From Leptospiraceae bacterium (GTDB lineage Bacteria; Spirochaetota; Leptospiria; Leptospirales; Leptospiraceae), in NCBI GenBank assembly GCA_015075105.1, contig JABTUZ010000001.1, positions 1,499,001 to 1,563,000 on the forward strand: 64,000 nucleotides of DNA. The letters run 5' to 3'. The notes beneath the pieces were generated by a model. It was not told the DNA's origin and did no database searches. It saw only the letters and a list, made by a program, of their open reading frames with translations. This document shows positions 1 to 64,000 of the stretch, piece by piece. A program made the position numbers and the translations under genes. Position 1 is the stretch's first letter. Every line of letters starts with the position of its first letter.

Positions 1-496
1 AAATAAAAACTATGTACCCAGATAGCTTGACCCTCTCTGCAATTGCACCGGAAATTAGTGCAGGGGTGATTATAGCGAACATTCCCTGAAACAAAAAGTG
101 AACATATTTTGGAATCGTACCCTCTAGAGTGTTTTCGTTTATTTGCCCCAATAGAAGCATCTGAAAATCGCCGTGATAAGGGGACGACCCAGAAAAAGCA
201 AAACTATAACCAAATATCGCCCATTGTATAGAAATTACAAGAATTGCTATAAAACTATGCATCATGGTAGATAGTACGTTCTTAGATCGTACAATTCCTC
301 CATAAAATAAAGCTAAACCAGGGATCATAAAGAAGACCATTGCTGAAGAAATAATCAACCAGGCTGTATCTCCCTTATCTAAACTTGGAATAGCTGGAAC
401 TACTGCTTGTTCAATTGTATCTTGCCCAAACACTAAGTTCGGCAAAACCCCTAAAAATACGACCCAAATCAAAATAAAACGATTTTTCCACTTCAT
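1..496 (-). CDS. amt: Ammonium transporter Amt, N-terminal part (runs off the window)
   Basis: Reading leftwards from an ATG at 496, the frame stays open to the window edge. It encodes a signal-like hydrophobic N-terminus (MKWKNRFILIWVVFLG), then membrane segments with Amt/Rh hallmarks: DTAWLIISSAMVFFM, PGLALFYGGIVR, IQWAIFGYSFAFS, FQGMFAIITPALISGAIAER. Amt proteins are trimeric inner-membrane channels that take up ammonium for glutamine synthesis. An AGGATGG Shine-Dalgarno lies just upstream of the ATG. Only about 165 residues are visible; the C-terminal two thirds are outside the window. No glnK/PII gene is seen on the side that is visible. Confidence 0.93.
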   Translation of the reverse strand, partial: MKWKNRFILIWVVFLGVLPNLVFGQDTIEQAVVPAIPSLDKGDTAWLIISSAMVFFMIPGLALFYGGIVRSKNVLSTMMHSFIAILVISIQWAIFGYSFAFSGSSPYHGDFQMLLLGQINENTLEGTIPKYVHFLFQGMFAIITPALISGAIAERVKLSGYIVFI

Positions 497-730
497 ACAA
501 TCCATCCTGTGTAATAAATTTACTATATAAACTTGAATGCAATAATTGTGCCAATTATAGCACAGTGCCTCTAAAAATATAAAATTTTTTCATCTTTTCT
601 GATTTTTTAGTCCATGCAAAAAAATTTCTATGAATAAAATGAAAATTTAAGAATTACAAAATATTGGTCTAAGGAATAAAGTGTAAAATTCGATTGTAGC
701 CTTTTTTTAGGATTTTGGAGGAGCTTTCAT

Positions 731-931
731 TTGACTGTTAACGGAAAAATTTTCGATTTTTTATCTAAAAAGATACATACTATTGACGATTTATTGGATC
801 ACCTCAATCTATCTAAAAATAGCGTAGCCATAGAAAAAAATGGATCTATTGTAGATAAAGAAAATTGGCCAATAGAAAAGATTTCCTCATCCGATTCTAT
901 TGAAATAATTCGATTTGTAGGCGGGGGATAA
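731..931 (+). CDS. thiS: Sulfur carrier protein ThiS
   Basis: A 66-residue protein with the ubiquitin-like ThiS pattern: an N-terminal beta strand (MTVNGKIFDF), a helix (TIDDLLDHLNL), a second strand with AIEKNGSIV, and a C-terminal Gly-Gly tail (RFVGGG). In the family this tail is adenylated by ThiF and converted to thiocarboxylate as sulfur donor for the thiazole of thiamine. The start is TTG at 731, supported by a strong GGAGGAG about seven bases upstream. It lies 6 bp before thiE. No thiF, thiG or thiH is visible, so the rest of the pathway must be elsewhere. Confidence 0.85.
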   Translation: MTVNGKIFDFLSKKIHTIDDLLDHLNLSKNSVAIEKNGSIVDKENWPIEKISSSDSIEIIRFVGGG

Positions 932-937
932 TTTTTT

Positions 938-1633
938 TTGAAAAATTTTTCAAAACCGATTGGACTCTACCCAATTTTAGATTTAGACTATTGCACACTC
1001 AATTCTATTGAACCAGAAAACTTAATCGAGTTATGGGAGTCTAAGTCCGAATACATCCCGTTTTTTCAACTTAGAGGCAAATCCTTTTCCGAAAAAGAAT
1101 ACTCCGATAAGTATTTCTATTTTCTAAAAAAAATAAAAAATCTTCCAATCATAATTAATGATTTTTGGAAATTTGCAATCCGTGAAAAGGCTTATGGGCT
1201 GCACTTAGGGAAAGAAGACTTTGAAACTTTAACAAGGACAGAAAAAGAAGAATTATTTTCTTCTAACATCATAAAAGGCACATCCTCCCACAGTGTTTCA
1301 GACTTAGAAAATCTAAGTCCACAAGATTGGGACTATTCTGGAATTGGACCCATTTTCCCCACAAACACGAAAAGAAGTGATTATCCTGTTCTGGGAGCAG
1401 AATTTCTAAATTCGGCTAAATTGCATTCTAAAATTGCACTGGCTCCAATCGGTGGAATCTCTGAAAACAATTTAGAATCGGTATTTTTTTCAGGGAATTT
1501 TTTTCCAGCATCCATTAGCGCATTTGCAAAAGAAAAAAGATTTGAAAAATGTATTTCAATAATTAAAAAATCTCTTGTCCAATTAGAAAGAAAAACTGAA
1601 AATGGAAATTATGAAAAAAATAACTACTTCTAA
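938..1633 (+). CDS. thiE: Thiamine-phosphate synthase ThiE-like
   Basis: This 231-residue TIM-barrel protein shows the thiamine-phosphate synthase signatures in order: FQLRGK near residue 45, PIIINDFW, YGLHLGKEDF, IKGTSSHS, the pyrophosphate-binding GIGPIFPTNTKR, and LAPIGGISENN. ThiE joins hydroxymethylpyrimidine pyrophosphate to thiazole phosphate. Its position directly behind thiS supports the thiamine role. The start is TTG at 938 within a T-rich spacer without a strong SD, so translation may be coupled to thiS. Its end overlaps the start of the aldehyde dehydrogenase gene. The helper protein TenI is a paralogous alternative, but the intact motifs favour ThiE. Confidence 0.82.
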   Translation: MKNFSKPIGLYPILDLDYCTLNSIEPENLIELWESKSEYIPFFQLRGKSFSEKEYSDKYFYFLKKIKNLPIIINDFWKFAIREKAYGLHLGKEDFETLTRTEKEELFSSNIIKGTSSHSVSDLENLSPQDWDYSGIGPIFPTNTKRSDYPVLGAEFLNSAKLHSKIALAPIGGISENNLESVFFSGNFFPASISAFAKEKRFEKCISIIKKSLVQLERKTENGNYEKNNYF

Positions 1634-3176
1634 CCTAAAGAAAAAATCGATTTCTTTAAAAATTTCTAAGACTTCTAAAATTTCTAAAAAGAAAACCAAA
1701 GAAATGTTCACCGTACTAAATCCGGCAACACTAAAACCAATCGGGGAGCTGCCTGTATTTAGTCGAGAAATGGTAGAAGAGAAAATTTTAATCGCCAAGA
1801 AAGAATACTCCACATGGTCCAAACTTTCTTTAAAAGATAGGTCCAAAATTATCCTTAAATTTCGTAAAATCTTGGCTCAGAGTAGAGAAGAAATGATTTC
1901 TACTATTTGCGAAGAAACTGGAAAAACCAGAATGGACGCACTTATAGAAGTATTTGCAGAGTGCGAAGCCACAACCTACGTTGCAAAAAAAGGAATCAAA
2001 TACTTATCTAATGAAAAAAGATCTTCCGGTCTTATGCAAATGAAAAGCTGTTATGTAAACTATCACCCTTTTGGAGTTGTAGGAATTATTTCCCCTTGGA
2101 ATTACCCTCTTATCTTAAGTCTAAATCCAATCCTAAATGCACTAATGGCAGGGAACACTGTTGTGATAAAACCCTCAGAGATCACTCCATACACTACTCT
2201 AAAAGTACAAGAATTTTTTAAAAGAGCCGGACTCCCAGATGGTGCATTGCAAGTGATTACAGGTAAAGGTGAAACAGGCGCAGCACTCGTTGAATCTAAA
2301 AATACAGACATGATCTGCTTCACAGGATCCACAAGAACAGGTAGGATCATAGGTGAGGCTTGCGGAAAAATGTTAAAGCCTGTCATCTTGGAGCTTGGTG
2401 GAAAAGACCCAATGATTGTATTTGAAGACGCTGATCTTGTAAGAGCTGCCAAAGGTGCGCTTTGGGGAGGTTTTTTTAATTCGGGACAAACTTGTATTTC
2501 TGTAGAAAGAGTCTATGTAGAAAAATCTGTTTTCCAGAAATTTATTGAAATAGTAAAAAATGAATACAATCACGTAAGGCAAGGTCTTACAGAGAATTTC
2601 CCAAGCGTGGGGTCTATGACTTTTGATAAACAAGTCGAAATTGTAGAGTCTCACTACTCTGACGCTAAAAAGAAAGGTGCCAATCTAATTCTCGGAGGAT
2701 CAAGAAAACTCGGACACGATGGACTCTTCCATGAGCCATCTGTAGTTGTAAATGTAAGCCATGAAATGAAAATCATGAAAGAAGAAACTTTCGGACCAGA
2801 AATCGCTATTATGGAATTTTCAAGCGAAGAGGAAGCGATAAACTTAGCCAACGACACAAACTATGGACTCAACGCATCAGTCTGGACGAAAGATTCAAAA
2901 AAAGCGAAAAGAGTCGCTGAGAGTATAAAATCAGGGTCAGTTTGTATTAATGATTGCCTGACAAATTACATGATCTCTGATCTTCCTTTTGGCGGGTTTA
3001 AAGAAAGTGGCCTTGGAAGAGTGCACGGGAAAGAAGGAATTCGTGCATTTGCTCAATCCCAATCTATTATGAAGAATAGATGGTTTTGGATATTTAAAAA
3101 AGAACTATGGTGGTTTCCTTACTCTAAAAGAATTTATAACCTATTTTCAAAAGCTGTGGACTTACTCTTTGGATAA
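1602..3176 (+). CDS. NAD(P)-dependent aldehyde dehydrogenase with C-terminal hydrophobic tail
   Basis: The 524-residue protein carries the class I aldehyde dehydrogenase signatures: GVVGIISPWNYPL (cofactor binding), FTGSTRTGR, LELGGKDP with general base Glu264, NSGQTCIS with catalytic Cys298, and EETFGPEIAI. Family members oxidise aldehydes to acids; the substrate cannot be read from the sequence. A C-terminal extension, RWFWIFKKELWWFPYSKR, is aromatic and basic and could anchor it to the membrane, as in fatty-aldehyde dehydrogenases (inference). The first 34 residues are Lys/Ser-rich. Starts at 1602 and 1611 both overlap thiE, and a later ATG at 1704 is also possible. Confidence 0.88.
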   Translation: MEIMKKITTSNLKKKSISLKISKTSKISKKKTKEMFTVLNPATLKPIGELPVFSREMVEEKILIAKKEYSTWSKLSLKDRSKIILKFRKILAQSREEMISTICEETGKTRMDALIEVFAECEATTYVAKKGIKYLSNEKRSSGLMQMKSCYVNYHPFGVVGIISPWNYPLILSLNPILNALMAGNTVVIKPSEITPYTTLKVQEFFKRAGLPDGALQVITGKGETGAALVESKNTDMICFTGSTRTGRIIGEACGKMLKPVILELGGKDPMIVFEDADLVRAAKGALWGGFFNSGQTCISVERVYVEKSVFQKFIEIVKNEYNHVRQGLTENFPSVGSMTFDKQVEIVESHYSDAKKKGANLILGGSRKLGHDGLFHEPSVVVNVSHEMKIMKEETFGPEIAIMEFSSEEEAINLANDTNYGLNASVWTKDSKKAKRVAESIKSGSVCINDCLTNYMISDLPFGGFKESGLGRVHGKEGIRAFAQSQSIMKNRWFWIFKKELWWFPYSKRIYNLFSKAVDLLFG

Positions 3177-3187
3177 ATATAAAAAAT

Positions 3188-3844
3188 TTACTCGATCAAC
3201 TGATCCAATTTTTTGATAATCTTATATTTTTCTCTTATAGTGACAAATATATCGTCTATTGCGAGTAGGTCTTCTTTATTTTTTAAAATTTTTTCTCTTG
3301 GCTCGATTAAAAACCCTGTAAAATATACCTTGGATGAGTGGTTTAATACAAGATCGTTTTGCTCAAACTTGGTATCTAAACCTACTCGAATTGCCTTCCA
3401 ACCTTGAAAAGTTAAATTGGATATAAATATTTTATGCACTTCACCTTTTACATCTATTAAATAAAAGAAAACCCTGGAACCATTCCCTGAAGAATATATA
3501 TGAAAAGTAAACTCTTTTACAAATTCCCCAATTTCTAAAGGTTTATCAAAAAATATCTCCACCGGAAAAGTATTGCCTGTAGAAAAAAATCGAAGTAGTA
3601 GGCTCCTAGTTGAATTTGGAATCGGTGCAGTTACATTCCTGCTCATTCTAACTTCTGGAGAATTCTCCTCATTCCCGATGATTCTCAAATTTTTATGAGA
3701 TAGAGAGTTTTTTTCAAAATCTTCGATGTTTTTTATCCTCCAAACCCTTTCTGATAGATTTTCATCCGCAAACACAGAAAAATTACTATATAAAAATATA
3801 TGATAAATACAAAAAAAATTTATAAAAAGAAAATATTTATACAT
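3188..3844 (-). CDS. FlaA-like flagellar filament sheath protein
   Basis: A 218-residue secreted protein with an N-terminal hydrophobic signal segment. The mature part resembles spirochaete FlaA, the outer-layer protein of the periplasmic flagellar filament: a VWRIKNIEDFE opening, central beta-rich strands (VEIFFDKPLEIGEFVKEFTF, VFFYLIDVKGEV), the FQGWKAIRV segment and the late AIDDIFVTIRE motif. FlaA coats the FlaB core in the periplasm and affects cell shape and motility. The gene is monocistronic, convergent with the aldehyde dehydrogenase (11 bp apart) and divergent from the OmpL47-like gene. The assignment is by pattern only; another small jelly-roll secreted protein remains possible. 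Confidence 0.6.
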   Translation of the reverse strand: MYKYFLFINFFCIYHIFLYSNFSVFADENLSERVWRIKNIEDFEKNSLSHKNLRIIGNEENSPEVRMSRNVTAPIPNSTRSLLLRFFSTGNTFPVEIFFDKPLEIGEFVKEFTFHIYSSGNGSRVFFYLIDVKGEVHKIFISNLTFQGWKAIRVGLDTKFEQNDLVLNHSSKVYFTGFLIEPREKILKNKEDLLAIDDIFVTIREKYKIIKKLDQLIE

Positions 3845-3853
3845 TTCTCTATC

Positions 3854-3881
3854 TTGACAATAGCATTACACACTGTAATAT
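3854..3881 (+). promoter_or_regulatory. Sigma-70-type promoter of the OmpL47-like gene
   Basis: A perfect -35 TTGACA (3854-3859) is separated by 16 bp from a -10 TAATAT (3876-3881). This would start a transcript around 3888, with an AGGAG Shine-Dalgarno before the ATG at 3927. The sequence is seen directly; activity is inferred. Confidence 0.65.
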
Positions 3882-3926
3882 GGACTAAAATCAACTAAAT
3901 AAATCACATATTAGGAGAAAAAATCG

Positions 3927-4943
3927 ATGAAACAGTCATCACTTATAAAAATATTTGTTTTGTCCGCATTGATATTCGTATTTTCAATAGTCGGTCAAGA
4001 TGCACCAGGCAATACAAACGCAGATAACCCCGAAGCCAATACAAGCCCACAAACAAAACCAGAAGATAAGCCAAAGAATGATCCAGCATCAGACCAACCA
4101 GCTACAGCTTCTGCAATTTTTGTAAATTCAAAAACCTCATTTGAGCTTAAAGCAACTGACGACAATACTCAAGTCGAGTATATCGAATACAGAATCAATG
4201 GAGGAGAATTCCAAAAATATAGTACACCTATTTCTTTATCAGAGGAAGGTCAAACTACAATCAACTACCGTGCTGTAGACAAGGCAGAAAATAAAGAGCC
4301 TTTAAAAGCGCTTATCGTTATTGTAGATAACACTAACCCAAGTGTTGCGATTGCACCCAGTGAGCCTCCATTTATACTTGAAGGAAAAAATTTTGCTTCT
4401 CCAAAGACAACTTATACTTTCAAGGCAGACGATAAGGTTTCCGGTGTAAAAAAAATTGAGTATCAAATTGACAACGAAACAAAACAAGAATACACTAACC
4501 AAGCAATCAAAATTGAAAAATCAGGAATGCACGTTGTAAAGTTTTCAGCAACCGACAACGCAGGAAATACTAGCAATGAGTCAACTTACATTATCAATGT
4601 TGACGACACAAAGCCTACCGTTGAATTAAAAGAATCTATTCCTTTTCTTACAGTTGATGGAAAGAATTACTCTAAAAAAGGCACAACAATTTCTGCAAAA
4701 GCTACAGATAACGAAAGTGGAGTCTTTAAGGTTTTAATCAAGATTGATTCAGCTTCTGATTTTACACCCTACACAGAGCCAGTGTCTATCACTACTCAAG
4801 GTGAGCACAGTATCGAAGCAAAAGCTATTGATAACGTAGGTAACGAAAGCGAAGTAAAGAAAATTACATTCTTCTCTGATGTAACACCTCCATCTACCAC
4901 TATCAAGACAATCGCTCCATCTTCAACACCACCAGCTCAGTAG
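3927..4943 (+). CDS. OmpL47-type repeat surface/secreted protein
   Basis: A 338-residue protein with a signal peptide (cleavage probably around FSIVGQD), a Pro/Asn/Asp-rich linker to about residue 55, then three roughly 90-residue repeats. Each repeat ends with a variant of the pattern T-hydrophobic-A-x-D-x-A/V-G-N (RAVDKAENK, SATDNAGNTS, KAIDNVGNES) and includes a YxID/YRINGG strand. This is the OmpL47-type repeat found in leptospiral outer-membrane and surface proteins, some reported to bind host matrix proteins. The tail is Pro/Ser/Thr-rich. It has its own promoter and a strong terminator, so it is probably a well expressed single gene. Ligand and exact location are unknown. Confidence 0.72.
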   Translation: MKQSSLIKIFVLSALIFVFSIVGQDAPGNTNADNPEANTSPQTKPEDKPKNDPASDQPATASAIFVNSKTSFELKATDDNTQVEYIEYRINGGEFQKYSTPISLSEEGQTTINYRAVDKAENKEPLKALIVIVDNTNPSVAIAPSEPPFILEGKNFASPKTTYTFKADDKVSGVKKIEYQIDNETKQEYTNQAIKIEKSGMHVVKFSATDNAGNTSNESTYIINVDDTKPTVELKESIPFLTVDGKNYSKKGTTISAKATDNESGVFKVLIKIDSASDFTPYTEPVSITTQGEHSIEAKAIDNVGNESEVKKITFFSDVTPPSTTIKTIAPSSTPPAQ

Positions 4944-4967
4944 TAAATACGAGTCTGTTATATGAAA

Positions 4968-4998
4968 AGAGCGCCTGTTTAAGGTGCTCTTTTTTTTT
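4968..4998 (+). terminator. Rho-independent terminator of the OmpL47-like gene
   Basis: An 8-bp stem, AGAGCGCC with GGTGCTCT (one G-T wobble) and a 7-base loop, is followed by eight Ts. It begins 24 bases after the stop codon. Confidence 0.88.
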
Positions 4999-5002
4999 AA
5001 AG

Positions 5003-5489
5003 TTAGATTTTTTTGAATTTTTTCTCTTTTTCGTCGGGTTTATGTCGTTTTAGTCTATTATATCGGGTAGTTTTTCTCTTGGAGAGGTAAGCTCCCCCCG
5101 CAATCGTGGTTACCGGGGTGGGAACTCCATTCTCGAAGAATCTGGTGAGGAGAATTATGTCCCATTCGGCAAGGTCAAGCACTAACAGAAGAGTAAAAGA
5201 GCGGTCTTGTGGTGCCGTGCCAGTCTGCAAGAATGCCAAGCTCAATCCAGTCATCGTTATTTGGGGTAAATTACTTCTTCTGCAAATTTTGTCCGACTTT
5301 TCTGTAAGCCTTTTCACCCTCTCCATCTTCTCAAATACACTTTCAAAGAATCACGTTTCTGTATCTATTCAACAGTGCGCAAATATTTTCGTCTCGAAAA
5401 ACCTGTCGTTCTTCTATTAAACTCGTCCATGTATTTTGCCGGAACAAAGCAAGATCTGATTGTGTTTCTTGTAAATTTTGTAGGTTCAT
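5003..5489 (-). pseudogene. Frameshifted DUF1564 family gene (copy A)
   Basis: Read leftwards from an ATG at 5489, this stretch matches the copy at 31981-32319 base by base, including a segment encoding LLNRYRNVIL, but the frame changes several times. The C-terminal half is intact in one frame and contains LDLAEWDIILL, ENGVPTPVTTIAGGAYLSKR and RYNRLKRHKPDE. I recognise this as DUF1564, a family of unknown function multiplied in Leptospira genomes. At least three indels are needed to restore one reading frame, so no full-length protein is made. Upstream (right) lies the same repeated leader as in front of the 32-kb copy. Confidence 0.72.
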
Positions 5490-5589
5490 AAATTTCATCC
5501 TTAAGTAAATTTTTCTTTGCTCTGAACTATAAGGTAAAAAAGTTTGCTTTAGATAAAAAATTTTGCAATTTTTGGAAAATTTTTTTAGC

Positions 5590-5830
5590 ACGAAAAAGTC
5601 CCAAATCTGTACTAAAGGCGTAAACTCTGAAATTTTCTAAAAAATTGGAGTTCCCACATTTTGCGTGAAAGGTGAACAATTGGTATAAAACATGCACTTT
5701 ACTGAAAAGAGTGGAGATCCCACATTTTAGCACGAAAAGTGCAAAAACTGCACTAAAAACGGAAACTCAAAACCTTATCCTAAAAGATAAATCTATTAAA
5801 AAAGATTTCAGCCCTCTCCACTAATCTTCT
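5590..5830. repeat. Dispersed leader repeat, copy 1
   Basis: Positions 5647-5728 reappear almost unchanged at 32638-32720, 27 kb away, differing by about one substitution and one T in a run. The block starts and ends with GGAG(T/A)TCCCACATTTT. It is followed by a segment (5718-5830) holding the near-palindrome GCACGAAAAGTGC and CTGCACTAAAA, also found at the other locus. In both places it lies upstream of a DUF1564 gene on the minus strand. It is non-coding in all frames and may be a leader, promoter region or passive recombination product. Confidence 0.75.
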
Positions 5831-5903
5831 GAATAGCCCCACTGAGTAGCCTATATAGATAAAAATAGTTTGACTCATCTTAAATATTAAAAATCCTTTA
5901 TAC

Positions 5904-6674
5904 ATGGAACCTGATAATGCAAAGTTTAATTCAGCCATAACATATTCTGAAAATAAAGAATTTGAAGAAGCTATTAAAGTTTTAACTAGGCTATTGGAGA
6001 ACGACCCGGATAATGTCTCTTTGCATATTGAAAGAGGAATGGCATACATTGAGTTGGAAGATGATCACAACTCAATAAAAGATTTACAACAAGCAGTAAA
6101 TTTAAGCCCTGAGAATCCAATATCTCATTATACGCTTGGGCTAGCGTACATGACATTTCATCTTCCTGAAAAAGCGATCTCAGAATTTGAAGATGCAATT
6201 AATCTAAGCGATGACGAAGATGAACAAATTATCGGAGAGTCACTATTTCAATTAGGCAATGTTTTTTTTAATGTACAGGACTTAAATAGAGCAAGTAAAT
6301 TTTTTGAAGAGGCAATAGCCTATCTTCCGGAGCATATTTATGCAAATTGCAATCTTGGAATTTGTCTCACCGAATTGGGAGAGCCTGAATCTGCCTTAAT
6401 TTATTTTGATAAAATTTTAAACTCAAACAACAAAGTCTCAAATGCGCTGTTTGGAAGAGCTTGTGCTTACGCTATTTTGACAGATTTTGAAAGTGCAATT
6501 AGGGATTATTTAGACTATTTAAAATTAGTCCCCGAAGATGGATGTGTATGGTTGTATTTAGGGAATTGTTACATGGAATTAAAAGATACGATCAGTGCAC
6601 ATAACGCATGGATAAAAGCAGAAACGTTAGGCGAAATGCGTGCATCTATAAGAATAAAAGAAAACTCAATATGA
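5904..6674 (+). CDS. Tetratricopeptide repeat protein
   Basis: A 256-residue protein made almost wholly of TPR helices. At least six 34-residue units are visible with the A/G-x-A-Y and P hallmarks (FEEAIKVLTRLLENDPDN, NSIKDLQQAVNLSPENP, EKAISEFEDAINL, NRASKFFEEAIAYLPEH, ESALIYFDKILNSN, ESAIRDYLDYLKLVPED). No signal peptide or membrane segment is seen, so it is probably a cytoplasmic scaffold. Its stop overlaps the start of the downstream acyltransferase by four bases (ATGA), implying translational coupling. No clear Shine-Dalgarno precedes the ATG. The partner is unknown. Confidence 0.85.
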   Translation: MEPDNAKFNSAITYSENKEFEEAIKVLTRLLENDPDNVSLHIERGMAYIELEDDHNSIKDLQQAVNLSPENPISHYTLGLAYMTFHLPEKAISEFEDAINLSDDEDEQIIGESLFQLGNVFFNVQDLNRASKFFEEAIAYLPEHIYANCNLGICLTELGEPESALIYFDKILNSNNKVSNALFGRACAYAILTDFESAIRDYLDYLKLVPEDGCVWLYLGNCYMELKDTISAHNAWIKAETLGEMRASIRIKENSI

Positions 6675-7579
6675 AAAAATTTTCTAATCTTATATTATTT
6701 TTAACTGCAAGTGTATTTTATTTTCCCTTCAGAATTCTTCCCTACAGGGTTTGTTTGTTTCTTGGAGTTTGTATCGTAAACTTTTTTTATCCATTTGCAA
6801 AAAAGCATAAAAAGATCGCAAAAGAAAATCTATGTTTTGCTTTTCCGACAAAAACCGAAAAAGAAATCTCTGATCTTGTAAAAAAACACTTCCGTCATAT
6901 CGGCATTCTTCTCGGTAGTACGTTGTTCGCACCGAGGATAGACAAAAAATGGGTAAATAAGTATTTAATCTATGAAGAGAAATCTCTTGAGCTTGAAAAA
7001 AAAATTCGAGCCGAGAATAAATCTGCCGTCATTGTAATGGGTCACCTTGGAGTTTGGGAAATTTTTGTTCAACTTGTTGGGCTTCGTTTTCAAGGAGTGG
7101 GAATGTACAAAAAAATCAGAAATCCATTAGTTGACTCTATGATTTTTAAAATGCGTTCCAAAAATAAAATTATTCTGTACCCGATGGAAGAATCCGTGTC
7201 TGTACTAAAGGCAATCAAGAAAGGATATTGGACTGCTTTTGGTCCGGATCAAAACGCAGGAAAAGCCGGAATTTTTATTAATTTTTTCAATCGGCCAGCG
7301 TCAACTTATGTTGGCCCTGTGATGATGGCTTACGCTGCAAATTCGAGATTACTTTTTTACTCAATTACAAGCCTTGAAAAAGGAAGGGTCTTAATGAGGA
7401 TGAAAGACATTGGGTTTATCGAAAAAGAGAAATTTGAAACAAAAGAAAAAGCACTTCGGTTTTACACAGAAAAATGGGTGAAGTTATTGGAAGAAGAAAT
7501 AAAGCTATTCCCCGAACAGTACTTTTGGGTTCACAGAAGGTGGAGAACTAAGCCTGGAGATTTTCCCGATCAAAAATAA
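6671..7579 (+). CDS. lpxL: Lipid A biosynthesis acyltransferase (LpxL/HtrB family)
   Basis: A 302-residue protein with an N-terminal membrane anchor (FSNLILFLTASVFYFPF) and the family motifs: KKHKKIAKENL, the catalytic HX4E as GHLGVWE, the GPDQNAGKAGIFINFF loop and the C-terminal EQYFWVHRRWRTKP. LpxL-type enzymes add secondary acyl chains to the Kdo-lipid A precursor at the inner membrane, in keeping with leptospires making LPS. I start it at 6671, where its ATG overlaps the TPR stop. Acyl specificity (LpxL, LpxM or LpxP type) cannot be told. Confidence 0.88.
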   Translation: MKKFSNLILFLTASVFYFPFRILPYRVCLFLGVCIVNFFYPFAKKHKKIAKENLCFAFPTKTEKEISDLVKKHFRHIGILLGSTLFAPRIDKKWVNKYLIYEEKSLELEKKIRAENKSAVIVMGHLGVWEIFVQLVGLRFQGVGMYKKIRNPLVDSMIFKMRSKNKIILYPMEESVSVLKAIKKGYWTAFGPDQNAGKAGIFINFFNRPASTYVGPVMMAYAANSRLLFYSITSLEKGRVLMRMKDIGFIEKEKFETKEKALRFYTEKWVKLLEEEIKLFPEQYFWVHRRWRTKPGDFPDQK

Positions 7580-7651
7580 TTTTCCACCTGCCATAAAATC
7601 ATTTTTGGCTAAAAATGAAAAAAACTATTTTAGGGTTTATGCAGAAGTGTC

Positions 7652-8950
7652 TCAATTTTTTCCGGAAAGTTTTTCAGATAAGTATAAAAATGAGTCTTCT
7701 CTAATTTTTTCTAAGTCTGTAAAAGCTACTCCAATGGACTCTGCCAGTTCATACTCTTTTTGAATATTTGTATCGAAAATCCCAGAATCATCTGTTCCGA
7801 TAGTTACCCTTAATCCTTTTTCGATAAATCTTTTTAACGGGTGGTTTTCTTTTTTTTCCATCCTGCCTATCCTAAGATTAGAGGTCGGACAAGACTCAAT
7901 AACCGTTTTATTTTCCGCAAGTTTTTTCATTGCAAATTCCTGAAAGGTTTTCAATTCCATTTCTGAATAACTATCAAATAAGGTAGTAACCAATTCGTCT
8001 AAGTTTCTATTTTGTAAATTTCCCAACTCTACTATTTTTTTTTCAATTGGTTGCAAACTCCCAAACTTACCTATTTCTTTATAGTTGTCTATTTCAAATT
8101 TTAGCTCGTCTATTCTTTCAGAAACTTTTTCTACAAAATTTTTCCCGGTAAATATTTTTGGATCTAATCCGAGAGCAAGGCAATGCCCAAGCCTGTGAGC
8201 TCCATTTTTTGAAGTCTCATAAATCCACCGTACTGTAGAAATCGGGGTCTTATCCCCAAAACTTTCCCCTACATGGTAAAGAATAGAAAGGGCGTATTGA
8301 GGTTCTATTAAGTTATCAGAATTTACAGTTTGAAAAAAGTCTTTTTTTTCTTTTGGAGGAAAATTTTCTTCTACTCCGCAAAAATCGATACCGACCAAAT
8401 ATTTTCTAACTACTTCGCTATTTTTCATGCAGTTTTTTAGCCATTTGTATTGTGTATAAAAATCCCCGTCTCTATGTAGTGAAACAATGAGTCTTCCTTG
8501 GATTTTTTCCAAAACCCCTTCTGCTTCTTTTAGTCCTTCGCAGGCCGTAATTGTTTTTTCGTGGTAGCCTTTTTCTGTTTCTAATGGAGAATACATAATT
8601 CTATACTCTGAAAAACTCGCCCCAAAAGACATATCTTTTCGCATAACGTCCATACAGACTCTTTTAATTTCTTCCGGTTGAAACTTTGTCAAAGCAATTA
8701 CCAAATTGAACTTGGATTGAAACTCTAAAAAAGGTGCTCTCGACTTAAAATGGGACAATTTTTTAAATTCATTAATATCTCCGTATTTCAAAAAAAAAGT
8801 ATTTGGATCGATTTTTTCATGAAAAAGCTTTTCGTGTAATTCAATAAATATATCCCAACGAGGAGTAGGATTTTCTTTCCCTATTTGCAAAAGTATTTCT
8901 GCATCAATTGCCCCGTATAAATGGGAATGCAAGTCACAATATTTATTCAT
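7652..8950 (-). CDS. Adenosine deaminase-like amidohydrolase
   Basis: A 432-residue protein with the metal-binding pattern of the adenosine/AMP deaminase superfamily: DLHSHLYGAI (HxH) at the N-terminus, HVGESFGD (His plus catalytic Glu), GAHRLGHCLAL (His), the ESCPTSNLRIG segment and TIGTDDSGIF, where the Asp pair completes the zinc site. Such enzymes hydrolytically deaminate purine nucleosides or related bases. It is longer than bacterial Add (about 340 residues), with extra helical sequence around residues 280-330, so the true substrate may differ. It converges with the acyltransferase gene. Confidence 0.82.
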   Translation of the reverse strand: MNKYCDLHSHLYGAIDAEILLQIGKENPTPRWDIFIELHEKLFHEKIDPNTFFLKYGDINEFKKLSHFKSRAPFLEFQSKFNLVIALTKFQPEEIKRVCMDVMRKDMSFGASFSEYRIMYSPLETEKGYHEKTITACEGLKEAEGVLEKIQGRLIVSLHRDGDFYTQYKWLKNCMKNSEVVRKYLVGIDFCGVEENFPPKEKKDFFQTVNSDNLIEPQYALSILYHVGESFGDKTPISTVRWIYETSKNGAHRLGHCLALGLDPKIFTGKNFVEKVSERIDELKFEIDNYKEIGKFGSLQPIEKKIVELGNLQNRNLDELVTTLFDSYSEMELKTFQEFAMKKLAENKTVIESCPTSNLRIGRMEKKENHPLKRFIEKGLRVTIGTDDSGIFDTNIQKEYELAESIGVAFTDLEKIREDSFLYLSEKLSGKN

Positions 8951-8983
8951 AAAAGCGTAATGACCAAATTAAAAATATTTTTT

Positions 8984-10561
8984 TCAAGGAAGTAAACTAC
9001 CCGTAGCCTCGTCAAATGCAGCAATTCCACCACGAGGCTGGCCTGAAATATTTGCAAACATTCCAACGACATAGATAATATTTCCTATAATTTTTACATC
9101 GTATAAGGCATTATCAGGATTTGGATTCCATGAAGTCACAAGGCCTGTTAAATAATTTATTGAAGATAGATTATTTCTAGATTGCCCACCGATGATACTA
9201 TAGCTGCCCCCAATATATACTAAATTGTTCTTTTTAGCCACGGATTGAGTCGAAGCACCGGTAATTATCAAATTTAAGTTCGTTGCAAGTGCAGTGGATA
9301 TGTCCAACTCCCCAACAAATGTTCTTGATTGACCCCCTATATTTGTAAAATTCCCACATACAAAAACACTATTCCCCGTAATGTATGTAGAATTTACAAG
9401 AGAGCCTCCACTCGGATTTGGATTCCATGGATCTAATGAAGCAGTATTTGTATTTAAAGCTCCAATTCTAACTCTTCCACTCCCACCAAGCAAATTAAAT
9501 GATCCTGCAACATACAAAGTCGAATTATTCAAAGTTAAACCATAAACTGCGTTGTTAGTGCTACTGTTCCAAGGAGTTACAAGGCCAGTAGTTGCATCTA
9601 TTGAAGCAATATTTGTTCTAGAATTAACACCTATTGTGGTAAATGATCCACCAATATATACAGTGTCGCCACTGACCGCAATTGAGTATATACTCCCGGA
9701 ACTGTTTGGATTCCAAGAATTTAAAATTCCTGTGTCTTTATTAAAAGAAGCGATATAATTTCGTGAAGTCCCTGCAATTGTCGTAAATGCACCACCAATA
9801 TAGACAGTGGATCCAGAAATTGCAATTGCACTTGGCTGACCATTTGGGTTTGGGTCCCATGAAGTTACATTTCCGGTTTGAAGGTCAACACTCGCAAGAT
9901 AATTTCTTGATTGTCCTCCAAATATTGTAAAAGTCCCCCCTGCGTACAATGTGTTGCAAGAAATAGCAAAAGTAGTAACCCAGGCTCCAGCCCCACTACC
10001 CACTTTAGGATTGATTGTAGAAAACCCTGAAGTAACATAATCATTTGAAAAAGAATTACCCACAAGGTCTTTGGCTGCAGTAGTAATTTTGACTTTGTAG
10101 GTATTTCCCACACATAAATTCGGATTTGGTGTAAAAGTAAAGCTCGGATTAGAGGAAGTAAGCGTCCCACCAACGCAGCTAGAAAAATCATTTGCGCTCA
10201 CCTGAAATGACCCACTACACGTTCCATCCGAACCTTGGGTTGTAAGTGTAGAAGAATTCATCGGCTTGTTAAAAGTCACTGAAATCGTATTTTGAATGGA
10301 TACACTTGTAGTAGAATCCGCAGGGGATACACTGATTACCCATGGATTTTCGTGAGGACAAAATACACTATCCTGACCCATTGCACACCTAAGCCCCTGC
10401 ATCGCAAAAAAAGATGAATCGCCGATACTCAATGGATTGTCCAACTTAGACTTATGGCAAGAAATGAAAAAGAGAATTAAGCAAATAACGGTTCCTGCAA
10501 AATAAGATTTTTGAAAAAAGTAAAAAAACATATCCCAATTTTTAAAAATTTTCTTCATCAT
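8984..10561 (-). CDS. Lipoprotein with Ig-like domain and beta-propeller-type repeats
   Basis: A 525-residue protein. The N-terminus holds a hydrophobic segment ending in a lipobox-like FFISC, so it is probably lipid-anchored. Residues about 70-185 form a bacterial Ig-like (Big_5/SbsA-type) domain: VSPADSTTSVSIQNTISVTFNKPM followed by ATDLVGN-like text. The rest is seven or so repeats of about 45 residues with the theme VYIGGSFTTIGGQSRN followed by T-G-x-V-T-x-W-N-P-N, a pattern of beta-propeller blades. Repeats like these are common in predicted surface lipoproteins of leptospires. Function is unknown. Confidence 0.75.
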   Translation of the reverse strand: MMKKIFKNWDMFFYFFQKSYFAGTVICLILFFISCHKSKLDNPLSIGDSSFFAMQGLRCAMGQDSVFCPHENPWVISVSPADSTTSVSIQNTISVTFNKPMNSSTLTTQGSDGTCSGSFQVSANDFSSCVGGTLTSSNPSFTFTPNPNLCVGNTYKVKITTAAKDLVGNSFSNDYVTSGFSTINPKVGSGAGAWVTTFAISCNTLYAGGTFTIFGGQSRNYLASVDLQTGNVTSWDPNPNGQPSAIAISGSTVYIGGAFTTIAGTSRNYIASFNKDTGILNSWNPNSSGSIYSIAVSGDTVYIGGSFTTIGVNSRTNIASIDATTGLVTPWNSSTNNAVYGLTLNNSTLYVAGSFNLLGGSGRVRIGALNTNTASLDPWNPNPSGGSLVNSTYITGNSVFVCGNFTNIGGQSRTFVGELDISTALATNLNLIITGASTQSVAKKNNLVYIGGSYSIIGGQSRNNLSSINYLTGLVTSWNPNPDNALYDVKIIGNIIYVVGMFANISGQPRGGIAAFDEATGSLLP

Positions 10562-10679
10562 ACAATTATAAATAAATTATTTCTATCTCCTTATAGTTTC
10601 AATTAAATTTTTATTCATTATAAAAAAATAAACAAATGAAACAAAAATTTATTTCAGTTAAATGATTTTTTTTCATTTT

Positions 10680-11750
10680 TTATAATTCAAAAGAGCGTAT
10701 AAATTCCCGAATAGTCTCGATATGGTCTATTTCGGGAGACGGATTTTCCTTACTCGGCTCATATAGATAATCATCGAATACATGGTAATCAAAAATCTTC
10801 AATTCAAAATCAGGAATCGTGATGATAATATTTTCTGAGTGCAAGTCAAAAATCATTTTTTCTTTTTCCGCCAAATATTGTGTAACCTCAATCACCCTGT
10901 GAAAATCAAATGCAATTTTTTTCAGCTTCCCTTTTCCGATAACACCGAATTTATGAGTATCAAAATTTAGCTTCCATTTTGGAAACAGCATTTCACCTAT
11001 CACGTTTTGTTTTATTTTTTCATTTAGTTTCACAAACTCTTTCAAATGTTTTCCTGCAATTAACTTCTGGTTGTCGCAAGGGGTGAGAGTAACCAAAGGA
11101 ATCTGAAAAGGATTCGCACGGTATCTAAGCCCCATAAAAAATCGAGTAGGCATCACAAGATCAGGAATCAAAGATTTAATCTTCCAATATTGCAATCTTT
11201 CGAGACCCAACCTTTTGAATTTAAAATCTATTTCTTCTTTGGAAGATTGAAAAAATGTTTTTCTTTCTAAAAACTCTTTTAGTTGCAATTCTTCGGGTTT
11301 CAGATACTTTTCTAAATTTTTAGAAACTTCTTTATACAGGGATCCAAAAAGTGGATCAGATAAAAACTTAGACTTGCCGACTTTTACAACTTGATTCCAA
11401 GGAAGTTTATACACAAACTTATACGAGCCGCGTCCAATATAATCTTCATTCGTTATAGGCATAAAATTATCCAAAAATTCTCTATTGTATTTGTGCGTTA
11501 TACGGAATATGTGAGAGACTGGAAATATTTTTTCATAAGCCTTTCGGACAAACCCAGATTGTCTTAGAGCAAAATCTACAGGCAGATCTTCTACGGGAAT
11601 TGGTTTTTTTTCTTTGTCTGGATCAAAGAATAATTCTCTATCTAGACCTTTTTCTAAGATTTCTACAAAACTTGGAAACTTATTTATTTTTCTGAATTTC
11701 CACCAACTCTTAGATTTTGCTTCAGATTCTTTAGGCTCTTCAGTGTCCAC
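10680..11750 (-). CDS. Divergent protein kinase-like protein of unknown role
   Basis: I do not recognise a named family, but this 356-residue protein has kinase-fold landmarks in the right order. There is a glycine-rich loop, GRGSYKFVYKLP (106-117), then lysines in QVVKVGKS (123/126), a catalytic-loop-like FDLHSEN with Asp302 and Asn307, and KIFDYHVFD with Asp321 in the place of the DFG Asp. The His of the HRD motif is absent. The N-terminal 100 residues are charged and unassigned. No membrane segment is seen. It may phosphorylate a small molecule, lipid or protein, or be a pseudokinase. It sits 36 bp downstream of recQ on the same strand. Confidence 0.6.
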   Translation of the reverse strand: MDTEEPKESEAKSKSWWKFRKINKFPSFVEILEKGLDRELFFDPDKEKKPIPVEDLPVDFALRQSGFVRKAYEKIFPVSHIFRITHKYNREFLDNFMPITNEDYIGRGSYKFVYKLPWNQVVKVGKSKFLSDPLFGSLYKEVSKNLEKYLKPEELQLKEFLERKTFFQSSKEEIDFKFKRLGLERLQYWKIKSLIPDLVMPTRFFMGLRYRANPFQIPLVTLTPCDNQKLIAGKHLKEFVKLNEKIKQNVIGEMLFPKWKLNFDTHKFGVIGKGKLKKIAFDFHRVIEVTQYLAEKEKMIFDLHSENIIITIPDFELKIFDYHVFDDYLYEPSKENPSPEIDHIETIREFIRSFEL

Positions 11751-11786
11751 AAATAGATAAACTTATCGAACTAAAAAAAAGGTCAC

Positions 11787-13667
11787 TTAAAATTTTTCTA
11801 AGATACTCAAAATTCCCTCTCCAAACTTTTCAGCCTTAGAATTCCCGACCCCTTTAATGTTTAATAGCTCTACCTTATTTTCTGGTTTTTGCTCTGAAAT
11901 TCTTTTTAAGACAGCATTTTGAAACACCATGTATTTTTTCCACTTTAGTCTTCTCGCTTCCCTGTCTCTATAATTTTTCAACTCTTTGAGTAAAGTTGCA
12001 GATTTTTTTGGGACTGAAGTTTTTTTTATTAAACTAGATTTGTCAATAGGAGGAAATTTTATATGGTATAGCTTTGGGTATTTTTTTCCTGCAACTTTTA
12101 ATTCATTTTTTTCGAGCATCTTCTCAAAAAGCAAAAGTATAGATTCATCAGGAATATTTTTTAGTTTCCCGTAAAGCTCGGACTTCTCTAGTTTTCTTTT
12201 TAGTATATCTTTTGTTTTTTTTCCTCTTAGAATTTGGCATAAAATATTTTTTCCATAAAACCCCGGATAGAATTCAAACAAGTTTAGAATAATTTCTATT
12301 TCTTCATTCGTAAATTCATGTGAAGATTTTTTTAATTTTTCATTTCGAATAAATTCTTCTTTTTCAATTAGCAAATCTCTTTTATAATTCGATTTTTTGT
12401 TTTTGCAATTATCGCAAGAATCGCATTTATCCAAAGCCTCCCCAAAATAGTTGCATAGAAATTTTTGTCTGCAAATTGAAGTAAAAGAATATTCTTTCAT
12501 TTTAGTAAGTAGCTCTAAATTTCTGGAATTGTGACTGCCTTTTTGCAATATAAATCTCTGTGTAGATACATCTTTATTCTGAAAAAATAAAACACATTCA
12601 GAATTTTTACCGTCTCTTCCGGCTCGTCCGGATTCCTGAAAATAATGCTCTAATGACGAAGGAGTTTGGTAATGCACTACGAGCCGAATATCAGGGTAGT
12701 CAACCCCCATTCCAAATGCGTTAGTCGCTATCAGTATATTTACTTTTCCTGTAAAGTATGAATTCTGCATATTTTCTCTTGCTGTGGCTGACCGACCCGC
12801 ATGGTATTTACCTACTCTAAATCCTGAATTTTTTAGTTTTTCATAAACTCCATCTACCTGCACTCGTGTTGCACAATAAATGATCGCTTTACCGGAATTT
12901 TTATTATTGAAGTTGTGCTTTATTAAAATCTCTTCAAGATGGATTTCTTTGTCTCTCTCACTCTCTGTAAATTCTACTTTAAAGGAAAGATTCTTTCTAT
13001 AAAAACTCCTTTTTACAATCTTAGGGTCTTGCATTTTCAAACTTTCACAAATATCTGAAATTACCCTTTCGGTTGCGGTTGCCGTAACTGCAATTACAGG
13101 AATTTTTTCTCCACAAACTTTTCTGAGTTTTAGTAAATCTCTGTATTCTTTCCTAAAATCGTGTCCCCACTGTGAAATACAATGGGCTTCATCAATTGCT
13201 ATAAAACTCACACTGATTTGAGATACAATTTTTAAAAAATATTCTGATGTTGCCTTTTCAGGGGACACATACACTAACTTCAACTTTCCTGTCACAAATC
13301 TGCTGATAGATCTCATTTGTTCAAGCTCATCTTGAGAAGAATTTATAAAAGTAGAAGGAATTCCAATAGCAGATAACGCATCTACCTGATCTTTCATCAA
13401 TGAGATTAAAGGAGATATCACTATACAAGTTTTATCTTCAGATATTGCAGCAGGCAATTGATACGTGATAGACTTTCCCCCACCTGTCGGGAAAAGCACT
13501 AACGTATCTTTCCCCGATAAAATACAACGAATCGCTTCCAACTGACCTTCTCGGAATTCTTTCAATCCAAAAATTTTTTCTAAGCTAACTTGTAGTGAAT
13601 CTAATGAAAATTTTTCCACGTAATTTTCTCTTGACCTGCAATAGGGAAATTTTACTATAAGAACCAA
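11787..13667 (-). CDS. recQ: ATP-dependent DNA helicase RecQ
   Basis: A 626-residue SF2 helicase with motif I FPTGGGKSITYQLP, motif II DEAHCISQWGHDFR, motif III TATATE and motif VI ESGRAGRDG. These are followed by the RecQ zinc cluster (CRQKFLCNYFGE, then CDSCDNC) and a C-terminal HRDC-like helix region ending LLNIKGVGNSKAEKFGEGIL. RecQ unwinds recombination and replication intermediates. The first 17 residues before VEKFSLDSL are poorly conserved in appearance, so the true start may be slightly downstream. It is divergent from the small membrane protein gene at 13688. Confidence 0.93.
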   Translation of the reverse strand: MVLIVKFPYCRSRENYVEKFSLDSLQVSLEKIFGLKEFREGQLEAIRCILSGKDTLVLFPTGGGKSITYQLPAAISEDKTCIVISPLISLMKDQVDALSAIGIPSTFINSSQDELEQMRSISRFVTGKLKLVYVSPEKATSEYFLKIVSQISVSFIAIDEAHCISQWGHDFRKEYRDLLKLRKVCGEKIPVIAVTATATERVISDICESLKMQDPKIVKRSFYRKNLSFKVEFTESERDKEIHLEEILIKHNFNNKNSGKAIIYCATRVQVDGVYEKLKNSGFRVGKYHAGRSATARENMQNSYFTGKVNILIATNAFGMGVDYPDIRLVVHYQTPSSLEHYFQESGRAGRDGKNSECVLFFQNKDVSTQRFILQKGSHNSRNLELLTKMKEYSFTSICRQKFLCNYFGEALDKCDSCDNCKNKKSNYKRDLLIEKEEFIRNEKLKKSSHEFTNEEIEIILNLFEFYPGFYGKNILCQILRGKKTKDILKRKLEKSELYGKLKNIPDESILLLFEKMLEKNELKVAGKKYPKLYHIKFPPIDKSSLIKKTSVPKKSATLLKELKNYRDREARRLKWKKYMVFQNAVLKRISEQKPENKVELLNIKGVGNSKAEKFGEGILSILEKF

Positions 13668-13687
13668 TTCACCTATAGGAAAAAAAA

Positions 13688-14080
13688 TTGCAAATCAAAG
13701 TTCTTTTGGTATTTTCGGCTGGAATCGTATTCAATGCAATGGCGAATATACTGATTAAATCCAGTTCTTTTCAAGACAAAGAATCACTTCAATCAGCCGA
13801 TTCTAAAATTCAAGGGCTTATACTTACTCTATTCAATCCGTTATTTATTTCAGGATTGGCTTCTTTTGGGATAGCCTTGATCGCATACAGATACGTGCTT
13901 GGACAAGGATTAAAACTTTCTTTAGCCTATCCTGTATTTACGAGTACCGGCTTTATAATCGTACTCATAGCATCTTCTTTTCTATTCAAAGAGAAGTTAA
14001 GCTCCTCTCAATGGCTTGGGATTGTATTTATTATTGCTGGAGTATGGCTTACCGGTTCAAAAATGTTTACAGAGGTTTGA
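13688..14080 (+). CDS. Small EamA/SMR-like membrane protein
   Basis: A 130-residue hydrophobic protein with four predicted membrane segments. The second half has the EamA/SMR repeat pattern (SLAYPVFTSTGFIIVLIASSFLFKEKLSSSQWLGIVFIIAGVW), where LAYP-x-F and FxExLS..QxxGxxxIxxGV are typical. Relatives include small multidrug exporters and the ArnE/ArnF undecaprenyl flippase subunits. The start is TTG at 13688 with AGGA about eight bases upstream. It is followed 18 bp later by the sulfatase-fold gene, so a lipid- or polymer-related flippase role is possible (inference). Confidence 0.65.
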   Translation: MQIKVLLVFSAGIVFNAMANILIKSSSFQDKESLQSADSKIQGLILTLFNPLFISGLASFGIALIAYRYVLGQGLKLSLAYPVFTSTGFIIVLIASSFLFKEKLSSSQWLGIVFIIAGVWLTGSKMFTEV

Positions 14081-14098
14081 TTTTCATAAGAGGGAGTT

Positions 14099-16360
14099 GT
14101 GAATTTATTTCGTAAAGGACTAATTCAAAGTTACCTGTTCTATCCGCTTGGACTTTTTGTAATCGCTTCATTTTTCACTTCCGAAAAATTCACAATACGA
14201 ATAAATCCATCAAAAAAAATAAAGCCTCTTCCTGAAATTGTAAACCTATTTTATGAAAATCCGAATATTTCTGTCTTAGAAACTTATCCGAATACCCCAC
14301 TCACAAAGCCAGAAACCCACAATACCTATTTTCAAAAATATTCCGAAAATAATTTTTTTATTAATCAAGAATTTTCAGATCACGGAGTCAAAAATTCCTT
14401 CAAAGCGATAAGAATTCCAAAACAAGGAAAAATTCGTTTTAAAATTGAAGGGAAGATCAACCATACACTAAAACTAAAGTCTTCTCTAAATTTTAAAGAG
14501 TTATTTTCAGAAAAAAACAAATCCTCTTCACAAAATTTACAAATATATTTGAACAATACAGAAATTTCACAAAATGAAAAAATAGTTTCTGAAACAAGTG
14601 AAAATATTTTAACAATTGAAAATACTGGAAATTTGATATACATATCAGAATTAATTTTACAAAAAGAAAGCACTGAAAATCGTCCGAATGTAATATTTAT
14701 CGTAATCGACTCGCTTCGTAAAGACGCAATCGGAGTATCAGGAACAGAATATGAAGCATCCCCTGCAATAGATACCTTCGCAAAAAGATCCATGTATTTT
14801 ACAAACCATTCAGTAAACTCTTCTTGGACAAGACCCTCTACAATGATTTTTTTTACAGGAATGTATCCGTCGAAAACTTTTATAAATTTCTGGGACTATC
14901 CGGTTTTCCCGGAAGAAAGACGAGCCTTTTATAACTCGGATATACTTCCACTACCCGCACTTTTTTCTGTGAATGGTTACGAGTCAGCGATGATCGGAAA
15001 TAATCCTTTTGTTACAGATCACAGATACCTTGGAGTTGATACAGGGTTTGAAAAAGTTTTTGATTTTTCCTTAATAGAAAAAGATACAATTCCAATTACA
15101 GAAAAGTCCATTTCTTTTTTAAACAAAAGAAAAGCGTCACTAAAAGAAAGACCATTTTTTCTATTCTTAAATTACAACGACCCCCATCGTCCTTACACTC
15201 CACCGGAAAAGTTTTTACACCAAGTGAAAATATCTGAAAGTGAAGACTATAGAAAAAAATCGTACCTTGGAGAAGTTGCATTCGTTGATTCTGAACTAAA
15301 CAGATTTTTTAAACATTTAAAAGAAAATAATTTATTCGACAACTCATTTATTCTCATTACCTCTGACCACGGAGAAGTAATGGACAGGTCGCATTCAATT
15401 TCTAAATTTTCGGGAATCTACACTTTATTCGGACACGGACAAGGGCTATACGAAGAAGATATTCAAACACCTCTAATCATAAAACTTCCAAACCAAGAAA
15501 CAGGAAGAATAATCACTACCCAAGTACGCTCTATTGATATTTTCCCTACACTTTTAGATTATCTAAAATTCAAACCCAACCATTTACCAAATGGAGAAAG
15601 TTTAAAACCCGTGATCGAAGGACTTGAAACCAAAGACAGGGAATACTACGGTGAAAGTAGAGGTGTAATGACGTATAGAAAAAATGGATTTAAGCTAAAA
15701 CAGAAAACTTATAAATTCCATAGAACCGGATTTTCCTGGGATGGGAAAATTCAAGAAGAGCCGTCTTTTCTATATGATTTAAAAAATGATCCGAATGAGC
15801 ACTCACCCATCCAAAATTTAGAAATAGAAAATGATTTGAGTCATTCTATGAACACTTTTCAAACCGAAGATTCGTTCTATGTATTTAGAATTGCAAACCC
15901 AAACAAAAAAAAAGGACATAGGTTGAATTTAAAAGTCTCATCCAAAATCGGAAAAGCCATTTTTATTTCTGAAAAAAATTCAATGCAATCGGAAAAATTT
16001 ATAACAACAGGAAATGGATTTCAAATAGATAAGATATTCGGTGACGAAGAACTATTGCAATTTCGATTTAAAATCTATCCCGACATCACTCTTCCTGAAA
16101 TCTCTATTAGCTTGGACAACAATCCAATCCACAAGGGAGAAATAGGAGTCGGAGAAATGGATGTCTTTCCTGGAACTTGTAAAATTTCAAATACTTCATG
16201 CTCAGATTTGTATCTTTCAAAAAACAGGAAACCAGATTTACCAAGACATTTCAGAATACAGGTCTGGAAAAATGGAGAAAATAATTCCTACACACAAAAC
16301 TCAGGGATATTAGAAAAGGATGCACTAAATATATTAAAAAAACAAGGATATGTAAAATGA
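14099..16360 (+). CDS. Alkaline-phosphatase/sulfatase-fold membrane enzyme with Thr nucleophile
   Basis: A 753-residue protein with one N-terminal membrane segment, about 180 residues of unassigned extracytoplasmic sequence, then a sulfatase-fold domain from about residue 200 (NVIFIVIDSLRKDAIG, TGMYPS, NYNDPHRPYTPP, ITSDHGEVMD, LFGHGQGLYEEDIQTPLI). The motif that carries Cys or Ser in true sulfatases reads TRPST here, with Thr244 at the nucleophile position. It therefore more likely acts as a phosphodiesterase or phospho-transferase than as a formylglycine sulfatase (inference). About 200 C-terminal residues are beta-rich and unassigned. GTG start with a GGGAG SD. Its stop overlaps the next gene by four bases. 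Confidence 0.75.
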   Translation: MNLFRKGLIQSYLFYPLGLFVIASFFTSEKFTIRINPSKKIKPLPEIVNLFYENPNISVLETYPNTPLTKPETHNTYFQKYSENNFFINQEFSDHGVKNSFKAIRIPKQGKIRFKIEGKINHTLKLKSSLNFKELFSEKNKSSSQNLQIYLNNTEISQNEKIVSETSENILTIENTGNLIYISELILQKESTENRPNVIFIVIDSLRKDAIGVSGTEYEASPAIDTFAKRSMYFTNHSVNSSWTRPSTMIFFTGMYPSKTFINFWDYPVFPEERRAFYNSDILPLPALFSVNGYESAMIGNNPFVTDHRYLGVDTGFEKVFDFSLIEKDTIPITEKSISFLNKRKASLKERPFFLFLNYNDPHRPYTPPEKFLHQVKISESEDYRKKSYLGEVAFVDSELNRFFKHLKENNLFDNSFILITSDHGEVMDRSHSISKFSGIYTLFGHGQGLYEEDIQTPLIIKLPNQETGRIITTQVRSIDIFPTLLDYLKFKPNHLPNGESLKPVIEGLETKDREYYGESRGVMTYRKNGFKLKQKTYKFHRTGFSWDGKIQEEPSFLYDLKNDPNEHSPIQNLEIENDLSHSMNTFQTEDSFYVFRIANPNKKKGHRLNLKVSSKIGKAIFISEKNSMQSEKFITTGNGFQIDKIFGDEELLQFRFKIYPDITLPEISISLDNNPIHKGEIGVGEMDVFPGTCKISNTSCSDLYLSKNRKPDLPRHFRIQVWKNGENNSYTQNSGILEKDALNILKKQGYVK

Positions 16361-17538
16361 ATAAAGGTGCGTTAGCCGGAATCAGAGTTGTTGACCTAAG
16401 TCTTTTGTTGCCCGGGCCGCTTTGCTCTATGTATCTTGGAGATATGGGAGCAGAGGTAATAAAAGTTGAAAACCCAAGAGCGTACGACGGGACAAGAGCC
16501 ATGCAAAAAAACGAAAACGGCTTTGCCGGCTCGTTTCACTTACTCAATAGAAATAAAAAAGCAATTACTTTAAATCTAAAAAAACCGGAATCAAAAGAAA
16601 TTCTTTTTCGTTTATTAGAAAAATCGGATATACTACTCGAAGGATTTCGCCCATCTACGTTAGACGAAATGGGAATTGGCTATGATACTCTAAAAGAAAA
16701 ATTTCCCCGACTTATTTATTGCGGTATTTCTGGTTATGGAATCTCAGGACCTTATAAAGATTTAGCAGGACACGACGGAAACTATCTATCCCTGTCCGGT
16801 CTATTAGATCAAATGGGTACAAAAGACTCTCCTCCTTCTCTGGCAGGATTTCAAGTTGCCGATATTGGGGGGGGAACTCTAATCGCACTCTCTGGAATTC
16901 TGGCTGCACTATATTCCAGGGAAAAAACCGGCAAAGGTCAAAGAATTGATGTTTCTATGATGGAAGGCTCCTTGCAATTCTTGTCTCTTTATGCAGGTGG
17001 GTATATTTCTGAAAATACAAATCCAAAAAGAGGAGATGAGATTCTTTCAGGAAAATTACCCAACTACTCAGTTTATGAAATCCAAAACAATAGGTATGTT
17101 TTTTTAGGTGCTTTAGAAGAAAGATTTTTTCGAACTTTTTTACGTCATACAAATTTAGAAAGTATCTTAGAAGAATTTCCATATCAAGAAAAAAATTTTG
17201 GTAATATAAAAGAAAAAATTAGAGACTACTTTTTAAAACAAAATGAAGACTCATTAAAAAATATATTTGAAAACAAAGACACTTGCCTGACACTTGTGAA
17301 AAAAATTTCTGAAGTGTTTCAAGACCCACACTTGAAAGAAAGAAAATCCATATTTTATTTTGAACACCCTGTTTACGGAAAAATTCCACAGTTTGCAGCA
17401 CCTTTTAGATTTTCAGAAACACCTTGCGAATACAGATTGCACGCACCTGAGCACGGTGAGCACAATTTAGAGGTATTTAAAGTCTTGGGTTACTCAGAAA
17501 ACGCAATTATAGACCTAAAAAAAAATCGAATTATTTAA
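16357..17538 (+). CDS. CaiB/BaiF family CoA-transferase / alpha-methylacyl-CoA racemase
   Basis: A 393-residue protein of CoA-transferase family III. Visible motifs are GIRVVDLSLLLPGPLCSMYLGDMGAEVIKVE at the N-terminus (the LPGP/DMGAEVIKVE signature), the NRNKKAITLNLK loop, LLEGFRP, and GHDGNYLSLSGLL. In this last motif the Asp aligns with the acid of alpha-methylacyl-CoA racemase rather than of formyl-CoA transferase. The racemase epimerises 2-methylacyl-CoA in branched fatty acid breakdown. Length fits the racemase branch. It overlaps the preceding gene by ATGA, so they are co-translated, though no functional link is obvious. Confidence 0.8.
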   Translation: MNKGALAGIRVVDLSLLLPGPLCSMYLGDMGAEVIKVENPRAYDGTRAMQKNENGFAGSFHLLNRNKKAITLNLKKPESKEILFRLLEKSDILLEGFRPSTLDEMGIGYDTLKEKFPRLIYCGISGYGISGPYKDLAGHDGNYLSLSGLLDQMGTKDSPPSLAGFQVADIGGGTLIALSGILAALYSREKTGKGQRIDVSMMEGSLQFLSLYAGGYISENTNPKRGDEILSGKLPNYSVYEIQNNRYVFLGALEERFFRTFLRHTNLESILEEFPYQEKNFGNIKEKIRDYFLKQNEDSLKNIFENKDTCLTLVKKISEVFQDPHLKERKSIFYFEHPVYGKIPQFAAPFRFSETPCEYRLHAPEHGEHNLEVFKVLGYSENAIIDLKKNRII

Positions 17539-17605
17539 TTTTTTTTTATCCTTTTTTTCTATTTGTGCTTGCAATTTAACTCAGGTAAAAAACAATGGTA
17601 TCAAA

Positions 17606-17723
17606 TCCTGGTGACGATAGAGAGGGGGAAATACCCGTTCCCATCCCGAACACGGAAGTCAAGCTCCTCATCGCCAATGGTACTGTATGGTTCGCTGTAT
17701 GGGAGAGTAGGACGTTGCCAGGT
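17606..17723 (+). rRNA. rrf: 5S ribosomal RNA (solitary)
   Basis: About 118 nt with the 5S closing stem CCTGG/CCAGG (17607-17611 with 17718-17722), the CCCGTTCCCATCCCGAACACGG-type loop B/C region, and the GGGAGAGTAGGACG segment near the 3' end. It is followed directly by a T-run that could terminate transcription. No 16S or 23S sequence lies next to it, as in Leptospira where rRNA genes are scattered. Ends are estimated from the stem. Confidence 0.93.
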
Positions 17724-17881
17724 TTTTTATTTTTCATTTCTATTATTCTTTCAATCCGATCAGCTTTTAATATTTTTCTTTTCGACTTCCTATATAAATT
17801 TTGTAAATTTTTAATTGACTAAATTAAATTCAAAAATTATTTTCCAAATGGATACATACTATCCAAAATTAGGAGATAAAA

Positions 17882-18013
17882 ATGAAAAAACTTGTACTAA
17901 GCATGATTGCAGTGCTTTCTATCGTAAGTGTTAGCTTAATCGCTGGCGACAAAAAGAAAAACGATAAAAAAGCTGCTCCTGCAGCACCTGCAACAAAAGA
18001 CGCAAAGAAATAA
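17882..18013 (+). CDS. 43-residue secreted Lys/Ala-rich small protein
   Basis: A short gene with an ATG at 17882 preceded by AGGAGAT. It encodes a typical signal peptide (MKKLVLSMIAVLSIVSVSLI, then AGD) followed by a tail of about 20 residues, KKKNDKKAAPAAPATKDAKK. The mature peptide would be tiny, strongly basic and unstructured. A strong terminator follows 22 bases after the stop, which supports a real transcription unit. I do not recognise the family; similar short KK/AAPAA proteins exist in leptospires but their role is unknown to me. Confidence 0.75.
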   Translation: MKKLVLSMIAVLSIVSVSLIAGDKKKNDKKAAPAAPATKDAKK

Positions 18014-18034
18014 AATTCTTCTGCATTGTTTTTT

Positions 18035-18069
18035 AAAAATCCACTGTTTTATAACAGTGGATTTTTTTT
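18035..18069 (+). terminator. Rho-independent terminator after the 43-residue gene
   Basis: A perfect 10-bp stem, ATCCACTGTT with AACAGTGGAT and a 4-base loop, is preceded by As and followed by eight Ts. A second, weaker GCTC/GAGC hairpin with a T-run follows at about 18071-18091. Confidence 0.92.
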
Positions 18070-18210
18070 GGCTCGTTCTTGGAGCTTTTTTTCATCCGAT
18101 ATGATTTTTTTCACTTCTTGTAACTCTATCTTAATTTTTCTTCCGTGACAACAAACTCGATTGTATTTCTGTGAAATTTTTTAAATTCAATAATACTATT
18201 TTTTATATTT

Positions 18211-19410
18211 TCATATTTCATCTAAGGGAAGAATATTTTTTTCTGAAACATCCACCCAAAGAAAATATAAGGCTACTAGTATCGTTACCACTGCTGTTGA
18301 TATAAACGCAAAATTAGCACCGAATTGAAACCAAATAAAACCTGTAATAGTGCTTGCAAGCATTGTGCAAATACTTTGAAACCCAGCAAACACTCCAATT
18401 GCTGTAGCTGTGTCTTTTTTGTCTGTTATATTTGTTATCCATGCTTTTGAAACACCTTCAGTTGCGGCAGAATAGACCCCATACAGTAAAAAAAGAAAAA
18501 TATAAAGTATAAGATTTTTATTGGAAGCCATGCCAAAGTACACAATTGCGAATAAAAAAAGCCCTGATATGAAAATAGTTTTTAAGCCGATTTTATCCGC
18601 CAGTATTCCAATCGGAAAAGCAAATAACGCATAAATAAAATTATAAAAAACATAAACTCCAATTACTTCCGAATCACTAAACCCAGCCTCTTTTACTTTC
18701 AGCAATAAAAATAGATCGGAGCTATTAAATAAAGTAAATATCAATAATCCAAAGATGAGCTTTTTATATTCTTTAGGGCTTTCTTTTAAATATTGTAAAA
18801 AAGAGAAGATGGATGTTTTTGAGTTTGAGTTAGAAGCTGTGAAAGGCTGTTTTTTTTCTTTTAAAAGAAACGAAGCAAGTATCGAAAAAACTCCCGGCAC
18901 AAACGCTATGTAAAAAAGATATTTATATTCTTCCGGATAAAAGTAGAGATAAGCCAGAGCAAAAAGTGGTCCAATTACTGCCCCAAGTGTATCCATAGAC
19001 CGATGAAACCCAAAAATTTTTCCTTTGGTTTCAACCCTTCCTTCATCGGATAGAATTGCGTCTCTTGCTCCTGTTCGGATTCCTTTTCCAAAGCGATCTA
19101 ATGTTCTTGCAAAAAATATCCAAAGCGGATAAGAAAAAATCGCCATCATTGGTTTTGAAATAGTACTTAGGGCATATCCAATTTGTACAAATGGAAGTCT
19201 TTTTCTTGAATTATCTGAAAATTTACCAAAATACCCCTTGCTTAGCCCAGCCGTAGCCTCTGCAATTCCTTCCAATACTCCGATTGATATTACTGAAAAC
19301 CCGATTGTTTTTAAATATAGAGGCATTATAGGATAGAGCATTTCGCTAGCCATATCCGTAAATAGACTCACAAGAGATAATATCCAAACTGTTTTAGTTA
19401 TGTATTTCAA
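18211..19410 (-). CDS. Major facilitator superfamily transporter
   Basis: A 399-residue protein with twelve hydrophobic segments. It has the MFS loop 2-3 pattern GYFGKFSDNSRKR near residue 58, the RTLDRFGKGIRTGARDA region and a second-half equivalent GILADKIGLK. The FGKGIRTxxRDA and HRSMDTLGAVIGP motifs resemble a subgroup often annotated as arabinose-efflux or metal/sulfate-type permeases, but the substrate cannot be predicted. The 92-residue gene at 19412 ends one base before its start, so they are probably co-transcribed. Confidence 0.85.
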   Translation of the reverse strand: MKYITKTVWILSLVSLFTDMASEMLYPIMPLYLKTIGFSVISIGVLEGIAEATAGLSKGYFGKFSDNSRKRLPFVQIGYALSTISKPMMAIFSYPLWIFFARTLDRFGKGIRTGARDAILSDEGRVETKGKIFGFHRSMDTLGAVIGPLFALAYLYFYPEEYKYLFYIAFVPGVFSILASFLLKEKKQPFTASNSNSKTSIFSFLQYLKESPKEYKKLIFGLLIFTLFNSSDLFLLLKVKEAGFSDSEVIGVYVFYNFIYALFAFPIGILADKIGLKTIFISGLFLFAIVYFGMASNKNLILYIFLFLLYGVYSAATEGVSKAWITNITDKKDTATAIGVFAGFQSICTMLASTITGFIWFQFGANFAFISTAVVTILVALYFLWVDVSEKNILPLDEI

Positions 19411-19411
19411 A

Positions 19412-19690
19412 TTATGTGCTTAATGAATCTTGATATTCTTTCCATGCTGTTTGAATTCCTGTAATAATTTCACTCATATCGAGTAGTAAAGCCGTGTTTC
19501 CTTTCCCGAGAAACAATTTATTTCTCCCGAATTTTTTTGTTTCAGCCCACTCTACCGTAAAATCTGACATCCTTTGAAGTGATTGAAATATCATTTCTTT
19601 CACTTCCAAAATAGAAAGCTCCCCTGCAGTATGAGAAAGCTCCTGCATTATGGAATGAAAAATAATTTTTTCTATTTCAAGTTTTTCCAT
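19412..19690 (-). CDS. Small hypothetical protein upstream of the MFS gene
   Basis: A 92-residue soluble, mainly helical protein (MEKLEIEKIIFHSIMQELSH, LLDMSEIITGIQTAWKEYQ). I recognise no family. It lies one base upstream of the MFS gene, so it is likely the first gene of a two-gene operon and may be a regulator or accessory factor (inference). I chose the ATG at 19690 rather than the TTG immediately before it; neither has a clear Shine-Dalgarno. Confidence 0.55.
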   Translation of the reverse strand: MEKLEIEKIIFHSIMQELSHTAGELSILEVKEMIFQSLQRMSDFTVEWAETKKFGRNKLFLGKGNTALLLDMSEIITGIQTAWKEYQDSLST

Positions 19691-19782
19691 CAATATCTAA
19701 AATCGGTCAAAATTAAGAAAAGCCCAACACAAATTAGAATTCTTTGGATTGAAAAAAATCGACTCCTAATTAATGTAGGGCT

Positions 19783-20520
19783 ATGAGTAAAAAGATAATC
19801 ATAGTTGGAGCCTCCAGTGGAATCGGCTCTGAAATAGCAAGAGAGTTATTGCAATCGGGAAACATAGTGTCCCTTGTAGCAAGAAGGGACAAAGAGTGCA
19901 AAAAAATTATAGACGAGTCCTCTACAGATAAAAACTCAGGGTATGCAATAAAGCACGATGTCACTGATATTGAAAAAGCAAGGAGTGCATTTGAGAAAGC
20001 TGTGAAAAATATGGGAGGGCTTGACGAAATCTATTATGCTTCCGGGATTATGGAAAAAGTAGAAATAGACGAATTCAATACCGAAAAAGACATACGCACT
20101 CTTAACGTAAATTTACTTGGTGCAATTTCTTGGCTAAACTTGGCAGCAGAATATTTTCAAAAACAGGGAAAAGGAAAAATCATTGGAATCTCTTCTATTG
20201 CCGGGGACAGAGGTCGAGTAGGAAACCCTGCCTACAATACTTCCAAGGCTGCGATCAACACCTATCTTGAGTCTCTTAGAAATAGGCTTTCTAAAAAAGG
20301 AATCCAAGTCCTTACAGTCAAACCGGGGTTTATTGACACGGAAATGACAAAAGGAATGCAAAATCTATTTTGGGTTATTTCTGCAAACCTTGCAGCCAAG
20401 ATTATTATAGATGCAGTCAATAAAGGAAAAGAAAAAATTTATGTTCCTGTAAGGTGGGCACTTGTAGGTCTTGTGATTAGAAATATTCCTTCATTTATTT
20501 TTAAAAAGCTGTCGGTATAA
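19783..20520 (+). CDS. Short-chain dehydrogenase, DprE2-like
   Basis: A 245-residue classical [14 protein letters not shown] (NAD(P) binding) at residue 9, the NVNLLG segment, ISSIAG with the catalytic Ser, and YNTSK (Tyr and Lys). A C-terminal hydrophobic stretch ([16 protein letters not shown]) suggests membrane association. The next gene, 5 bp downstream, is a DprE1-like FAD oxidoreductase. In mycobacteria the DprE1-DprE2 pair epimerises decaprenyl-phosphoryl-ribose to arabinose, and a C-terminal membrane helix is typical of DprE2-like SDRs. The pairing makes a polyprenyl-phosphate-sugar epimerase role likely, but this is inferred from context. Confidence 0.75.
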
Positions 20521-20525
20521 ATAGA

Positions 20526-21959
20526 ATGAAAAAAAAACTTAAAGAAATCAAAATTCCTTCACCAGAAAAAGTCAGTGGATGGGGCATGACACACTTTTCG
20601 ATGAGTCCTGTTTTAAAACCGGAAACAGAAGAAGAGATAAGAGAAATCTTCGAATTCGCAAATAAGAACAAAACCAAACTCACTTTTAGAGGTGGAGGTT
20701 GCAGCTATGGCGATGCCTCCACAAATGAAAAAGGTCTCATCATAGACATGTCCAATTTTAACCAGATACTAAACTGGGATAAAACAAAAGGGGTTATCAA
20801 AATTCAGTCAGGAGCCAGCCTAAAGCATCTATGGGAATTTTCCATTGAAGAAGGTTTTTGGCCACCAGTAGTGAGCGGCACAATGCACCCTTCTCTTGGT
20901 GGTTTACTCTCCATGAATGTACACGGTAAAAATAATTTCAAGGTAGGCACAATTGGAGAGCATGTTTTAGAATTTACATTTATGACTCCAAACGGTAAAA
21001 TTCTTACTGCAAACAGAAACAAAAATAAAGAAATTTTCTTTTCTGCAATCAGTGGGTTTGGGATGCTTGGTGCATTTCTCACAGTCACACTAAAACTAAA
21101 AAAATTAAACTCCGGTAAATTAAAAGTCTTCCCTAAAAGAGTAGAAAACCTAAAAGAAATGATAGACTACTTTGAAAAAGAGGAAAAATCTTCAGACTAT
21201 TTAGTAGGCTGGGTGGACTCGTATTCAAAAGGAAAGTCTTTAGGTAGAGGGGTGATCCACAAAGCGATAAATTTATCTGAAGGAGAAGACCCTGATTTTC
21301 CAGAAAACTTATCTTTAGAAAAACAAAACTTGCCTTTAAAGTTTTTTGGAATCATCCCCAAGTCCATCATGTGGCTATTTTTTCTACCCTTTGCCAATTA
21401 CTATGGCTTAAAAATATTAAATTTAGTAAAATTTATCAGCTCTAAGTTTGAGCCTAAGGAATACTTACAAGGTCACGCAGAGTACGCATTTTTATTAGAC
21501 TATGTACCAAATTGGAAATTTATTTATAAACCCGGAAGCATGATTCAATACCAATGTTTTTTACCGAAGGAAAATGCATTAGAAGGGTTTACAGAAATTT
21601 TCACGACTTGTCAAAAAAGAAAGATCGTCTCATTTCTTTCAGTATTCAAAAAACATAGGCCCGATCCTTTTCTACTCACCCACTCTGTTGACGGATATTC
21701 TATGGCAATGGATTTTCCTGTAACTAAAAAGAACAAAGAAAATCTCTGGAGCATGATTTATGAGTTAGACGAAATCGTGCTAACATCGAAAGGGAAATTT
21801 TACCTTGCAAAAGACTTAACTCTTCGTCCGGAAATTGTACAAAGAGCTTTCCCGAAAACAAATTTAGAGAAATTTAAAAACCTAAAAAAGAAGTTAGACC
21901 CTAAGTCTATCTTAGAATCTGATTTGTATAGACGTATATTCACACAACCTAAAAAATAA
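20526..21959 (+). CDS. DprE1-like FAD-dependent oxidoreductase
   Basis: A 477-residue VAO-type flavoprotein: SGWGMTHFS at the N-terminus, [11 protein letters not shown] (FAD pyrophosphate loop), [30 protein letters not shown], and a substrate domain with [20 protein letters not shown] and [11 protein letters not shown]. These align with mycobacterial DprE1, the oxidase of the decaprenyl-phosphoribose epimerase. At the place of the benzothiazinone-binding Cys387 there appears to be Ala394. Length and neighbour (SDR 5 bp upstream) agree with a DprE1/DprE2 pair. The sugar and the lipid substrate in a spirochaete are unknown. Confidence 0.8.
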
Positions 21960-21960
21960 A

Positions 21961-23337
21961 TTGGAATTCAAAAGAACTCTATCTCTGTTTGATTCTGTTT
22001 CTTTAATATTCGGAACAGTGATTGGATCCGGAATTTTTTTTACATCAGGGTTTATACTTTCTAAGGTGGAAAACCCATATTTAGTATTATTTCTTTGGAT
22101 TCTGGGAGGCTTAGTTGCGATAGCCGGTGCACTCACCTATTCCTATCCTGCAATTTTGTTCCCAAAAGCAGGTGGAGACTATATATATTTAAAAGAAGCC
22201 TATAACCCTTTTGTTGGTTTTCTTAGCGGATGGATTTCTTTACTAATTACTTTTTCTGCTACAATTTCTGCCTTATCACTTGCTTTTTCAAAATATTTAA
22301 TGTATTTTTTTCCTGAAAATTTTTTAGAGTCTATTTCTTTTCAACTAAATTTTATAGGCTTGAATATTCAATTTGGGTCAACCCAAGTATTTGCTTTACT
22401 ATCTGTTTACACTCTAAGTGCTATTGGTTATTTCGGAATCCAAGCATCCTTTAGAATACAAAACCTTCTAACCGTTGTGAAATTTGGAGGACTTATACTT
22501 TTTATTTTTTTTGGATTTATTATAGGAAATAAAAATTATTCTTTTTTTTCTGATCCTTTTTTAAATACAGAAAAAATCTCTTTTGGAAATTTACTATTCG
22601 GACTCATCCCTATAACTTTTTCGTATTTTGGATGGAATATGGTAACCTATATTGCGGGTGAGATCAAAGACCCAAAGAAAAACATTCCTAGAGCAATCGT
22701 AATCGCATGCAGCTTAATTAGTCTATTTTATATTTTGATAAACTTTTTATTTTTAGTTTCTCTTCCTGTCCATGAAATGAAATCAAATGAAGGGATAGGG
22801 ATTGTCTCTTCAAAATATTTATTCGGTGATAAAATTCTGCCCCTTCTATCATTTTTGTTTCTCTGGATTATACTCAGCTCTCTATCTGGAATTATCATTG
22901 GTGGTTCCAGAATCTATTTTGCACTTGCAAATGACGGGTTATTTTTCCAAAGCCTTGCCAAGCTCCACCCAAAATACAATTCACCCTATATCGCAATTTT
23001 TTTTCAGGCGCTTTATGCGAGTATTTTTATTATCATCAAAGACTTAGAAAGTCTTGTTTACTTTGTCACGGCAGGGATTTTATTTTTATCTATTCTAACC
23101 GCAGCCTCAACCTTCCTGTTTATAAAAAGAAAATTGTATTCTGAATACAAAATCCCTTTCTATCCTTTTACTCCCTTATTTTTTATTGCAATAAACTCTG
23201 CAATCCTTGGAGCTATTGTCTATGAAAAACCTGTAGAAGCACTGTGGGGACTTGGAGTATTTTTACTTTCCATACCGGTTTACTTTTTATATACAAACTC
23301 TTTTATCAAAACCTTAAAACGGTTTTTGCATCATTAG
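21961..23337 (+). CDS. APC superfamily amino-acid permease
   Basis: A 458-residue membrane protein with about twelve hydrophobic segments. The first has the APC signature GTVIGSGIFFTSGF, the third contains GGDYIYLKEAYNPFVGFLSG, and the sixth contains FSYFGWNMVTYIAGEIKDPKKNIPRA. These are typical of the LAT/amino-acid-permease branch, which moves amino acids by proton symport or exchange. The start is TTG at 21961, one base after the stop of the DprE1-like gene, so it is in the same operon. Substrate unknown. Confidence 0.85.
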   Translation: MEFKRTLSLFDSVSLIFGTVIGSGIFFTSGFILSKVENPYLVLFLWILGGLVAIAGALTYSYPAILFPKAGGDYIYLKEAYNPFVGFLSGWISLLITFSATISALSLAFSKYLMYFFPENFLESISFQLNFIGLNIQFGSTQVFALLSVYTLSAIGYFGIQASFRIQNLLTVVKFGGLILFIFFGFIIGNKNYSFFSDPFLNTEKISFGNLLFGLIPITFSYFGWNMVTYIAGEIKDPKKNIPRAIVIACSLISLFYILINFLFLVSLPVHEMKSNEGIGIVSSKYLFGDKILPLLSFLFLWIILSSLSGIIIGGSRIYFALANDGLFFQSLAKLHPKYNSPYIAIFFQALYASIFIIIKDLESLVYFVTAGILFLSILTAASTFLFIKRKLYSEYKIPFYPFTPLFFIAINSAILGAIVYEKPVEALWGLGVFLLSIPVYFLYTNSFIKTLKRFLHH

Positions 23338-23437
23338 GAAATAGCAATTTCCGTGAGTTTTTTTTTCGTATATATTTCCAAGAAAGACTTTTTTAAAGGT
23401 ACACGCTACCTATAAAAAAGCAATCCAACAAGAAAAT

Positions 23438-25468
23438 TTAACTTCTTGGTTTTAAAAGTTCTCCCTGCATATTCGTGATTATTTCGTCCAAATTCTTTTT
23501 CTGGATTACAACTGAATATGCACTTGCAACTACAGGGTATTCTTCTTTCGTAATTTTTATCAAATTCGGAAGGACTCTTAATCCATAAAATCCATTGGAC
23601 ATTTTATCTAATTGGTTTCCCATTGCCAAATCAAATCCATGTTTTCTGTCTCTTGTATCAGATCCAAAACAAGCCAACATAAAATCAGTCAACCCGGATA
23701 ACCCTTGAAATGTTTCCTTGTGTCCTCCAAGGTGTATTCCAATTTCAGTCATTTCTTTAAAAAATCGGTTGGATAGATGAAACAAGGTATTGTCAACATT
23801 GCCACCTAAGTTTTGTTTAAAATACCCCTCCACAATTCCCATAGAAAGAGCATAGATTGTTTTTAAAGCACCACCGAGTTGAACACCTTTCACGTCTGTC
23901 TCGTTTATCGCTCTTCTCGAAAAAATATATCCGGTTGAGAATAGCTTTTTTATTTTGGGGAGTAAGTCCTTATTTGTAGCTGCGACTTCAAATCCTGAAA
24001 TTTTTCTTTCCATGATTTGATCCGGGTAGCAGGCTCCGGCTACAACGGACAATCTTTCTTCTTCAATTCCGAATATATTCACTAAGTCGTCTAAAATAAG
24101 ACCCTTAGGGGATCCAGTAAATCCCTTAATCACGTTTACAATGGGAGCCTTATTTTTTTGAATATAATTTTTAATTGTAGGGTAAATCGTATCAAGCTCC
24201 CAAGGATTTGCTCCTTGCACAAATAAAGTAGCATTGGATAGAATTTCTGGATCGCTTGTAAATCGGATATTCGGTGGAAGTTTGTACAGAGGGTAGTGTT
24301 CAATGTCTCTTCTTTCTAATTCACACTGCTCACTCAACTCTTTATTAGGCTGGTATATCGTAACAGTCACATTTTTATTTGCAAGTAAAGTCCCAACAGC
24401 GACCGACATATTGCTCGATCCGATCACTACAATATTTTCCTCGGGAGACTTAGGCTTTTGAATCAGTACATTATGCTTAGGATCGTAAGCGTCTCCATTA
24501 TACAAGTTTCTGTATGTCCCGTGGTGGTGCTTGTGTAAATTAGAGCCTACAAGAAGTGCAAGGTTATCAATCAAAAACTGCTTCTTGTCTCCAATCTCAG
24601 GAAATTTAATCTGCTCTATATGGGCAGGAAAACTTTCCATCAACTTTTTGGATAGCTCTCCTACAAGCACAGGTTTACCTATCACAATTCTACCTTGAGC
24701 TGCGTTAAATAAAAATCCGGTTGTAGGTAGAATTTTTTCTGTTCCTTCGAGAGAAATCGGAATAACTACTTTATTGGCTACATAGTGGTACACAGTATCC
24801 ACGAAAGCCATAAGTCTTCCGTCTCTGGATCTTGTCCCTTCCGGAAAAATACAAAGAACTTTACCCTCACCCTGTAATTTTTGAGATAGTCTAAAAGACC
24901 TCATATTGATTTTAGTCATAAGATCGGATAAACTCGGATTGTCTGACATGTCTCTTTTAGAGCAAACCAAAAGTGTACCAAACATATAAAGTCCAAGACG
25001 AGTAAAATCGGGCTCAAAAGCAAGCCTCCCCGCAATAAATACCATATTCTCTGCAAATTTTTTACCGTATTCACTCGAATTATATATCAATTGAAAAATA
25101 GCGGGCGCGTCCAAGTGACTCAAATGGTTAGAAATTAGAGTAATCGGGTATTTTCCTATTAATTTGGAGACCTCTTCAAGATTTTCCAATCCTTCTACCT
25201 TAAAATTTTTCATAATCGGTGCAAGAAACTGATTCATAAAATCTCGTGCTTTTTCTTGCCTTTCCGTGTAAACCGATATAGTCTCGATAGATTCCGGCTC
25301 TTTGAATATATTCATAACCGGAGGCATTGGAGTCGAGCCCGAAAGCATTAAAAACTTTTCCAAAAGAGCCTTCGCATCAGGCTCACTCATCCCAGATTTC
25401 AAAAAGATATGAATATTTTCAAAAAATTCTTTGTGCCATCTGCCTACGGTTGCTTCTTTTTCTGCCAT
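23438..25468 (-). CDS. Glycerol-3-phosphate acyltransferase fused to GpsA-like dehydrogenase
   Basis: A 676-residue two-domain protein. Residues about 90-290 are a PlsB/PlsC-type acyltransferase: NHLSHLD with His115 and Asp120 (HX4D) and FPEGTRSRDG (208-217). From about residue 346 a Rossmann domain begins (NIVVIGSSNMSVAVGTLLAN), with GpsA hallmarks VIKGF, GVQLGGALKTIYALSMGI (catalytic Lys region) and FQGLSGLTDFMLACFGS. GpsA reduces dihydroxyacetone phosphate to glycerol-3-phosphate and the acyltransferase would add the first acyl chain, so the fusion could channel the first two steps of phospholipid synthesis. It is a single intact frame with no sign of assembly error. Confidence 0.82.
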   Translation of the reverse strand: MAEKEATVGRWHKEFFENIHIFLKSGMSEPDAKALLEKFLMLSGSTPMPPVMNIFKEPESIETISVYTERQEKARDFMNQFLAPIMKNFKVEGLENLEEVSKLIGKYPITLISNHLSHLDAPAIFQLIYNSSEYGKKFAENMVFIAGRLAFEPDFTRLGLYMFGTLLVCSKRDMSDNPSLSDLMTKINMRSFRLSQKLQGEGKVLCIFPEGTRSRDGRLMAFVDTVYHYVANKVVIPISLEGTEKILPTTGFLFNAAQGRIVIGKPVLVGELSKKLMESFPAHIEQIKFPEIGDKKQFLIDNLALLVGSNLHKHHHGTYRNLYNGDAYDPKHNVLIQKPKSPEENIVVIGSSNMSVAVGTLLANKNVTVTIYQPNKELSEQCELERRDIEHYPLYKLPPNIRFTSDPEILSNATLFVQGANPWELDTIYPTIKNYIQKNKAPIVNVIKGFTGSPKGLILDDLVNIFGIEEERLSVVAGACYPDQIMERKISGFEVAATNKDLLPKIKKLFSTGYIFSRRAINETDVKGVQLGGALKTIYALSMGIVEGYFKQNLGGNVDNTLFHLSNRFFKEMTEIGIHLGGHKETFQGLSGLTDFMLACFGSDTRDRKHGFDLAMGNQLDKMSNGFYGLRVLPNLIKITKEEYPVVASAYSVVIQKKNLDEIITNMQGELLKPRS

Positions 25469-25596
25469 CTTGCCCTCTCTGTGTCTATGTAAGTATTCAA
25501 TCTTTCTATTTGGATTTGAACTTGTCCAACAAAATTTTCTCTTTTGATTGTGTTATTTTTAGTGAAAATTATTCTTGTGAAGGCTAAAAGAAATTC

Positions 25597-27901
<2,305 letters not shown>

Positions 27902-27929
27902 AAATTTGCAACTTTTCTTTCAAACATTG

Positions 27930-27957
27930 TTGACGGCAGAGCCTTTTTAAATATTTT
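27930..27957 (+). promoter_or_regulatory. Promoter of the tRNA pair
   Basis: TTGACG (27930-27935) and TATTTT (27952-27957) are separated by 16 bp. A start near 27964 would lie 7 bases before tRNA-Lys. Confidence 0.5.
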
Positions 27958-27970
27958 AGTAAAAACATAG

Positions 27971-28043
27971 GAGTCGTTAGCTCAGTCGGTAGAGCATCTC
28001 CCTTTTAAGGAGAGGGTCTCGGGTTCGAATCCCGAACGACTCA
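27971..28043 (+). tRNA. tRNA-Lys (anticodon TTT)
   Basis: A full cloverleaf of 73 nt: acceptor GAGTCGT with ACGACTC, D arm with GCTCAGTCGGTAGAGC, anticodon stem TCTCC/GGAGA with loop CTTTTAA (anticodon TTT at 28004-28006), T arm CGGGTTCGAATCCCG and discriminator A. CCA is not encoded. Confidence 0.97.
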
Positions 28044-28057
28044 TAATTACTAATTTT

Positions 28058-28129
28058 GGTGCCATCGTCTAATGGTTAGGACACCAGGTTTTCATCCTGG
28101 TAATCGGGGTTCAATTCCCCGTGGCACTA
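28058..28129 (+). tRNA. tRNA-Glu (anticodon TTC)
   Basis: A 72-nt cloverleaf: acceptor GGTGCCA with TGGCACT (a G-T first pair), D arm GTCTAATGGTTAGGAC, anticodon stem CCAGG/CCTGG with loop TTTTCAT giving TTC, T arm CGGGGTTCAATTCCCCG, discriminator A. It lies 14 bases after tRNA-Lys, probably in one transcript. Confidence 0.95.
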
Positions 28130-28144
28130 CTGTTTTTCTTTTCA

Positions 28145-28207
28145 AAATGATTAGGACAACAGGTTTTTATCCTGTGAAATCAGGAGTTCTAATTCCCCGT
28201 GGCACTA
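28145..28207 (+). pseudogene. Truncated tRNA-Glu copy with TTT at the anticodon
   Basis: Starting 16 bases after tRNA-Glu, the sequence repeats the tRNA from its D arm to its 3' end (ATGATTAGGACAACAGG, then TTTTTATCCTGT, then AATTCCCCGTGGCACTAC), offset by 78 bp. The 5' acceptor strand and half the D arm are missing and the T stem is mismatched, so it cannot fold as a tRNA. The anticodon position reads TTT rather than TTC. The following ACTACTGTTTTTCTTTTC also repeats the sequence after the intact tRNA, which indicates a tandem duplication. Confidence 0.82.
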
Positions 28208-28296
28208 CTGTTTTTCTTTTCTTTTTTTAAAAAGATATCGCATTACTTTCCGAATTTGCATTCTATGAGCTACGGGTAGAAAACAAGGAGTTTCTG

Positions 28297-28518
28297 ATGA
28301 AAAAGCAAGATAAAGATATCAGATATTTTATTGAGTTAGATATAAAATCAAAAAAAATTCTAAAGTGGGGCTTTGGAAATAGGTTTCAGTTAAAATCCAA
28401 TGAAATAAAGACTCCTTTTTTCGTAAGGTTATATATTACAAAAGGACAATTCAATAAATTAGAATTAAAAGATCAAGAGGCTTTGAAAATAAAAGGTCGA
28501 TCCTCAGACCTCTTGTAA
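28297..28518 (+). CDS. Small hypothetical protein
   Basis: A 73-residue basic protein (MKKQDKDIRYFIELDIKSKK, later LYITKGQFNKLELKDQEALK). An AAGGAG Shine-Dalgarno sits eight to nine bases before the ATG, which supports translation. I recognise no family. It is the first gene after the tRNA duplication and at the edge of the accessory island. A GC-poor composition and small size fit other island genes. Confidence 0.6.
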   Translation: MKKQDKDIRYFIELDIKSKKILKWGFGNRFQLKSNEIKTPFFVRLYITKGQFNKLELKDQEALKIKGRSSDLL

Positions 28519-28596
28519 TATATTGTTGTCAAAGGATCTAATTATAAAGAAACATTAATTTTAAAGCAATTTTTTTTGATTAAGGAAACCGTGCGG

Positions 28597-28863
28597 ATGA
28601 GAAAAGAGAAGAAAAAAGTAGTAACCTTCGCTGAGCTAAATATTCTTACAATAAATATTAAAAAAGATCGCTTGTCATTACATCTTGATGATGGTCGAAT
28701 TATTTCTTTTCCAATAAATGCCTTTCCTGAAATACAGAAAATGTTATCCGCTAAAAGAAAAGAAATAAGCATTACCGGAGAAAAATATTTTAATATTTTT
28801 CTAATTGGGAATTCTAATCATGTTTATGTTTTGTCAAAAGATTTAATGATAATTAGAGAGTAA
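28597..28863 (+). CDS. DUF2442-like small protein
   Basis: An 88-residue protein (from the ATG at 28597; GTG at 28591 and TTG at 28576 are in-frame alternatives, and an AAGGA lies at 28582-28586). The core LHLDDGRIISFPINAFPEIQKMLSAKRKEISITG resembles DUF2442, where a D-G-R strand is followed by a wFP-x-L-x-x-A-x-x-x-q-R segment and a glycine. DUF2442 proteins are small and often sit beside toxin-antitoxin or DUF4160 genes; the biochemical role is unknown. No DUF4160 partner is seen here. Confidence 0.55.
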   Translation: MRKEKKKVVTFAELNILTINIKKDRLSLHLDDGRIISFPINAFPEIQKMLSAKRKEISITGEKYFNIFLIGNSNHVYVLSKDLMIIRE

Positions 28864-28893
28864 CCCCTATCCTATTTTTTTGTCTTTTTCTTC

Positions 28894-29363
28894 TTATTCG
28901 TCGGGTTTGTGTCGTATCAGTCTGTCGTAACGGGTCGTTTTTCTCTTGGAGAGGTAAGATCCCCCCGCAATCGTGGTTACCGGGGTGGGAACTCCACTCT
29001 CGAAGAACCGGCTTGGAAGAATTATGTCCCATTCGGCAAGATCAAGCACTAACAAAAGAGTAAAAAGTGCGGTCTTCGTGGTGCCGAGCCAATCTGCAAG
29101 AATCCCAAGCTCAAATCAGTCCTCATATTTGAACACGAAAAATTGTTTTCTAACAATGGCGAAAAATGGAAACTTCTTGATACTGCTTATATAACTCTAC
29201 ATTTCTCAAAAGTCCCCCAATTTAATCACATTTCTGTATCTGTTCAACAATTGCGTAGCAGGTATTTCCTGCAAAACAATAAACCTCGTTAACTATTGAA
29301 CTCGTCCATATATTTTGCTGAACAAGCAAGCTCTGATGAGTTTCTAAATTAAATGGGTCTCAT
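28894..29363 (-). pseudogene. Degenerate DUF1564 family gene (copy B)
   Basis: Read leftwards from an ATG at 29363, this matches copies A and C. The C-terminal third is intact and reads LGILADWLGTTKTALFTLLL, LDLAEWDIILPSRFFESGV, PTPVTTIAGGSYLSKRKTTR and YDRLIRHKPDE before a TAA at 28894. The N-terminal part (29100-29363) is recognisable only at the DNA level, with many indels and stops. It is in the same orientation as copies A and C. The 28870-29100 portion shares long near-identical runs with 5010-5240. Confidence 0.72.
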
Positions 29364-29485
29364 AAATTTCTTCTTAAAGTAAATTTTTCTGCTCTTCTTT
29401 ATAAGGTAAAAAAGAACAAACAGAACAATTTTGCAATTTTCAAAAATTAAAAAATCAGGAAGTTTCTACGAGGTTTAGGGGATTT

Positions 29486-29650
29486 TTGAAAGTAGAGCTT
29501 TTGGAAACCTATGGAGAAAAATATTCTCACGAAAAACTTTTGAAAGGTCGTGAGAAGTTCGAGAAAAATAAAAAATATCAAATTCTTTTGAAAGAATTTC
29601 AGGAAAAAAATCAATTTATTCACGAAGAAAATATTTCTGACGTGGAGTAA
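29486..29650 (+). CDS. Short charged helical protein (54 aa), possibly a fragment
   Basis: A TTG-initiated frame at 29486 encodes 54 residues, LKVELLETYGEKYSHEKLLK and KGREKFEKNKKYQILLKEFQ among them, ending DVE before TAA. GGGGA lies a few bases upstream. The composition (many Lys and Glu, helical) looks like a phage or plasmid accessory protein or a piece of one. I recognise no family, and the surrounding sequence is degenerate, so it may be a remnant. Confidence 0.35.
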   Translation: MKVELLETYGEKYSHEKLLKGREKFEKNKKYQILLKEFQEKNQFIHEENISDVE

Positions 29651-29734
29651 GTGTCCAAAAAGCGTTACTTATGTGGGTAAAAAGATTTTTTAGGACTTTT
29701 GAAAAATAAGTTTTGCAATATTTTTTAGGCATGT

Positions 29735-30238
29735 TTAAAAAAATAATGATTCTGAAACCAAAGTATTAAAAACACGATTTGACGATTTGTTAAAAAAAAT
29801 GAAATTGGTAACTCATAGATTAACTGAGATTGAAAAAAATGGTTGTTTGGTGAAAAACAGTGAAACACAGAAAACTAAATGATTTTATTCGTGAAAGTGG
29901 TATGCAGGTTGGGAAAAAGAGAAACGAAAAGACGGAAAACGTGGCGGTAAATTCTTATATTACAAAGACACAGTGAAAGAGTGGGCGGATAGTGTAAAGA
30001 CTGAATGCAAAAAAGAACCTGACGAAGAAAAATGTGAACGTGATTTACTTATAGAAGATTTGCCGGAATATTGTATGTTCGGAAAAACATGCGTTAGGCG
30101 TGGAACACAAAAAAGTTGAGTTTCCGACAAAAAGAAATCATTGTAGATGAAATTCCAGATGATTCTTATTATCTAACTACATTACAAGAAATTACAGATG
30201 ACGAGCTTGAATACATTTTTCAGGAGAAAACAAAATGA
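29735..30238 (+). pseudogene. Degenerate phage-like coding region with Mu-type HTH-like segment
   Basis: Three overlapping frames each give protein-like text with no usable start. One ends KNGCLVKNSETQKTK. A second contains GWEKEKRKDGKRGGKFLYY followed by KDTVKEWADS, which resembles the DNA-binding domain of Mu-type transposases and repressors (W-x-x-R-x-R-x-G-x-G-G-G-x-x-Y). A third encodes QKEIIVDEIPDDSYYLTTLQ up to a TGA overlapping the next ATG. The pattern suggests a phage early region interrupted by several indels. No intact gene can be assigned. Confidence 0.45.
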
Positions 30239-30888
30239 CCGAAACACAAATCAAAGGATTCTACTTTGAAAATTGCATTTTCGGACGGGCTGGACATTCA
30301 CGAGGTTTCAGATGTTCGACAAATTCCAGATTATTCTATTTTGGAATCAGAAATATTTTTTGACTCTCCATTTATTCAATATGAAATTTTCATAGATGGA
30401 AAAAAATCAAAAATGGATTTATCAAAGAAAAAGAAAATCTTGCCCCGATAGTTCAACGTCAACAACAAACACAAATTTCTAACTTTGATCAACTTACAGA
30501 AGTTTTAAACATAAAAAAAATCATGGACAGAGAAGTCTTGGACGCTCAAAATAAAATCACAGAGGCAAGACTTGAAGCGATAAAAAACGCATTTGAGGCA
30601 AAAGTTGAAAATGTTCAGAATAGCTTTTTAGAAAGAATGTCATTTAAAGATGAAATGTATCAAGAACGATTAACACTTAATGAAGAAAAACTTCGCCTGG
30701 AATACAAAAACCCAAGAAAAGAAAAATCTTCGATGTTGGGTGAAATAGCAATGGAAGCAATCAAAAATATTTCACCGGAAACAATAGATAATTTTGTAAA
30801 TTTGCTTGTCGGTATCGGACAAGGAATTGCAAAAAAATATATTCCTGAAATGGGGATGGAAGGTTTAACGGTAGTTGATAATGTCTAA
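30235..30888 (+). pseudogene. Frameshifted gene of phage-like character
   Basis: An ATG at 30235 begins MTETQIKGFYFEN. The protein-like text then continues one frame over (KIAFSDGLDIHEVSDVRQIP to DGKKSK), and after about 30415 returns to the first frame (IKEKENLAPIVQRQQQTQIS, then a coiled-coil ITEARLEAIKNAFEAKVENV and a C-terminal NISPETIDNFVNLLVGIGQG). Two compensating frameshifts are needed. The C-terminal piece from 30523 could still be translated alone (121 aa). I recognise no family. Its end is followed by a GGAGG-led small gene. Confidence 0.5.
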
Positions 30889-30900
30889 TGGAGGAAAAAC

Positions 30901-31056
30901 ATGATACAGGCTCAGGAACTAACGCACGTAAAAACAGTTTTAAAGAATCTGAAAAAAATTTTTGATTCCATGATAGGAACTTTCGGAGTAAGTCCGAAAA
31001 TCAAGGATACTTTAGAGTATCAAGAAATTGAAAAAAGCCTAAAGGAGTTAGAATAA
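30901..31056 (+). CDS. 51-residue hypothetical protein
   Basis: An ATG at 30901, led by a clear GGAGG seven bases upstream, opens a 51-codon frame (MIQAQELTHVKTVLKNLKKI, FDSMIGTFGVSPKIKDTLEY, QEIEKSLKELE). It is probably helical. It starts 12 bases after the end of the preceding frameshifted gene, as in a compact phage operon. No family recognised. Confidence 0.5.
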   Translation: MIQAQELTHVKTVLKNLKKIFDSMIGTFGVSPKIKDTLEYQEIEKSLKELE

Positions 31057-31112
31057 TGGACTCAGAGATTACATAAAAACCAACTTGACAAAATGAAATA
31101 AAGGGCGATAAT

Positions 31113-31271
31113 ATGGGTATGAGAACGAAAACCAAGAAAAAACCAAAAGTTTTACAAATCCCCGAATATAAGAAAAAGAAGTCTGCAAAAGGTGGAATTA
31201 GTGCTTCTGAATTTAAAAAAGAAATTCCTTTATCAGGAAAGGAGATAAATAAATTACTTGGAAGCAAATGA
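31113..31271 (+). CDS. Small basic protein, possible antitoxin partner of the PIN-like gene
   Basis: An ATG at 31113 with an AAGGGCG upstream opens a 52-codon frame: a very basic N-terminus (MGMRTKTKKKPKVLQIPEYK, then KKKSAKGG) and a C-terminal ISASEFKKEIPLSGKEINKL. The last 14 bases overlap the start of the next gene. Small size, basic N-terminus and overlap with a PIN-like gene recall antitoxin-toxin pairs. The sequence does not match an antitoxin fold that I know, so this role is inferred. Confidence 0.5.
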   Translation: MGMRTKTKKKPKVLQIPEYKKKKSAKGGISASEFKKEIPLSGKEINKLLGSK

Positions 31272-31659
31272 GATCATTCTTGATAAAGATTCTTTTTTAT
31301 TGTTAAAAAGCGGAAAACTGGATATATCAGAAGAAACAATTTCTTATTTGCCGATTGTTGAAGTTGCAGAGCTTTATTATAAAGCGGAAAAAAAAGACAT
31401 TTCCGTTTTTAAAATAAAGGATTTTCTTAGTGGTATTGAGCCAATGCAAATTGGAGAAAAAACAGTAGTTATTTATTCAGGGATTCGTAATTTTTTTTCA
31501 AGGAAAGAAAAATCCGGAAATCCTCTATTGAGAGACAATCTTTATTATTTGTTATCCCTTGCCATCGAATATGGTTTTCCGTTATACGTTTCTAAGGAGA
31601 ATTACAGCATTTTAAAACATTATTACCATGATGATTTAATCCTTTTAAAAGCAGACTAA
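31258..31659 (+). CDS. PIN-domain-like protein, candidate VapC-type toxin
   Basis: A 133-residue protein from a TTG at 31258. The order of acidic residues fits a PIN nuclease: EIILDKDSFLLL (first Asp after a beta strand), LPIVEVAELYYKAEKKD (Glu in helix 2-3) and LRDNLYYLLSLAIEYGFPLYVS (third Asp followed by an A-x-E-x-G-x-P-L-x-V pattern). PIN toxins cleave tRNA or rRNA and are inhibited by a small upstream partner. The similarity is weak and active-site spacing is unchecked; it could be another small nuclease or an inactive relative. Confidence 0.5.
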   Translation: MEANEIILDKDSFLLLKSGKLDISEETISYLPIVEVAELYYKAEKKDISVFKIKDFLSGIEPMQIGEKTVVIYSGIRNFFSRKEKSGNPLLRDNLYYLLSLAIEYGFPLYVSKENYSILKHYYHDDLILLKAD

Positions 31660-31705
31660 CCCACTAAACACCCACTCCCCTAATTTTTTTTTCGTCCTCT
31701 ATAAA

Positions 31706-31730
31706 AAAAGTAGAATATTATTCTACTTTT
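31706..31730. promoter_or_regulatory. Perfect 10-bp inverted repeat between the PIN-like and RHH genes
   Basis: AAAAGTAGAA and TTCTACTTTT flank a 5-base loop. It lies 46 bases after the PIN-like gene, and a TTGACA -35-like hexamer (31734-31739) follows it at once. It could be a terminator (short T-run) or the operator of the ribbon-helix-helix gene downstream. Confidence 0.5.
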
Positions 31731-31843
31731 CGCTTGACAGATTTTCCGCCATGGTCAAAATGATGTCCATGTCTCGGATTGGAACGATAAGCGTGGTTGA
31801 CGATAGAACTACCCGAAATCTCTCACAAGGAGGTTTCGGAAAC

Positions 31844-32029
31844 ATGGCGATAACAAAAGTCAAAAGTTTACATGTTAAACTTGAAGATGATTTGTATAAT
31901 GCAGTTCAAGAATACGCAAAGACAAACGAAATGGACGCTTCAAAAGTAAGTCGTTTAGCTTTAAAGAATTTTCTTGGACTTCAAAGATCGCCGGTGAATG
32001 TCAAAAAAGGCATAGTTAAAACGACATAA
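31844..32029 (+). CDS. Ribbon-helix-helix (CopG/Arc-like) DNA-binding protein
   Basis: A 61-residue protein from an ATG at 31844, led by AAGGAGG eight bases upstream. It has a short beta strand (KVKSLHVKLEDDLYNAV) followed by two helices (QEYAKTNEMDASKVSRLALK), the ribbon-helix-helix pattern of small repressors and antitoxins. It would bind DNA as a dimer, perhaps the palindrome at 31706-31730. The C-terminal tail is basic. Its last 49 bases overlap the end of the DUF1564 copy C on the other strand. Confidence 0.68.
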   Translation: MAITKVKSLHVKLEDDLYNAVQEYAKTNEMDASKVSRLALKNFLGLQRSPVNVKKGIVKTT

Positions 32030-32319
32030 TCGGCGGGTTTTATTGCCGAATAACGGGGGATATTTGTATAGTCTATCCAATCCTCGTTATTCGGGGTAAA
32101 ATTCTTCTTCTGCAAATTTTGTCCGACTTCTTGATACGCTTTCTTTACTCTATCCATTTTCTCAAAAGTACCCCAAAGAATCACATTTCTGTATCTATTC
32201 AACAGTGCGTGCAAATATTTTTGTCTCGAAAAACCCGTCGTTCTTCTATTGAACTCGTCCATATATTTTGCCGGAACAAGCAAGCTCGGTTGTGTTTCTA
32301 CATATTTTTGTGGGTTCAT
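31981..32319 (-). CDS. DUF1564 family protein, C-terminally truncated (copy C)
   Basis: A 112-residue frame with AAGGAGA before its ATG. The N-terminal part (MNPQKYVETQPSLLVPAKYM, RRTTGFSRQKYLHALLNRYR, QEVGQNLQKKNFTPNNEDWI) matches DUF1564 and the other two copies here. After NEDWI the family continues with an LGxLADW segment, but this copy runs into unrelated sequence (KPADYVVLTMPFLTFTGDL). The usual C-terminal domain is lost, so function is doubtful. Its 3' end overlaps the RHH gene antisense. It has a kilobase-scale repeat leader upstream. Confidence 0.62.
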   Translation of the reverse strand: MNPQKYVETQPSLLVPAKYMDEFNRRTTGFSRQKYLHALLNRYRNVILWGTFEKMDRVKKAYQEVGQNLQKKNFTPNNEDWIDYTNIPRYSAIKPADYVVLTMPFLTFTGDL

Positions 32320-32399
32320 AAATTTCTCCTTAAAGTAAATTTTTCTGCTCTCATTTATAAGGTAAAAAAAGTTTGCTTTAGAAAAAAAATTTTATCGTT

Positions 32400-32930
32400 T
32401 TTTTAGAAATTTTTTTAACTTTTACAGAAAAAGTCCCAAATCTGCACTAAAAGCGTAATTTCTCGAAAACGATGGAGTTCCCACATTTTTGCACGAAAAG
32501 TGTAAAATCTGCACTAAAAGCGAAATTTCAAAAACTCTACTAAGGCTCAAAACCTCATCCTAAAAGATACACCTATTTGCAAAAATCCTACCTCATCTAT
32601 TTCCGACCTCAGACTTCAAGCATCAGTCCTCCGAATTGGAGATCCCACATTTTTGCGTGAAAGGTGAACAATTGGTATAAAACATGCACTTTACTGAAAA
32701 GAGTGGAGATCCCACATTTTCACACGAAAAGTGCAAAAACTGCACTAAAAGCGAAATTTCAAAAACTCTACTAAAGCTCAAAACCTCATCCTAAAAAATA
32801 AAACCTATTTAGAAAAGATTCTACTTCCACTATTTCCAACCTCAGAATTCCGTTATCAGTCCTCTGAATTGAAGATCCCACATTTTTGCACGAAAAGTCC
32901 CAAATCTCAACAAAGAGTGTAACATTACAG
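32400..32930. repeat. Repeated leader upstream of DUF1564 copy C (two long units plus a dispersed block)
   Basis: Unit 1 (32474-32637) and unit 2 (32705-32870) are direct repeats of about 165 bp with visible high identity: both start GGAG(T/A)TCCCACATTTT, contain CGAAAAGTG and CTGCACTAAAAGCGAAATTT, then CTCAAAACCTCATCCTAAAA, and end CAGTCCTC(C/T)GAATTG. Between them is the 83-bp block 32638-32720 that also occurs at 5647-5728. A third partial unit begins at 32871. No reading frame crosses them. The stretch from here to 32995 holds no other gene. Confidence 0.78.
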
Positions 32931-32995
32931 ACAATTCAACTAAAATATACTAGTTTTTTACTCGAAATTCTATTAGATAAATTTTTTCTGACCTT

Positions 32996-34243
32996 ATGAA
33001 AGAATTAGATATTGTACCAATAGGTGAGCTACCGGATTCAGGAGTAGTTCCCAAAAAAATGCACGCTCAAGTGATTCGACCCGAAAGATTTGGAGAGCCT
33101 ACAAAAGCATTTCAACACGAAGAAATTGAAGTCCCTGAAATAAAAGGTGACGAAGTATTGGTTGCGGTTATGGCTGCTGGAGTAAACTACAACAATGTAT
33201 GGGCAGCTCTTGGATTTCCGGTGGATGTAATTGGTGCACGAAATAAAAAGGGAGAGTCCGAAAAGTTTCACATAGGCGGATCAGACGCTTCAGGAATCGT
33301 ATGGAAAATAGGGAAAGACGTAAAAAACGTAAAAGTAGGAGATGAAGTTGTAATCCACTGTGGAGTTTGGGAAAAGGAAGACCCTTGGGTGAAGGCAGGA
33401 AACGACCCGATGTTTGCACCATCACAGTTAATCTGGGGTTATGAAACTAACTGGGGCTCATTTGCTCAATTTTGTAAAGTGCAAGACCACCAATGTCTCC
33501 CAAAACCAAAGCACCTTTCATGGGAGGAGTCTGCGGCTTATATGCTTGTGGCTGCAACTGCATACAGAATGCTCCACCACTGGAAACCAAATAATGTAAA
33601 GCCGGACGATGTAGTTTTAATCTGGGGAGGGGCTGGAGGGCTTGGAGCAATGGCGATTCAAATCGTAAAAGCTGCGGGTGGAGTTCCAATTGCAGTAGTA
33701 AGCTCTGACGATAAGATCGAATTTTGTAAGAAGTTAGGCGCAACCGGTGTGATAAACAGAAACAATTTCAAACACTGGGGAGCTTTAACTTCTGATATAA
33801 ACAAGCCTGAGGCTTTTGCAGAGTGGACTAAAAAGGCGAGAGATTTCGGAAAAGCAATTTGGGATATTGCAGGAAAAGGAAAAAATCCAAGAATTGTATT
33901 TGAGCACCCGGGTGAGTCAACTCTTCCTACCTCTGTGTTTGTTTGTGAGACAGGTGGTATGGTTGTAATTTGTGCTGGAACAAGCGGGTTCAATGCTACT
34001 TGCGATTTAAGATATTTGTGGATGCGTCAAAAAAGACTACAAGGCTCTCATTTTGCAAACGACGATAACGCTCGCGAATTGAATGAGCTTGTAATTGCAA
34101 AAAAAGTAGATCCTGTACTTTCCAAGACTTATACATTTGAAGAAACAGCAACCGCACACCAATTGATGCGTGAAAATAAGCACCCTTCAGGAAATATGTC
34201 TATTTTAGTTGGCGCTAAAAATATAGGAATGGGAAAAAAGTAA
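32996..34243 (+). CDS. ccr: Crotonyl-CoA carboxylase/reductase
   Basis: A 415-residue medium-chain dehydrogenase/reductase matching Ccr over its length: [30 protein letters not shown], the [16 protein letters not shown] segment, [51 protein letters not shown] and [14 protein letters not shown]. The NYN, WGYE and GSHFA motifs contain the Asn, Glu and His that bind CO2 in carboxylating members. The enzyme makes ethylmalonyl-CoA from crotonyl-CoA, CO2 and NADPH. The N-terminus aligns with Rhodobacter Ccr, supporting the ATG at 32996, although no Shine-Dalgarno is visible. Confidence 0.88.
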
Positions 34244-34272
34244 CTTTCAAAAAAAAAATATGCCGTAATAAT

Positions 34273-34626
34273 TTACGGCATATCTCCAAGCCCACCGGCA
34301 TTGACTACATCTATAAAACCGTTTGATTTTAATAGTTGAGTTGCCGATGCACTTCTTACACCTGATGCGCAATACAAAACTATTGGCTTACTTTTATCTC
34401 CTAATTCACCAAGTCTTGAAGACAAGGTATTTAAAGGGATGTTAATCGCTTTATTATAATGTCCATCTTGAAACTCATCTTTAGTTCTTACGTCGATGAT
34501 TTTCGCCCCAGACTGAATTTTTTCAATTAGAATATTTTGTGACACTCTTCCTCTCCTTTTTAATAAAAACTGAATTCCAAAAATCACTACAATTGCAATG
34601 ATAAACCATAAAGTGCTAATACTCAT
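34273..34626 (-). CDS. Membrane-anchored rhodanese-like sulfurtransferase
   Basis: A 117-residue protein: an N-terminal membrane helix (LWFIIAIVVIFGIQFLL) followed by a single rhodanese domain with IIDVRTKDEFQDGHYNKAIN and the active-site loop YCASGVRS carrying the catalytic Cys. Rhodaneses move sulfane sulfur. It overlaps the CoA-disulfide reductase gene by four bases, and both lie behind a CsoR/CstR-like operator, which points to persulfide or reactive-sulfur handling. Confidence 0.85.
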   Translation of the reverse strand: MSISTLWFIIAIVVIFGIQFLLKRRGRVSQNILIEKIQSGAKIIDVRTKDEFQDGHYNKAINIPLNTLSSRLGELGDKSKPIVLYCASGVRSASATQLLKSNGFIDVVNAGGLGDMP

Positions 34627-36281
34627 TCTTTCACCTCCTCAAATTCTCCTTCTGCTAAAATACTTAAAATTCCACCACTAACATTCCAGACATCTTTAAA
34701 TCCATTTTGCAATAGAATCCTTGTAGCCAAATGTCCTCTAAAACCAACCCTGCAATACACGAATAATTTTTTATTTTTCGGGATTTCAGAAATCCGAAAT
34801 CTTAGCTCATCCACAGGAATATTCAGGCTATTCAGAATATGTCCTTTAGAATATTCACCTAAGTTTCTAACATCGAGTAACACAGAATTATTTTCCGAAA
34901 ATTGATTTTTCAACTCCCTTGAAGTCACAGTTGGACTAAACCCTGATCTTGAATTTTCTGCTATGAATGCGATCATATTTACAGGGTCGTTTGCACTAGA
35001 ATAGGGTGGAGAATACGCTAAGTCCAATTCCGACAAATCTTCCAAGGTCATCTTCCCGTGGATTGCAACAGAAATAACATCAATCCTTTTCTCTACCCCA
35101 CTTTTTCCGAAACCTTGTGCACCCAGAACCCTTGAATTTTTCTTATCGTAAACCAATTTCAATGTAATCTCTTCAGACCCTGGGTAGTAAGAAGCGTGGT
35201 TATTTTTGTGAATGATTGCTACCCCTACTTCAAATCCTGCATCCACTGCAGCTTTTTCAGAAAGCCCTGTAGATGCAAGAGTAGAATCAAAAATCTTCAC
35301 CACACTTGTGCCTATGGAACCACGGTAAGGAATTTTTCCACCGAGCACATTTGTTCCAACGATTCTACCTTGTCTATTGGCAGGTCCTGCAAGAGGAACT
35401 CTAACCTTTTTCCCTGAAACTTTATGAAGTATTTCTACCATATCCCCCGCTGCAAAAATATTTGGATCAGAGGTTTGTAAATATTCGTTCACTAAAAGCC
35501 CGCCGGATTTTCCGATTTCTAACCCACAACTTTTTGCGAGATTCAATTCAGGTCTAACTCCAACAGAAAATAAAACAATCCCGGCAGGAATCTTTCGACC
35601 ATCGCTTAGAATTACTTCTTTAGTGGACGACTCGATAGATTTGACTCCAAGTCCTGCTATCACTTTCACCCCGGACGATTCTAATTTTTTCTGAGCGTAA
35701 TACCCAAACTCCTTATCCATAGTTGCCATAACTTGATTAGAAAGCTCTACTATTGTAGTGTCGAGTTTTCTTAGATGAAATGCTTCACCCATTTCAATAC
35801 CGATAAACCCTCCTCCTACAACTACAGCGCTCACTGGCTTTTCTTTGTTTATAAAATCATGGATTCGATCCATATCGGGAACATTCCACAATTTGAATAC
35901 GTTAGGCGAATTTGATCCGGGTAGTTCAGGAATGACTGGGTTTCCCCCTTGCGCTAAAATACACTTATCGTATTCTAACCATTTTTCACCATCAGAATTT
36001 TGTATCTTAATCTTCTTATTTTCTCGATTGATTTCTACAGCTTCTGTTTCTATGAAAACTTGGATTTTATAGCGTCCCCAAAACCCATCAGGAGTCTGAA
36101 GTAGCAACTGAGATCTTTTTTGAATCTCTCCAGAAATAAAATAAGGGAGACCGCAATTCGCATAAGACACATAAGGTCCCTTTTCGATAATAGTAATCTC
36201 ACAAGCCTCGGAAATTCTGCGAATTCTGGCTGCTGCTGTAGCCCCACCGGCAACCCCGCCTACAATAATAATTTTTTCCAT
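34623..36281 (-). CDS. CoA-disulfide reductase/NADH oxidase with C-terminal rhodanese domain
   Basis: A 552-residue flavoprotein. GGVAGGATAAARIRR (FAD site), YVSYANCGLPYF with redox Cys43, VVVGGGFIGIEMGEAF (NAD site), the AAGDMVE motif and the dimerisation domain place it in the CoA-disulfide/persulfide reductase group. Residues about 460-545 add a rhodanese domain (LLDVRNLGEYSKGH, YCRVGFRG with catalytic Cys). Such CoADR-Rhd fusions reduce CoA-persulfides and polysulfides. It is first in a two-gene operon with the membrane rhodanese. The operator-like palindrome lies about 55 bases upstream of its ATG. Confidence 0.9.
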   Translation of the reverse strand: MEKIIIVGGVAGGATAAARIRRISEACEITIIEKGPYVSYANCGLPYFISGEIQKRSQLLLQTPDGFWGRYKIQVFIETEAVEINRENKKIKIQNSDGEKWLEYDKCILAQGGNPVIPELPGSNSPNVFKLWNVPDMDRIHDFINKEKPVSAVVVGGGFIGIEMGEAFHLRKLDTTIVELSNQVMATMDKEFGYYAQKKLESSGVKVIAGLGVKSIESSTKEVILSDGRKIPAGIVLFSVGVRPELNLAKSCGLEIGKSGGLLVNEYLQTSDPNIFAAGDMVEILHKVSGKKVRVPLAGPANRQGRIVGTNVLGGKIPYRGSIGTSVVKIFDSTLASTGLSEKAAVDAGFEVGVAIIHKNNHASYYPGSEEITLKLVYDKKNSRVLGAQGFGKSGVEKRIDVISVAIHGKMTLEDLSELDLAYSPPYSSANDPVNMIAFIAENSRSGFSPTVTSRELKNQFSENNSVLLDVRNLGEYSKGHILNSLNIPVDELRFRISEIPKNKKLFVYCRVGFRGHLATRILLQNGFKDVWNVSGGILSILAEGEFEEVKE

Positions 36282-36336
36282 AATATTTCTCTATATCCAA
36301 TTTTTTTTCACTGCAAAATTTTGTCCAGAACAATAT

Positions 36337-36356
36337 ACCCCTATGGGTATAGGGGT
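36337..36356. promoter_or_regulatory. CsoR/CstR-like operator before the CoADR-rhodanese operon
   Basis: ACCCCTAT and ATAGGGGT form a perfect 8-bp inverted repeat around GGGT. G/C-tracts flanking a short AT core are the known form of operators bound by the CsoR family, including the persulfide sensor CstR. A TATATT hexamer on the minus strand follows it toward the gene, so a repressor here would cover the promoter. The regulator gene is not in the window. Confidence 0.62.
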
Positions 36357-36515
36357 TACTCAAATTTTTCCTTTATAAGAATAGATAAAACCAGGAGATT
36401 TTTTTAAAAAATTTGATTAGAGGAATTTGTTTATGTTCGTGTAAATTGCGGCTTGACTATTTTTTTTAATCGATCTATTTACAAATAACTTTTTGCTGTA
36501 GTGAACTCTCTGAAT

Positions 36516-36929
36516 TTACTTTGAAGTCAAAAAATGGCTTAATTTCTTTTCTGTATCATGAAACCCGAGTGCAACATCAATCGAGGTTTTTAGAACAGGC
36601 AGCCCTGATCCTTTTGTAACATAACCATATCTGGAAATATCTCTTGCCTTCTCAACAATTTCTTTTTCGTTATGGGAAGAAAAAAATAAAATTGGAACAT
36701 CTTTTGACTTTTGAATTCTTTTTGCTGTTTCCAATCCATTCATCCCTTCTCCGAGATCAATGTCCATAATCACTAGATCGATTTCAGATTTCTCTGCAAA
36801 TTGAATAGCTTCTTCACCATTGGAGGCGTGTGTGCTTAAAAAACCAAAACTTTCTAAAGCCTGTAAATGCACCATAGACACCATTTCGTTGTCTTCAACT
36901 AATAGAATTTTCTTCTGCAGGTGGGTCAT
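36516..36929 (-). CDS. Single-domain response regulator (CheY-like)
   Basis: A 137-residue receiver domain only: ILLVEDNEM (acidic pocket Glu12/Asp13), phospho-acceptor Asp56 in DLVIMDIDLG, the Ser in LFFSSH and Lys106 in YVTKGSG. No output domain follows, so it probably acts by protein-protein contact, in a phosphorelay or with a histidine kinase encoded elsewhere. No kinase is adjacent. It is divergent from the glycerophosphodiesterase gene. Confidence 0.88.
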   Translation of the reverse strand: MTHLQKKILLVEDNEMVSMVHLQALESFGFLSTHASNGEEAIQFAEKSEIDLVIMDIDLGEGMNGLETAKRIQKSKDVPILFFSSHNEKEIVEKARDISRYGYVTKGSGLPVLKTSIDVALGFHDTEKKLSHFLTSK

Positions 36930-37135
36930 CTATATTTTTGGCTCTAAAAGGTTTAGAAAAATTTCTAACTCCACTCTTGCAAATGAAAAGTATTTGTGCA
37001 ACCTATTTTTACAAAATTTTCCAAGAAAAATTCGTTATTACCTGAGTATCGGATCGAAAAATCCATGTATTAAAGAATAAAATACTTTTTCTAATTTTTG
37101 ATAGATATTTTCAAAGAATTGTGGTTTATGGCAGT

Positions 37136-38011
37136 ATGAAAAGATTATTTTACATCGTAAATATTTTTCTATTTATTCATTGCGGTATAAGACCAAGACT
37201 CTTAGAAAAACCAGTCATCGAAATTCAAGGACATCAGGGAGCCAGAGCCAAGTTTCCGGGGAACACTCTACCTTCTTTTGAATACGCTCTTTCTAAAAAT
37301 ATTGACGTATTGGAATTGGACGTTGTTGTGAGTAAAGATAAAAAGTTAGTAGTGAGCCATGATCTTTTTTTAGAAAAAGAAGACTGCTTATCTCCTGAAG
37401 GAAGATTACTAAACGAGGGTATTCCCATAATAACCCTAAATTATGACGAAATAAAAAAATACGACTGTGGTAGTATAACTCAAAAAAGATTCCCAAATCA
37501 AAAATCAATTCCCAAAACTTCAAGGCCACTGCTTACGGACGTTATTCACTTAGTAAAAAAATCAGGGAAAGACAAAGTAAAACTCAATATTGAAACCAAG
37601 ATTTCTCCCGGCTTAGAAAAATGGACTGTTTCCCCTTTAGAATTCAGTGAGCTACTCATAAACGTACTAAAAGGGGAAAACTTTTTAGACCGAGTTTATT
37701 TTCAGTCCTTTGACTACAGGACCCTGACTATAATCAAAAGACTCTATCCAAAAGCAAAACTTGTCGCTCTTTTTGAAGGGAACTTAGTTGATTACGCGCA
37801 GACTGCAATCGGGATAGAGGCAGATACGATTTCACCAAACTACCAATGGATTACAAAAGAGCATGTCCAAAAAATTCGATCTATGGGGATCAGAGTAATC
37901 CCTTGGACTGTAAATTCTAAAGAAGAAATACAACGCATGATCGATATGAATGTGGATGGAATTATTTCTGATGATCCGGATTTAGTTATCAGCATTTTAA
38001 ACCGTGGATAA
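37136..38011 (+). CDS. Glycerophosphodiester phosphodiesterase lipoprotein
   Basis: A 291-residue protein from the ATG at 37136, with a hydrophobic leader ending in the lipobox-like FLFIHC. GDPD motifs follow: IQGHQGARAKFPGNTLPSFE (catalytic His and Arg/Glu region), VLELDVVVSKDKKLVVSHD, and the late VDGIISDDPDL. Such enzymes hydrolyse deacylated phospholipids to glycerol-3-phosphate and an alcohol, here probably in the periplasm. It resembles GlpQ rather than cytoplasmic UgpQ because of the leader. The next gene begins in the same frame after its TAA. Confidence 0.86.
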   Translation: MKRLFYIVNIFLFIHCGIRPRLLEKPVIEIQGHQGARAKFPGNTLPSFEYALSKNIDVLELDVVVSKDKKLVVSHDLFLEKEDCLSPEGRLLNEGIPIITLNYDEIKKYDCGSITQKRFPNQKSIPKTSRPLLTDVIHLVKKSGKDKVKLNIETKISPGLEKWTVSPLEFSELLINVLKGENFLDRVYFQSFDYRTLTIIKRLYPKAKLVALFEGNLVDYAQTAIGIEADTISPNYQWITKEHVQKIRSMGIRVIPWTVNSKEEIQRMIDMNVDGIISDDPDLVISILNRG

Positions 38012-38017
38012 ATTTCT

Positions 38018-39241
38018 CTGAAGACCATAGGAAAGTATTTTTTAAATGGAAAGACAAAACTTTCCTTTCAAAAAAAACACCCTTGGATATTCAATCGTCA
38101 AATCAAAAACAAAAAAGAATTTCGAAACGGCAGGTTGGTTGAAATTGTATCCGACGACTCGCCAAAAACTTCCGGTATAGGGATTTATTCCTCTAATGGC
38201 TTAATTGCAATTCGAATAATCTATTTTGGAGAAAATTTTTCTCTTCAAGAAGTGCACGGTATGGTATTCACCGCTATAAAAAAAAGACTTCCTCTTTTAG
38301 AATACACGGATAGCCTCAGGTGGATTCATGGGGAAAATGACGGATTTCCAGGAATCACGATAGATATGCATGGAAATTCCCTAATTGTTATGGTGTATTC
38401 TGACTCACTTTCGGTATATTCAAGATACGTTAGCCGCGTTTTAAATTACTATTTAGAAAAAAAATTTTCTGTAAAAGCAAAAAATATTCTACTTAAAATT
38501 CCTCGCAGGATCGGCAAGGAAAACCTCCCTCACTCCAAAGAAAATCTTAAATTACTGAAAGGCACTCTCCAAAATAATACACTTCTCCATTACAGAAATT
38601 TAGAGTATAATATAAACCTGCAATCTCAAAAAGGTGGTACTTACGATGATCTCCGTAACCTGAGAGATTTTATTATAACAAATCAAAAACTATTTCAAGG
38701 CAAAAAAGTTTTGAACCTATTTTCGAACAACGGTTTGACTTCCGTAGTTATAGAAAGAACTGGGGCGAAGTCTATTTATTCTTTAGAAGATAGTGAGACC
38801 TCTATTCAAACTCATCTAAAAAATCTTACAGATTCTACCAGAAAAAAACACATAGTAAAGAAATTAGATTTATTTAAAAATTTATCAAAATACTTAGAAG
38901 AGCTAAATGAGTTTTTTGACGTGATTCTAATAGACCCACCAAGTCTAACTTCTAATGCAAAAGATGTTACAAAAGCAAAATTGATTTATTCTCGTTTCAT
39001 CGAAGACAGCCTGCCCTTTCTATCCGAGAAAGGAACTCTCATTTTATGCTCTTGCTCCAATAGGATCCATAAAAATGAATTTGAAAGGATTTGTAAAGAC
39101 AGTCTATCTAAATCCAAGAAAAAATATAAAAAACCGATTCGGTTAAGAAATGAAGCAGACCACCCTGTTCTATATTCTTTTCCTGAAGGGGATTATCTAA
39201 AGGTACATATTTATACAGAGGTAACTTCTATTTTAAAATAA
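38018..39241 (+). CDS. RlmI-like 23S rRNA (cytosine-C5) methyltransferase
   Basis: The protein has an N-terminal PUA-like domain (KKHPWIFNRQIKNKKEF, NGRLVEIVS, GIGIYSSNGLIAIRI), a bridging GENDGFPGITID segment and a class I methyltransferase domain (LNLFSNNGLTSV, DVILIDPPSLTS, LILCSCSNRIHKNEF, NEADHPVLYSFPEGDYLK). It matches RlmI/RlmO, which make m5C in 23S rRNA. The PUA part lies upstream of the first ATG/GTG/TTG-type start at 38135. Between the preceding TAA and that point the frame offers only ATT, CTG (38018) or ATA as starts. I place it at the CTG, giving 407 residues; a frameshift upstream is the alternative. Confidence 0.78.
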   Translation: MKTIGKYFLNGKTKLSFQKKHPWIFNRQIKNKKEFRNGRLVEIVSDDSPKTSGIGIYSSNGLIAIRIIYFGENFSLQEVHGMVFTAIKKRLPLLEYTDSLRWIHGENDGFPGITIDMHGNSLIVMVYSDSLSVYSRYVSRVLNYYLEKKFSVKAKNILLKIPRRIGKENLPHSKENLKLLKGTLQNNTLLHYRNLEYNINLQSQKGGTYDDLRNLRDFIITNQKLFQGKKVLNLFSNNGLTSVVIERTGAKSIYSLEDSETSIQTHLKNLTDSTRKKHIVKKLDLFKNLSKYLEELNEFFDVILIDPPSLTSNAKDVTKAKLIYSRFIEDSLPFLSEKGTLILCSCSNRIHKNEFERICKDSLSKSKKKYKKPIRLRNEADHPVLYSFPEGDYLKVHIYTEVTSILK

Positions 39242-39340
39242 TTTGCACGGTACAAATTTTTAAAATGAATTAAAATATATAGTTTCAGGAAAATGACTTT
39301 TTAAAAAATTGAGCAAGTGGCTTTGCTGTATTTATAAAAT

Positions 39341-39451
39341 GGCGTACCTGCAAAAAGTCGTTTTTTGAAAAAGCAATTGTTCAAAAAGCCAATAAAAGTG
39401 TCATTTTCTAGCGTTGTAAAAAGCCCTGAAAGGGGTTTTTGCAATAGCGTC
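39341..39451. mobile_element. MITE-like element, copy 1
   Basis: A 111-bp element present again at 50285-50395 with about two differences. Ends are imperfect inverted repeats: GGCGTACCTGCAAAAA at the left and the complement of GACGCTATTGCAAAAA at the right. It is flanked by the direct repeat ATAAAAT (39334-39340 and 39452-39458), consistent with a target-site duplication. An internal AAAAAGCCC/GGGGTTTTT hairpin lies near the right end. It contains no reading frame. The 375-bp gap between the methyltransferase and cytochrome genes otherwise shows nothing. Confidence 0.82.
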
Positions 39452-39616
39452 ATAAAATCCAAGTTAAATTTTTTGGAAATACTCTAATTTTTCATTCCTA
39501 TAAAAAAACCAAAGCAGTAAAAATTATTTCTTTTATAAATGATAAATTCCAAAAACATGGAATTAAGAATGGTCTATCAAAAAAAACCATTACAAAACTT
39601 ATAAAAAGGAAAAATT

Positions 39617-40105
39617 ATGAACGATAGATTGAAAAATTTTAGTAAAACAATTTTAGTTTTATTATTTGGAATATCATTTCTTTTAGCTTGGAATTGCGGA
39701 GAACAAAACTCAGAAAAGTCGGACACAAACTCCAACCAAGAAAAATCAGCAGAAGCTCCAAAAGCTGGAGTCGAAAAAACCAAAGAAGAAAAAATTGCAT
39801 CAGGAAAAAAGATTTATTCTGAAATTTGTGTTGCTTGCCACTTAGGAGAAGGACAAGGCTCTCCCGGTTCATTTCCACCCCTCGCAAAAAGCGACTTTTT
39901 AAACAAAGATAAAAAAAGGGCAATCCACACGGTTGTAAAAGGGATCAGTGGTCCGATTACCGTAAACGGAAAAAAATACGACAACGTCATGCCTCCTCAA
40001 ACTCTTGGAGATGAAGATGTAGCAGATGTACTAACTTATGTTTATAACAGTTGGGGAAACGCAGGTCATGTAATCCATGCGGACGAGGTAAAACCAGAGA
40101 GATAA
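39617..40105 (+). CDS. Class I c-type cytochrome lipoprotein
   Basis: A 162-residue protein with a hydrophobic leader ending in a lipobox-like LLAWNC, a Glu/Lys/Ser-rich linker to about residue 55, then a haem-binding CVACH and a likely axial Met in DNVMPPQTLGDEDVADVLTYV. It is a mono-haem electron carrier on the periplasmic side. The two genes behind it (SUMF1-like and SCO) suggest a link to a copper enzyme or terminal oxidase. AGGAAAAA precedes the ATG. Confidence 0.9.
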   Translation: MNDRLKNFSKTILVLLFGISFLLAWNCGEQNSEKSDTNSNQEKSAEAPKAGVEKTKEEKIASGKKIYSEICVACHLGEGQGSPGSFPPLAKSDFLNKDKKRAIHTVVKGISGPITVNGKKYDNVMPPQTLGDEDVADVLTYVYNSWGNAGHVIHADEVKPER

Positions 40106-40108
40106 GCC

Positions 40109-40909
40109 TTGAATTCACACTTTTTGAAAAAGATAATTTTTTTTCAGTCTCACCTGTTTATCTTTTTTTTAACTGTTCAGGCAGTTTTTTCAAATCCTAA
40201 TTTTGAAAATATGGTTTTAGTAGAAGGAGGGAATTTTTTTCCTCCTTTTGCAAACCAAAAAATAAAAGCAAAAGTACAATCCTTTTTCTTAGACACCTAC
40301 CCTGTTACCAATAAAGATTATCAGAAATTCTTAAAGGAAAATCCATCATGGCAAAAAGAAAATATTTTACCGATCTATGCAGACTCAAACTATTTAGCTA
40401 AATTAAAAGACTGTGGAATATTTTCTTCTTGTAATGAAGATTCTCCCGTGACTTATGTGTCTTGGTTTAGTGCAAGGGCTTATTGTAAGTGGAAAGGAAA
40501 AAGGCTTCCAACAGTCACAGAATGGGAATTTGCAGCTACGGATAGCGGGACACACACTCAAAAAGACAACGATAAAATCTTAGAGTGGTATTCTAAACCC
40601 AACCCAAAAATTTTCCCAAAAGTAGGGACTGTGTGGAAAAGTAAGTCAGGTGCATACGACCTAATTGGCTCTGTTTGGGAATGGGTTGATGATTTTAACA
40701 CTGCATCTGTAACCGAAGACTCTCGCTCCGATTCGGATCTAGACAGGAATTTATTTTGTGGTGGAGCAAGCCTTGCTTTAAAAGATTTTAAAAATTACGC
40801 TTCTTACATGCGGTTTGCGTTTAGAAGTGGTCTAAAAGGGAGATATACAATAGCAAATCTTGGGTTTCGTTGTGCCTTAGATGTACCTATTCAAAAAAAA
40901 ATACTATGA
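40109..40909 (+). CDS. SUMF1/FGE-like (NirV-type) secreted protein
   Basis: A 266-residue protein with a signal peptide and a C-type-lectin-like SUMF1 domain: MVLVEGGNFF, FFLDTYPVTNKDYQKFL, PVTYVSWFSARAYCKWKGKRLPTVTEWEFAA, GSVWEWVDDF and NLGFRCAL. True formylglycine-generating enzymes use this fold, but many relatives have other roles; NirV, next to copper nitrite reductase, is one. The start is TTG at 40109, three bases after the cytochrome stop, and the end overlaps the SCO gene, so the three are co-transcribed. Function is unknown. Confidence 0.78.
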   Translation: MNSHFLKKIIFFQSHLFIFFLTVQAVFSNPNFENMVLVEGGNFFPPFANQKIKAKVQSFFLDTYPVTNKDYQKFLKENPSWQKENILPIYADSNYLAKLKDCGIFSSCNEDSPVTYVSWFSARAYCKWKGKRLPTVTEWEFAATDSGTHTQKDNDKILEWYSKPNPKIFPKVGTVWKSKSGAYDLIGSVWEWVDDFNTASVTEDSRSDSDLDRNLFCGGASLALKDFKNYASYMRFAFRSGLKGRYTIANLGFRCALDVPIQKKIL

Positions 40910-41478
40910 CTAAAAAATTACAAATCTCTATTCTAATTACGACTTTACTTTTTAGTTTTTGCAAAAAAGAAGAGTCTGAAATTTCCAAAGAACCGGCTAT
41001 TTCGCCTTACGTTTTAGAATCGGTTTGGAAAGACCAAAATGGAAAAGAAATGAAACTAAAAGAGCTTATGGGAAATTTAGTTTTTATATCCATGTTTTAC
41101 AGTTCTTGTAATTCTGTGTGTCCTAGAATCGTGAGCGATATTAAAAAATTAGAGAAAAGCCTCTCTAAAAGTACACTAAAAAAAAGTAAATTTGTAATGG
41201 TATCTTTAGACGAAGAAAAAGATTCTCCCGAAAAGATGAAAGCCTATATCGAAAAAATGCAACTAAATGAATCAAGGTGGATTCTATTAAGTGGAAACAA
41301 AGATGCAATTCGAGAGCTATCCATTGTATTAGAAACAGATTTTAAAAAAATGGACGACGGTGAAATCTCCCACTCAGCCATAGTTACACTGATTTCAGAA
41401 AAAGGAAATATTTTAGCTAAAGAAAAAGGGATTGGTGGGGAATTCTCAGAAATCCAAAAAAAAATACAACTGAATTGA
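40906..41478 (+). CDS. SCO1/SenC family copper chaperone/thiol reductase lipoprotein
   Basis: A 190-residue protein from the ATG at 40906, with a lipobox-like LLFSFC and a thioredoxin-like fold. The CxxxC motif (SSCNSVCPRI) and the conserved His (ISHSAIVTL) are present, as needed for Cu binding in SCO proteins. These deliver copper or reduce cysteines during CuA-site assembly of cytochrome oxidase or related enzymes. Overlap with the SUMF1-like gene (ATGA) marks a three-gene operon. Confidence 0.87.
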   Translation: MTKKLQISILITTLLFSFCKKEESEISKEPAISPYVLESVWKDQNGKEMKLKELMGNLVFISMFYSSCNSVCPRIVSDIKKLEKSLSKSTLKKSKFVMVSLDEEKDSPEKMKAYIEKMQLNESRWILLSGNKDAIRELSIVLETDFKKMDDGEISHSAIVTLISEKGNILAKEKGIGGEFSEIQKKIQLN

Positions 41479-41482
41479 ATTA

Positions 41483-41560
41483 GGCTCCAGAATAGTCTCG
41501 ACTAAATTAAAGAAGACTCCAGAATAGTCTTGACTAAATTGAAGAAGACTCCAGAATAGT
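41483..41560. repeat. 32-bp tandem repeat (2.4 copies) before the AAA ATPase gene
   Basis: Units at 41483-41514, 41515-41546 and a partial at 41547-41560, each reading CTCCAGAATAGTCT(C/T)GACT and then AAATT(A/G)AAGAA. GACTCCAGAATAGTC has inverted ends and could form a small hairpin. It ends 13 bases before the ATG at 41574, where a Shine-Dalgarno-like AGGAAG also sits. Confidence 0.8.
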
Positions 41561-41573
41561 AGGAAGTCTAATT

Positions 41574-42707
41574 ATGAAACGATATATCAGTGAGTTTATT
41601 CAAAAAGATTTATCTTCAAAATTTGTAATTTTATCTGGACCCCGTCAATCTGGCAAGACAACACTTTCAAAAAATCTCTCCTTAACATCTGAATACATCA
41701 ATTATGATTTAAAAGAACACCGTAAGATACTATTAGAAAAATCTTGGGATAGAAAAAATAAAATAATTATATTCGATGAAATTCATAAAATGAAAAACTG
41801 GAAATCTTTTTTAAAAGGCATTTATGACACAGAGGGAATAAACCCCGGAATACTTGTAACAGGAAGTGCAAGATTGGATACATACAGGAAATCAGGAGAT
41901 TCCTTAGCCGGAAGGTATTTCGCCTATCGTCTCCACCCTTTAGATATTAAAGAACTCTATAAATTTTCTAATGAAAAAGATGAAAATAAGATTTTAGAAA
42001 AATTACTTACAGTCGGTGGATTCCCTGAGCCCTATTTGAACGGAAAAATAGAATATTACAGGCGATGGAAAAAAACACACCAAGATATAATCATCAGGCA
42101 AGACTTACTCGACTTAGAGAAAGTCAGAGATATTTCTTCAATAGAAACCTTGATTGAGTTAATGAGGGAAAGAGTCGGGTCATCTATTTCTTATACCTCA
42201 CTGTCCGAAGATTTGCAATACAGCTCTAAAACGATAAAACACTGGCTTCAAATTTTAGAAAATCTTTACGTTATTTTTAAAATAAAGCCATACCACAAGA
42301 ATATTGCCCGAGCTTTATTAAAAGAGCCAAAATACTACTTTTTTGATACTGGACAAGTAAGCGGAGATGAAGGAGTGAAGTTAGAAAACGTTGTAGCTTG
42401 CGCTATTTTAAAAGAATTACATTATATGGAGGATGTAAAAGGGACAAGTACCAATCTATACTACCTTCGCTCCAAAGAAAAAAAAGAAATTGACTTCCTA
42501 ATAGAAATTGATAAAAAAATTACAACCCTAATAGAAGTGAAATTATCAGAAACGAATCTATCACCAAATTTTCGTGCTTTTTCTAGATACTTTCCTCAAG
42601 CAAAAAAGATTCAACTAGTTAAAAATTTAGATAGAGAAAAAACTTTCCCTGATGGATGTGAAATACGTTATGTGGCTAAATGGCTTAAAACTATGAAGTT
42701 TTTCTAA
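41574..42707 (+). CDS. AAA_14/DUF4143 family ATPase
   Basis: A 377-residue P-loop protein: Walker A SGPRQSGKTT, Walker B IIIFDEIHKMKNW, sensor-like LVTGSARLD, then a C-terminal DUF4143-type half (ETLIELMRERVGSSISYTSL, LENLYVIFKIKPYH, YFFDTGQV) ending in a nuclease-like EIDFLIEI-x-x-K-x-x-x-LIEVK segment, which resembles a PD-(D/E)xK core. Members are found across bacteria with patchy, mobile distribution; the role is unknown. It stands alone between the SCO and flgG genes. Confidence 0.85.
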   Translation: MKRYISEFIQKDLSSKFVILSGPRQSGKTTLSKNLSLTSEYINYDLKEHRKILLEKSWDRKNKIIIFDEIHKMKNWKSFLKGIYDTEGINPGILVTGSARLDTYRKSGDSLAGRYFAYRLHPLDIKELYKFSNEKDENKILEKLLTVGGFPEPYLNGKIEYYRRWKKTHQDIIIRQDLLDLEKVRDISSIETLIELMRERVGSSISYTSLSEDLQYSSKTIKHWLQILENLYVIFKIKPYHKNIARALLKEPKYYFFDTGQVSGDEGVKLENVVACAILKELHYMEDVKGTSTNLYYLRSKEKKEIDFLIEIDKKITTLIEVKLSETNLSPNFRAFSRYFPQAKKIQLVKNLDREKTFPDGCEIRYVAKWLKTMKFF

Positions 42708-42775
42708 AAAAACCTAGTTTACTACATAATCCTTTTTTTCAAAACTACCGATAGAGCTAAGTAGAGGGAATAACT

Positions 42776-43573
42776 ATGATGCGCTCACTTTGGACAGCTG
42801 CTACAGGAATGATAGCCCAACAATTTCATATCGACACAATCTCCAATAACTTGGCAAACGTAAATACTACAGGTTTTAAAAAAAATCGTGCTGACTTTGA
42901 AGACTTGGTTTATCAACATCAAGTGCTTGCGGGAACTCCTGCTACCGCAGTAAGTGAAATCCCTACAGGCGTAAACGTAGGTCATGGGGTTAGGGCAGCT
43001 GCCTCTCAAAAATTATTTGAAATAGGCTCATTCCAAGCTACAGGAAATAAATTGGACATGGCGATTACAGGAGAAATGGGTTTTTTTAAAATACAAATGC
43101 CGGACGGTACATTTTCTTACACAAGAGACGGCTCTTTCAAAATAGACTCTAACCAGCAAGTGGTTACGTCTAACGGTTATTTATTTGAGCCTCCAATCGT
43201 TTTACCGGAAAATGCAATTTTAAATACTCTTTCGATTGCAGAGGGTGGAGAGGTAACCGTAAAAATTGGAAGTGATATTCGACCAACCGTGATAGGACAA
43301 ATTGAGCTTTATAGATTTGTAAACCCGGCAGGACTTCAAGCAATCGGTAAAAATCTATTTAGAGAAACTGTTGCCTCTGGCCCAGAAATTCCCGGTACCC
43401 CCGGTATGGAGGGAATGGGAAATATTTTGCAAGGCTTCTTAGAAATGAGTAACGTCAAAATCGTAGAAGAAATGGTGAATATGATTGTAGCTCAAAGAGC
43501 TTACGAGTCAAACTCTAAGGCAATCCAGACCTCGGACAATATGCTTTCGACTGCAATATCTCTAAAGAGATAA
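42776..43573 (+). CDS. flgG: Flagellar basal-body distal rod protein FlgG
   Basis: A 265-residue rod/hook-family protein: LWTAATGMIAQQFHIDTISNNLANVNTTGFKK at the N-terminus (the rod signature), TGNKLDMAITGEMGFFKIQMPDGTFSYTRDGSF in the middle and a C-terminal MSNVKIVEEMVNMIVAQRAYE with NSKAIQTSDNML. It forms the distal rod that crosses the periplasm. Two ATGs in tandem (42776, 42779) are possible starts. It is first of the flgG-A-H-I-J run. Confidence 0.95.
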   Translation: MMRSLWTAATGMIAQQFHIDTISNNLANVNTTGFKKNRADFEDLVYQHQVLAGTPATAVSEIPTGVNVGHGVRAAASQKLFEIGSFQATGNKLDMAITGEMGFFKIQMPDGTFSYTRDGSFKIDSNQQVVTSNGYLFEPPIVLPENAILNTLSIAEGGEVTVKIGSDIRPTVIGQIELYRFVNPAGLQAIGKNLFRETVASGPEIPGTPGMEGMGNILQGFLEMSNVKIVEEMVNMIVAQRAYESNSKAIQTSDNMLSTAISLKR

Positions 43574-43574
43574 A

Positions 43575-44624
43575 ATGGTATTTTTAATTAGAAAGATATA
43601 TTCTAAAATGGTAGAGGTGCTTGCCGTTTTTTTCACGACTACGCTATCATTTCGATTGTCCGCTTTGCCATGCAAAGTCTCCAACCCTTACGGTCGATCC
43701 AATCGCTATCGCTTGTATTCAAGTTACCTTACGTTATTCGCTTTAACTTTTACTGTTCCCTTAAGCTCTGAAGATTTTGCGAAAGAAGGAATTTTTTTAA
43801 AGCCGAGGGTCTTACTGAATTCAAACGAAGTTTGGTTGAAAGATATTTCTAATTTTCATGAAAAAACTTGGAATATTAAAATTTTTAGTAATTTAATTAG
43901 CCCGAAAATTTTAAGTATCAATGAACTTGAAAAAATATTGGTTAGTAACAATATATCAGAAAAAGTTTTTGGAAAAAATAGCATCCTAATTCCTTTCACC
44001 AAAGAATTTACAAAATCTGAATTAGAAGAATCTTTACTGAGCGAAATTTCTTCTAAATCGGGGATAGAAAAAAGTGAATTGAAAATCACCTATAATGGAA
44101 AAAAAATTAATCTACCTGAATCAGGGGTTGAATTTCGATGGGCAAATTTTCCTAAAAACCTAATTTCTGGTAGAAGAATTTTTCCACTAGACATATATTT
44201 TCAAAACGAAAAAATCCATACAGTAAGACTAAATTTTTTATTAGAGAAAAAAATAACCGCAGTAGTTTCAAAAAGAAAAATCAGCAAAGGAAAAATTCTA
44301 AGTAAAAATGACTTTGAAATTCGCTCCTTTTACAGCGAAGAAGACAACAAGGATCTTTTTTCAGAAGACGTAACCGGATTCACTGTTCTTGGAGAAATCG
44401 AAGAAAATAAACCAATTCGGAAAAAAGAAATCAGAAATTCTTTTTTAGTGGAGAAAGGCTCTGAGGTAACTATTGTATTCACTAAAGGCAACCTTGTAGT
44501 AAAAGGAAAATCAAGGGCAAGAACTTCAGGAAACTTAGGTGACTTAGTTCAAGTGAATGGGCATTCCAACCATTCAATATTGACTGCTAGGGTTGCAGAT
44601 AGGGGAAGCGTAATAATTGAGTAA
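43575..44624 (+). CDS. flgA: Flagellar P-ring assembly chaperone FlgA
   Basis: A FlgA/SAF-domain protein. The C-terminal half shows VSKRKISKGKILSKNDFEIR, TGFTVLGEIEENKPIRKKEI and TIVFTKGNLVVKGKSRARTS followed by GDLVQVNGHSN, typical of FlgA. It is a periplasmic chaperone for FlgI assembly. As annotated from 43575 it has 349 residues with an odd first 45, encoded by a distinctly GC-richer stretch (about 43615-43740). A TTG at 43713, just before a signal-like SSYLTLFALTFTVPLSSED, is the better biological start if that stretch is foreign. Confidence 0.82.
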   Translation: MVFLIRKIYSKMVEVLAVFFTTTLSFRLSALPCKVSNPYGRSNRYRLYSSYLTLFALTFTVPLSSEDFAKEGIFLKPRVLLNSNEVWLKDISNFHEKTWNIKIFSNLISPKILSINELEKILVSNNISEKVFGKNSILIPFTKEFTKSELEESLLSEISSKSGIEKSELKITYNGKKINLPESGVEFRWANFPKNLISGRRIFPLDIYFQNEKIHTVRLNFLLEKKITAVVSKRKISKGKILSKNDFEIRSFYSEEDNKDLFSEDVTGFTVLGEIEENKPIRKKEIRNSFLVEKGSEVTIVFTKGNLVVKGKSRARTSGNLGDLVQVNGHSNHSILTARVADRGSVIIE

Positions 44625-45354
44625 GAAAAATTCTAAAATCAAAACAAGATTAGAAAGACTAATCGATAAATCTTTATTTATGCGGAAAACAATGCTTTCA
44701 TTTTTTTTAAAATACTTTTTTTTTAGTTTACTCTATTTTTCTTTTAGTTTATTTTCCCAATCTCTTTGGATAGATACTGACCCGTATTCATCAGGACAAA
44801 AAATCAAAGTCGGATCTGTGATTAAAGTAGTTTTAAAAGACGGTTTAAAATCAGAATATGAGTTTGAAGGAAAAAAGGATGAGTCTCATACAATTAAATC
44901 TATTCCAGACAAAAAAATTGTATCGGACCTAACTCCATTCAATTCAGATAGAAGCCTAGCAAAAAAAAAGAACGGTAAATCAAAATCTTCCGGAAAAATT
45001 CTTGGCTCTCTTTCGGTTCTTGTGACAGAGATAGATCCAAATACTGGAAATTTAATTATTGCAGGTACTAAAGAAACCTATATTGATAAAGAAAAAAATG
45101 TGCTAAGGCTCACAGGGATCGCCTCTCCAAAAGATTTAAAAGAAGATAAAATAATTTCGAGTGATTTAATAGCCAACTTGAAAATGGAGTTTCAGGGAAG
45201 TATATCCGAAGAAATTCTTACTAGCCCAGACGTAAGACTAAAAGAAACTAAAAATCCAGACGGAAGTGTAAGCGTAAAGGCAGAGCTATCGGAAAACGAA
45301 AAACAAGAAATCATTTTAAAAAATTTGAAAAAAATGCTTGGAGAAAGCGAATGA
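44617..45354 (+). CDS. flgH: Flagellar L-ring-type protein FlgH
   Basis: The protein has a signal segment (FFFSLLYFSFSLFSQS), then SLWIDTDPYSSGQKIKVGSV, LGSLSVLVTEIDPNTGNLII, a KETYIDKEKNVLRLTGIASP core and DLIANLKMEFQGS. These match FlgH, the L-ring protein. Spirochaetes have periplasmic flagella and often lack an outer ring, but Leptospira keeps flgH. The start is TTG 44617, overlapping flgA with an AGGGGA upstream; ATG 44680, right before the signal helix, is an alternative. It overlaps flgI by ATGA. Confidence 0.85.
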   Translation: MSKKNSKIKTRLERLIDKSLFMRKTMLSFFLKYFFFSLLYFSFSLFSQSLWIDTDPYSSGQKIKVGSVIKVVLKDGLKSEYEFEGKKDESHTIKSIPDKKIVSDLTPFNSDRSLAKKKNGKSKSSGKILGSLSVLVTEIDPNTGNLIIAGTKETYIDKEKNVLRLTGIASPKDLKEDKIISSDLIANLKMEFQGSISEEILTSPDVRLKETKNPDGSVSVKAELSENEKQEIILKNLKKMLGESE

Positions 45355-46376
45355 TTTTTCGACTCAGCTTTATTTTTTCTTTTATTTTTCAAGTCTCAAC
45401 ATTATTCGCTGTTGAGATTAGGCTAAAAGATATTGCAAGGATCGAAGGAATAAGAGAAAACCAAATCACAGGTTACGGGATTGTAGTAGGTCTTTCTGGT
45501 ACAGGGGATACCAAAAGCGCATTAACAAGTGAAAGTATGAAAAACTTTTTAAAGAACTTAGGACTAAGCTCTTCTTCCTCATTCCAAACTCGTAATATCG
45601 CATCCGTAATCATAACTACAAAAATTCCATCCTATTCAAAAAATGGGGATAGGCTCGATGTAACGGTCTCTTCTATAGGAGATGCAAAAAGTTTAGAAGG
45701 TGGAGTCCTTGTTCAATCCCCTCTGAAATCTGCAAATGGAGAAGTGATCGCAGTGGCAAGCGGGGTAATATCTTTCGGTGGAAAAGAAGATAGAAGTCAA
45801 GGCTATGGTAAAAAAGAAAATCGTACTACAGGTCTAATACACAGAGGAGCCATAGTAGAAAGAGAAATTCAAGGAAACTTCCTCGAATCCGGTAAATTTA
45901 AAATAGTATTGGAAGACCAAGATTTCTCTACCTTAAATACTTTGACAAAACTTTTAGAAGAAAAATTATCTTCTAAACCGGTTTCCCTCTCTCCTACAGA
46001 GATTGAAGTAAGTGTTCCGCCTAACGTAAAACCTGTAGAATTTTTAGCAAATTTAGAAAACCTAACTTTAAACCCTGAGTCAAAAGCAAGAGTAGTAATC
46101 AACGAAAGAACAGGCACAATCGTAATGGGGGCAAATGTAGCAATTGATGAGGTAGCGATTTCCAAGCAAGGCTTATCTCTATTCGTAACTGGAAAGAAAA
46201 AAGAAGACAAGTCGAAAGAGACGGAACAAAAAGTATTACTAATAGAAGAGTCTCCAAGAGTGTCCGATATAGTAGACGCACTAAACAAAATCGGTGCATC
46301 CACAAAAGATATAATTTCTATTTTAGACGGTTTAAAAAAAGCAGGGGCGTTACACGCAGAGGTTATTATACAATGA
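45351..46376 (+). CDS. flgI: Flagellar P-ring protein FlgI
   Basis: A 341-residue secreted protein: signal peptide to about residue 21, then RLKDIARIEGIRENQITGYGIVVGLSGTGD, SVIITTKIPSYSKNGDRLDVTVSSIGDAKSLEGG and a C-terminal ARVVINERTGTIVMGANVAI with VSDIVDALNKIGASTKDIIS. These are the standard FlgI signatures. It forms a ring around the rod in the peptidoglycan layer. Overlapping ATGA junctions with flgH and flgJ indicate strict co-translation. Confidence 0.95.
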   Translation: MIFRLSFIFSFIFQVSTLFAVEIRLKDIARIEGIRENQITGYGIVVGLSGTGDTKSALTSESMKNFLKNLGLSSSSSFQTRNIASVIITTKIPSYSKNGDRLDVTVSSIGDAKSLEGGVLVQSPLKSANGEVIAVASGVISFGGKEDRSQGYGKKENRTTGLIHRGAIVEREIQGNFLESGKFKIVLEDQDFSTLNTLTKLLEEKLSSKPVSLSPTEIEVSVPPNVKPVEFLANLENLTLNPESKARVVINERTGTIVMGANVAIDEVAISKQGLSLFVTGKKKEDKSKETEQKVLLIEESPRVSDIVDALNKIGASTKDIISILDGLKKAGALHAEVIIQ

Positions 46377-46831
46377 ATATTAGCGACTATACAAATAGAC
46401 TGAATTTAATGGATAGAAAGGAAGTTGAAAATATTAAAAGGTTGGAATCTAAAAAACCTAGTTCTGACACTCTTAGCAATTCTAAATTTCAGGAAATTCT
46501 TCGAGAAGAAATAAATAAGACAATTGAAGGGAAGCTCCCCTCTTCTTCTGTAAAACTGCCCAATAATATTAAATCCGAAATTTCTTCAGACCCTTACAGA
46601 AAAAAGCTCTACGATGCAAGTGTAGAATTTGAATCCATATTCGTAAAAATGATGCTAAAAGAGATGAAAAAATCTGTTGAAAAAACAAACCTAATCCACG
46701 GAGGGTATGCAGAAGAAATTTTTGAAGACATGCTATACGATGAATACGCTAAAAATATTTCAAAAAATGAATCTTTGGGACTTGCAGAAGAAATCTATAC
46801 TACCTTATCCAAAAATTTACCGGATCGATAG
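46373..46831 (+). CDS. flgJ: Flagellar rod-binding protein FlgJ (muramidase-free)
   Basis: A 152-residue protein holding only the N-terminal rod-capping part of FlgJ: YDASVEFESIFVKMMLKEMK, then HGGYAEEIFEDMLYDEYAKNISKNESLGLAEEIY. The C-terminal muramidase domain of enteric FlgJ is absent, which is usual in spirochaetes; a separate wall hydrolase would be needed. It closes the flg run, and about 220 bp of AT-rich spacer follow. Confidence 0.88.
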   Translation: MNISDYTNRLNLMDRKEVENIKRLESKKPSSDTLSNSKFQEILREEINKTIEGKLPSSSVKLPNNIKSEISSDPYRKKLYDASVEFESIFVKMMLKEMKKSVEKTNLIHGGYAEEIFEDMLYDEYAKNISKNESLGLAEEIYTTLSKNLPDR

Positions 46832-47050
46832 TTCTCTTAAATTTAGACTATTGCAATTGAGCACAAGAGTTAAAAAAAATACCATCTTGGCTACTTGAAG
46901 TTTTTTAAATATATAGATAACTGTTATTTTTTTCAAATAGTAAACTCAATAAATACTTGACTATGCAAACTATACAGATTCCCATAAAATAGAAAGGGAT
47001 GATTCTTACCCTGTAGTTTTAGACAAAAATAAATTATGAAAACTCGATAA

Positions 47051-48148
47051 ATGAACCAAAACCAATTTATCAATCGACTAAACACATTTGTGTTTCAAGG
47101 AGGAAAAAGAAATAGAGATTTTCCACTTGAAAAAAGAATTTTCAACCTTACAACCTTATACGGTGGATTCGTACTTGTATTTTTGATCGGTCCATCCAAT
47201 TATTTTCTGAAATTCTCATGGATTGTTCAAGCTATAAATATTGCTACCGGAATATTTTTATTTGTGCTTGCTTATATTTCTTTTTCTAAAGGAAAGCAAT
47301 TCATATTTTTATTTCTGATTGTTTTACTTTTCTTTGGAGACTTGCTTTGGTTTACAAATGGTGGAAGTCAAGGCTCTATCACTACCTATCTTATAATACA
47401 CTTAATTTGCATAATTATACTTTCAAGAGGAAAAACACGTTTCTATATTTCTGTTTTGAGTTTAGTAAATCTTTTAGCGATTCTAATCATAGAATACAAC
47501 CAACCGGATCTCGTAATTCCGTATAATAATTCCAAAGAAAGATTTTTTGATTTACTGACCGGGCAAGGAGTTTCCGGTATAGCCATTTTTTTAATCATAT
47601 CTTTGGTAATGAAAAATTATGAAAAAGAAAGAAAAGAACTAAAAGAGCAAAATTTAGTCTTGCAAGAATTATCTCTAAAAGACCACTTAACGGGTCTGTA
47701 CAATAGAAGATATCAAATGGCGAGATTGAAAGAAGAAATTCAAAATTTTAACAGATACAAGCACTCATTTTCAATTCTACTGATAGACATTGACTTTTTC
47801 AAAAAAATTAATGACTCGTGGGGACACGCTGAAGGAGATCGAATACTCGTTGAATTTTCTGAGATACTGATTCAATTTCTTAGAATCAACGATGTTTCCA
47901 GTAGGTTTGGAGGAGAAGAATTTTTAGTTATCCTTCCAATGACAAAATTAAACGAAGCCTTACTGGTATCTGAAAAATTAAGAGCCAACGTCCAAAAAAA
48001 GCTTCTTTTGCCGGATGGTAGCCCAACTACTCTTTCCATTGGAGTACAACAATACCATAACGAAAGTGTAGCAGACTTGTTATCCAAGGTAGATCAAAAA
48101 CTCTACCGTGCAAAAAAATTGGGAAGAAATCGAGTAGTGTATTATTAA
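47051..48148 (+). CDS. Membrane diguanylate cyclase (GGDEF)
   Basis: A 365-residue protein with about six membrane segments in residues 35-195, a short coiled linker (YEKERKELKEQNLVLQELSL) and a GGDEF domain: KDHLTGLYNRRYQ, LIDIDFFKKINDSWGHAEGD, RFGGEEFLVILP (GGEEF at 287-291) and a final LSIGVQQYH with KLYRAKKLGRNRV. GGEEF is active, so it should make cyclic di-GMP. No I-site RxxD is evident before GGEEF. The signal for the membrane part is unknown. Confidence 0.9.
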   Translation: MNQNQFINRLNTFVFQGGKRNRDFPLEKRIFNLTTLYGGFVLVFLIGPSNYFLKFSWIVQAINIATGIFLFVLAYISFSKGKQFIFLFLIVLLFFGDLLWFTNGGSQGSITTYLIIHLICIIILSRGKTRFYISVLSLVNLLAILIIEYNQPDLVIPYNNSKERFFDLLTGQGVSGIAIFLIISLVMKNYEKERKELKEQNLVLQELSLKDHLTGLYNRRYQMARLKEEIQNFNRYKHSFSILLIDIDFFKKINDSWGHAEGDRILVEFSEILIQFLRINDVSSRFGGEEFLVILPMTKLNEALLVSEKLRANVQKKLLLPDGSPTTLSIGVQQYHNESVADLLSKVDQKLYRAKKLGRNRVVYY

Positions 48149-48164
48149 AACCAGAATTAAATTT

Positions 48165-49571
48165 TCAAGATAAATTTTTTGCGAACTTTTGAAGCTCAGA
48201 AATATTGTAATAAAAATAAGGGAAGTCTCTGGACTGAAAAATTTCAGCAATGCGACCATTTCTAAATATAGAAAGTTTTTCTTTTTCCCAATATTTTTTT
48301 TCTTCTGTCAAAAGTGCGGACATTTTTTCGTTCAATTGCACTAACCGAGTATGAATTTCTTTTTTATTGCAAGTAGGGTCTTGAAATTTTGCGAACAAAG
48401 ATTTTTTCTCCATGACTAATGGGTCTTCATGAGATAGAAATTTTTCAGGGGAATGTTTTAAATCTCTAATTGAATTTTCAATTGTTTTTTCATCGGGGAA
48501 GCTAAGCGAAAACCTATCTACAGGTGTTAAATTCATTGTTGCAGTTGAAATTGTATAATCACAAAATCCTCTTTGAAAGAACTGTAAAAGTACGTTATCC
48601 GATATTGCCTCATAACGTCCTCCTCCAGTCCCATGAATAAAAAAATCTGCCAAAAAAATTCGGATAAACATAGTAAGAGTGATCGCTCTCGGTATGAGTT
48701 CTTCGCCACTATAACTTTCTGGTACATGAATTCTTTTCCCGGTTTTCTCGTCTAAAACCCAAAAAGGCATATCTCCCTCTTTTATTTCAGGGAGGGGTTG
48801 AGCTGGATTTTTAATCTTGTGTAAAAATCGGTATTCATGCAAACTTTGATTGAATATTTTAATAAAAAAACTAAGATTTTCTTGAATTTTCTTAGAAAAG
48901 ATTTTAAATGCAGGCAGAGTAATTAAAAAACTCACTGGAATAGAATGAATTCTTACTCCCATATTTTTTAAAAATGCAATTCTTTGGTTCTCAAGGACTG
49001 TTGATATTTCTTCAAAAGAGTCTAATTTTTTTTCTATTTCAGTGAGACAGGAAATTGTCTGCAATAAGGAATTCTTCGTTAAAAATTTTTCGGAACTCTT
49101 TTTGGCAATTTGAACACTCTTTCGTAATTTTTCTTTGTCTTCTATTGCAAGATTGGAATTTTTGTATATACCGTAATTTTCAGAAGAAATCAATAAGTGC
49201 TTCTTCTGTGCATCTCCAGAAGACTCAAATTCGGGATAATTGAATCCAATCTCAAACTCATCTGTATCTACAGAAAGGTGGATAGCTACCCCACCGATAT
49301 CTGATGCAATTTTACAAGTCAAAAAATCTTTCCATAATATACCCGGGTGATGAAATTCAGGTTGATGCCCTGTCATGATTAAGGGTTTATTCGATACATC
49401 CTCGCCTATATACTCCGATATACTTTTAAAAAAACTTTTTCGTAAATCAAAATATCCTTCTTTTGAAAAGCCTTCGGGAATTTCATTTTCTCTACTATTG
49501 AAATGTTTCAATGAAATCTCTTTAATTTCTGAAAAAGATTTTCCTATCTTTACTTCTTTTAACTCATCCAT
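48165..49571 (-). CDS. Distant BshC-like protein of unknown function
   Basis: A 468-residue soluble protein. PLIMTGHQPEFHHPGILWKD, followed by IHLSVDTDEFEIGF, resembles the TGQQxGLFxGPLYxxxKA and W-x-x-x-DDHDxxE regions of bacillithiol synthase BshC. A second conserved-looking block is RAITLTMFIRIFLADFFIHG followed by TGGGRYEAISDNVLLQFFQR, which I recall from uncharacterised proteins in planctomycetes. It is 15 bp downstream of a BshB-like deacetylase on the same strand. A thiol- or sugar-conjugate ligase role is a guess from fold and neighbour. Confidence 0.5.
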   Translation of the reverse strand: MDELKEVKIGKSFSEIKEISLKHFNSRENEIPEGFSKEGYFDLRKSFFKSISEYIGEDVSNKPLIMTGHQPEFHHPGILWKDFLTCKIASDIGGVAIHLSVDTDEFEIGFNYPEFESSGDAQKKHLLISSENYGIYKNSNLAIEDKEKLRKSVQIAKKSSEKFLTKNSLLQTISCLTEIEKKLDSFEEISTVLENQRIAFLKNMGVRIHSIPVSFLITLPAFKIFSKKIQENLSFFIKIFNQSLHEYRFLHKIKNPAQPLPEIKEGDMPFWVLDEKTGKRIHVPESYSGEELIPRAITLTMFIRIFLADFFIHGTGGGRYEAISDNVLLQFFQRGFCDYTISTATMNLTPVDRFSLSFPDEKTIENSIRDLKHSPEKFLSHEDPLVMEKKSLFAKFQDPTCNKKEIHTRLVQLNEKMSALLTEEKKYWEKEKLSIFRNGRIAEIFQSRDFPYFYYNISELQKFAKNLS

Positions 49572-49586
49572 ACGTTAGTTGCAAGC

Positions 49587-50264
49587 TCAAGAAAACAAAA
49601 TTGACAATTCGGTGATATCTAAGGACTCTCTGGAAAAAAAAGGCTCTGCTGCCAGTTTACCGATTCTAAGCCCGAAATAACGGTTTAATAAAATAAACTC
49701 ATCTATTACACGTCCATTTCCATTTTTGATAAACTGAGACTCGTAGCACTCCATAATTTCTTTTTTCTTATCTAAAAAGTCTCCTATATCCACTAAAAAA
49801 GACGGATGTATGTTTAATTTTATATGATTGGGAAAATAGTATAAAATCTTTTTTGGAAAAAAAGGCTCACCCGAAATATCTGACTTCGAAAGTTTAGAGT
49901 AGAATTTTGAAGCTTCAACCAATTTGCAGCATTCTGTGTGATCTGGATGAGAGTCAAATTCATAGTGTGTAAAAATTATTTCAGGTCGAACTTCCCTAAA
50001 AATTTCTGCAATTTTTTTTCGTCCTTCCACAGTATCTAAAATAAATCGATTCGGAAAATCCAACTCTATTCTTTTAACACCCAGTAAATCTGACGCTTTC
50101 CTGCTTTCTTTCTTTCTCGTTTCAATGCTCCCAAATGGAGTAGGCTCTCCATTCGACAAATCCAAAATAGTGACTTCGTGACGATTTTTCAGCATCCTAA
50201 GAATCGTCCCACCCATAGAAAGCTCTACATCGTCAGGGTGAGACCCAACGCAAAGTATTTTCAT
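49587..50264 (-). CDS. PIG-L/BshB-type N-acetylglucosaminyl deacetylase
   Basis: A 225-residue LmbE/PIG-L protein: VGSHPDDVELSMGGTILRML (zinc motif HPDD with Asp), IFTHYEFDSHPDHTECCKLVE (HPDH) and a C-terminal AAEPFFSRESLD. The PDDVELSMGGT form is typical of BshB1, which deacetylates GlcNAc-malate in bacillithiol synthesis; other PIG-L enzymes act on other GlcNAc conjugates. The ATG at 50264 has AAAGAG 12 bases upstream. A 111-bp MITE-like element separates it from the patatin gene, formerly a 12-bp gap. Confidence 0.8.
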   Translation of the reverse strand: MKILCVGSHPDDVELSMGGTILRMLKNRHEVTILDLSNGEPTPFGSIETRKKESRKASDLLGVKRIELDFPNRFILDTVEGRKKIAEIFREVRPEIIFTHYEFDSHPDHTECCKLVEASKFYSKLSKSDISGEPFFPKKILYYFPNHIKLNIHPSFLVDIGDFLDKKKEIMECYESQFIKNGNGRVIDEFILLNRYFGLRIGKLAAEPFFSRESLDITELSILFS

Positions 50265-50284
50265 AAATACATCTCTTTATGAAT

Positions 50285-50395
50285 GGCGTACCTGCAAAAA
50301 GTCGTTTTTTGAAAAAGCAATTGTTCAAAAAGCCAATAAAAGTGCCATTTTCTAGCGTTGTAAAAAGCCCTGAAAGGGGTTTTTGCAGTAGCGTC
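50285..50395. mobile_element. MITE-like element, copy 2
   Basis: Same 111-bp element as at 39341-39451. It differs at the base after AAAAGTG (C rather than T) and in GCAGTAG rather than GCAATAG. Ends GGCGTACCTGCAAAAA and the complement of GACGCTACTGCAAAAA. It is flanked by ATGAAT at 50279-50284 and 50396-50401. The right boundary is at the stop codon of the patatin gene. Confidence 0.85.
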
Positions 50396-51323
50396 ATGAA
50401 TACAAATAGTCATAAATTTTAGTTTTAAGTTTCTCTGCATCTTCCTTCCCCAATTCATAAGTCGCTCTTGCTTTCTTTGCATTTGTATAATCAAAAGTAG
50501 TGATAGGTAACTTCCCGCCTTTAGGTTGAATCAAAAAAGTTTCACTTAATAGTTTCTTATCCTTATCTACAATAGTAACGTCATCATAATGAACTGCAAT
50601 CTTTTTAATTCCCGGTGAAAATTTTTCAAGAAGTAGATTGTTTGTAACCCCACCATCAATATAGTATTCATTCGAAATTCTTTGAAAAGATACGACAGGC
50701 GGAACCGAGGATGAATTCATAATAATTTGCTCAACCATCTCAGGGTATATAAAATCTTTTTCGGTGAATATCACTTCAGTTAAATTCCACCTGTGAACAA
50801 TTCTTTCTACACGGTTGCACGGGATTCCTCTTTCTTTATCTTTTTCATCAAGAATAATCGCTCTTGCAGTTTGTGGAATCAGTCTTGCCTTTCTGTAATA
50901 ATTTTGATATTTCTCCATACGCGGAAAAGCTCGAATCGAGAGGATGAAAATTTTCGTACCACTTTTTTTTATCTTGTCCAAATTCAAAGAATTACGAATT
51001 GCACGCCTATACATATTTTCATGCGGGAAGGGTCTTTTTCCTTTTAGCAAATTTAAAAAATACATATTTTTAGGATTTCTCTTTACTAACTCTTCAAAAT
51101 ATTCTAAAGCCTCCTCCTCTTCTTCGGAAAGTATTGTAAGTATAAACGCAGCCCCTGCGCTCACCCCACTCATCTCATGGAACTTCAGTCCCCATTGCCT
51201 TAGTGTGTAACCAACTCCAAGAGCGTACAATGCCTTACACCCTCCTCCCGCAAATGCAAGAGCAAGACGCGGTTGACCCAAAATTTTACGATAGCCTGTC
51301 TTTAAAAATTGTACCGGCTTCAT
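50394..51323 (-). CDS. Patatin-like phospholipase
   Basis: A 309-residue patatin: oxyanion loop FAGGGCKALYALG, nucleophile elbow GVSAG, and catalytic Asp in YIDGGVTNN. It would hydrolyse acyl esters of lipids. No membrane segment is predicted. The final codons are TAT TCA then TGA, where the stop is formed across the junction with the MITE-like element; without the element the same two codons are followed by TAA. The protein is thus unchanged by the insertion. It is 10 bp downstream of the YqgE gene. Confidence 0.87.
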   Translation of the reverse strand: MKPVQFLKTGYRKILGQPRLALAFAGGGCKALYALGVGYTLRQWGLKFHEMSGVSAGAAFILTILSEEEEEALEYFEELVKRNPKNMYFLNLLKGKRPFPHENMYRRAIRNSLNLDKIKKSGTKIFILSIRAFPRMEKYQNYYRKARLIPQTARAIILDEKDKERGIPCNRVERIVHRWNLTEVIFTEKDFIYPEMVEQIIMNSSSVPPVVSFQRISNEYYIDGGVTNNLLLEKFSPGIKKIAVHYDDVTIVDKDKKLLSETFLIQPKGGKLPITTFDYTNAKKARATYELGKEDAEKLKTKIYDYLYS

Positions 51324-51333
51324 TATTTTGTGG

Positions 51334-51888
51334 TTAATTCAACATAGGGTCTTTTGTATTCTCTGCAAAATATTTGTAAATTCCTCCCATACTCCTAAGC
51401 GCTTCACGCCAAACTATTTCCGGCTCTTCCGAAAAAATAATTTCAGGATTCGCATCGTGAGTCGCCCATGATTTTCTTTCAAACTCACTTTCTAACTGCA
51501 AAGCTCCCCAACCGGAATATCCGTGGAAGATATGAAACTTGGAACCATTTTCGATTAGTGTGAGTAAGAGATCAAAACTTCTTGATAGAAATACTCCAGG
51601 GATAACTTCAAGCCCACTATTTTCCAACTTATTATTATTATGAAGTATAGAAATAAAACTCGGATCGACAGGACCTCCAAAATACATGGGGGCTTCAGTT
51701 TTTGTATGAGAAGGAAGACCTAAAACAACATCTCTCAAAAGGTAATTAGACCTTTTATTTACTACAAGTCCAAACGCGCCTGACGCATCGTGCTCCACCA
51801 TAAAAACAACTGTCTTATGAAAATCGTCGGTTACAACACTGGAATTAGAAATCAGTATCTTACCTTTTACCGAAGGATACATGCTCAT
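51334..51888 (-). CDS. YqgE/AlgH family protein (UPF0301)
   Basis: A 184-residue protein from the ATG at 51888 (a longer form from 51930 would overlap the next gene). Motifs of the family: KGKILISNSSVVTDDFHKTV, VEHDASGAFGLVVNK, MYFGGPVDPSFISILH and FHGYSGWGALQLESEFERKSW. YqgE proteins are widespread and single-copy; their biochemical function is unknown, with links to alginate regulation and stress proposed. It lies one base after the Gfo/Idh/MocA gene. Confidence 0.88.
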   Translation of the reverse strand: MSMYPSVKGKILISNSSVVTDDFHKTVVFMVEHDASGAFGLVVNKRSNYLLRDVVLGLPSHTKTEAPMYFGGPVDPSFISILHNNNKLENSGLEVIPGVFLSRSFDLLLTLIENGSKFHIFHGYSGWGALQLESEFERKSWATHDANPEIIFSEEPEIVWREALRSMGGIYKYFAENTKDPMLN

Positions 51889-51889
51889 T

Positions 51890-52852
51890 TTATTTCTTAG
51901 ATGAAATCTCCGATAAGATCCTATGTGCAATTTCCAAAGTCTTAATATCGGTTTCCCCTTCTACGTTTGGAGTTGCTTTGCCATTAATGCAGTTAATAAA
52001 GTGCTCATGCTCTTGTTTTAATGGGTTGTCCTTGTGTACGAAAATTTTTTCTACAATAGATTCCTGTTTGTATTTTATCTCACCTACACCAAGTAAAATA
52101 TTTGAAGTCGCCTGCCTGTGTAGCTCAATCTCTTGATCTGTAAAATTCAAACGAACATAGTTTTCTTTTTGAGTAATGTTTAAAGTACGAATTTTAGCTT
52201 GAGTACACCTTGAAGCATTGATATTTGCTACACAACCATTTTCAAACTTTATAATCACAGAAGCAATATCTTCGTGATCGGATACAATTTTCGAACCAGA
52301 TGCGTACAGTTGAATCACTTTTGATTTTACCAAATTGAGTACAATGTCAATATCGTGAATCATCATATCGAGAACTACACCCACATCTTTGATTCTGGAA
52401 TTGTATGGAGCAAGTCTCCGAGACTCTATAAAGATAGGTGAGTTTACAATTTTTCCAAGCTCCAATATGGCACCATTGTATCTTTCTACGTGCCCCACTT
52501 GAAATATGAGATTATTTTTCTTGGACAAATCTACCAATTCTTTGGCTTCTTCTACAGTTTCAGCGACAGGCTTCTCAACCAAAACATGTTTTTTTGCAGT
52601 TAGGGCTTTTTTGGATATTTCATAGTGCAAAAAAGTAGGTGCTGCAATAACAACAGCATCTGACTTTTCAATAATTTCATCGGGTGTAGAATAATTAGAA
52701 GTACTATACTTTTCCGAAATCATTTTACTTCTTTCCGGGTCTTTATCGTAAACCCCTACTAACTCTGCATCTACTAATTGTTTTGCAACATTCACATGGT
52801 ACTGTCCCATGTGACCTACACCGATTACACCTACTCTTACTTTTTTGGACAT
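51890..52852 (-). CDS. Gfo/Idh/MocA family oxidoreductase
   Basis: A 320-residue NAD(P)-dependent oxidoreductase: Rossmann GVIGVGHMGQYHV, the EKPVAETVEEA motif that carries the conserved Lys of the EKP signature, GHVERYNGA and MMIHDIDIVLNLV with catalytic His. Substrates are usually sugars or nucleotide sugars; this one cannot be told, though the GHVERYNPA-like loop occurs in UDP-sugar dehydrogenases such as those for acetamido sugars. It sits 11 bp downstream of dnaJ in the heat-shock block. Confidence 0.87.
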   Translation of the reverse strand: MSKKVRVGVIGVGHMGQYHVNVAKQLVDAELVGVYDKDPERSKMISEKYSTSNYSTPDEIIEKSDAVVIAAPTFLHYEISKKALTAKKHVLVEKPVAETVEEAKELVDLSKKNNLIFQVGHVERYNGAILELGKIVNSPIFIESRRLAPYNSRIKDVGVVLDMMIHDIDIVLNLVKSKVIQLYASGSKIVSDHEDIASVIIKFENGCVANINASRCTQAKIRTLNITQKENYVRLNFTDQEIELHRQATSNILLGVGEIKYKQESIVEKIFVHKDNPLKQEHEHFINCINGKATPNVEGETDIKTLEIAHRILSEISSKK

Positions 52853-52863
52853 ATTCCGCTCTT

Positions 52864-53967
52864 TTACTTAAATATTTTACTTTTTAGAGAACTACCGTTA
52901 TTTCCGGATTCTCTTGCAAACTCTTCTAAAAGCTCTCTCTGTTTTTTGGTTAGCTTTTTTGGAATTTCAATTCTCACAACTACATGCTCATCACCCTTAC
53001 CATAACCGCCTAGATAAGGAATCCCGTTTCCTTTCAATCGAAACACCTGACCCGATTCTGTTCCCTCTGGAATTTTCATCATCACTGTCTTACCTTCTAT
53101 AGTCGGTACTTCAATTTCTCCGCCAAGACAAGCCATTGTCAACGGTATTTTCTTTTCTATGATAATATCGTTTCCTTCTCTTTCAAATACAGAATGTTTT
53201 TTGATATGAGTTACGACATAAAGATCTCCGGACGGTCCCCCTTTGGGTCCTGCTTCACCTTCTCCTGAAACTTTCAACCTACTGCCGGACTCAACTCCAG
53301 GTGGAATTTTGATGTTGATTGTTCTTTTCTTTTCAATAAGACCATTTCCACGACAAGTCTTGCAAGGATTAGAAATTGTAGTTCCGCTCCCACCACATTT
53401 CCCGCAAGTAGTAGCTACAGAGAAAAATCCTTGCGTTTTTCTGACTTGACCTGCTCCACCACATTCAGAGCAAGTGATTGGGCTAGACCCTTTGGCCGCC
53501 CCCGTGCCCTTGCAATCTGTACAGGTTTCAGCACGCGGAATCTCAATTTTAAATTCCTTCCCGAGTGCTGCATCCTCCAAGGTAATCTCTAAATTGTACC
53601 TAAGATCGCTCCCTCTTCTGGGCCCTGATTTTCTGCTACCTCGCCCGCCCCCGCCAAAAAAATCACCGAATATATCTTCAAAGCCGCCAAAAATATCAGA
53701 AAAATCGGTATATGCCCCCTGGCCAAATCCTGCTCCACCGGCACCCACTCCAGCTTTTCCAAACTGATCGTAAGCCTTTCTTTTCTGAGCATCCCGAAGA
53801 ACCTCATAAGCCTCTGTGGCTTCTTTAAATTTTTCTTCTGCTTCTTTATTGCCTTTATTTTTATCGGGGTGGTATTGAATGGCTAACTGACGATAAGCCT
53901 TTTTTATCTCATCGTCAGTTGCTGTTTGGGATACCCCCAGAATCTCGTAGTAGCTTTTTTCACTCAT
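52864..53967 (-). CDS. dnaJ: Chaperone DnaJ
   Basis: A 367-residue DnaJ with J domain ([25 protein letters not shown]), a Gly/Phe-rich linker at 75-115, four CxxCxGxG zinc repeats ([32 protein letters not shown]) and the C-terminal substrate domain. It stimulates DnaK ATPase and presents unfolded proteins. It follows dnaK after 9 bp in the CIRCE-controlled operon. Confidence 0.97.
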
Positions 53968-53976
53968 AGTTTTTTT

Positions 53977-55914
53977 CTATTTTTTATCTTCATCCACCAC
54001 AGTGTAATCAGCGTCCACTACCTTTTCCCCATTAGCATTTGCAGAATCGGAAGTGTTTCCACCTGTTGGTCCGGCAGACCCTTGAAACCCGGGATCCCCT
54101 CCAGGAGTTTGACCGCCGTAAATCTTGCCGCTAATCTCAGTAGAAATTTTAGTAATAGAATCTTTTGCAGAATTGATTCTATCTAAGTTCCCGCTTGCAA
54201 TCGCTTCCCTAGCTCTTTTAATCTCGTCTTCGGCTAATTGCTTATCCGATGCAGTGATCTTGTCCCCTGCCTCTGCAACTGCTTTTTCAAGAGAATAGGT
54301 AAGAGTTTCAGTTTCGTTTTTAGCTTCTGCGACTGCCCTTGCTTCTTTGTCTTCTTGTGCGTGGGCTTCAGCATCTTTCACCATTTTCTGAATTTCCTCT
54401 TCTGATAGTCCCGAAGAAGATTCAATTCTAATTTTCTGCTCTTTTCCTGTTCCAAGGTCTTTCGCAGATACGTGCACAATCCCATTTGCATCTATATCAA
54501 AAGACACTTCTATTTGAGGAACACCTCTCGGAGCCGGATTAATCCCTACAAGATCAAACCTACCGAGTGTTCTATTGTCCTTTGCCATTTCCCTTTCACC
54601 TTGAAGAACGTGTACGCTTACAGTAGTCTGGCTATCCGCAGCAGTAGAAAACACTTGAGATTTCTTGGTAGGAATCGTAGTATTTCTTTCGATGAGCTTA
54701 GTCATAACCCCACCTAAAGTTTCAATTCCAAGAGAGAGTGGAGTCACATCGAGTAGCAACACATCTGTTACTTCACCGGCTAATACCCCACCTTGAATTG
54801 CAGCACCCATAGCCACAACCTCATCCGGATTTACAGATCTATTCGGCTCCTTCCCGAAAATCTCTTTTACCAAGTCCTGTACGGCTGGAATTCTGGTAGA
54901 GCCTCCAACCAAGATTACTTCATCAATCTCATTTGCAGAAAGACCAGCATCTTTTAGAGCATTATTGCATGGGATTCGGGTCTTATCTACTAAGTGCTTA
55001 GTCAATTGCTCAAATTTTGCCCTTGTCAAAGTCATGTCTAAATGTTTTGGTCCACTTGCATCTGCAGTGATAAACGGTAGATTGATTTGAGTTGATTGAG
55101 TTCCAGACAATTCAATTTTTGCTTTTTCTGCAGCTTCTTTCAATCTCTGCTGGGTGTTTTTATCTTTAGAAATATCAATACCCGTTTGCTTTTTAAATTC
55201 TTCTACAAGCCAATCAATCACTACTTGGTCAAAATCATCTCCACCAAGATTTGTGTCTCCATTGGTTGACTTCACCTCGAATACACCATCGCCAAGTTCC
55301 AAAACACTCACATCGAATGTTCCACCTCCAAGGTCATACACTACGATCTTTGCATTTTGTTTTTTCTTATCAAATCCATAAGCCAATGCTGCTGCGGTTG
55401 GCTCGTTGATAATTCTTTCTACTTCTAATCCGGCAATCCTGCCCGCATCCTTAGTCGCCTGTCTTTGCTCGTCATTAAAATACGCTGGAACTGTAATTAC
55501 TGCTTTGGTAATTTTTGTGTTCAGGTAGTCCTCTGCGGTAGCTTTCATCTTCTGAAGAATTTTTGCTGAAATCTCTTGAGGGGTAAACTCACCCTGACTC
55601 GTTTCAAATTTTACTCCATCGTTACCGGCACGAACAACTTTGTAAGAAATATTTTTTGCTTCTCCTGAAACTTCGTTGAATCTGCGACCAATAAATCTTT
55701 TTGCAGAACGAATTGTATTTTGACCATTCGTAATCGCTTGATTCTTCGCAAATTGTCCTACAAGAGTTTCCCCTTTTTGAGTAAACGCTACTATAGACGG
55801 GGTAGTTCTTGAGCCTTCCGCATTTTGTATTACAACAACATCTCCTCCCTCCATTACAGAGACACAGGAATTTGTTGTTCCAAGATCAATACCGATGATT
55901 TTTTCTTTTGCCAT
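53977..55914 (-). CDS. dnaK: Chaperone DnaK (Hsp70)
   Basis: A 645-residue Hsp70: [18 protein letters not shown], the [17 protein letters not shown] and [19 protein letters not shown] signatures, [13 protein letters not shown], the linker [18 protein letters not shown] and a disordered tail ending in [12 protein letters not shown]. It is the main folding chaperone and the partner of DnaJ and GrpE. Located 17 bp after grpE. Confidence 0.98.
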
Positions 55915-55931
55915 TTCTTTTCTCCTATTCT

Positions 55932-56492
55932 TTAATTTATTGGTCTTCCGACTTTTACTCGTGAAGGCCTTAGTGTTACTTTCTCATTATTCTCTAAAGT
56001 CATTTCATATCCGCTTTGATAGACTTCCAAAACTCTTTCTTCTGTAAAATCTCCGGACTCTTCTAAAGCAATTGCTTCCATACACATAGGGTCAAAAACC
56101 TCTCCCTTTGGTTCTACTTTCCGAATATTTTCTCTCTCCAATACTGAAAACAATTCTCTTTTGATGAGGTTTACTCCTTCTACAAAAGGTTTTGCTTCCT
56201 CTACGATACTTTCGCCCATCCCTACTCTTTCAAGATCATCCAAAGGTGTGAGTAACTTGACTACAAAATTCTTAATGGCTTCCTTCTTGCTATTGATATA
56301 ATCCATAGAAGCTCTTCTTTTAAAATTCTGAAATTCAGCTCTTTCTCTTGCCCAAGAATCCATTAAAGATTCAATTTCGATTTTCGCTTTTTTTAACTCT
56401 TCTTCTAAATTTTTATTTTCTGCCGTTGTTTCATTTTGAGTGTTTTCTTCGTTCAACTCTCCTGAAATTTTTTCTTCCACTTTTTCCGACAT
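55932..56492 (-). CDS. grpE: Nucleotide exchange factor GrpE
   Basis: A 186-residue protein with a long N-terminal helix ([30 protein letters not shown]), the [20 protein letters not shown] core and the C-terminal beta-wing [20 protein letters not shown] with [26 protein letters not shown] in the expected order. It releases ADP from DnaK. It is 9 bp downstream of hrcA. Confidence 0.95.
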
Positions 56493-56501
56493 TTCTTCTC
56501 C

Positions 56502-57533
56502 TTACTTACTTAACTTAGTCAACATTTCCGAAACTAATTTAGAAGTGAATTCTACAAGAGGTAAAGCCCGAGTATAATCCATTCTCTGAGGTCCGATGAT
56601 TCCCATTGAACCAATTTTTTTTTCACCCATCCTATAACTTGAGGCAACTATAGAAACCCCACACATCTGCTCGTCCTCTCTCTCTCCGATATAGGTGTGC
56701 ACTCCATCTGTGTTTATATACTGGGCAAAGTATTCTTTTAAAGTCCCCTTTGTATCCAATAACAATAGAACATTCTCTAAAGTATCCTTCTCGTCATCTC
56801 TGAAGTTATTCCAAAGGTTTTTCAACCCATCTATATAAAGATTTTCATCCGATTGATCCGGCTCAAAGGCTCTTTGTAAAATTTCGGCAATCTCATAAAA
56901 TTCGCTTGGGCCATAACTCGTTTTTTGCAAATCAGAAAGAACCCTCAACTTAATCTCGTTCAAATCAAAGCCTTTCAAATGATCGTTCAAAAATTTAGAT
57001 ACTCGATACAGTGACTCCTGTGAAAAATTTCTCCTCACAAAAAGATTCCGATTCACTACAGTTCCAGTCCTCATAACCAAGATCATAAGAATCTCTTCAC
57101 CTGTAACATGAACCAATTCAATGTGTTTTAAAGTAACGTATTCTTTTTCAGGAGCAAAAACTACAGCCGCAGTATTGGAAAGAGTAGATAGCACCCTGCA
57201 AGTTGCGATCAATATCTGATCCAACTTCAATTGGTTTTTTAAATACTCCTCTTGAATTCTTTGCTTTTCTTTTACAGTTAATTCATACAATGAGAGTAAA
57301 CTATCTACATAAAACCTATACCCATACTCTGTTGGCACCCTGCCCCCGGAATGGTGTAAAGAATGGATATAGCCCATTCCTTCCAGATCTCGAAAAACAC
57401 TTCGGATAGTTGCCGGAGACAATCCAAAATCATAATTAGTAGAAAGAGTCTTGGAGCCTACAGGCTTATTCCCGGACACAAAATCCTCAATCAAAGCCTT
57501 TAATATCATTCTATGTCTTGGCGATATATCCAT
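56502..57533 (-). CDS. hrcA: Heat-inducible transcription repressor HrcA
   Basis: A 343-residue protein with the HrcA winged-helix N-terminus (RHRMILKALIEDFVSGNKPVGSKTL, LSPATIRSVFRDLEGMGYI and HSLHHSGGRVPTEYGYRFYVD) and the GAF-like dimerisation part ending MGIIGPQRMDYTRALPLVEF. HrcA binds CIRCE and is released on heat shock, with GroEL maintaining its activity in known systems. It is the first gene of the operon and autoregulated: the CIRCE element lies 6 bases before its ATG. Confidence 0.96.
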   Translation of the reverse strand: MDISPRHRMILKALIEDFVSGNKPVGSKTLSTNYDFGLSPATIRSVFRDLEGMGYIHSLHHSGGRVPTEYGYRFYVDSLLSLYELTVKEKQRIQEEYLKNQLKLDQILIATCRVLSTLSNTAAVVFAPEKEYVTLKHIELVHVTGEEILMILVMRTGTVVNRNLFVRRNFSQESLYRVSKFLNDHLKGFDLNEIKLRVLSDLQKTSYGPSEFYEIAEILQRAFEPDQSDENLYIDGLKNLWNNFRDDEKDTLENVLLLLDTKGTLKEYFAQYINTDGVHTYIGEREDEQMCGVSIVASSYRMGEKKIGSMGIIGPQRMDYTRALPLVEFTSKLVSEMLTKLSK

Positions 57534-57539
57534 TGCACT

Positions 57540-57566
57540 TTAGCACTCTTGATGTTAGAGTGACAA
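57540..57566. promoter_or_regulatory. CIRCE operator of the hrcA operon
   Basis: TTAGCACTC, nine spacer bases, then GAGTGACAA. The consensus is TTAGCACTC-N9-GAGTGCTAA, so the left arm is perfect and the right has two changes. It lies between the predicted transcription start and the hrcA ATG, six bases from the ATG, covering the ribosome binding site on the minus-strand transcript. Confidence 0.93.
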
Positions 57567-57577
57567 TCCATAGAAAA

Positions 57578-57605
57578 AGTTTATTTTTTTTGGATTTTCA
57601 GTCAA
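57578..57605 (-). promoter_or_regulatory. Predicted promoter of hrcA-grpE-dnaK-dnaJ
   Basis: On the minus strand, TTGACT (57605-57600) and TAAACT (57583-57578) are spaced by 16 bp. Start would fall near 57571, just upstream of CIRCE. Confidence 0.6.
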
Positions 57606-57706
57606 GAAAAAATTAAAATTTATGATTTTAATTAAAAAAAAATGATATTTTTTTGTTTTCTACCTAAATTATTGAAATACAATAACACACAAAGCGGTAG
57701 TCTGCT

Positions 57707-57723
57707 AATTATGAGACATAATT
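57707..57723. promoter_or_regulatory. Small perfect palindrome upstream of the hrcA promoter
   Basis: AATTATG-AGA-CATAATT, 7-bp arms. It lies in the gap between the DUF1574-like gene and the hrcA promoter. It may be a protein site; no T-run follows, so a terminator is unlikely. Confidence 0.35.
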
Positions 57724-57752
57724 GTAAATTCAACCCCTATTCCATAAATCTT

Positions 57753-58835
57753 TCACTGGCTGAGTTTTGTCAGTTGATACCCAAGCTCAGTATAGCACCT
57801 TGGAGAGAGATGGCTTGCGTCTCTAAAATAATTGCATTTTGATAAATTAGATTCATTAAAGTCCATATAAGGAATTGAAAACTTTTTTGAAATTCTTTTC
57901 ATTTCTTCTTGGAATACGTTTTCAACTTTAAATTTCTTGTACGAATTTTTTCCTTCTTCGTAAACTTTTGGTCTCCACAAAATGACAGGTATATTTCTTT
58001 GTTTAGATCTCTCGATAATTTTCTCTAAAAAATATATTTGGGATTCGTCTAACTTCCAGTTTTTATAAAAATATTCATCTATTAGATCAACCATTTTGGT
58101 AAAACGGATATCTTCTGTTGGAGGTTTTTTATTTTCTAAATTTATATCTTCATAGTCTAAGTCAGAGTATAACTTATTTGTTTTTTCTTTTTTTTGGAGA
58201 GCGATTTTAAAAAAATAGTCTAAATCAATTTCTGTATTTTTTTTATCCCAAATATTTTTCATCTTTTTTATTGAAATTTTATACCGAGCCGTTGCAAAAA
58301 CTCTTGAGTATATAATTTCAGAAGTATAGCTCAAAGGAAAATCCAAAAAATTTTTCATCGCCAAGTCCAAAGGAATCCCTTCAGTTTGGGTAGTTTTATT
58401 ATATAGGTTGTTTTTATTAAAGGAAAAAGGGGAAACTTCCAATACTATCTTTTCTGGCAAAAGCCCTCTTTCCAACAATTGCAAAAATCTAGTATAGTAG
58501 ATTGCAGGGTTAGAGCCGAGAGCCGAAAAAGTAAAGAACTCCCACTTTTTTAATTCGAACTTCTCTTTGGGCAGCAAATATTTATCTACATCACTCGTCT
58601 TATCCACAGGCAAAAAATAAAATGGAAACGACCTCGAAGTCCCGAAAGACCAAAGTATTTTTCGATTTGTTTTTTTCATCATTTCAAAATAGGGACTCTC
58701 TAAATTTTCGAGAGTTTCTATGTACGGGTTATTTTTATTTGCCAGAGTGATATTGTATTTTATAACAGGAATTAAAATCAGTTTCTCTAGTATGATAAAA
58801 AGAATAATAAATATTTGGATTTGAAATTTTTTCAT
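57753..58835 (-). CDS. DUF1574-like SGNH-type membrane protein, MBOAT partner
   Basis: A 360-residue protein with one N-terminal membrane helix and an extracytoplasmic domain. ILWSFGTSRSFPF (Ser after a strand) and the C-terminal YFRDASHLSPRCYTELGYQL (Asp-x-x-His) form the ends of an SGNH/DltD-AlgJ-like hydrolase core. It is two bases after an AlgI-like MBOAT acyltransferase. In AlgI/AlgJ and DltB/DltD pairs the second protein transfers acyl groups to a polymer outside the membrane. I recall DUF1574 as the Leptospira family with these features, but the match is from memory. Confidence 0.65.
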   Translation of the reverse strand: MKKFQIQIFIILFIILEKLILIPVIKYNITLANKNNPYIETLENLESPYFEMMKKTNRKILWSFGTSRSFPFYFLPVDKTSDVDKYLLPKEKFELKKWEFFTFSALGSNPAIYYTRFLQLLERGLLPEKIVLEVSPFSFNKNNLYNKTTQTEGIPLDLAMKNFLDFPLSYTSEIIYSRVFATARYKISIKKMKNIWDKKNTEIDLDYFFKIALQKKEKTNKLYSDLDYEDINLENKKPPTEDIRFTKMVDLIDEYFYKNWKLDESQIYFLEKIIERSKQRNIPVILWRPKVYEEGKNSYKKFKVENVFQEEMKRISKKFSIPYMDFNESNLSKCNYFRDASHLSPRCYTELGYQLTKLSQ

Positions 58836-58837
58836 AA

Positions 58838-60229
58838 TTAAAACTGGAAATATATAAAACTCATAGAATTAGAAGTAATTGTTACGATTACTACAGCGAC
58901 CAAAAATCCAAACACAGGGAGTGAGACTCGAAAGTTTCTTCTAACAAATCCAAAACTTTTTGGAGAATACTCAAAATAGTGCAAAAGAAAAAATAGCAGA
59001 ATGAGAAGAGGAGCGTTTGGCATATTGGAATTGAGCCCATGACTCTTTGATAGAATTCCCTTGGTTATCGTGAAAGCCTTAGAAACAGAGTCTGAACGAA
59101 AAAAGATCCAAGCCAATGCAACTAAATGAAATACTACGACTCCTCGAATAATTTTTTCCCATAGTGGATAAAAATTCCTTTTACGGAAAAATATTCTTTC
59201 AAAAATTAAATACAAAGAGTGTAAAAATCCCCAGATCAAAAAAGTATAATTTGCTCCGTGCCAGACTCCTCCGATCACCATCGTAAAAAATAAATTCCAA
59301 AGAGTTCTATATTTTGAAATCTTATTTCCTCCAAGCGGGATATAAAGGTAATCCTTTAACCACCTGGATAAAGTAATATGCCACCTTGTCCAAAATTCAC
59401 TAAACGAAAAAGAGAAATAGGGAGATTTAAAATTAGCAGGAATTTTTATACCTAAAGACAAGCTAAGTCCTCTTGCGATATCTGAATACCCCGCAAAGTC
59501 GCAATAAATTTGAATCGAAAAACCATAGACTCCAAGTACCAAACTCTTCCAATTGTAGTCTGCCGGATTTGCAAAAATTGGATCGATTGCACTCGCTATA
59601 CTATCTGCGATTATCACTTTTTTTACAAGCCCCGACAAAATAAAAAACAAAGCTACATAGTTGGACTTTTCAGAAATATATTTTTTTTTTCTAAACCTTG
59701 AAATAAATTCCTGAAACCTCATAATCGGACCCGCAACCAATTGAGGAAAAAACAAAATAAAAGTAGAAAATTCCAACAGAGAAATCTTGTCAGAAATTTC
59801 TTTTCTATAATTATCAATATGGAAACCGATAATCTGAAATGTATAAAAACTGATTGCAAGAGGCAAAATAATTTCAGTCGTGGGTTTATTTTCTAATCCT
59901 ACTATGCCTATAAAGTTTAATAACCCCAATATATCAAATAATACCGAGTGTAAGAAATTCCAATATTTAAAGATTACTAAATTGAAAAGGTTAATCAAAA
60001 TACCAAAAAATAATTTTGTTTTTGTAAGTTTTAAATATGTGAATCTATAAAAAAAATAATTTACACATACGATAAACAAAAAATGAAATAGAAAACTTAT
60101 ACTCCAAAACCCGTAGAAAAAAATAGAAGAAAAGATTAGAAGATATTTTTTCTTTTTAGAATCAATATTCCAATAAACTAGGTGTAGAAAGAAGAAGAAA
60201 ACAAAAAAAACAAATGAGTTAAATAGCAA
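58838..60229 (-). CDS. MBOAT O-acyltransferase (AlgI/DltB-like)
   Basis: A 463-residue polytopic protein: ILPLAISFYTFQIIGFHIDN, FFPQLVAGPIMR, CDFAGYSDIARGLSLSLGIK, FWTRWHITLSRWLKDYLYIP and VIGGVWHGANYTFLIWG with the invariant His. These are the AlgI-type MBOAT hallmarks. It would carry acyl groups (often acetyl) across the membrane to an extracellular sugar or lipid. Gene order with the DUF1574-like protein resembles an acyl-transfer pair. The acceptor is unknown; LPS O-antigen is a reasonable guess. Confidence 0.9.
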   Translation of the reverse strand: MLFNSFVFFVFFFFLHLVYWNIDSKKKKYLLIFSSIFFYGFWSISFLFHFLFIVCVNYFFYRFTYLKLTKTKLFFGILINLFNLVIFKYWNFLHSVLFDILGLLNFIGIVGLENKPTTEIILPLAISFYTFQIIGFHIDNYRKEISDKISLLEFSTFILFFPQLVAGPIMRFQEFISRFRKKKYISEKSNYVALFFILSGLVKKVIIADSIASAIDPIFANPADYNWKSLVLGVYGFSIQIYCDFAGYSDIARGLSLSLGIKIPANFKSPYFSFSFSEFWTRWHITLSRWLKDYLYIPLGGNKISKYRTLWNLFFTMVIGGVWHGANYTFLIWGFLHSLYLIFERIFFRKRNFYPLWEKIIRGVVVFHLVALAWIFFRSDSVSKAFTITKGILSKSHGLNSNMPNAPLLILLFFLLHYFEYSPKSFGFVRRNFRVSLPVFGFLVAVVIVTITSNSMSFIYFQF

Positions 60230-60232
60230 GCG

Positions 60233-61405
60233 CTAATCCTGATTTGCACCAAGTCTTTGAACCTCTGATATCAGCTCTTTTCTTGATTTTTCGTCTAAGG
60301 AGAGGTATTTAAAAATAAATATATCGTCTGAATTAGGGACAGGAACAATGTTTCCTTTGGCTTGAAAAAGAACACCTGTAGGAAATATCATTTTCACTTC
60401 CCAGACCTCGTTACGCCTGAGTATTTCATCCGTTATATTGCCTTCGAGTCTAAATTGAATGAATTTATCTGAAATTTTTTCAGTCACAGCTTTTTTGTAA
60501 ATTTCTTCTACTACAGTTTCGATCCTTTTAGATTCGGATTTTTCTTTTTTGTCCTTTGAAGGTTTATTTCCAAGAATCTCATCAATCTCGTCTAAACTTT
60601 TATTTACAATATCGTCCAAGAGAATCGAATCCTCCTCTCTTCCTTTTTCTCTTTTTACAAAAGACTTTGTTTTTAATTCAATCGAAAGCTCAATAGTTGA
60701 GGCTGACTTTTCTCCTCCCTTTCTTCTCATATTGCCTGAATAATGAAAAAGTATTCCTTCAGGTGAAACTGAAACTACTTGTCCTGTAAATACAATCCCT
60801 CCAAAGCCACTTCTAAAACAAAACACACTTGCAGGTAAAGATAAACCTTTTCCATCGCTTAGCCATTTATGATTTTTTAACAATATTTCAGTTTCACTTT
60901 TTTTTATTACAAAGGTTAAATATTTTTTTGATGAGATTTCCAAAGAGCAGACTTCCCCTATTTTTAAGTCGAGCGTAGAATGAGGCAATGAGTCTGTCTT
61001 TCTTTCAAAAAACAAACTTCCCAATATCTTCACTCTTTCTTCTATTGGGATCAGATCTTTATTCAAGAAAAATGTGTAGAGTAAATAGTAACTTCCCTTT
61101 TTATTTTTTTCTAAATCGAAAGATTCTTTTTCTACGATGTTTAGCCTTTGGTAAAATCCTTGCAAGATTGAGATCTCTTTTTGAGAAAATCCTTTGTTCA
61201 AAGCGTGTATATGAATACGCTCCCAATCAGAATCTCCTTTTTGAAATTTTCCCTTTACCGAGTTGATAAAATAAATCAGCAAAGCTACAATAGAGACAGA
61301 AGCGATTATTGTAAATACGGTAGAGCCGGATACTTCAGGCCACTGGAGTCCTGTTCTTTCTTGAGCAAGAAAAATTACTAAGAGCATTTCTCTACTGTAA
61401 TTCAC
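60233..61405 (-). CDS. Membrane protein with spirochaetal PilZ-like architecture (uncertain)
   Basis: A 390-residue protein with one N-terminal membrane helix (STVFTIIASVSIVALLIYFI), a helical region (ALNKGFSQKEISILQGFYQR), and two beta-rich parts (about 135-235 and 305-375) joined by a charged linker. The TM-helical-beta layout recalls PilZ-domain proteins of spirochaetes, but I cannot find a clear RxxxR or D/NxSxxG motif, so c-di-GMP binding is not supported. It lies 12 bp after clpB. Confidence 0.45.
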   Translation of the reverse strand: MNYSREMLLVIFLAQERTGLQWPEVSGSTVFTIIASVSIVALLIYFINSVKGKFQKGDSDWERIHIHALNKGFSQKEISILQGFYQRLNIVEKESFDLEKNKKGSYYLLYTFFLNKDLIPIEERVKILGSLFFERKTDSLPHSTLDLKIGEVCSLEISSKKYLTFVIKKSETEILLKNHKWLSDGKGLSLPASVFCFRSGFGGIVFTGQVVSVSPEGILFHYSGNMRRKGGEKSASTIELSIELKTKSFVKREKGREEDSILLDDIVNKSLDEIDEILGNKPSKDKKEKSESKRIETVVEEIYKKAVTEKISDKFIQFRLEGNITDEILRRNEVWEVKMIFPTGVLFQAKGNIVPVPNSDDIFIFKYLSLDEKSRKELISEVQRLGANQD

Positions 61406-61417
61406 TAAAAAAATATT

Positions 61418-64000
61418 TCAATCGATTTTTTTAATTACAGTTTTTCCATTTTCGTAACCAACTAAAACTTTTGTGCCGAGTGTAAAATCACCCTTCAAAA
61501 TAAACTCACTCAGTGCATTGCCGATCTCTCTTTGGATTTGTCTTTTTAGAGGTCTTGCACCAAACTCAGGGTCAAACCCGACATCCACTAAGTGAGACTT
61601 TACCTTTTCCGTAAAACTTGCAACCACTCCGCTATCCTTCGCTTTTTTAGCAACATTCTCGAGCTGCAAATTTACGATTTTAGTAAGTGCTTCTTTGGTA
61701 ATAGAGTTAAATAAAATAATCTCATCTAACCTATTTAAAAACTCTGGTTTGAAATGATTTTTTAATTCTCTTTCTACCAATCTTTCTTTTTCTTCGAGAG
61801 AAATTTCGCTATTTCCCAAAATAGACGTTCCAAGATTAGAGGTAAGAATCACTACAGTATTTTTAAAATCCACAGATCTTCCCTTACTATCCGTTAACCT
61901 TCCTTCATCGAATAACTGTAGAAATACATTAAATACTTCTCTGTGAGCCTTTTCTATTTCATCAAACAGGATAATACTGTAAGGTCTTCTTCTCACTGCC
62001 TCGGTTAACTGCCCGCCTTCTTCGTAACCAACATAGCCGGGAGGGGCTCCAATTAGTCTTGCCACAGAATGAGGCTCCATGTATTCACTCATGTCTATTC
62101 TTTCCATCGCAGAATCGTCATCGAATAAAAACTCTGCAAGCGCTTTTGCAGTTTCGGTTTTACCTACACCTGTCGGACCTAAAAATAAAAATACACCTGT
62201 AGGTCTATTCGGATCGCTCATCCCTGCCCTAGATCTTCTAACTGACTCAGCGAGTAAAGTGATTGCGTGGTCTTGTCCAATGACTCTGGACTTTAGCGCA
62301 TCTTCCATCATTAAAAGTTTTGCTTTTTCTCCTTGAAGCATTTTTGATACAGGGATACCGGTCCAACGAGATACGATATTTGCAATGTCCTCTTCGGATA
62401 CTTCTTCTTTTAAAAGTCTTGACTCTCCACTGATTTTTTTTAACTCTTCATTTGCCGATTGCAATTTTTTATCCAAGTCAACCAATTTCCCATAACGTAT
62501 CTCTGCTACTAAATTCAAATTCCCGTTTCGTTCGGCTTCTTTCTCTAAGTTTTTGAATTTTTCGACTTCTTCTTTTATTTCTTTAATCTTAGAAATTTTT
62601 TCTTTTTCGTTATCCCACTTTCCTTTAAGTAGTGTAAACTTTTCTTCAAATCCTTTTAACTCTTTTTCGAGCTCTTTCAATCTTGACTCAGAAATCGAGT
62701 CTTTCTCTTTTTTTAAAGCCTCTCTTTCTACTTTTAAAGAATGGATTTTTTTAAATAATCTATCCATTTCTTCTGGCATACTATCCATCTCAATCCTTAG
62801 CTTACTCGATGCTTCATCAATTAAGTCAACTGCCTTGTCGGGCAAAAATCGATCAGTAATATACCGATTAGATAAATTGGCAGCCGCAATTAAAGCCGCA
62901 TCTTGAATCCTAATACCGTGGTGTAGCTCGTAGTTGTCTTTTAAGCCCCTCAAAATTGTAATTGTCTCTTCAATACTCGGCTCTTTTGCATAGACAGGCT
63001 GAAATCTTCTTTCGAGGGCAGCGTCTTTTTCGATATATTTTTGGTATTCTTTTAGAGTAGTTGCTCCAATACAACGAAGTTCCCCTCTAGCAAGCGCAGG
63101 CTTCAACATATTGGATGCATCTAACGCTCCCTCAGTCGCACCCGCACCCACTAAAGTATGAATCTCGTCAATAAATAAAATTATATTTCCTTCACTACTC
63201 TTCACTTCATCTAAAAGTGCCTTTAGACGATCTTCAAATTCACCCCTGTACTTAGCGCCCGCAATCATTGAGCCAAGGTCTAAAGCAAAAATAGATTTAT
63301 TTTTTATTCCCTCAGGCACATCCCCCGAAACAATTTTTCCGGCAAGACCTTCTACGATTGCAGTTTTTCCAACACCAGGCTCACCTATTAAGAGAGGGTT
63401 ATTTTTAGTCCTTCTTGTGAGAACTTGTACGATTCTTCTGATCTCTTCGTCTCTTCCAATCACCGGGTCTAACTTCCCTTGCTTGGCTAATGCGTTTAAA
63501 TCTTTGGCGTATTTTTTTAATGCTTCTGCTTTTCCTTCTGGTGCATCGTCCATAATTGGTTTTCCTTTTCTTAAATCTAATACTGCTTTTAATAAATTCG
63601 GATGAGTTAACCCTAATTTTAAAAATTCGTCTCTTAATTGGCTTTTACTGTCCTTCACAAAAGAGACTAAGACGTGATCTGTGGAAAGGTACTCGTCTTT
63701 CATTTCCACTCTAAGCGATTCGGATTTTTTTAACAATTCTACAAAAGCACGAGAAGGGTATTTTTCATCTGACCCACCACTTACTCTGGGAAATTTAGAC
63801 AAAACTTCTTCTGCTCTTTGTAAAAAATTAGAAATTTTTAAATTTAGCTTTGAAAATAAAATAGGCGCAAGCCCATCCGGCTGAGAAAGAATCGCCAAAA
63901 TTAAGTGCTCTTCAGTTGCTTCAGAATAGTTTTGCTTAGAAGCCATATCCAAAGCGTCCGTGTAGGCTTCTGTCATTTTTTGAGTTAATTTATCTAATTT
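61418..64000 (-). CDS. clpB: ATP-dependent disaggregase ClpB (start codon just outside the window)
   Basis: An Hsp100 with the ClpB layout: N domain ([14 protein letters not shown]), first AAA module with [15 protein letters not shown] and [13 protein letters not shown], the long coiled-coil M domain from about 400 to 525, then the second AAA module with [35 protein letters not shown] and SNLGTSIL. The frame is open to the window edge, reading [15 protein letters not shown], so the conserved first Met lies at or just beyond base 64000; an internal ATG at 63976 is not the natural start. ClpB rescues aggregated proteins with DnaK. Confidence 0.96.

Follow-up and report, generated by a model that had tools for sequence, protein, structure and literature searches.

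Two nearly identical copies of a short repeat lie in the window, the 64,000-nucleotide stretch of a Leptospiraceae bacterium genome analysed here. They probably belong to a non-autonomous, MITE-like element of about 113 bp with TG...CA tips, which is moved in trans into an oriented target with a duplication of about 4 bp. The sequence-only reading of this DNA had pointed to two 111-bp sequences with about two differences. Both copies are indeed 111 bp long within conservative limits, and exactly two of their 111 bases differ (T/C at position 61 and A/G at position 104). The imperfect inverted repeats claimed for the ends were present as (T)GGCGYACCTGC on the left and (T)GACGCTACTGC on the right, a feature of MITEs. 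In the family alignment, the right repeat, read inwards, is GACGCTACTGCAAAAA in most copies versus GACGCTATTGCAAAAA in copy 1. ATAAAAT was seen on both sides of copy 1, as had been stated, and copy 2 has ATGAAT on both sides. The coordinates are collected in Table 1.

Table 1. Element copies and their parts in the window (positions of the 64,000-nucleotide stretch)
Feature	Position	Strand	Basis
Element copy 1, 111-bp conservative limits	39341-39451	+	42 genome matches, E 1e-52; flank position analysis
Element copy 1, 113-bp limits, TGGCG...CGTCA	39340-39452	+	Position-wise flank analysis
Copy 1 left flank ATAAAAT, target copy	39334-39340	+	Sequence; equality test, 52 copies
Copy 1 right flank ATAAAAT	39452-39458	+	Sequence; flank equality and position analysis
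Copy 1 left terminal inverted repeat GGCGTACCTGCAAAAA	39341-39356	+	Sequence; conserved in family alignment
Copy 1 right terminal inverted repeat, inwards GACGCTATTGCAAAAA	39436-39451	-	Sequence; family alignment
Copy 1 first hairpin TTTTTTGAAAAAGCAATTGTTCAAAAAGCC	39360-39389	+	Fold of copy 1
Copy 1 conserved internal box GTGTCATTTTCTAGCG (family CGCCATTTACTAGCG)	39398-39413	+	Alignment; complementary to left junction TAAATGGCG
Copy 1 3′ hairpin, type AAAAAGCCCTGAAAGGGGTTTTT	39413-39445	+	RNA fold z -3.5; covariation
Element copy 2, equal to subfamily consensus	50285-50395	+	Sequence; genome search
Copy 2 left flank ATGAAT	50279-50284	+	Sequence; matched variant
Copy 2 right flank ATGAAT	50396-50401	+	Sequence; matched variant
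Decayed old family copy	23297-23413	-	Covariance model, 55 bits, E 3.9e-6; sequence

Copies, limits and target site

Copy 1 is intergenic, with a methyltransferase gene on one side and a cytochrome c gene on the other. Copy 2 is flanked by a PIG-L deacetylase gene and a patatin-like gene (50394-51323, minus strand, Pfam PF01734), and the TGA stop of the latter is formed by the right tip of the copy (TCA, 50394-50396). The decayed copy is either intergenic or overlaps the end of an ORF at 21961-23337.

The genome to which the window belongs comprises 3.42 Mb in four contigs and is 99.97% complete. A search of it with the 111-bp sequence gave 42 matches (best E 1e-52), including 28 near-full-length ones with 92-100% identity, in line with the expectation that more copies would be found. 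Three copies, window copy 2 among them, match the subfamily consensus exactly, so movement was probably recent. The wider family, gathered by genome scans with both ends and with a covariance model for which 21 diverse copies were used, comes to about 80 copies in this genome, approximately 30 near-identical and 50 decayed. The element is thus short (about 111-113 bp), dispersed in many copies and devoid of a transposase gene of its own, as MITEs are. Neither of the outcomes named in advance as contrary to transposition (only two copies with identical extended flanks, or empty sites lacking a single ATAAAAT) was encountered.

Among the 52 copies having both flanks, these were equal in 38. In 21 copies the left flank was not ATAAAT, and in 9 of these the right side matched it; shuffling gave an average of 0.64 and never more than 5, so that none of 20,000 shuffles reached the observed count. 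Since matched variants occur far above the level of the shuffles, the target-site duplication, another feature of MITEs, is real. The variants found on both sides of copies were ATGAAT, ATAAGT, ATAATT, ATATAT and ATGGAT.

The orientation of the hexamer relative to the element was the same in all copies. A pyrimidine stood two bases upstream of the target in 51 of 52 copies; for random ATAAAT sites in the window, the share was 47% (P 3.5e-16). On the right outer side, there was no base preference. Based on these flanks, the target is a fixed, oriented YN-ATAAAT rather than any free 6-7 bp. Furthermore, all 51 of 51 copies had A at position 1 of the right flank, and 49 of 51 had T at position 6 of the left flank, whereas positions 3-5 covaried on the two sides. 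Because the outer A and T are near-invariant and the inner positions covary, the element is probably TGGCG...CGTCA, 113 bp long, with a 4-bp duplication. The simplest reading would be a duplication that is usually TAAA within a target YN-A-TAAA-T, with the consensus copies fitting alternative limits equally well; under the TG...CA model, the duplication of copy 1 is probably TAAAA (5 bp). Consequently, the flanking duplication proposed earlier stands, and matched duplications are seen at many copies, but the limits of 111 bp and the expected duplication length of 6-7 bp probably give way to 113 bp and 4 bp (5 bp in copy 1) at a fixed, oriented target. It is worth noting that the fixed target, the interchangeable hairpin and the in-frame gene insertions described below go beyond that reading.

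A head-to-tail trio with a period of 117 was found at C2:953262-953618, with ATAAAT common to its members. The right tip together with the duplication (TCATAAAT) conforms to the target rule and would thereby account for the trio. Such tandem arrays, as well as the fixed oriented hexamer, would also be expected from a tyrosine-type site-specific recombination, in which ATAAAT is a 6-bp crossover common to a circle (GTC-ATAAAT-GGC) and the target, and in which the flanks match as identity is needed. The resemblance of the right tip TCA to the target YNA and the unequal outer bases of some young copies (L007, L009, L016) point the same way. However, of the two overlaps that a crossover leaves, one derives from the element and the other from the target, and double-sided variants, including the 7-base ATAAAAT, are unexpected unless each donor carried the variant. 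To our knowledge, there is no comparably small element of this type, and we consider this route rather unlikely.

Instead, an enzyme supplied in trans probably inserts the element at a target recognised from one side (A-TAAA-T, with a pyrimidine two positions before it) and duplicates about 4 bp of it. The mover is most likely a transposase and not a recombinase or a retro-mechanism; our initial guess would be a short-duplication DDE enzyme. It may act on a folded or asymmetric end of the element, and this would account for the fixed orientation. The combination of a strictly oriented target with a duplication is the unusual part of the element.

Hairpins and older family members

The hairpin before the right end occurs with at least three unrelated sequences, namely CCCAGCTCTTG..CAAGGGCTGGG, AAAACCC..GGTTTT and AAAAAGCCCTGAAAGGGGTTTTT. 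Based on the alignment pair count, 88.5% of its cells are paired and 8 of 9 pairs show two-sided changes, counts that represent non-independent events, since few hairpin types underlie the changes. The covariation score of the whole structure was reached by no shuffle. Judging by the alignment, the sequence of this hairpin has been replaced with the structure retained, and the covariation indicates that the folded strand is probably under constraint.

Pairing of the internal box with the left junction TAAATGGCG is suggested by 78.5% of paired cells, but only 2 of 9 pairs have changed on both sides, and it is best taken as a lead. It would be relevant to single-strand transposition by a Y1 enzyme of the IS200/IS605 or REP type, where the left ATAAAT would be the target and the right one a cleavage site belonging to the element, both being recognised by the box CGCCATTTA. 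A target context restricted to the left side, a hairpin near the end, the complementarity of the box to the left junction and the presence of a Y1 transposase gene in the genome agree with such a mechanism. Nevertheless, the right site should not copy the variants of the left site, yet it does; the box shows the few two-sided changes mentioned above, and the resident Y1 gene has other hairpins, CTCCAGCTTTAGCTGGAG. IS200/IS605 and REP elements are marked by no duplication, non-inverted ends and guide-paired hairpins, and this is not the pattern observed, the guide covariation being weak. We therefore regard a Y1 route as improbable.

The older members of the family have the same ends and the internal box CGCCATTTACTAGCG with other interiors; their consensus, which is approximate, is open in one frame. 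Three versions of only 44-45 bp (C2:618605, 1362975 and 734008) seem to have lost their interior by deletion between two TGYAAAAAG copies. Left ends without a nearby right end were found beside unrelated sequence at 151877-151912 of contig C1 (L064) and 133408-133424 of contig C2 (L149) and are possibly truncated copies. In one copy (L211, 1070652-1070770 of C2), the left third is replaced by an imperfect palindrome, GGGTAATAAGTAGTTTTAATTACCC. Contig C2 terminates within the 3′ hairpin of an element (L071, 1410329-1410425), and contig C1 at the tip of a diverged copy (L070, 2007056-2007153); the assembly seems to break at the elements.

In-frame insertions in genes

The element plus one duplication makes 117 bp, or 39 codons. 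The consensus of the young subfamily is stop-free in three of the six frames, and 1.5% of dinucleotide shuffles do equally well. The length was divisible by three in 9 of 9 intragenic copies compared with 11 of 19 other copies (Fisher P 0.029, for a small sample in which the tandem trio is non-independent). The young subfamily probably persists in genes because, with three stop-free frames and a multiple-of-three length, an insertion adds 39 residues without breaking the protein.

The clearest case is an LptF/LptG permease gene (C1:1815436-1817265, minus strand, PF03739, L158), which contains two in-frame copies, near its N- and C-terminus. This gene was matched in seven relatives from other genera, and all five with aligned frames are without the insert. 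At the N-terminal site, the relatives read KDFKVHTD or similar, and this genome reads KGF-[MTLLQKPLSGLFTTLENGTFIGFLNNCFFKKRLFAGTPFI]-IHTD. After removal of the element and one target copy, the sequence becomes KGFIIHTD, which aligns without a gap to the empty site of the relatives. The C-terminal insertion is in a variable tail, where the empty site is less sharp. An in-frame insertion absent from relatives, as in Rickettsia palindromic elements, is accordingly found at LptF/LptG.

Other copies are located in the N-terminal parts of genes for a LolA-like protein (L012), a FecR-domain lipoprotein (L020) and an unassigned lipoprotein (L003). A further copy (L014) lies in the N-terminal part of what by our reading is a TPR-like protein, and a short copy (L068) in a putative nucleotidyltransferase-like protein, for which a Pfam match is absent. 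Some in-frame copies fall in lipoprotein signal peptides; by inspection, the element-free N-termini would read as ordinary signal peptides, for example, MNKIFIGIVISALTILGIGNCKG.

These insertions bear on the view that the repeat is an immobile conserved regulatory RNA or a transcription terminator present at many places, for which the strong hairpins would speak. However, the element lies within a gene whose counterparts in relatives lack it, and target duplications are present. In addition, a terminator-like site was called at neither window copy, and the Rfam search gave only chance-level matches. Together with the matched variant flanks, the LptF/LptG insertions refute such a function as the whole explanation, and we give it almost no credence.

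The mobilising enzyme, known systems and distribution

The partner transposase is not in the window, in agreement with the sequence-only reading. Its further expectation of a full-length IS sharing the same ends has so far found no support in the own genome, where both ends were scanned and the Y1, DDE_Tnp_1, rve and RVT_1 genes were checked. No opposed end pairs at IS distance were found in the own genome, one-mismatch sites being considered among the matches listed (to about C1:745 kb). Of the mobile, MITE-like interpretation, the dispersal, the transposition and the true target duplications are upheld, but so far not the same-ended full-length IS. It is possible that the partner has diverged ends or has since been lost.

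Two resident candidates were rejected. The Y1 gene at C2:1282651 (L155, C2:1281151-1284492) is of the IS200 type and has its own, different palindromes CTCCAGCTTTAGCTGGAG repeated at its flanks; a second, partial Y1 match is located at C2:1040311. The DDE_Tnp_1 IS, present in four copies (L218-L221), has the unrelated ends TGTTCTGG... The flanks of its copies are unusually rich in G+C for a genome that is otherwise A+T-rich.

Members of the IS3 family have TG...CA tips and short target duplications. The same tips and a short duplication are seen in our element, and its duplication length and tips would suit an IS3-like DDE enzyme. The resident IS3-type elements have the ends TGAGGTGTACCC.. (TGAGGTGTACCCG..) and TGGTCTTGCCCC.., which show weak similarity to the element. 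A GTACCxG(C)AAAAAGT core is common with one of them, whereas the ends are not alignable at the right spacing, and the few IS3 copies examined show no ATAAAT preference. The best comparison of the left end with one resident IS3 end gave p 0.012 in 16 comparisons, which is not significant after correction.

A strictly oriented target is not usual for ordinary DDE transposases with near-symmetric ends. This, the weak IS3 similarity of the left end and the failure to find a same-ended partner in the own genome are points against a transposase. Target-primed reverse transcription yields oriented duplications, and the SINE-like copying of a structured RNA would accord with the oriented target, its context on the outer left side only and the structured sequence. 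We consider it very unlikely: a retroelement would require a reverse transcriptase, a search for which (RVT_1) gave no match in the 99.97% complete genome, and terminal inverted repeats are not needed for such a route. The mover might also be of a kind that recognises an oriented target from one side, together with a folded element end, and yet duplicates the target, fitting neither ordinary DDE, Y1 nor reverse-transcription mechanisms; it may also move other palindromic elements without a transposase, such as Rickettsia palindromic elements and CGTC repeats. This proposal seems to us unlikely.

The Rickettsia palindromic elements are among the closest known systems. They are about 105-150 bp long and palindromic, carry an ORF through, occur in frame in unrelated genes and have no known dedicated transposase (PMC2229807, PMC10969869, PMC3733652). 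Our element resembles them in being short and palindromic with open frames, in its fusions to unrelated genes and in the lack of a dedicated transposase. It differs from them in sequence, compared by description only, and in phylum, as well as in its fixed, oriented ATAAAT target with duplication and its swapped hairpins. ERIC, YPAL/RU-2 of Yersinia and the 107-bp Correia elements are non-autonomous, have terminal inverted repeats and form in-frame fusions, some building signal peptides (PMC2229807). Compared by description, our element is likewise an ORF-compatible MITE, set apart by its strictly oriented target.

The bcr1 repeats of the Bacillus cereus group are present in many dispersed copies with a TTTAT motif, and a mobility resembling site-specific recombination, by no known enzyme, has been proposed for them (PMC6542083). 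Our element is also a dispersed, many-copy repeat with a short AT-rich motif, differing in sequence and phylum; TTTAT resembles ATTTAT, its target on the reverse strand, but this serves as a lead only. The CGTC-tagged REPs (including dRS3, RPE-4 and RPE-6), reported in Spirochaetes among others, are 20-40 bp long, with a hairpin beside an unpaired CGTC tag at one stem end and no dedicated transposase (PMC3733652). In our case, the hairpin precedes CGTC inside a longer element with a target duplication.

No earlier description in Leptospiraceae was found in the literature searched, and we place the element as a new family within an already known kind of mobile DNA, set apart from the Rickettsia palindromic elements by description only. 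With its many copies of differing age, a strictly defined target and an unambiguous empty site, it offers a clean case for studying what moves transposase-less palindromic elements, and how they enter genes in frame and stay there. LptF/LptG is here a predicted lipopolysaccharide-export gene, and its insertions, like those in signal peptides, are directly checkable by proteomics.

The genus is represented by one genome. The covariance model gave no match passing E 0.01 in 29 other genomes of the order, and no match to the element was found in plasmids. Phage matches of 27 bp were rejected for low information. A viral-contig match (L168), which by our reading may lie inside a formamidopyrimidine-DNA-glycosylase-like gene, was rejected as a chance match of the gapped pattern, inverted ends and duplication being absent. 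The suggested search of related Leptospiraceae thus yielded almost nothing apart from one diverged copy in one other genus. It came from 84,980 species genomes searched with the gapped end pattern, in collections some of which may omit records of the own genome, and lies on a single contig, CANGZW010000047, of a Leptospiraceae MAG. This relative is 99 bp long, has its own interior and is flanked by ATTGAT on both sides, a matched variant in the same orientation.
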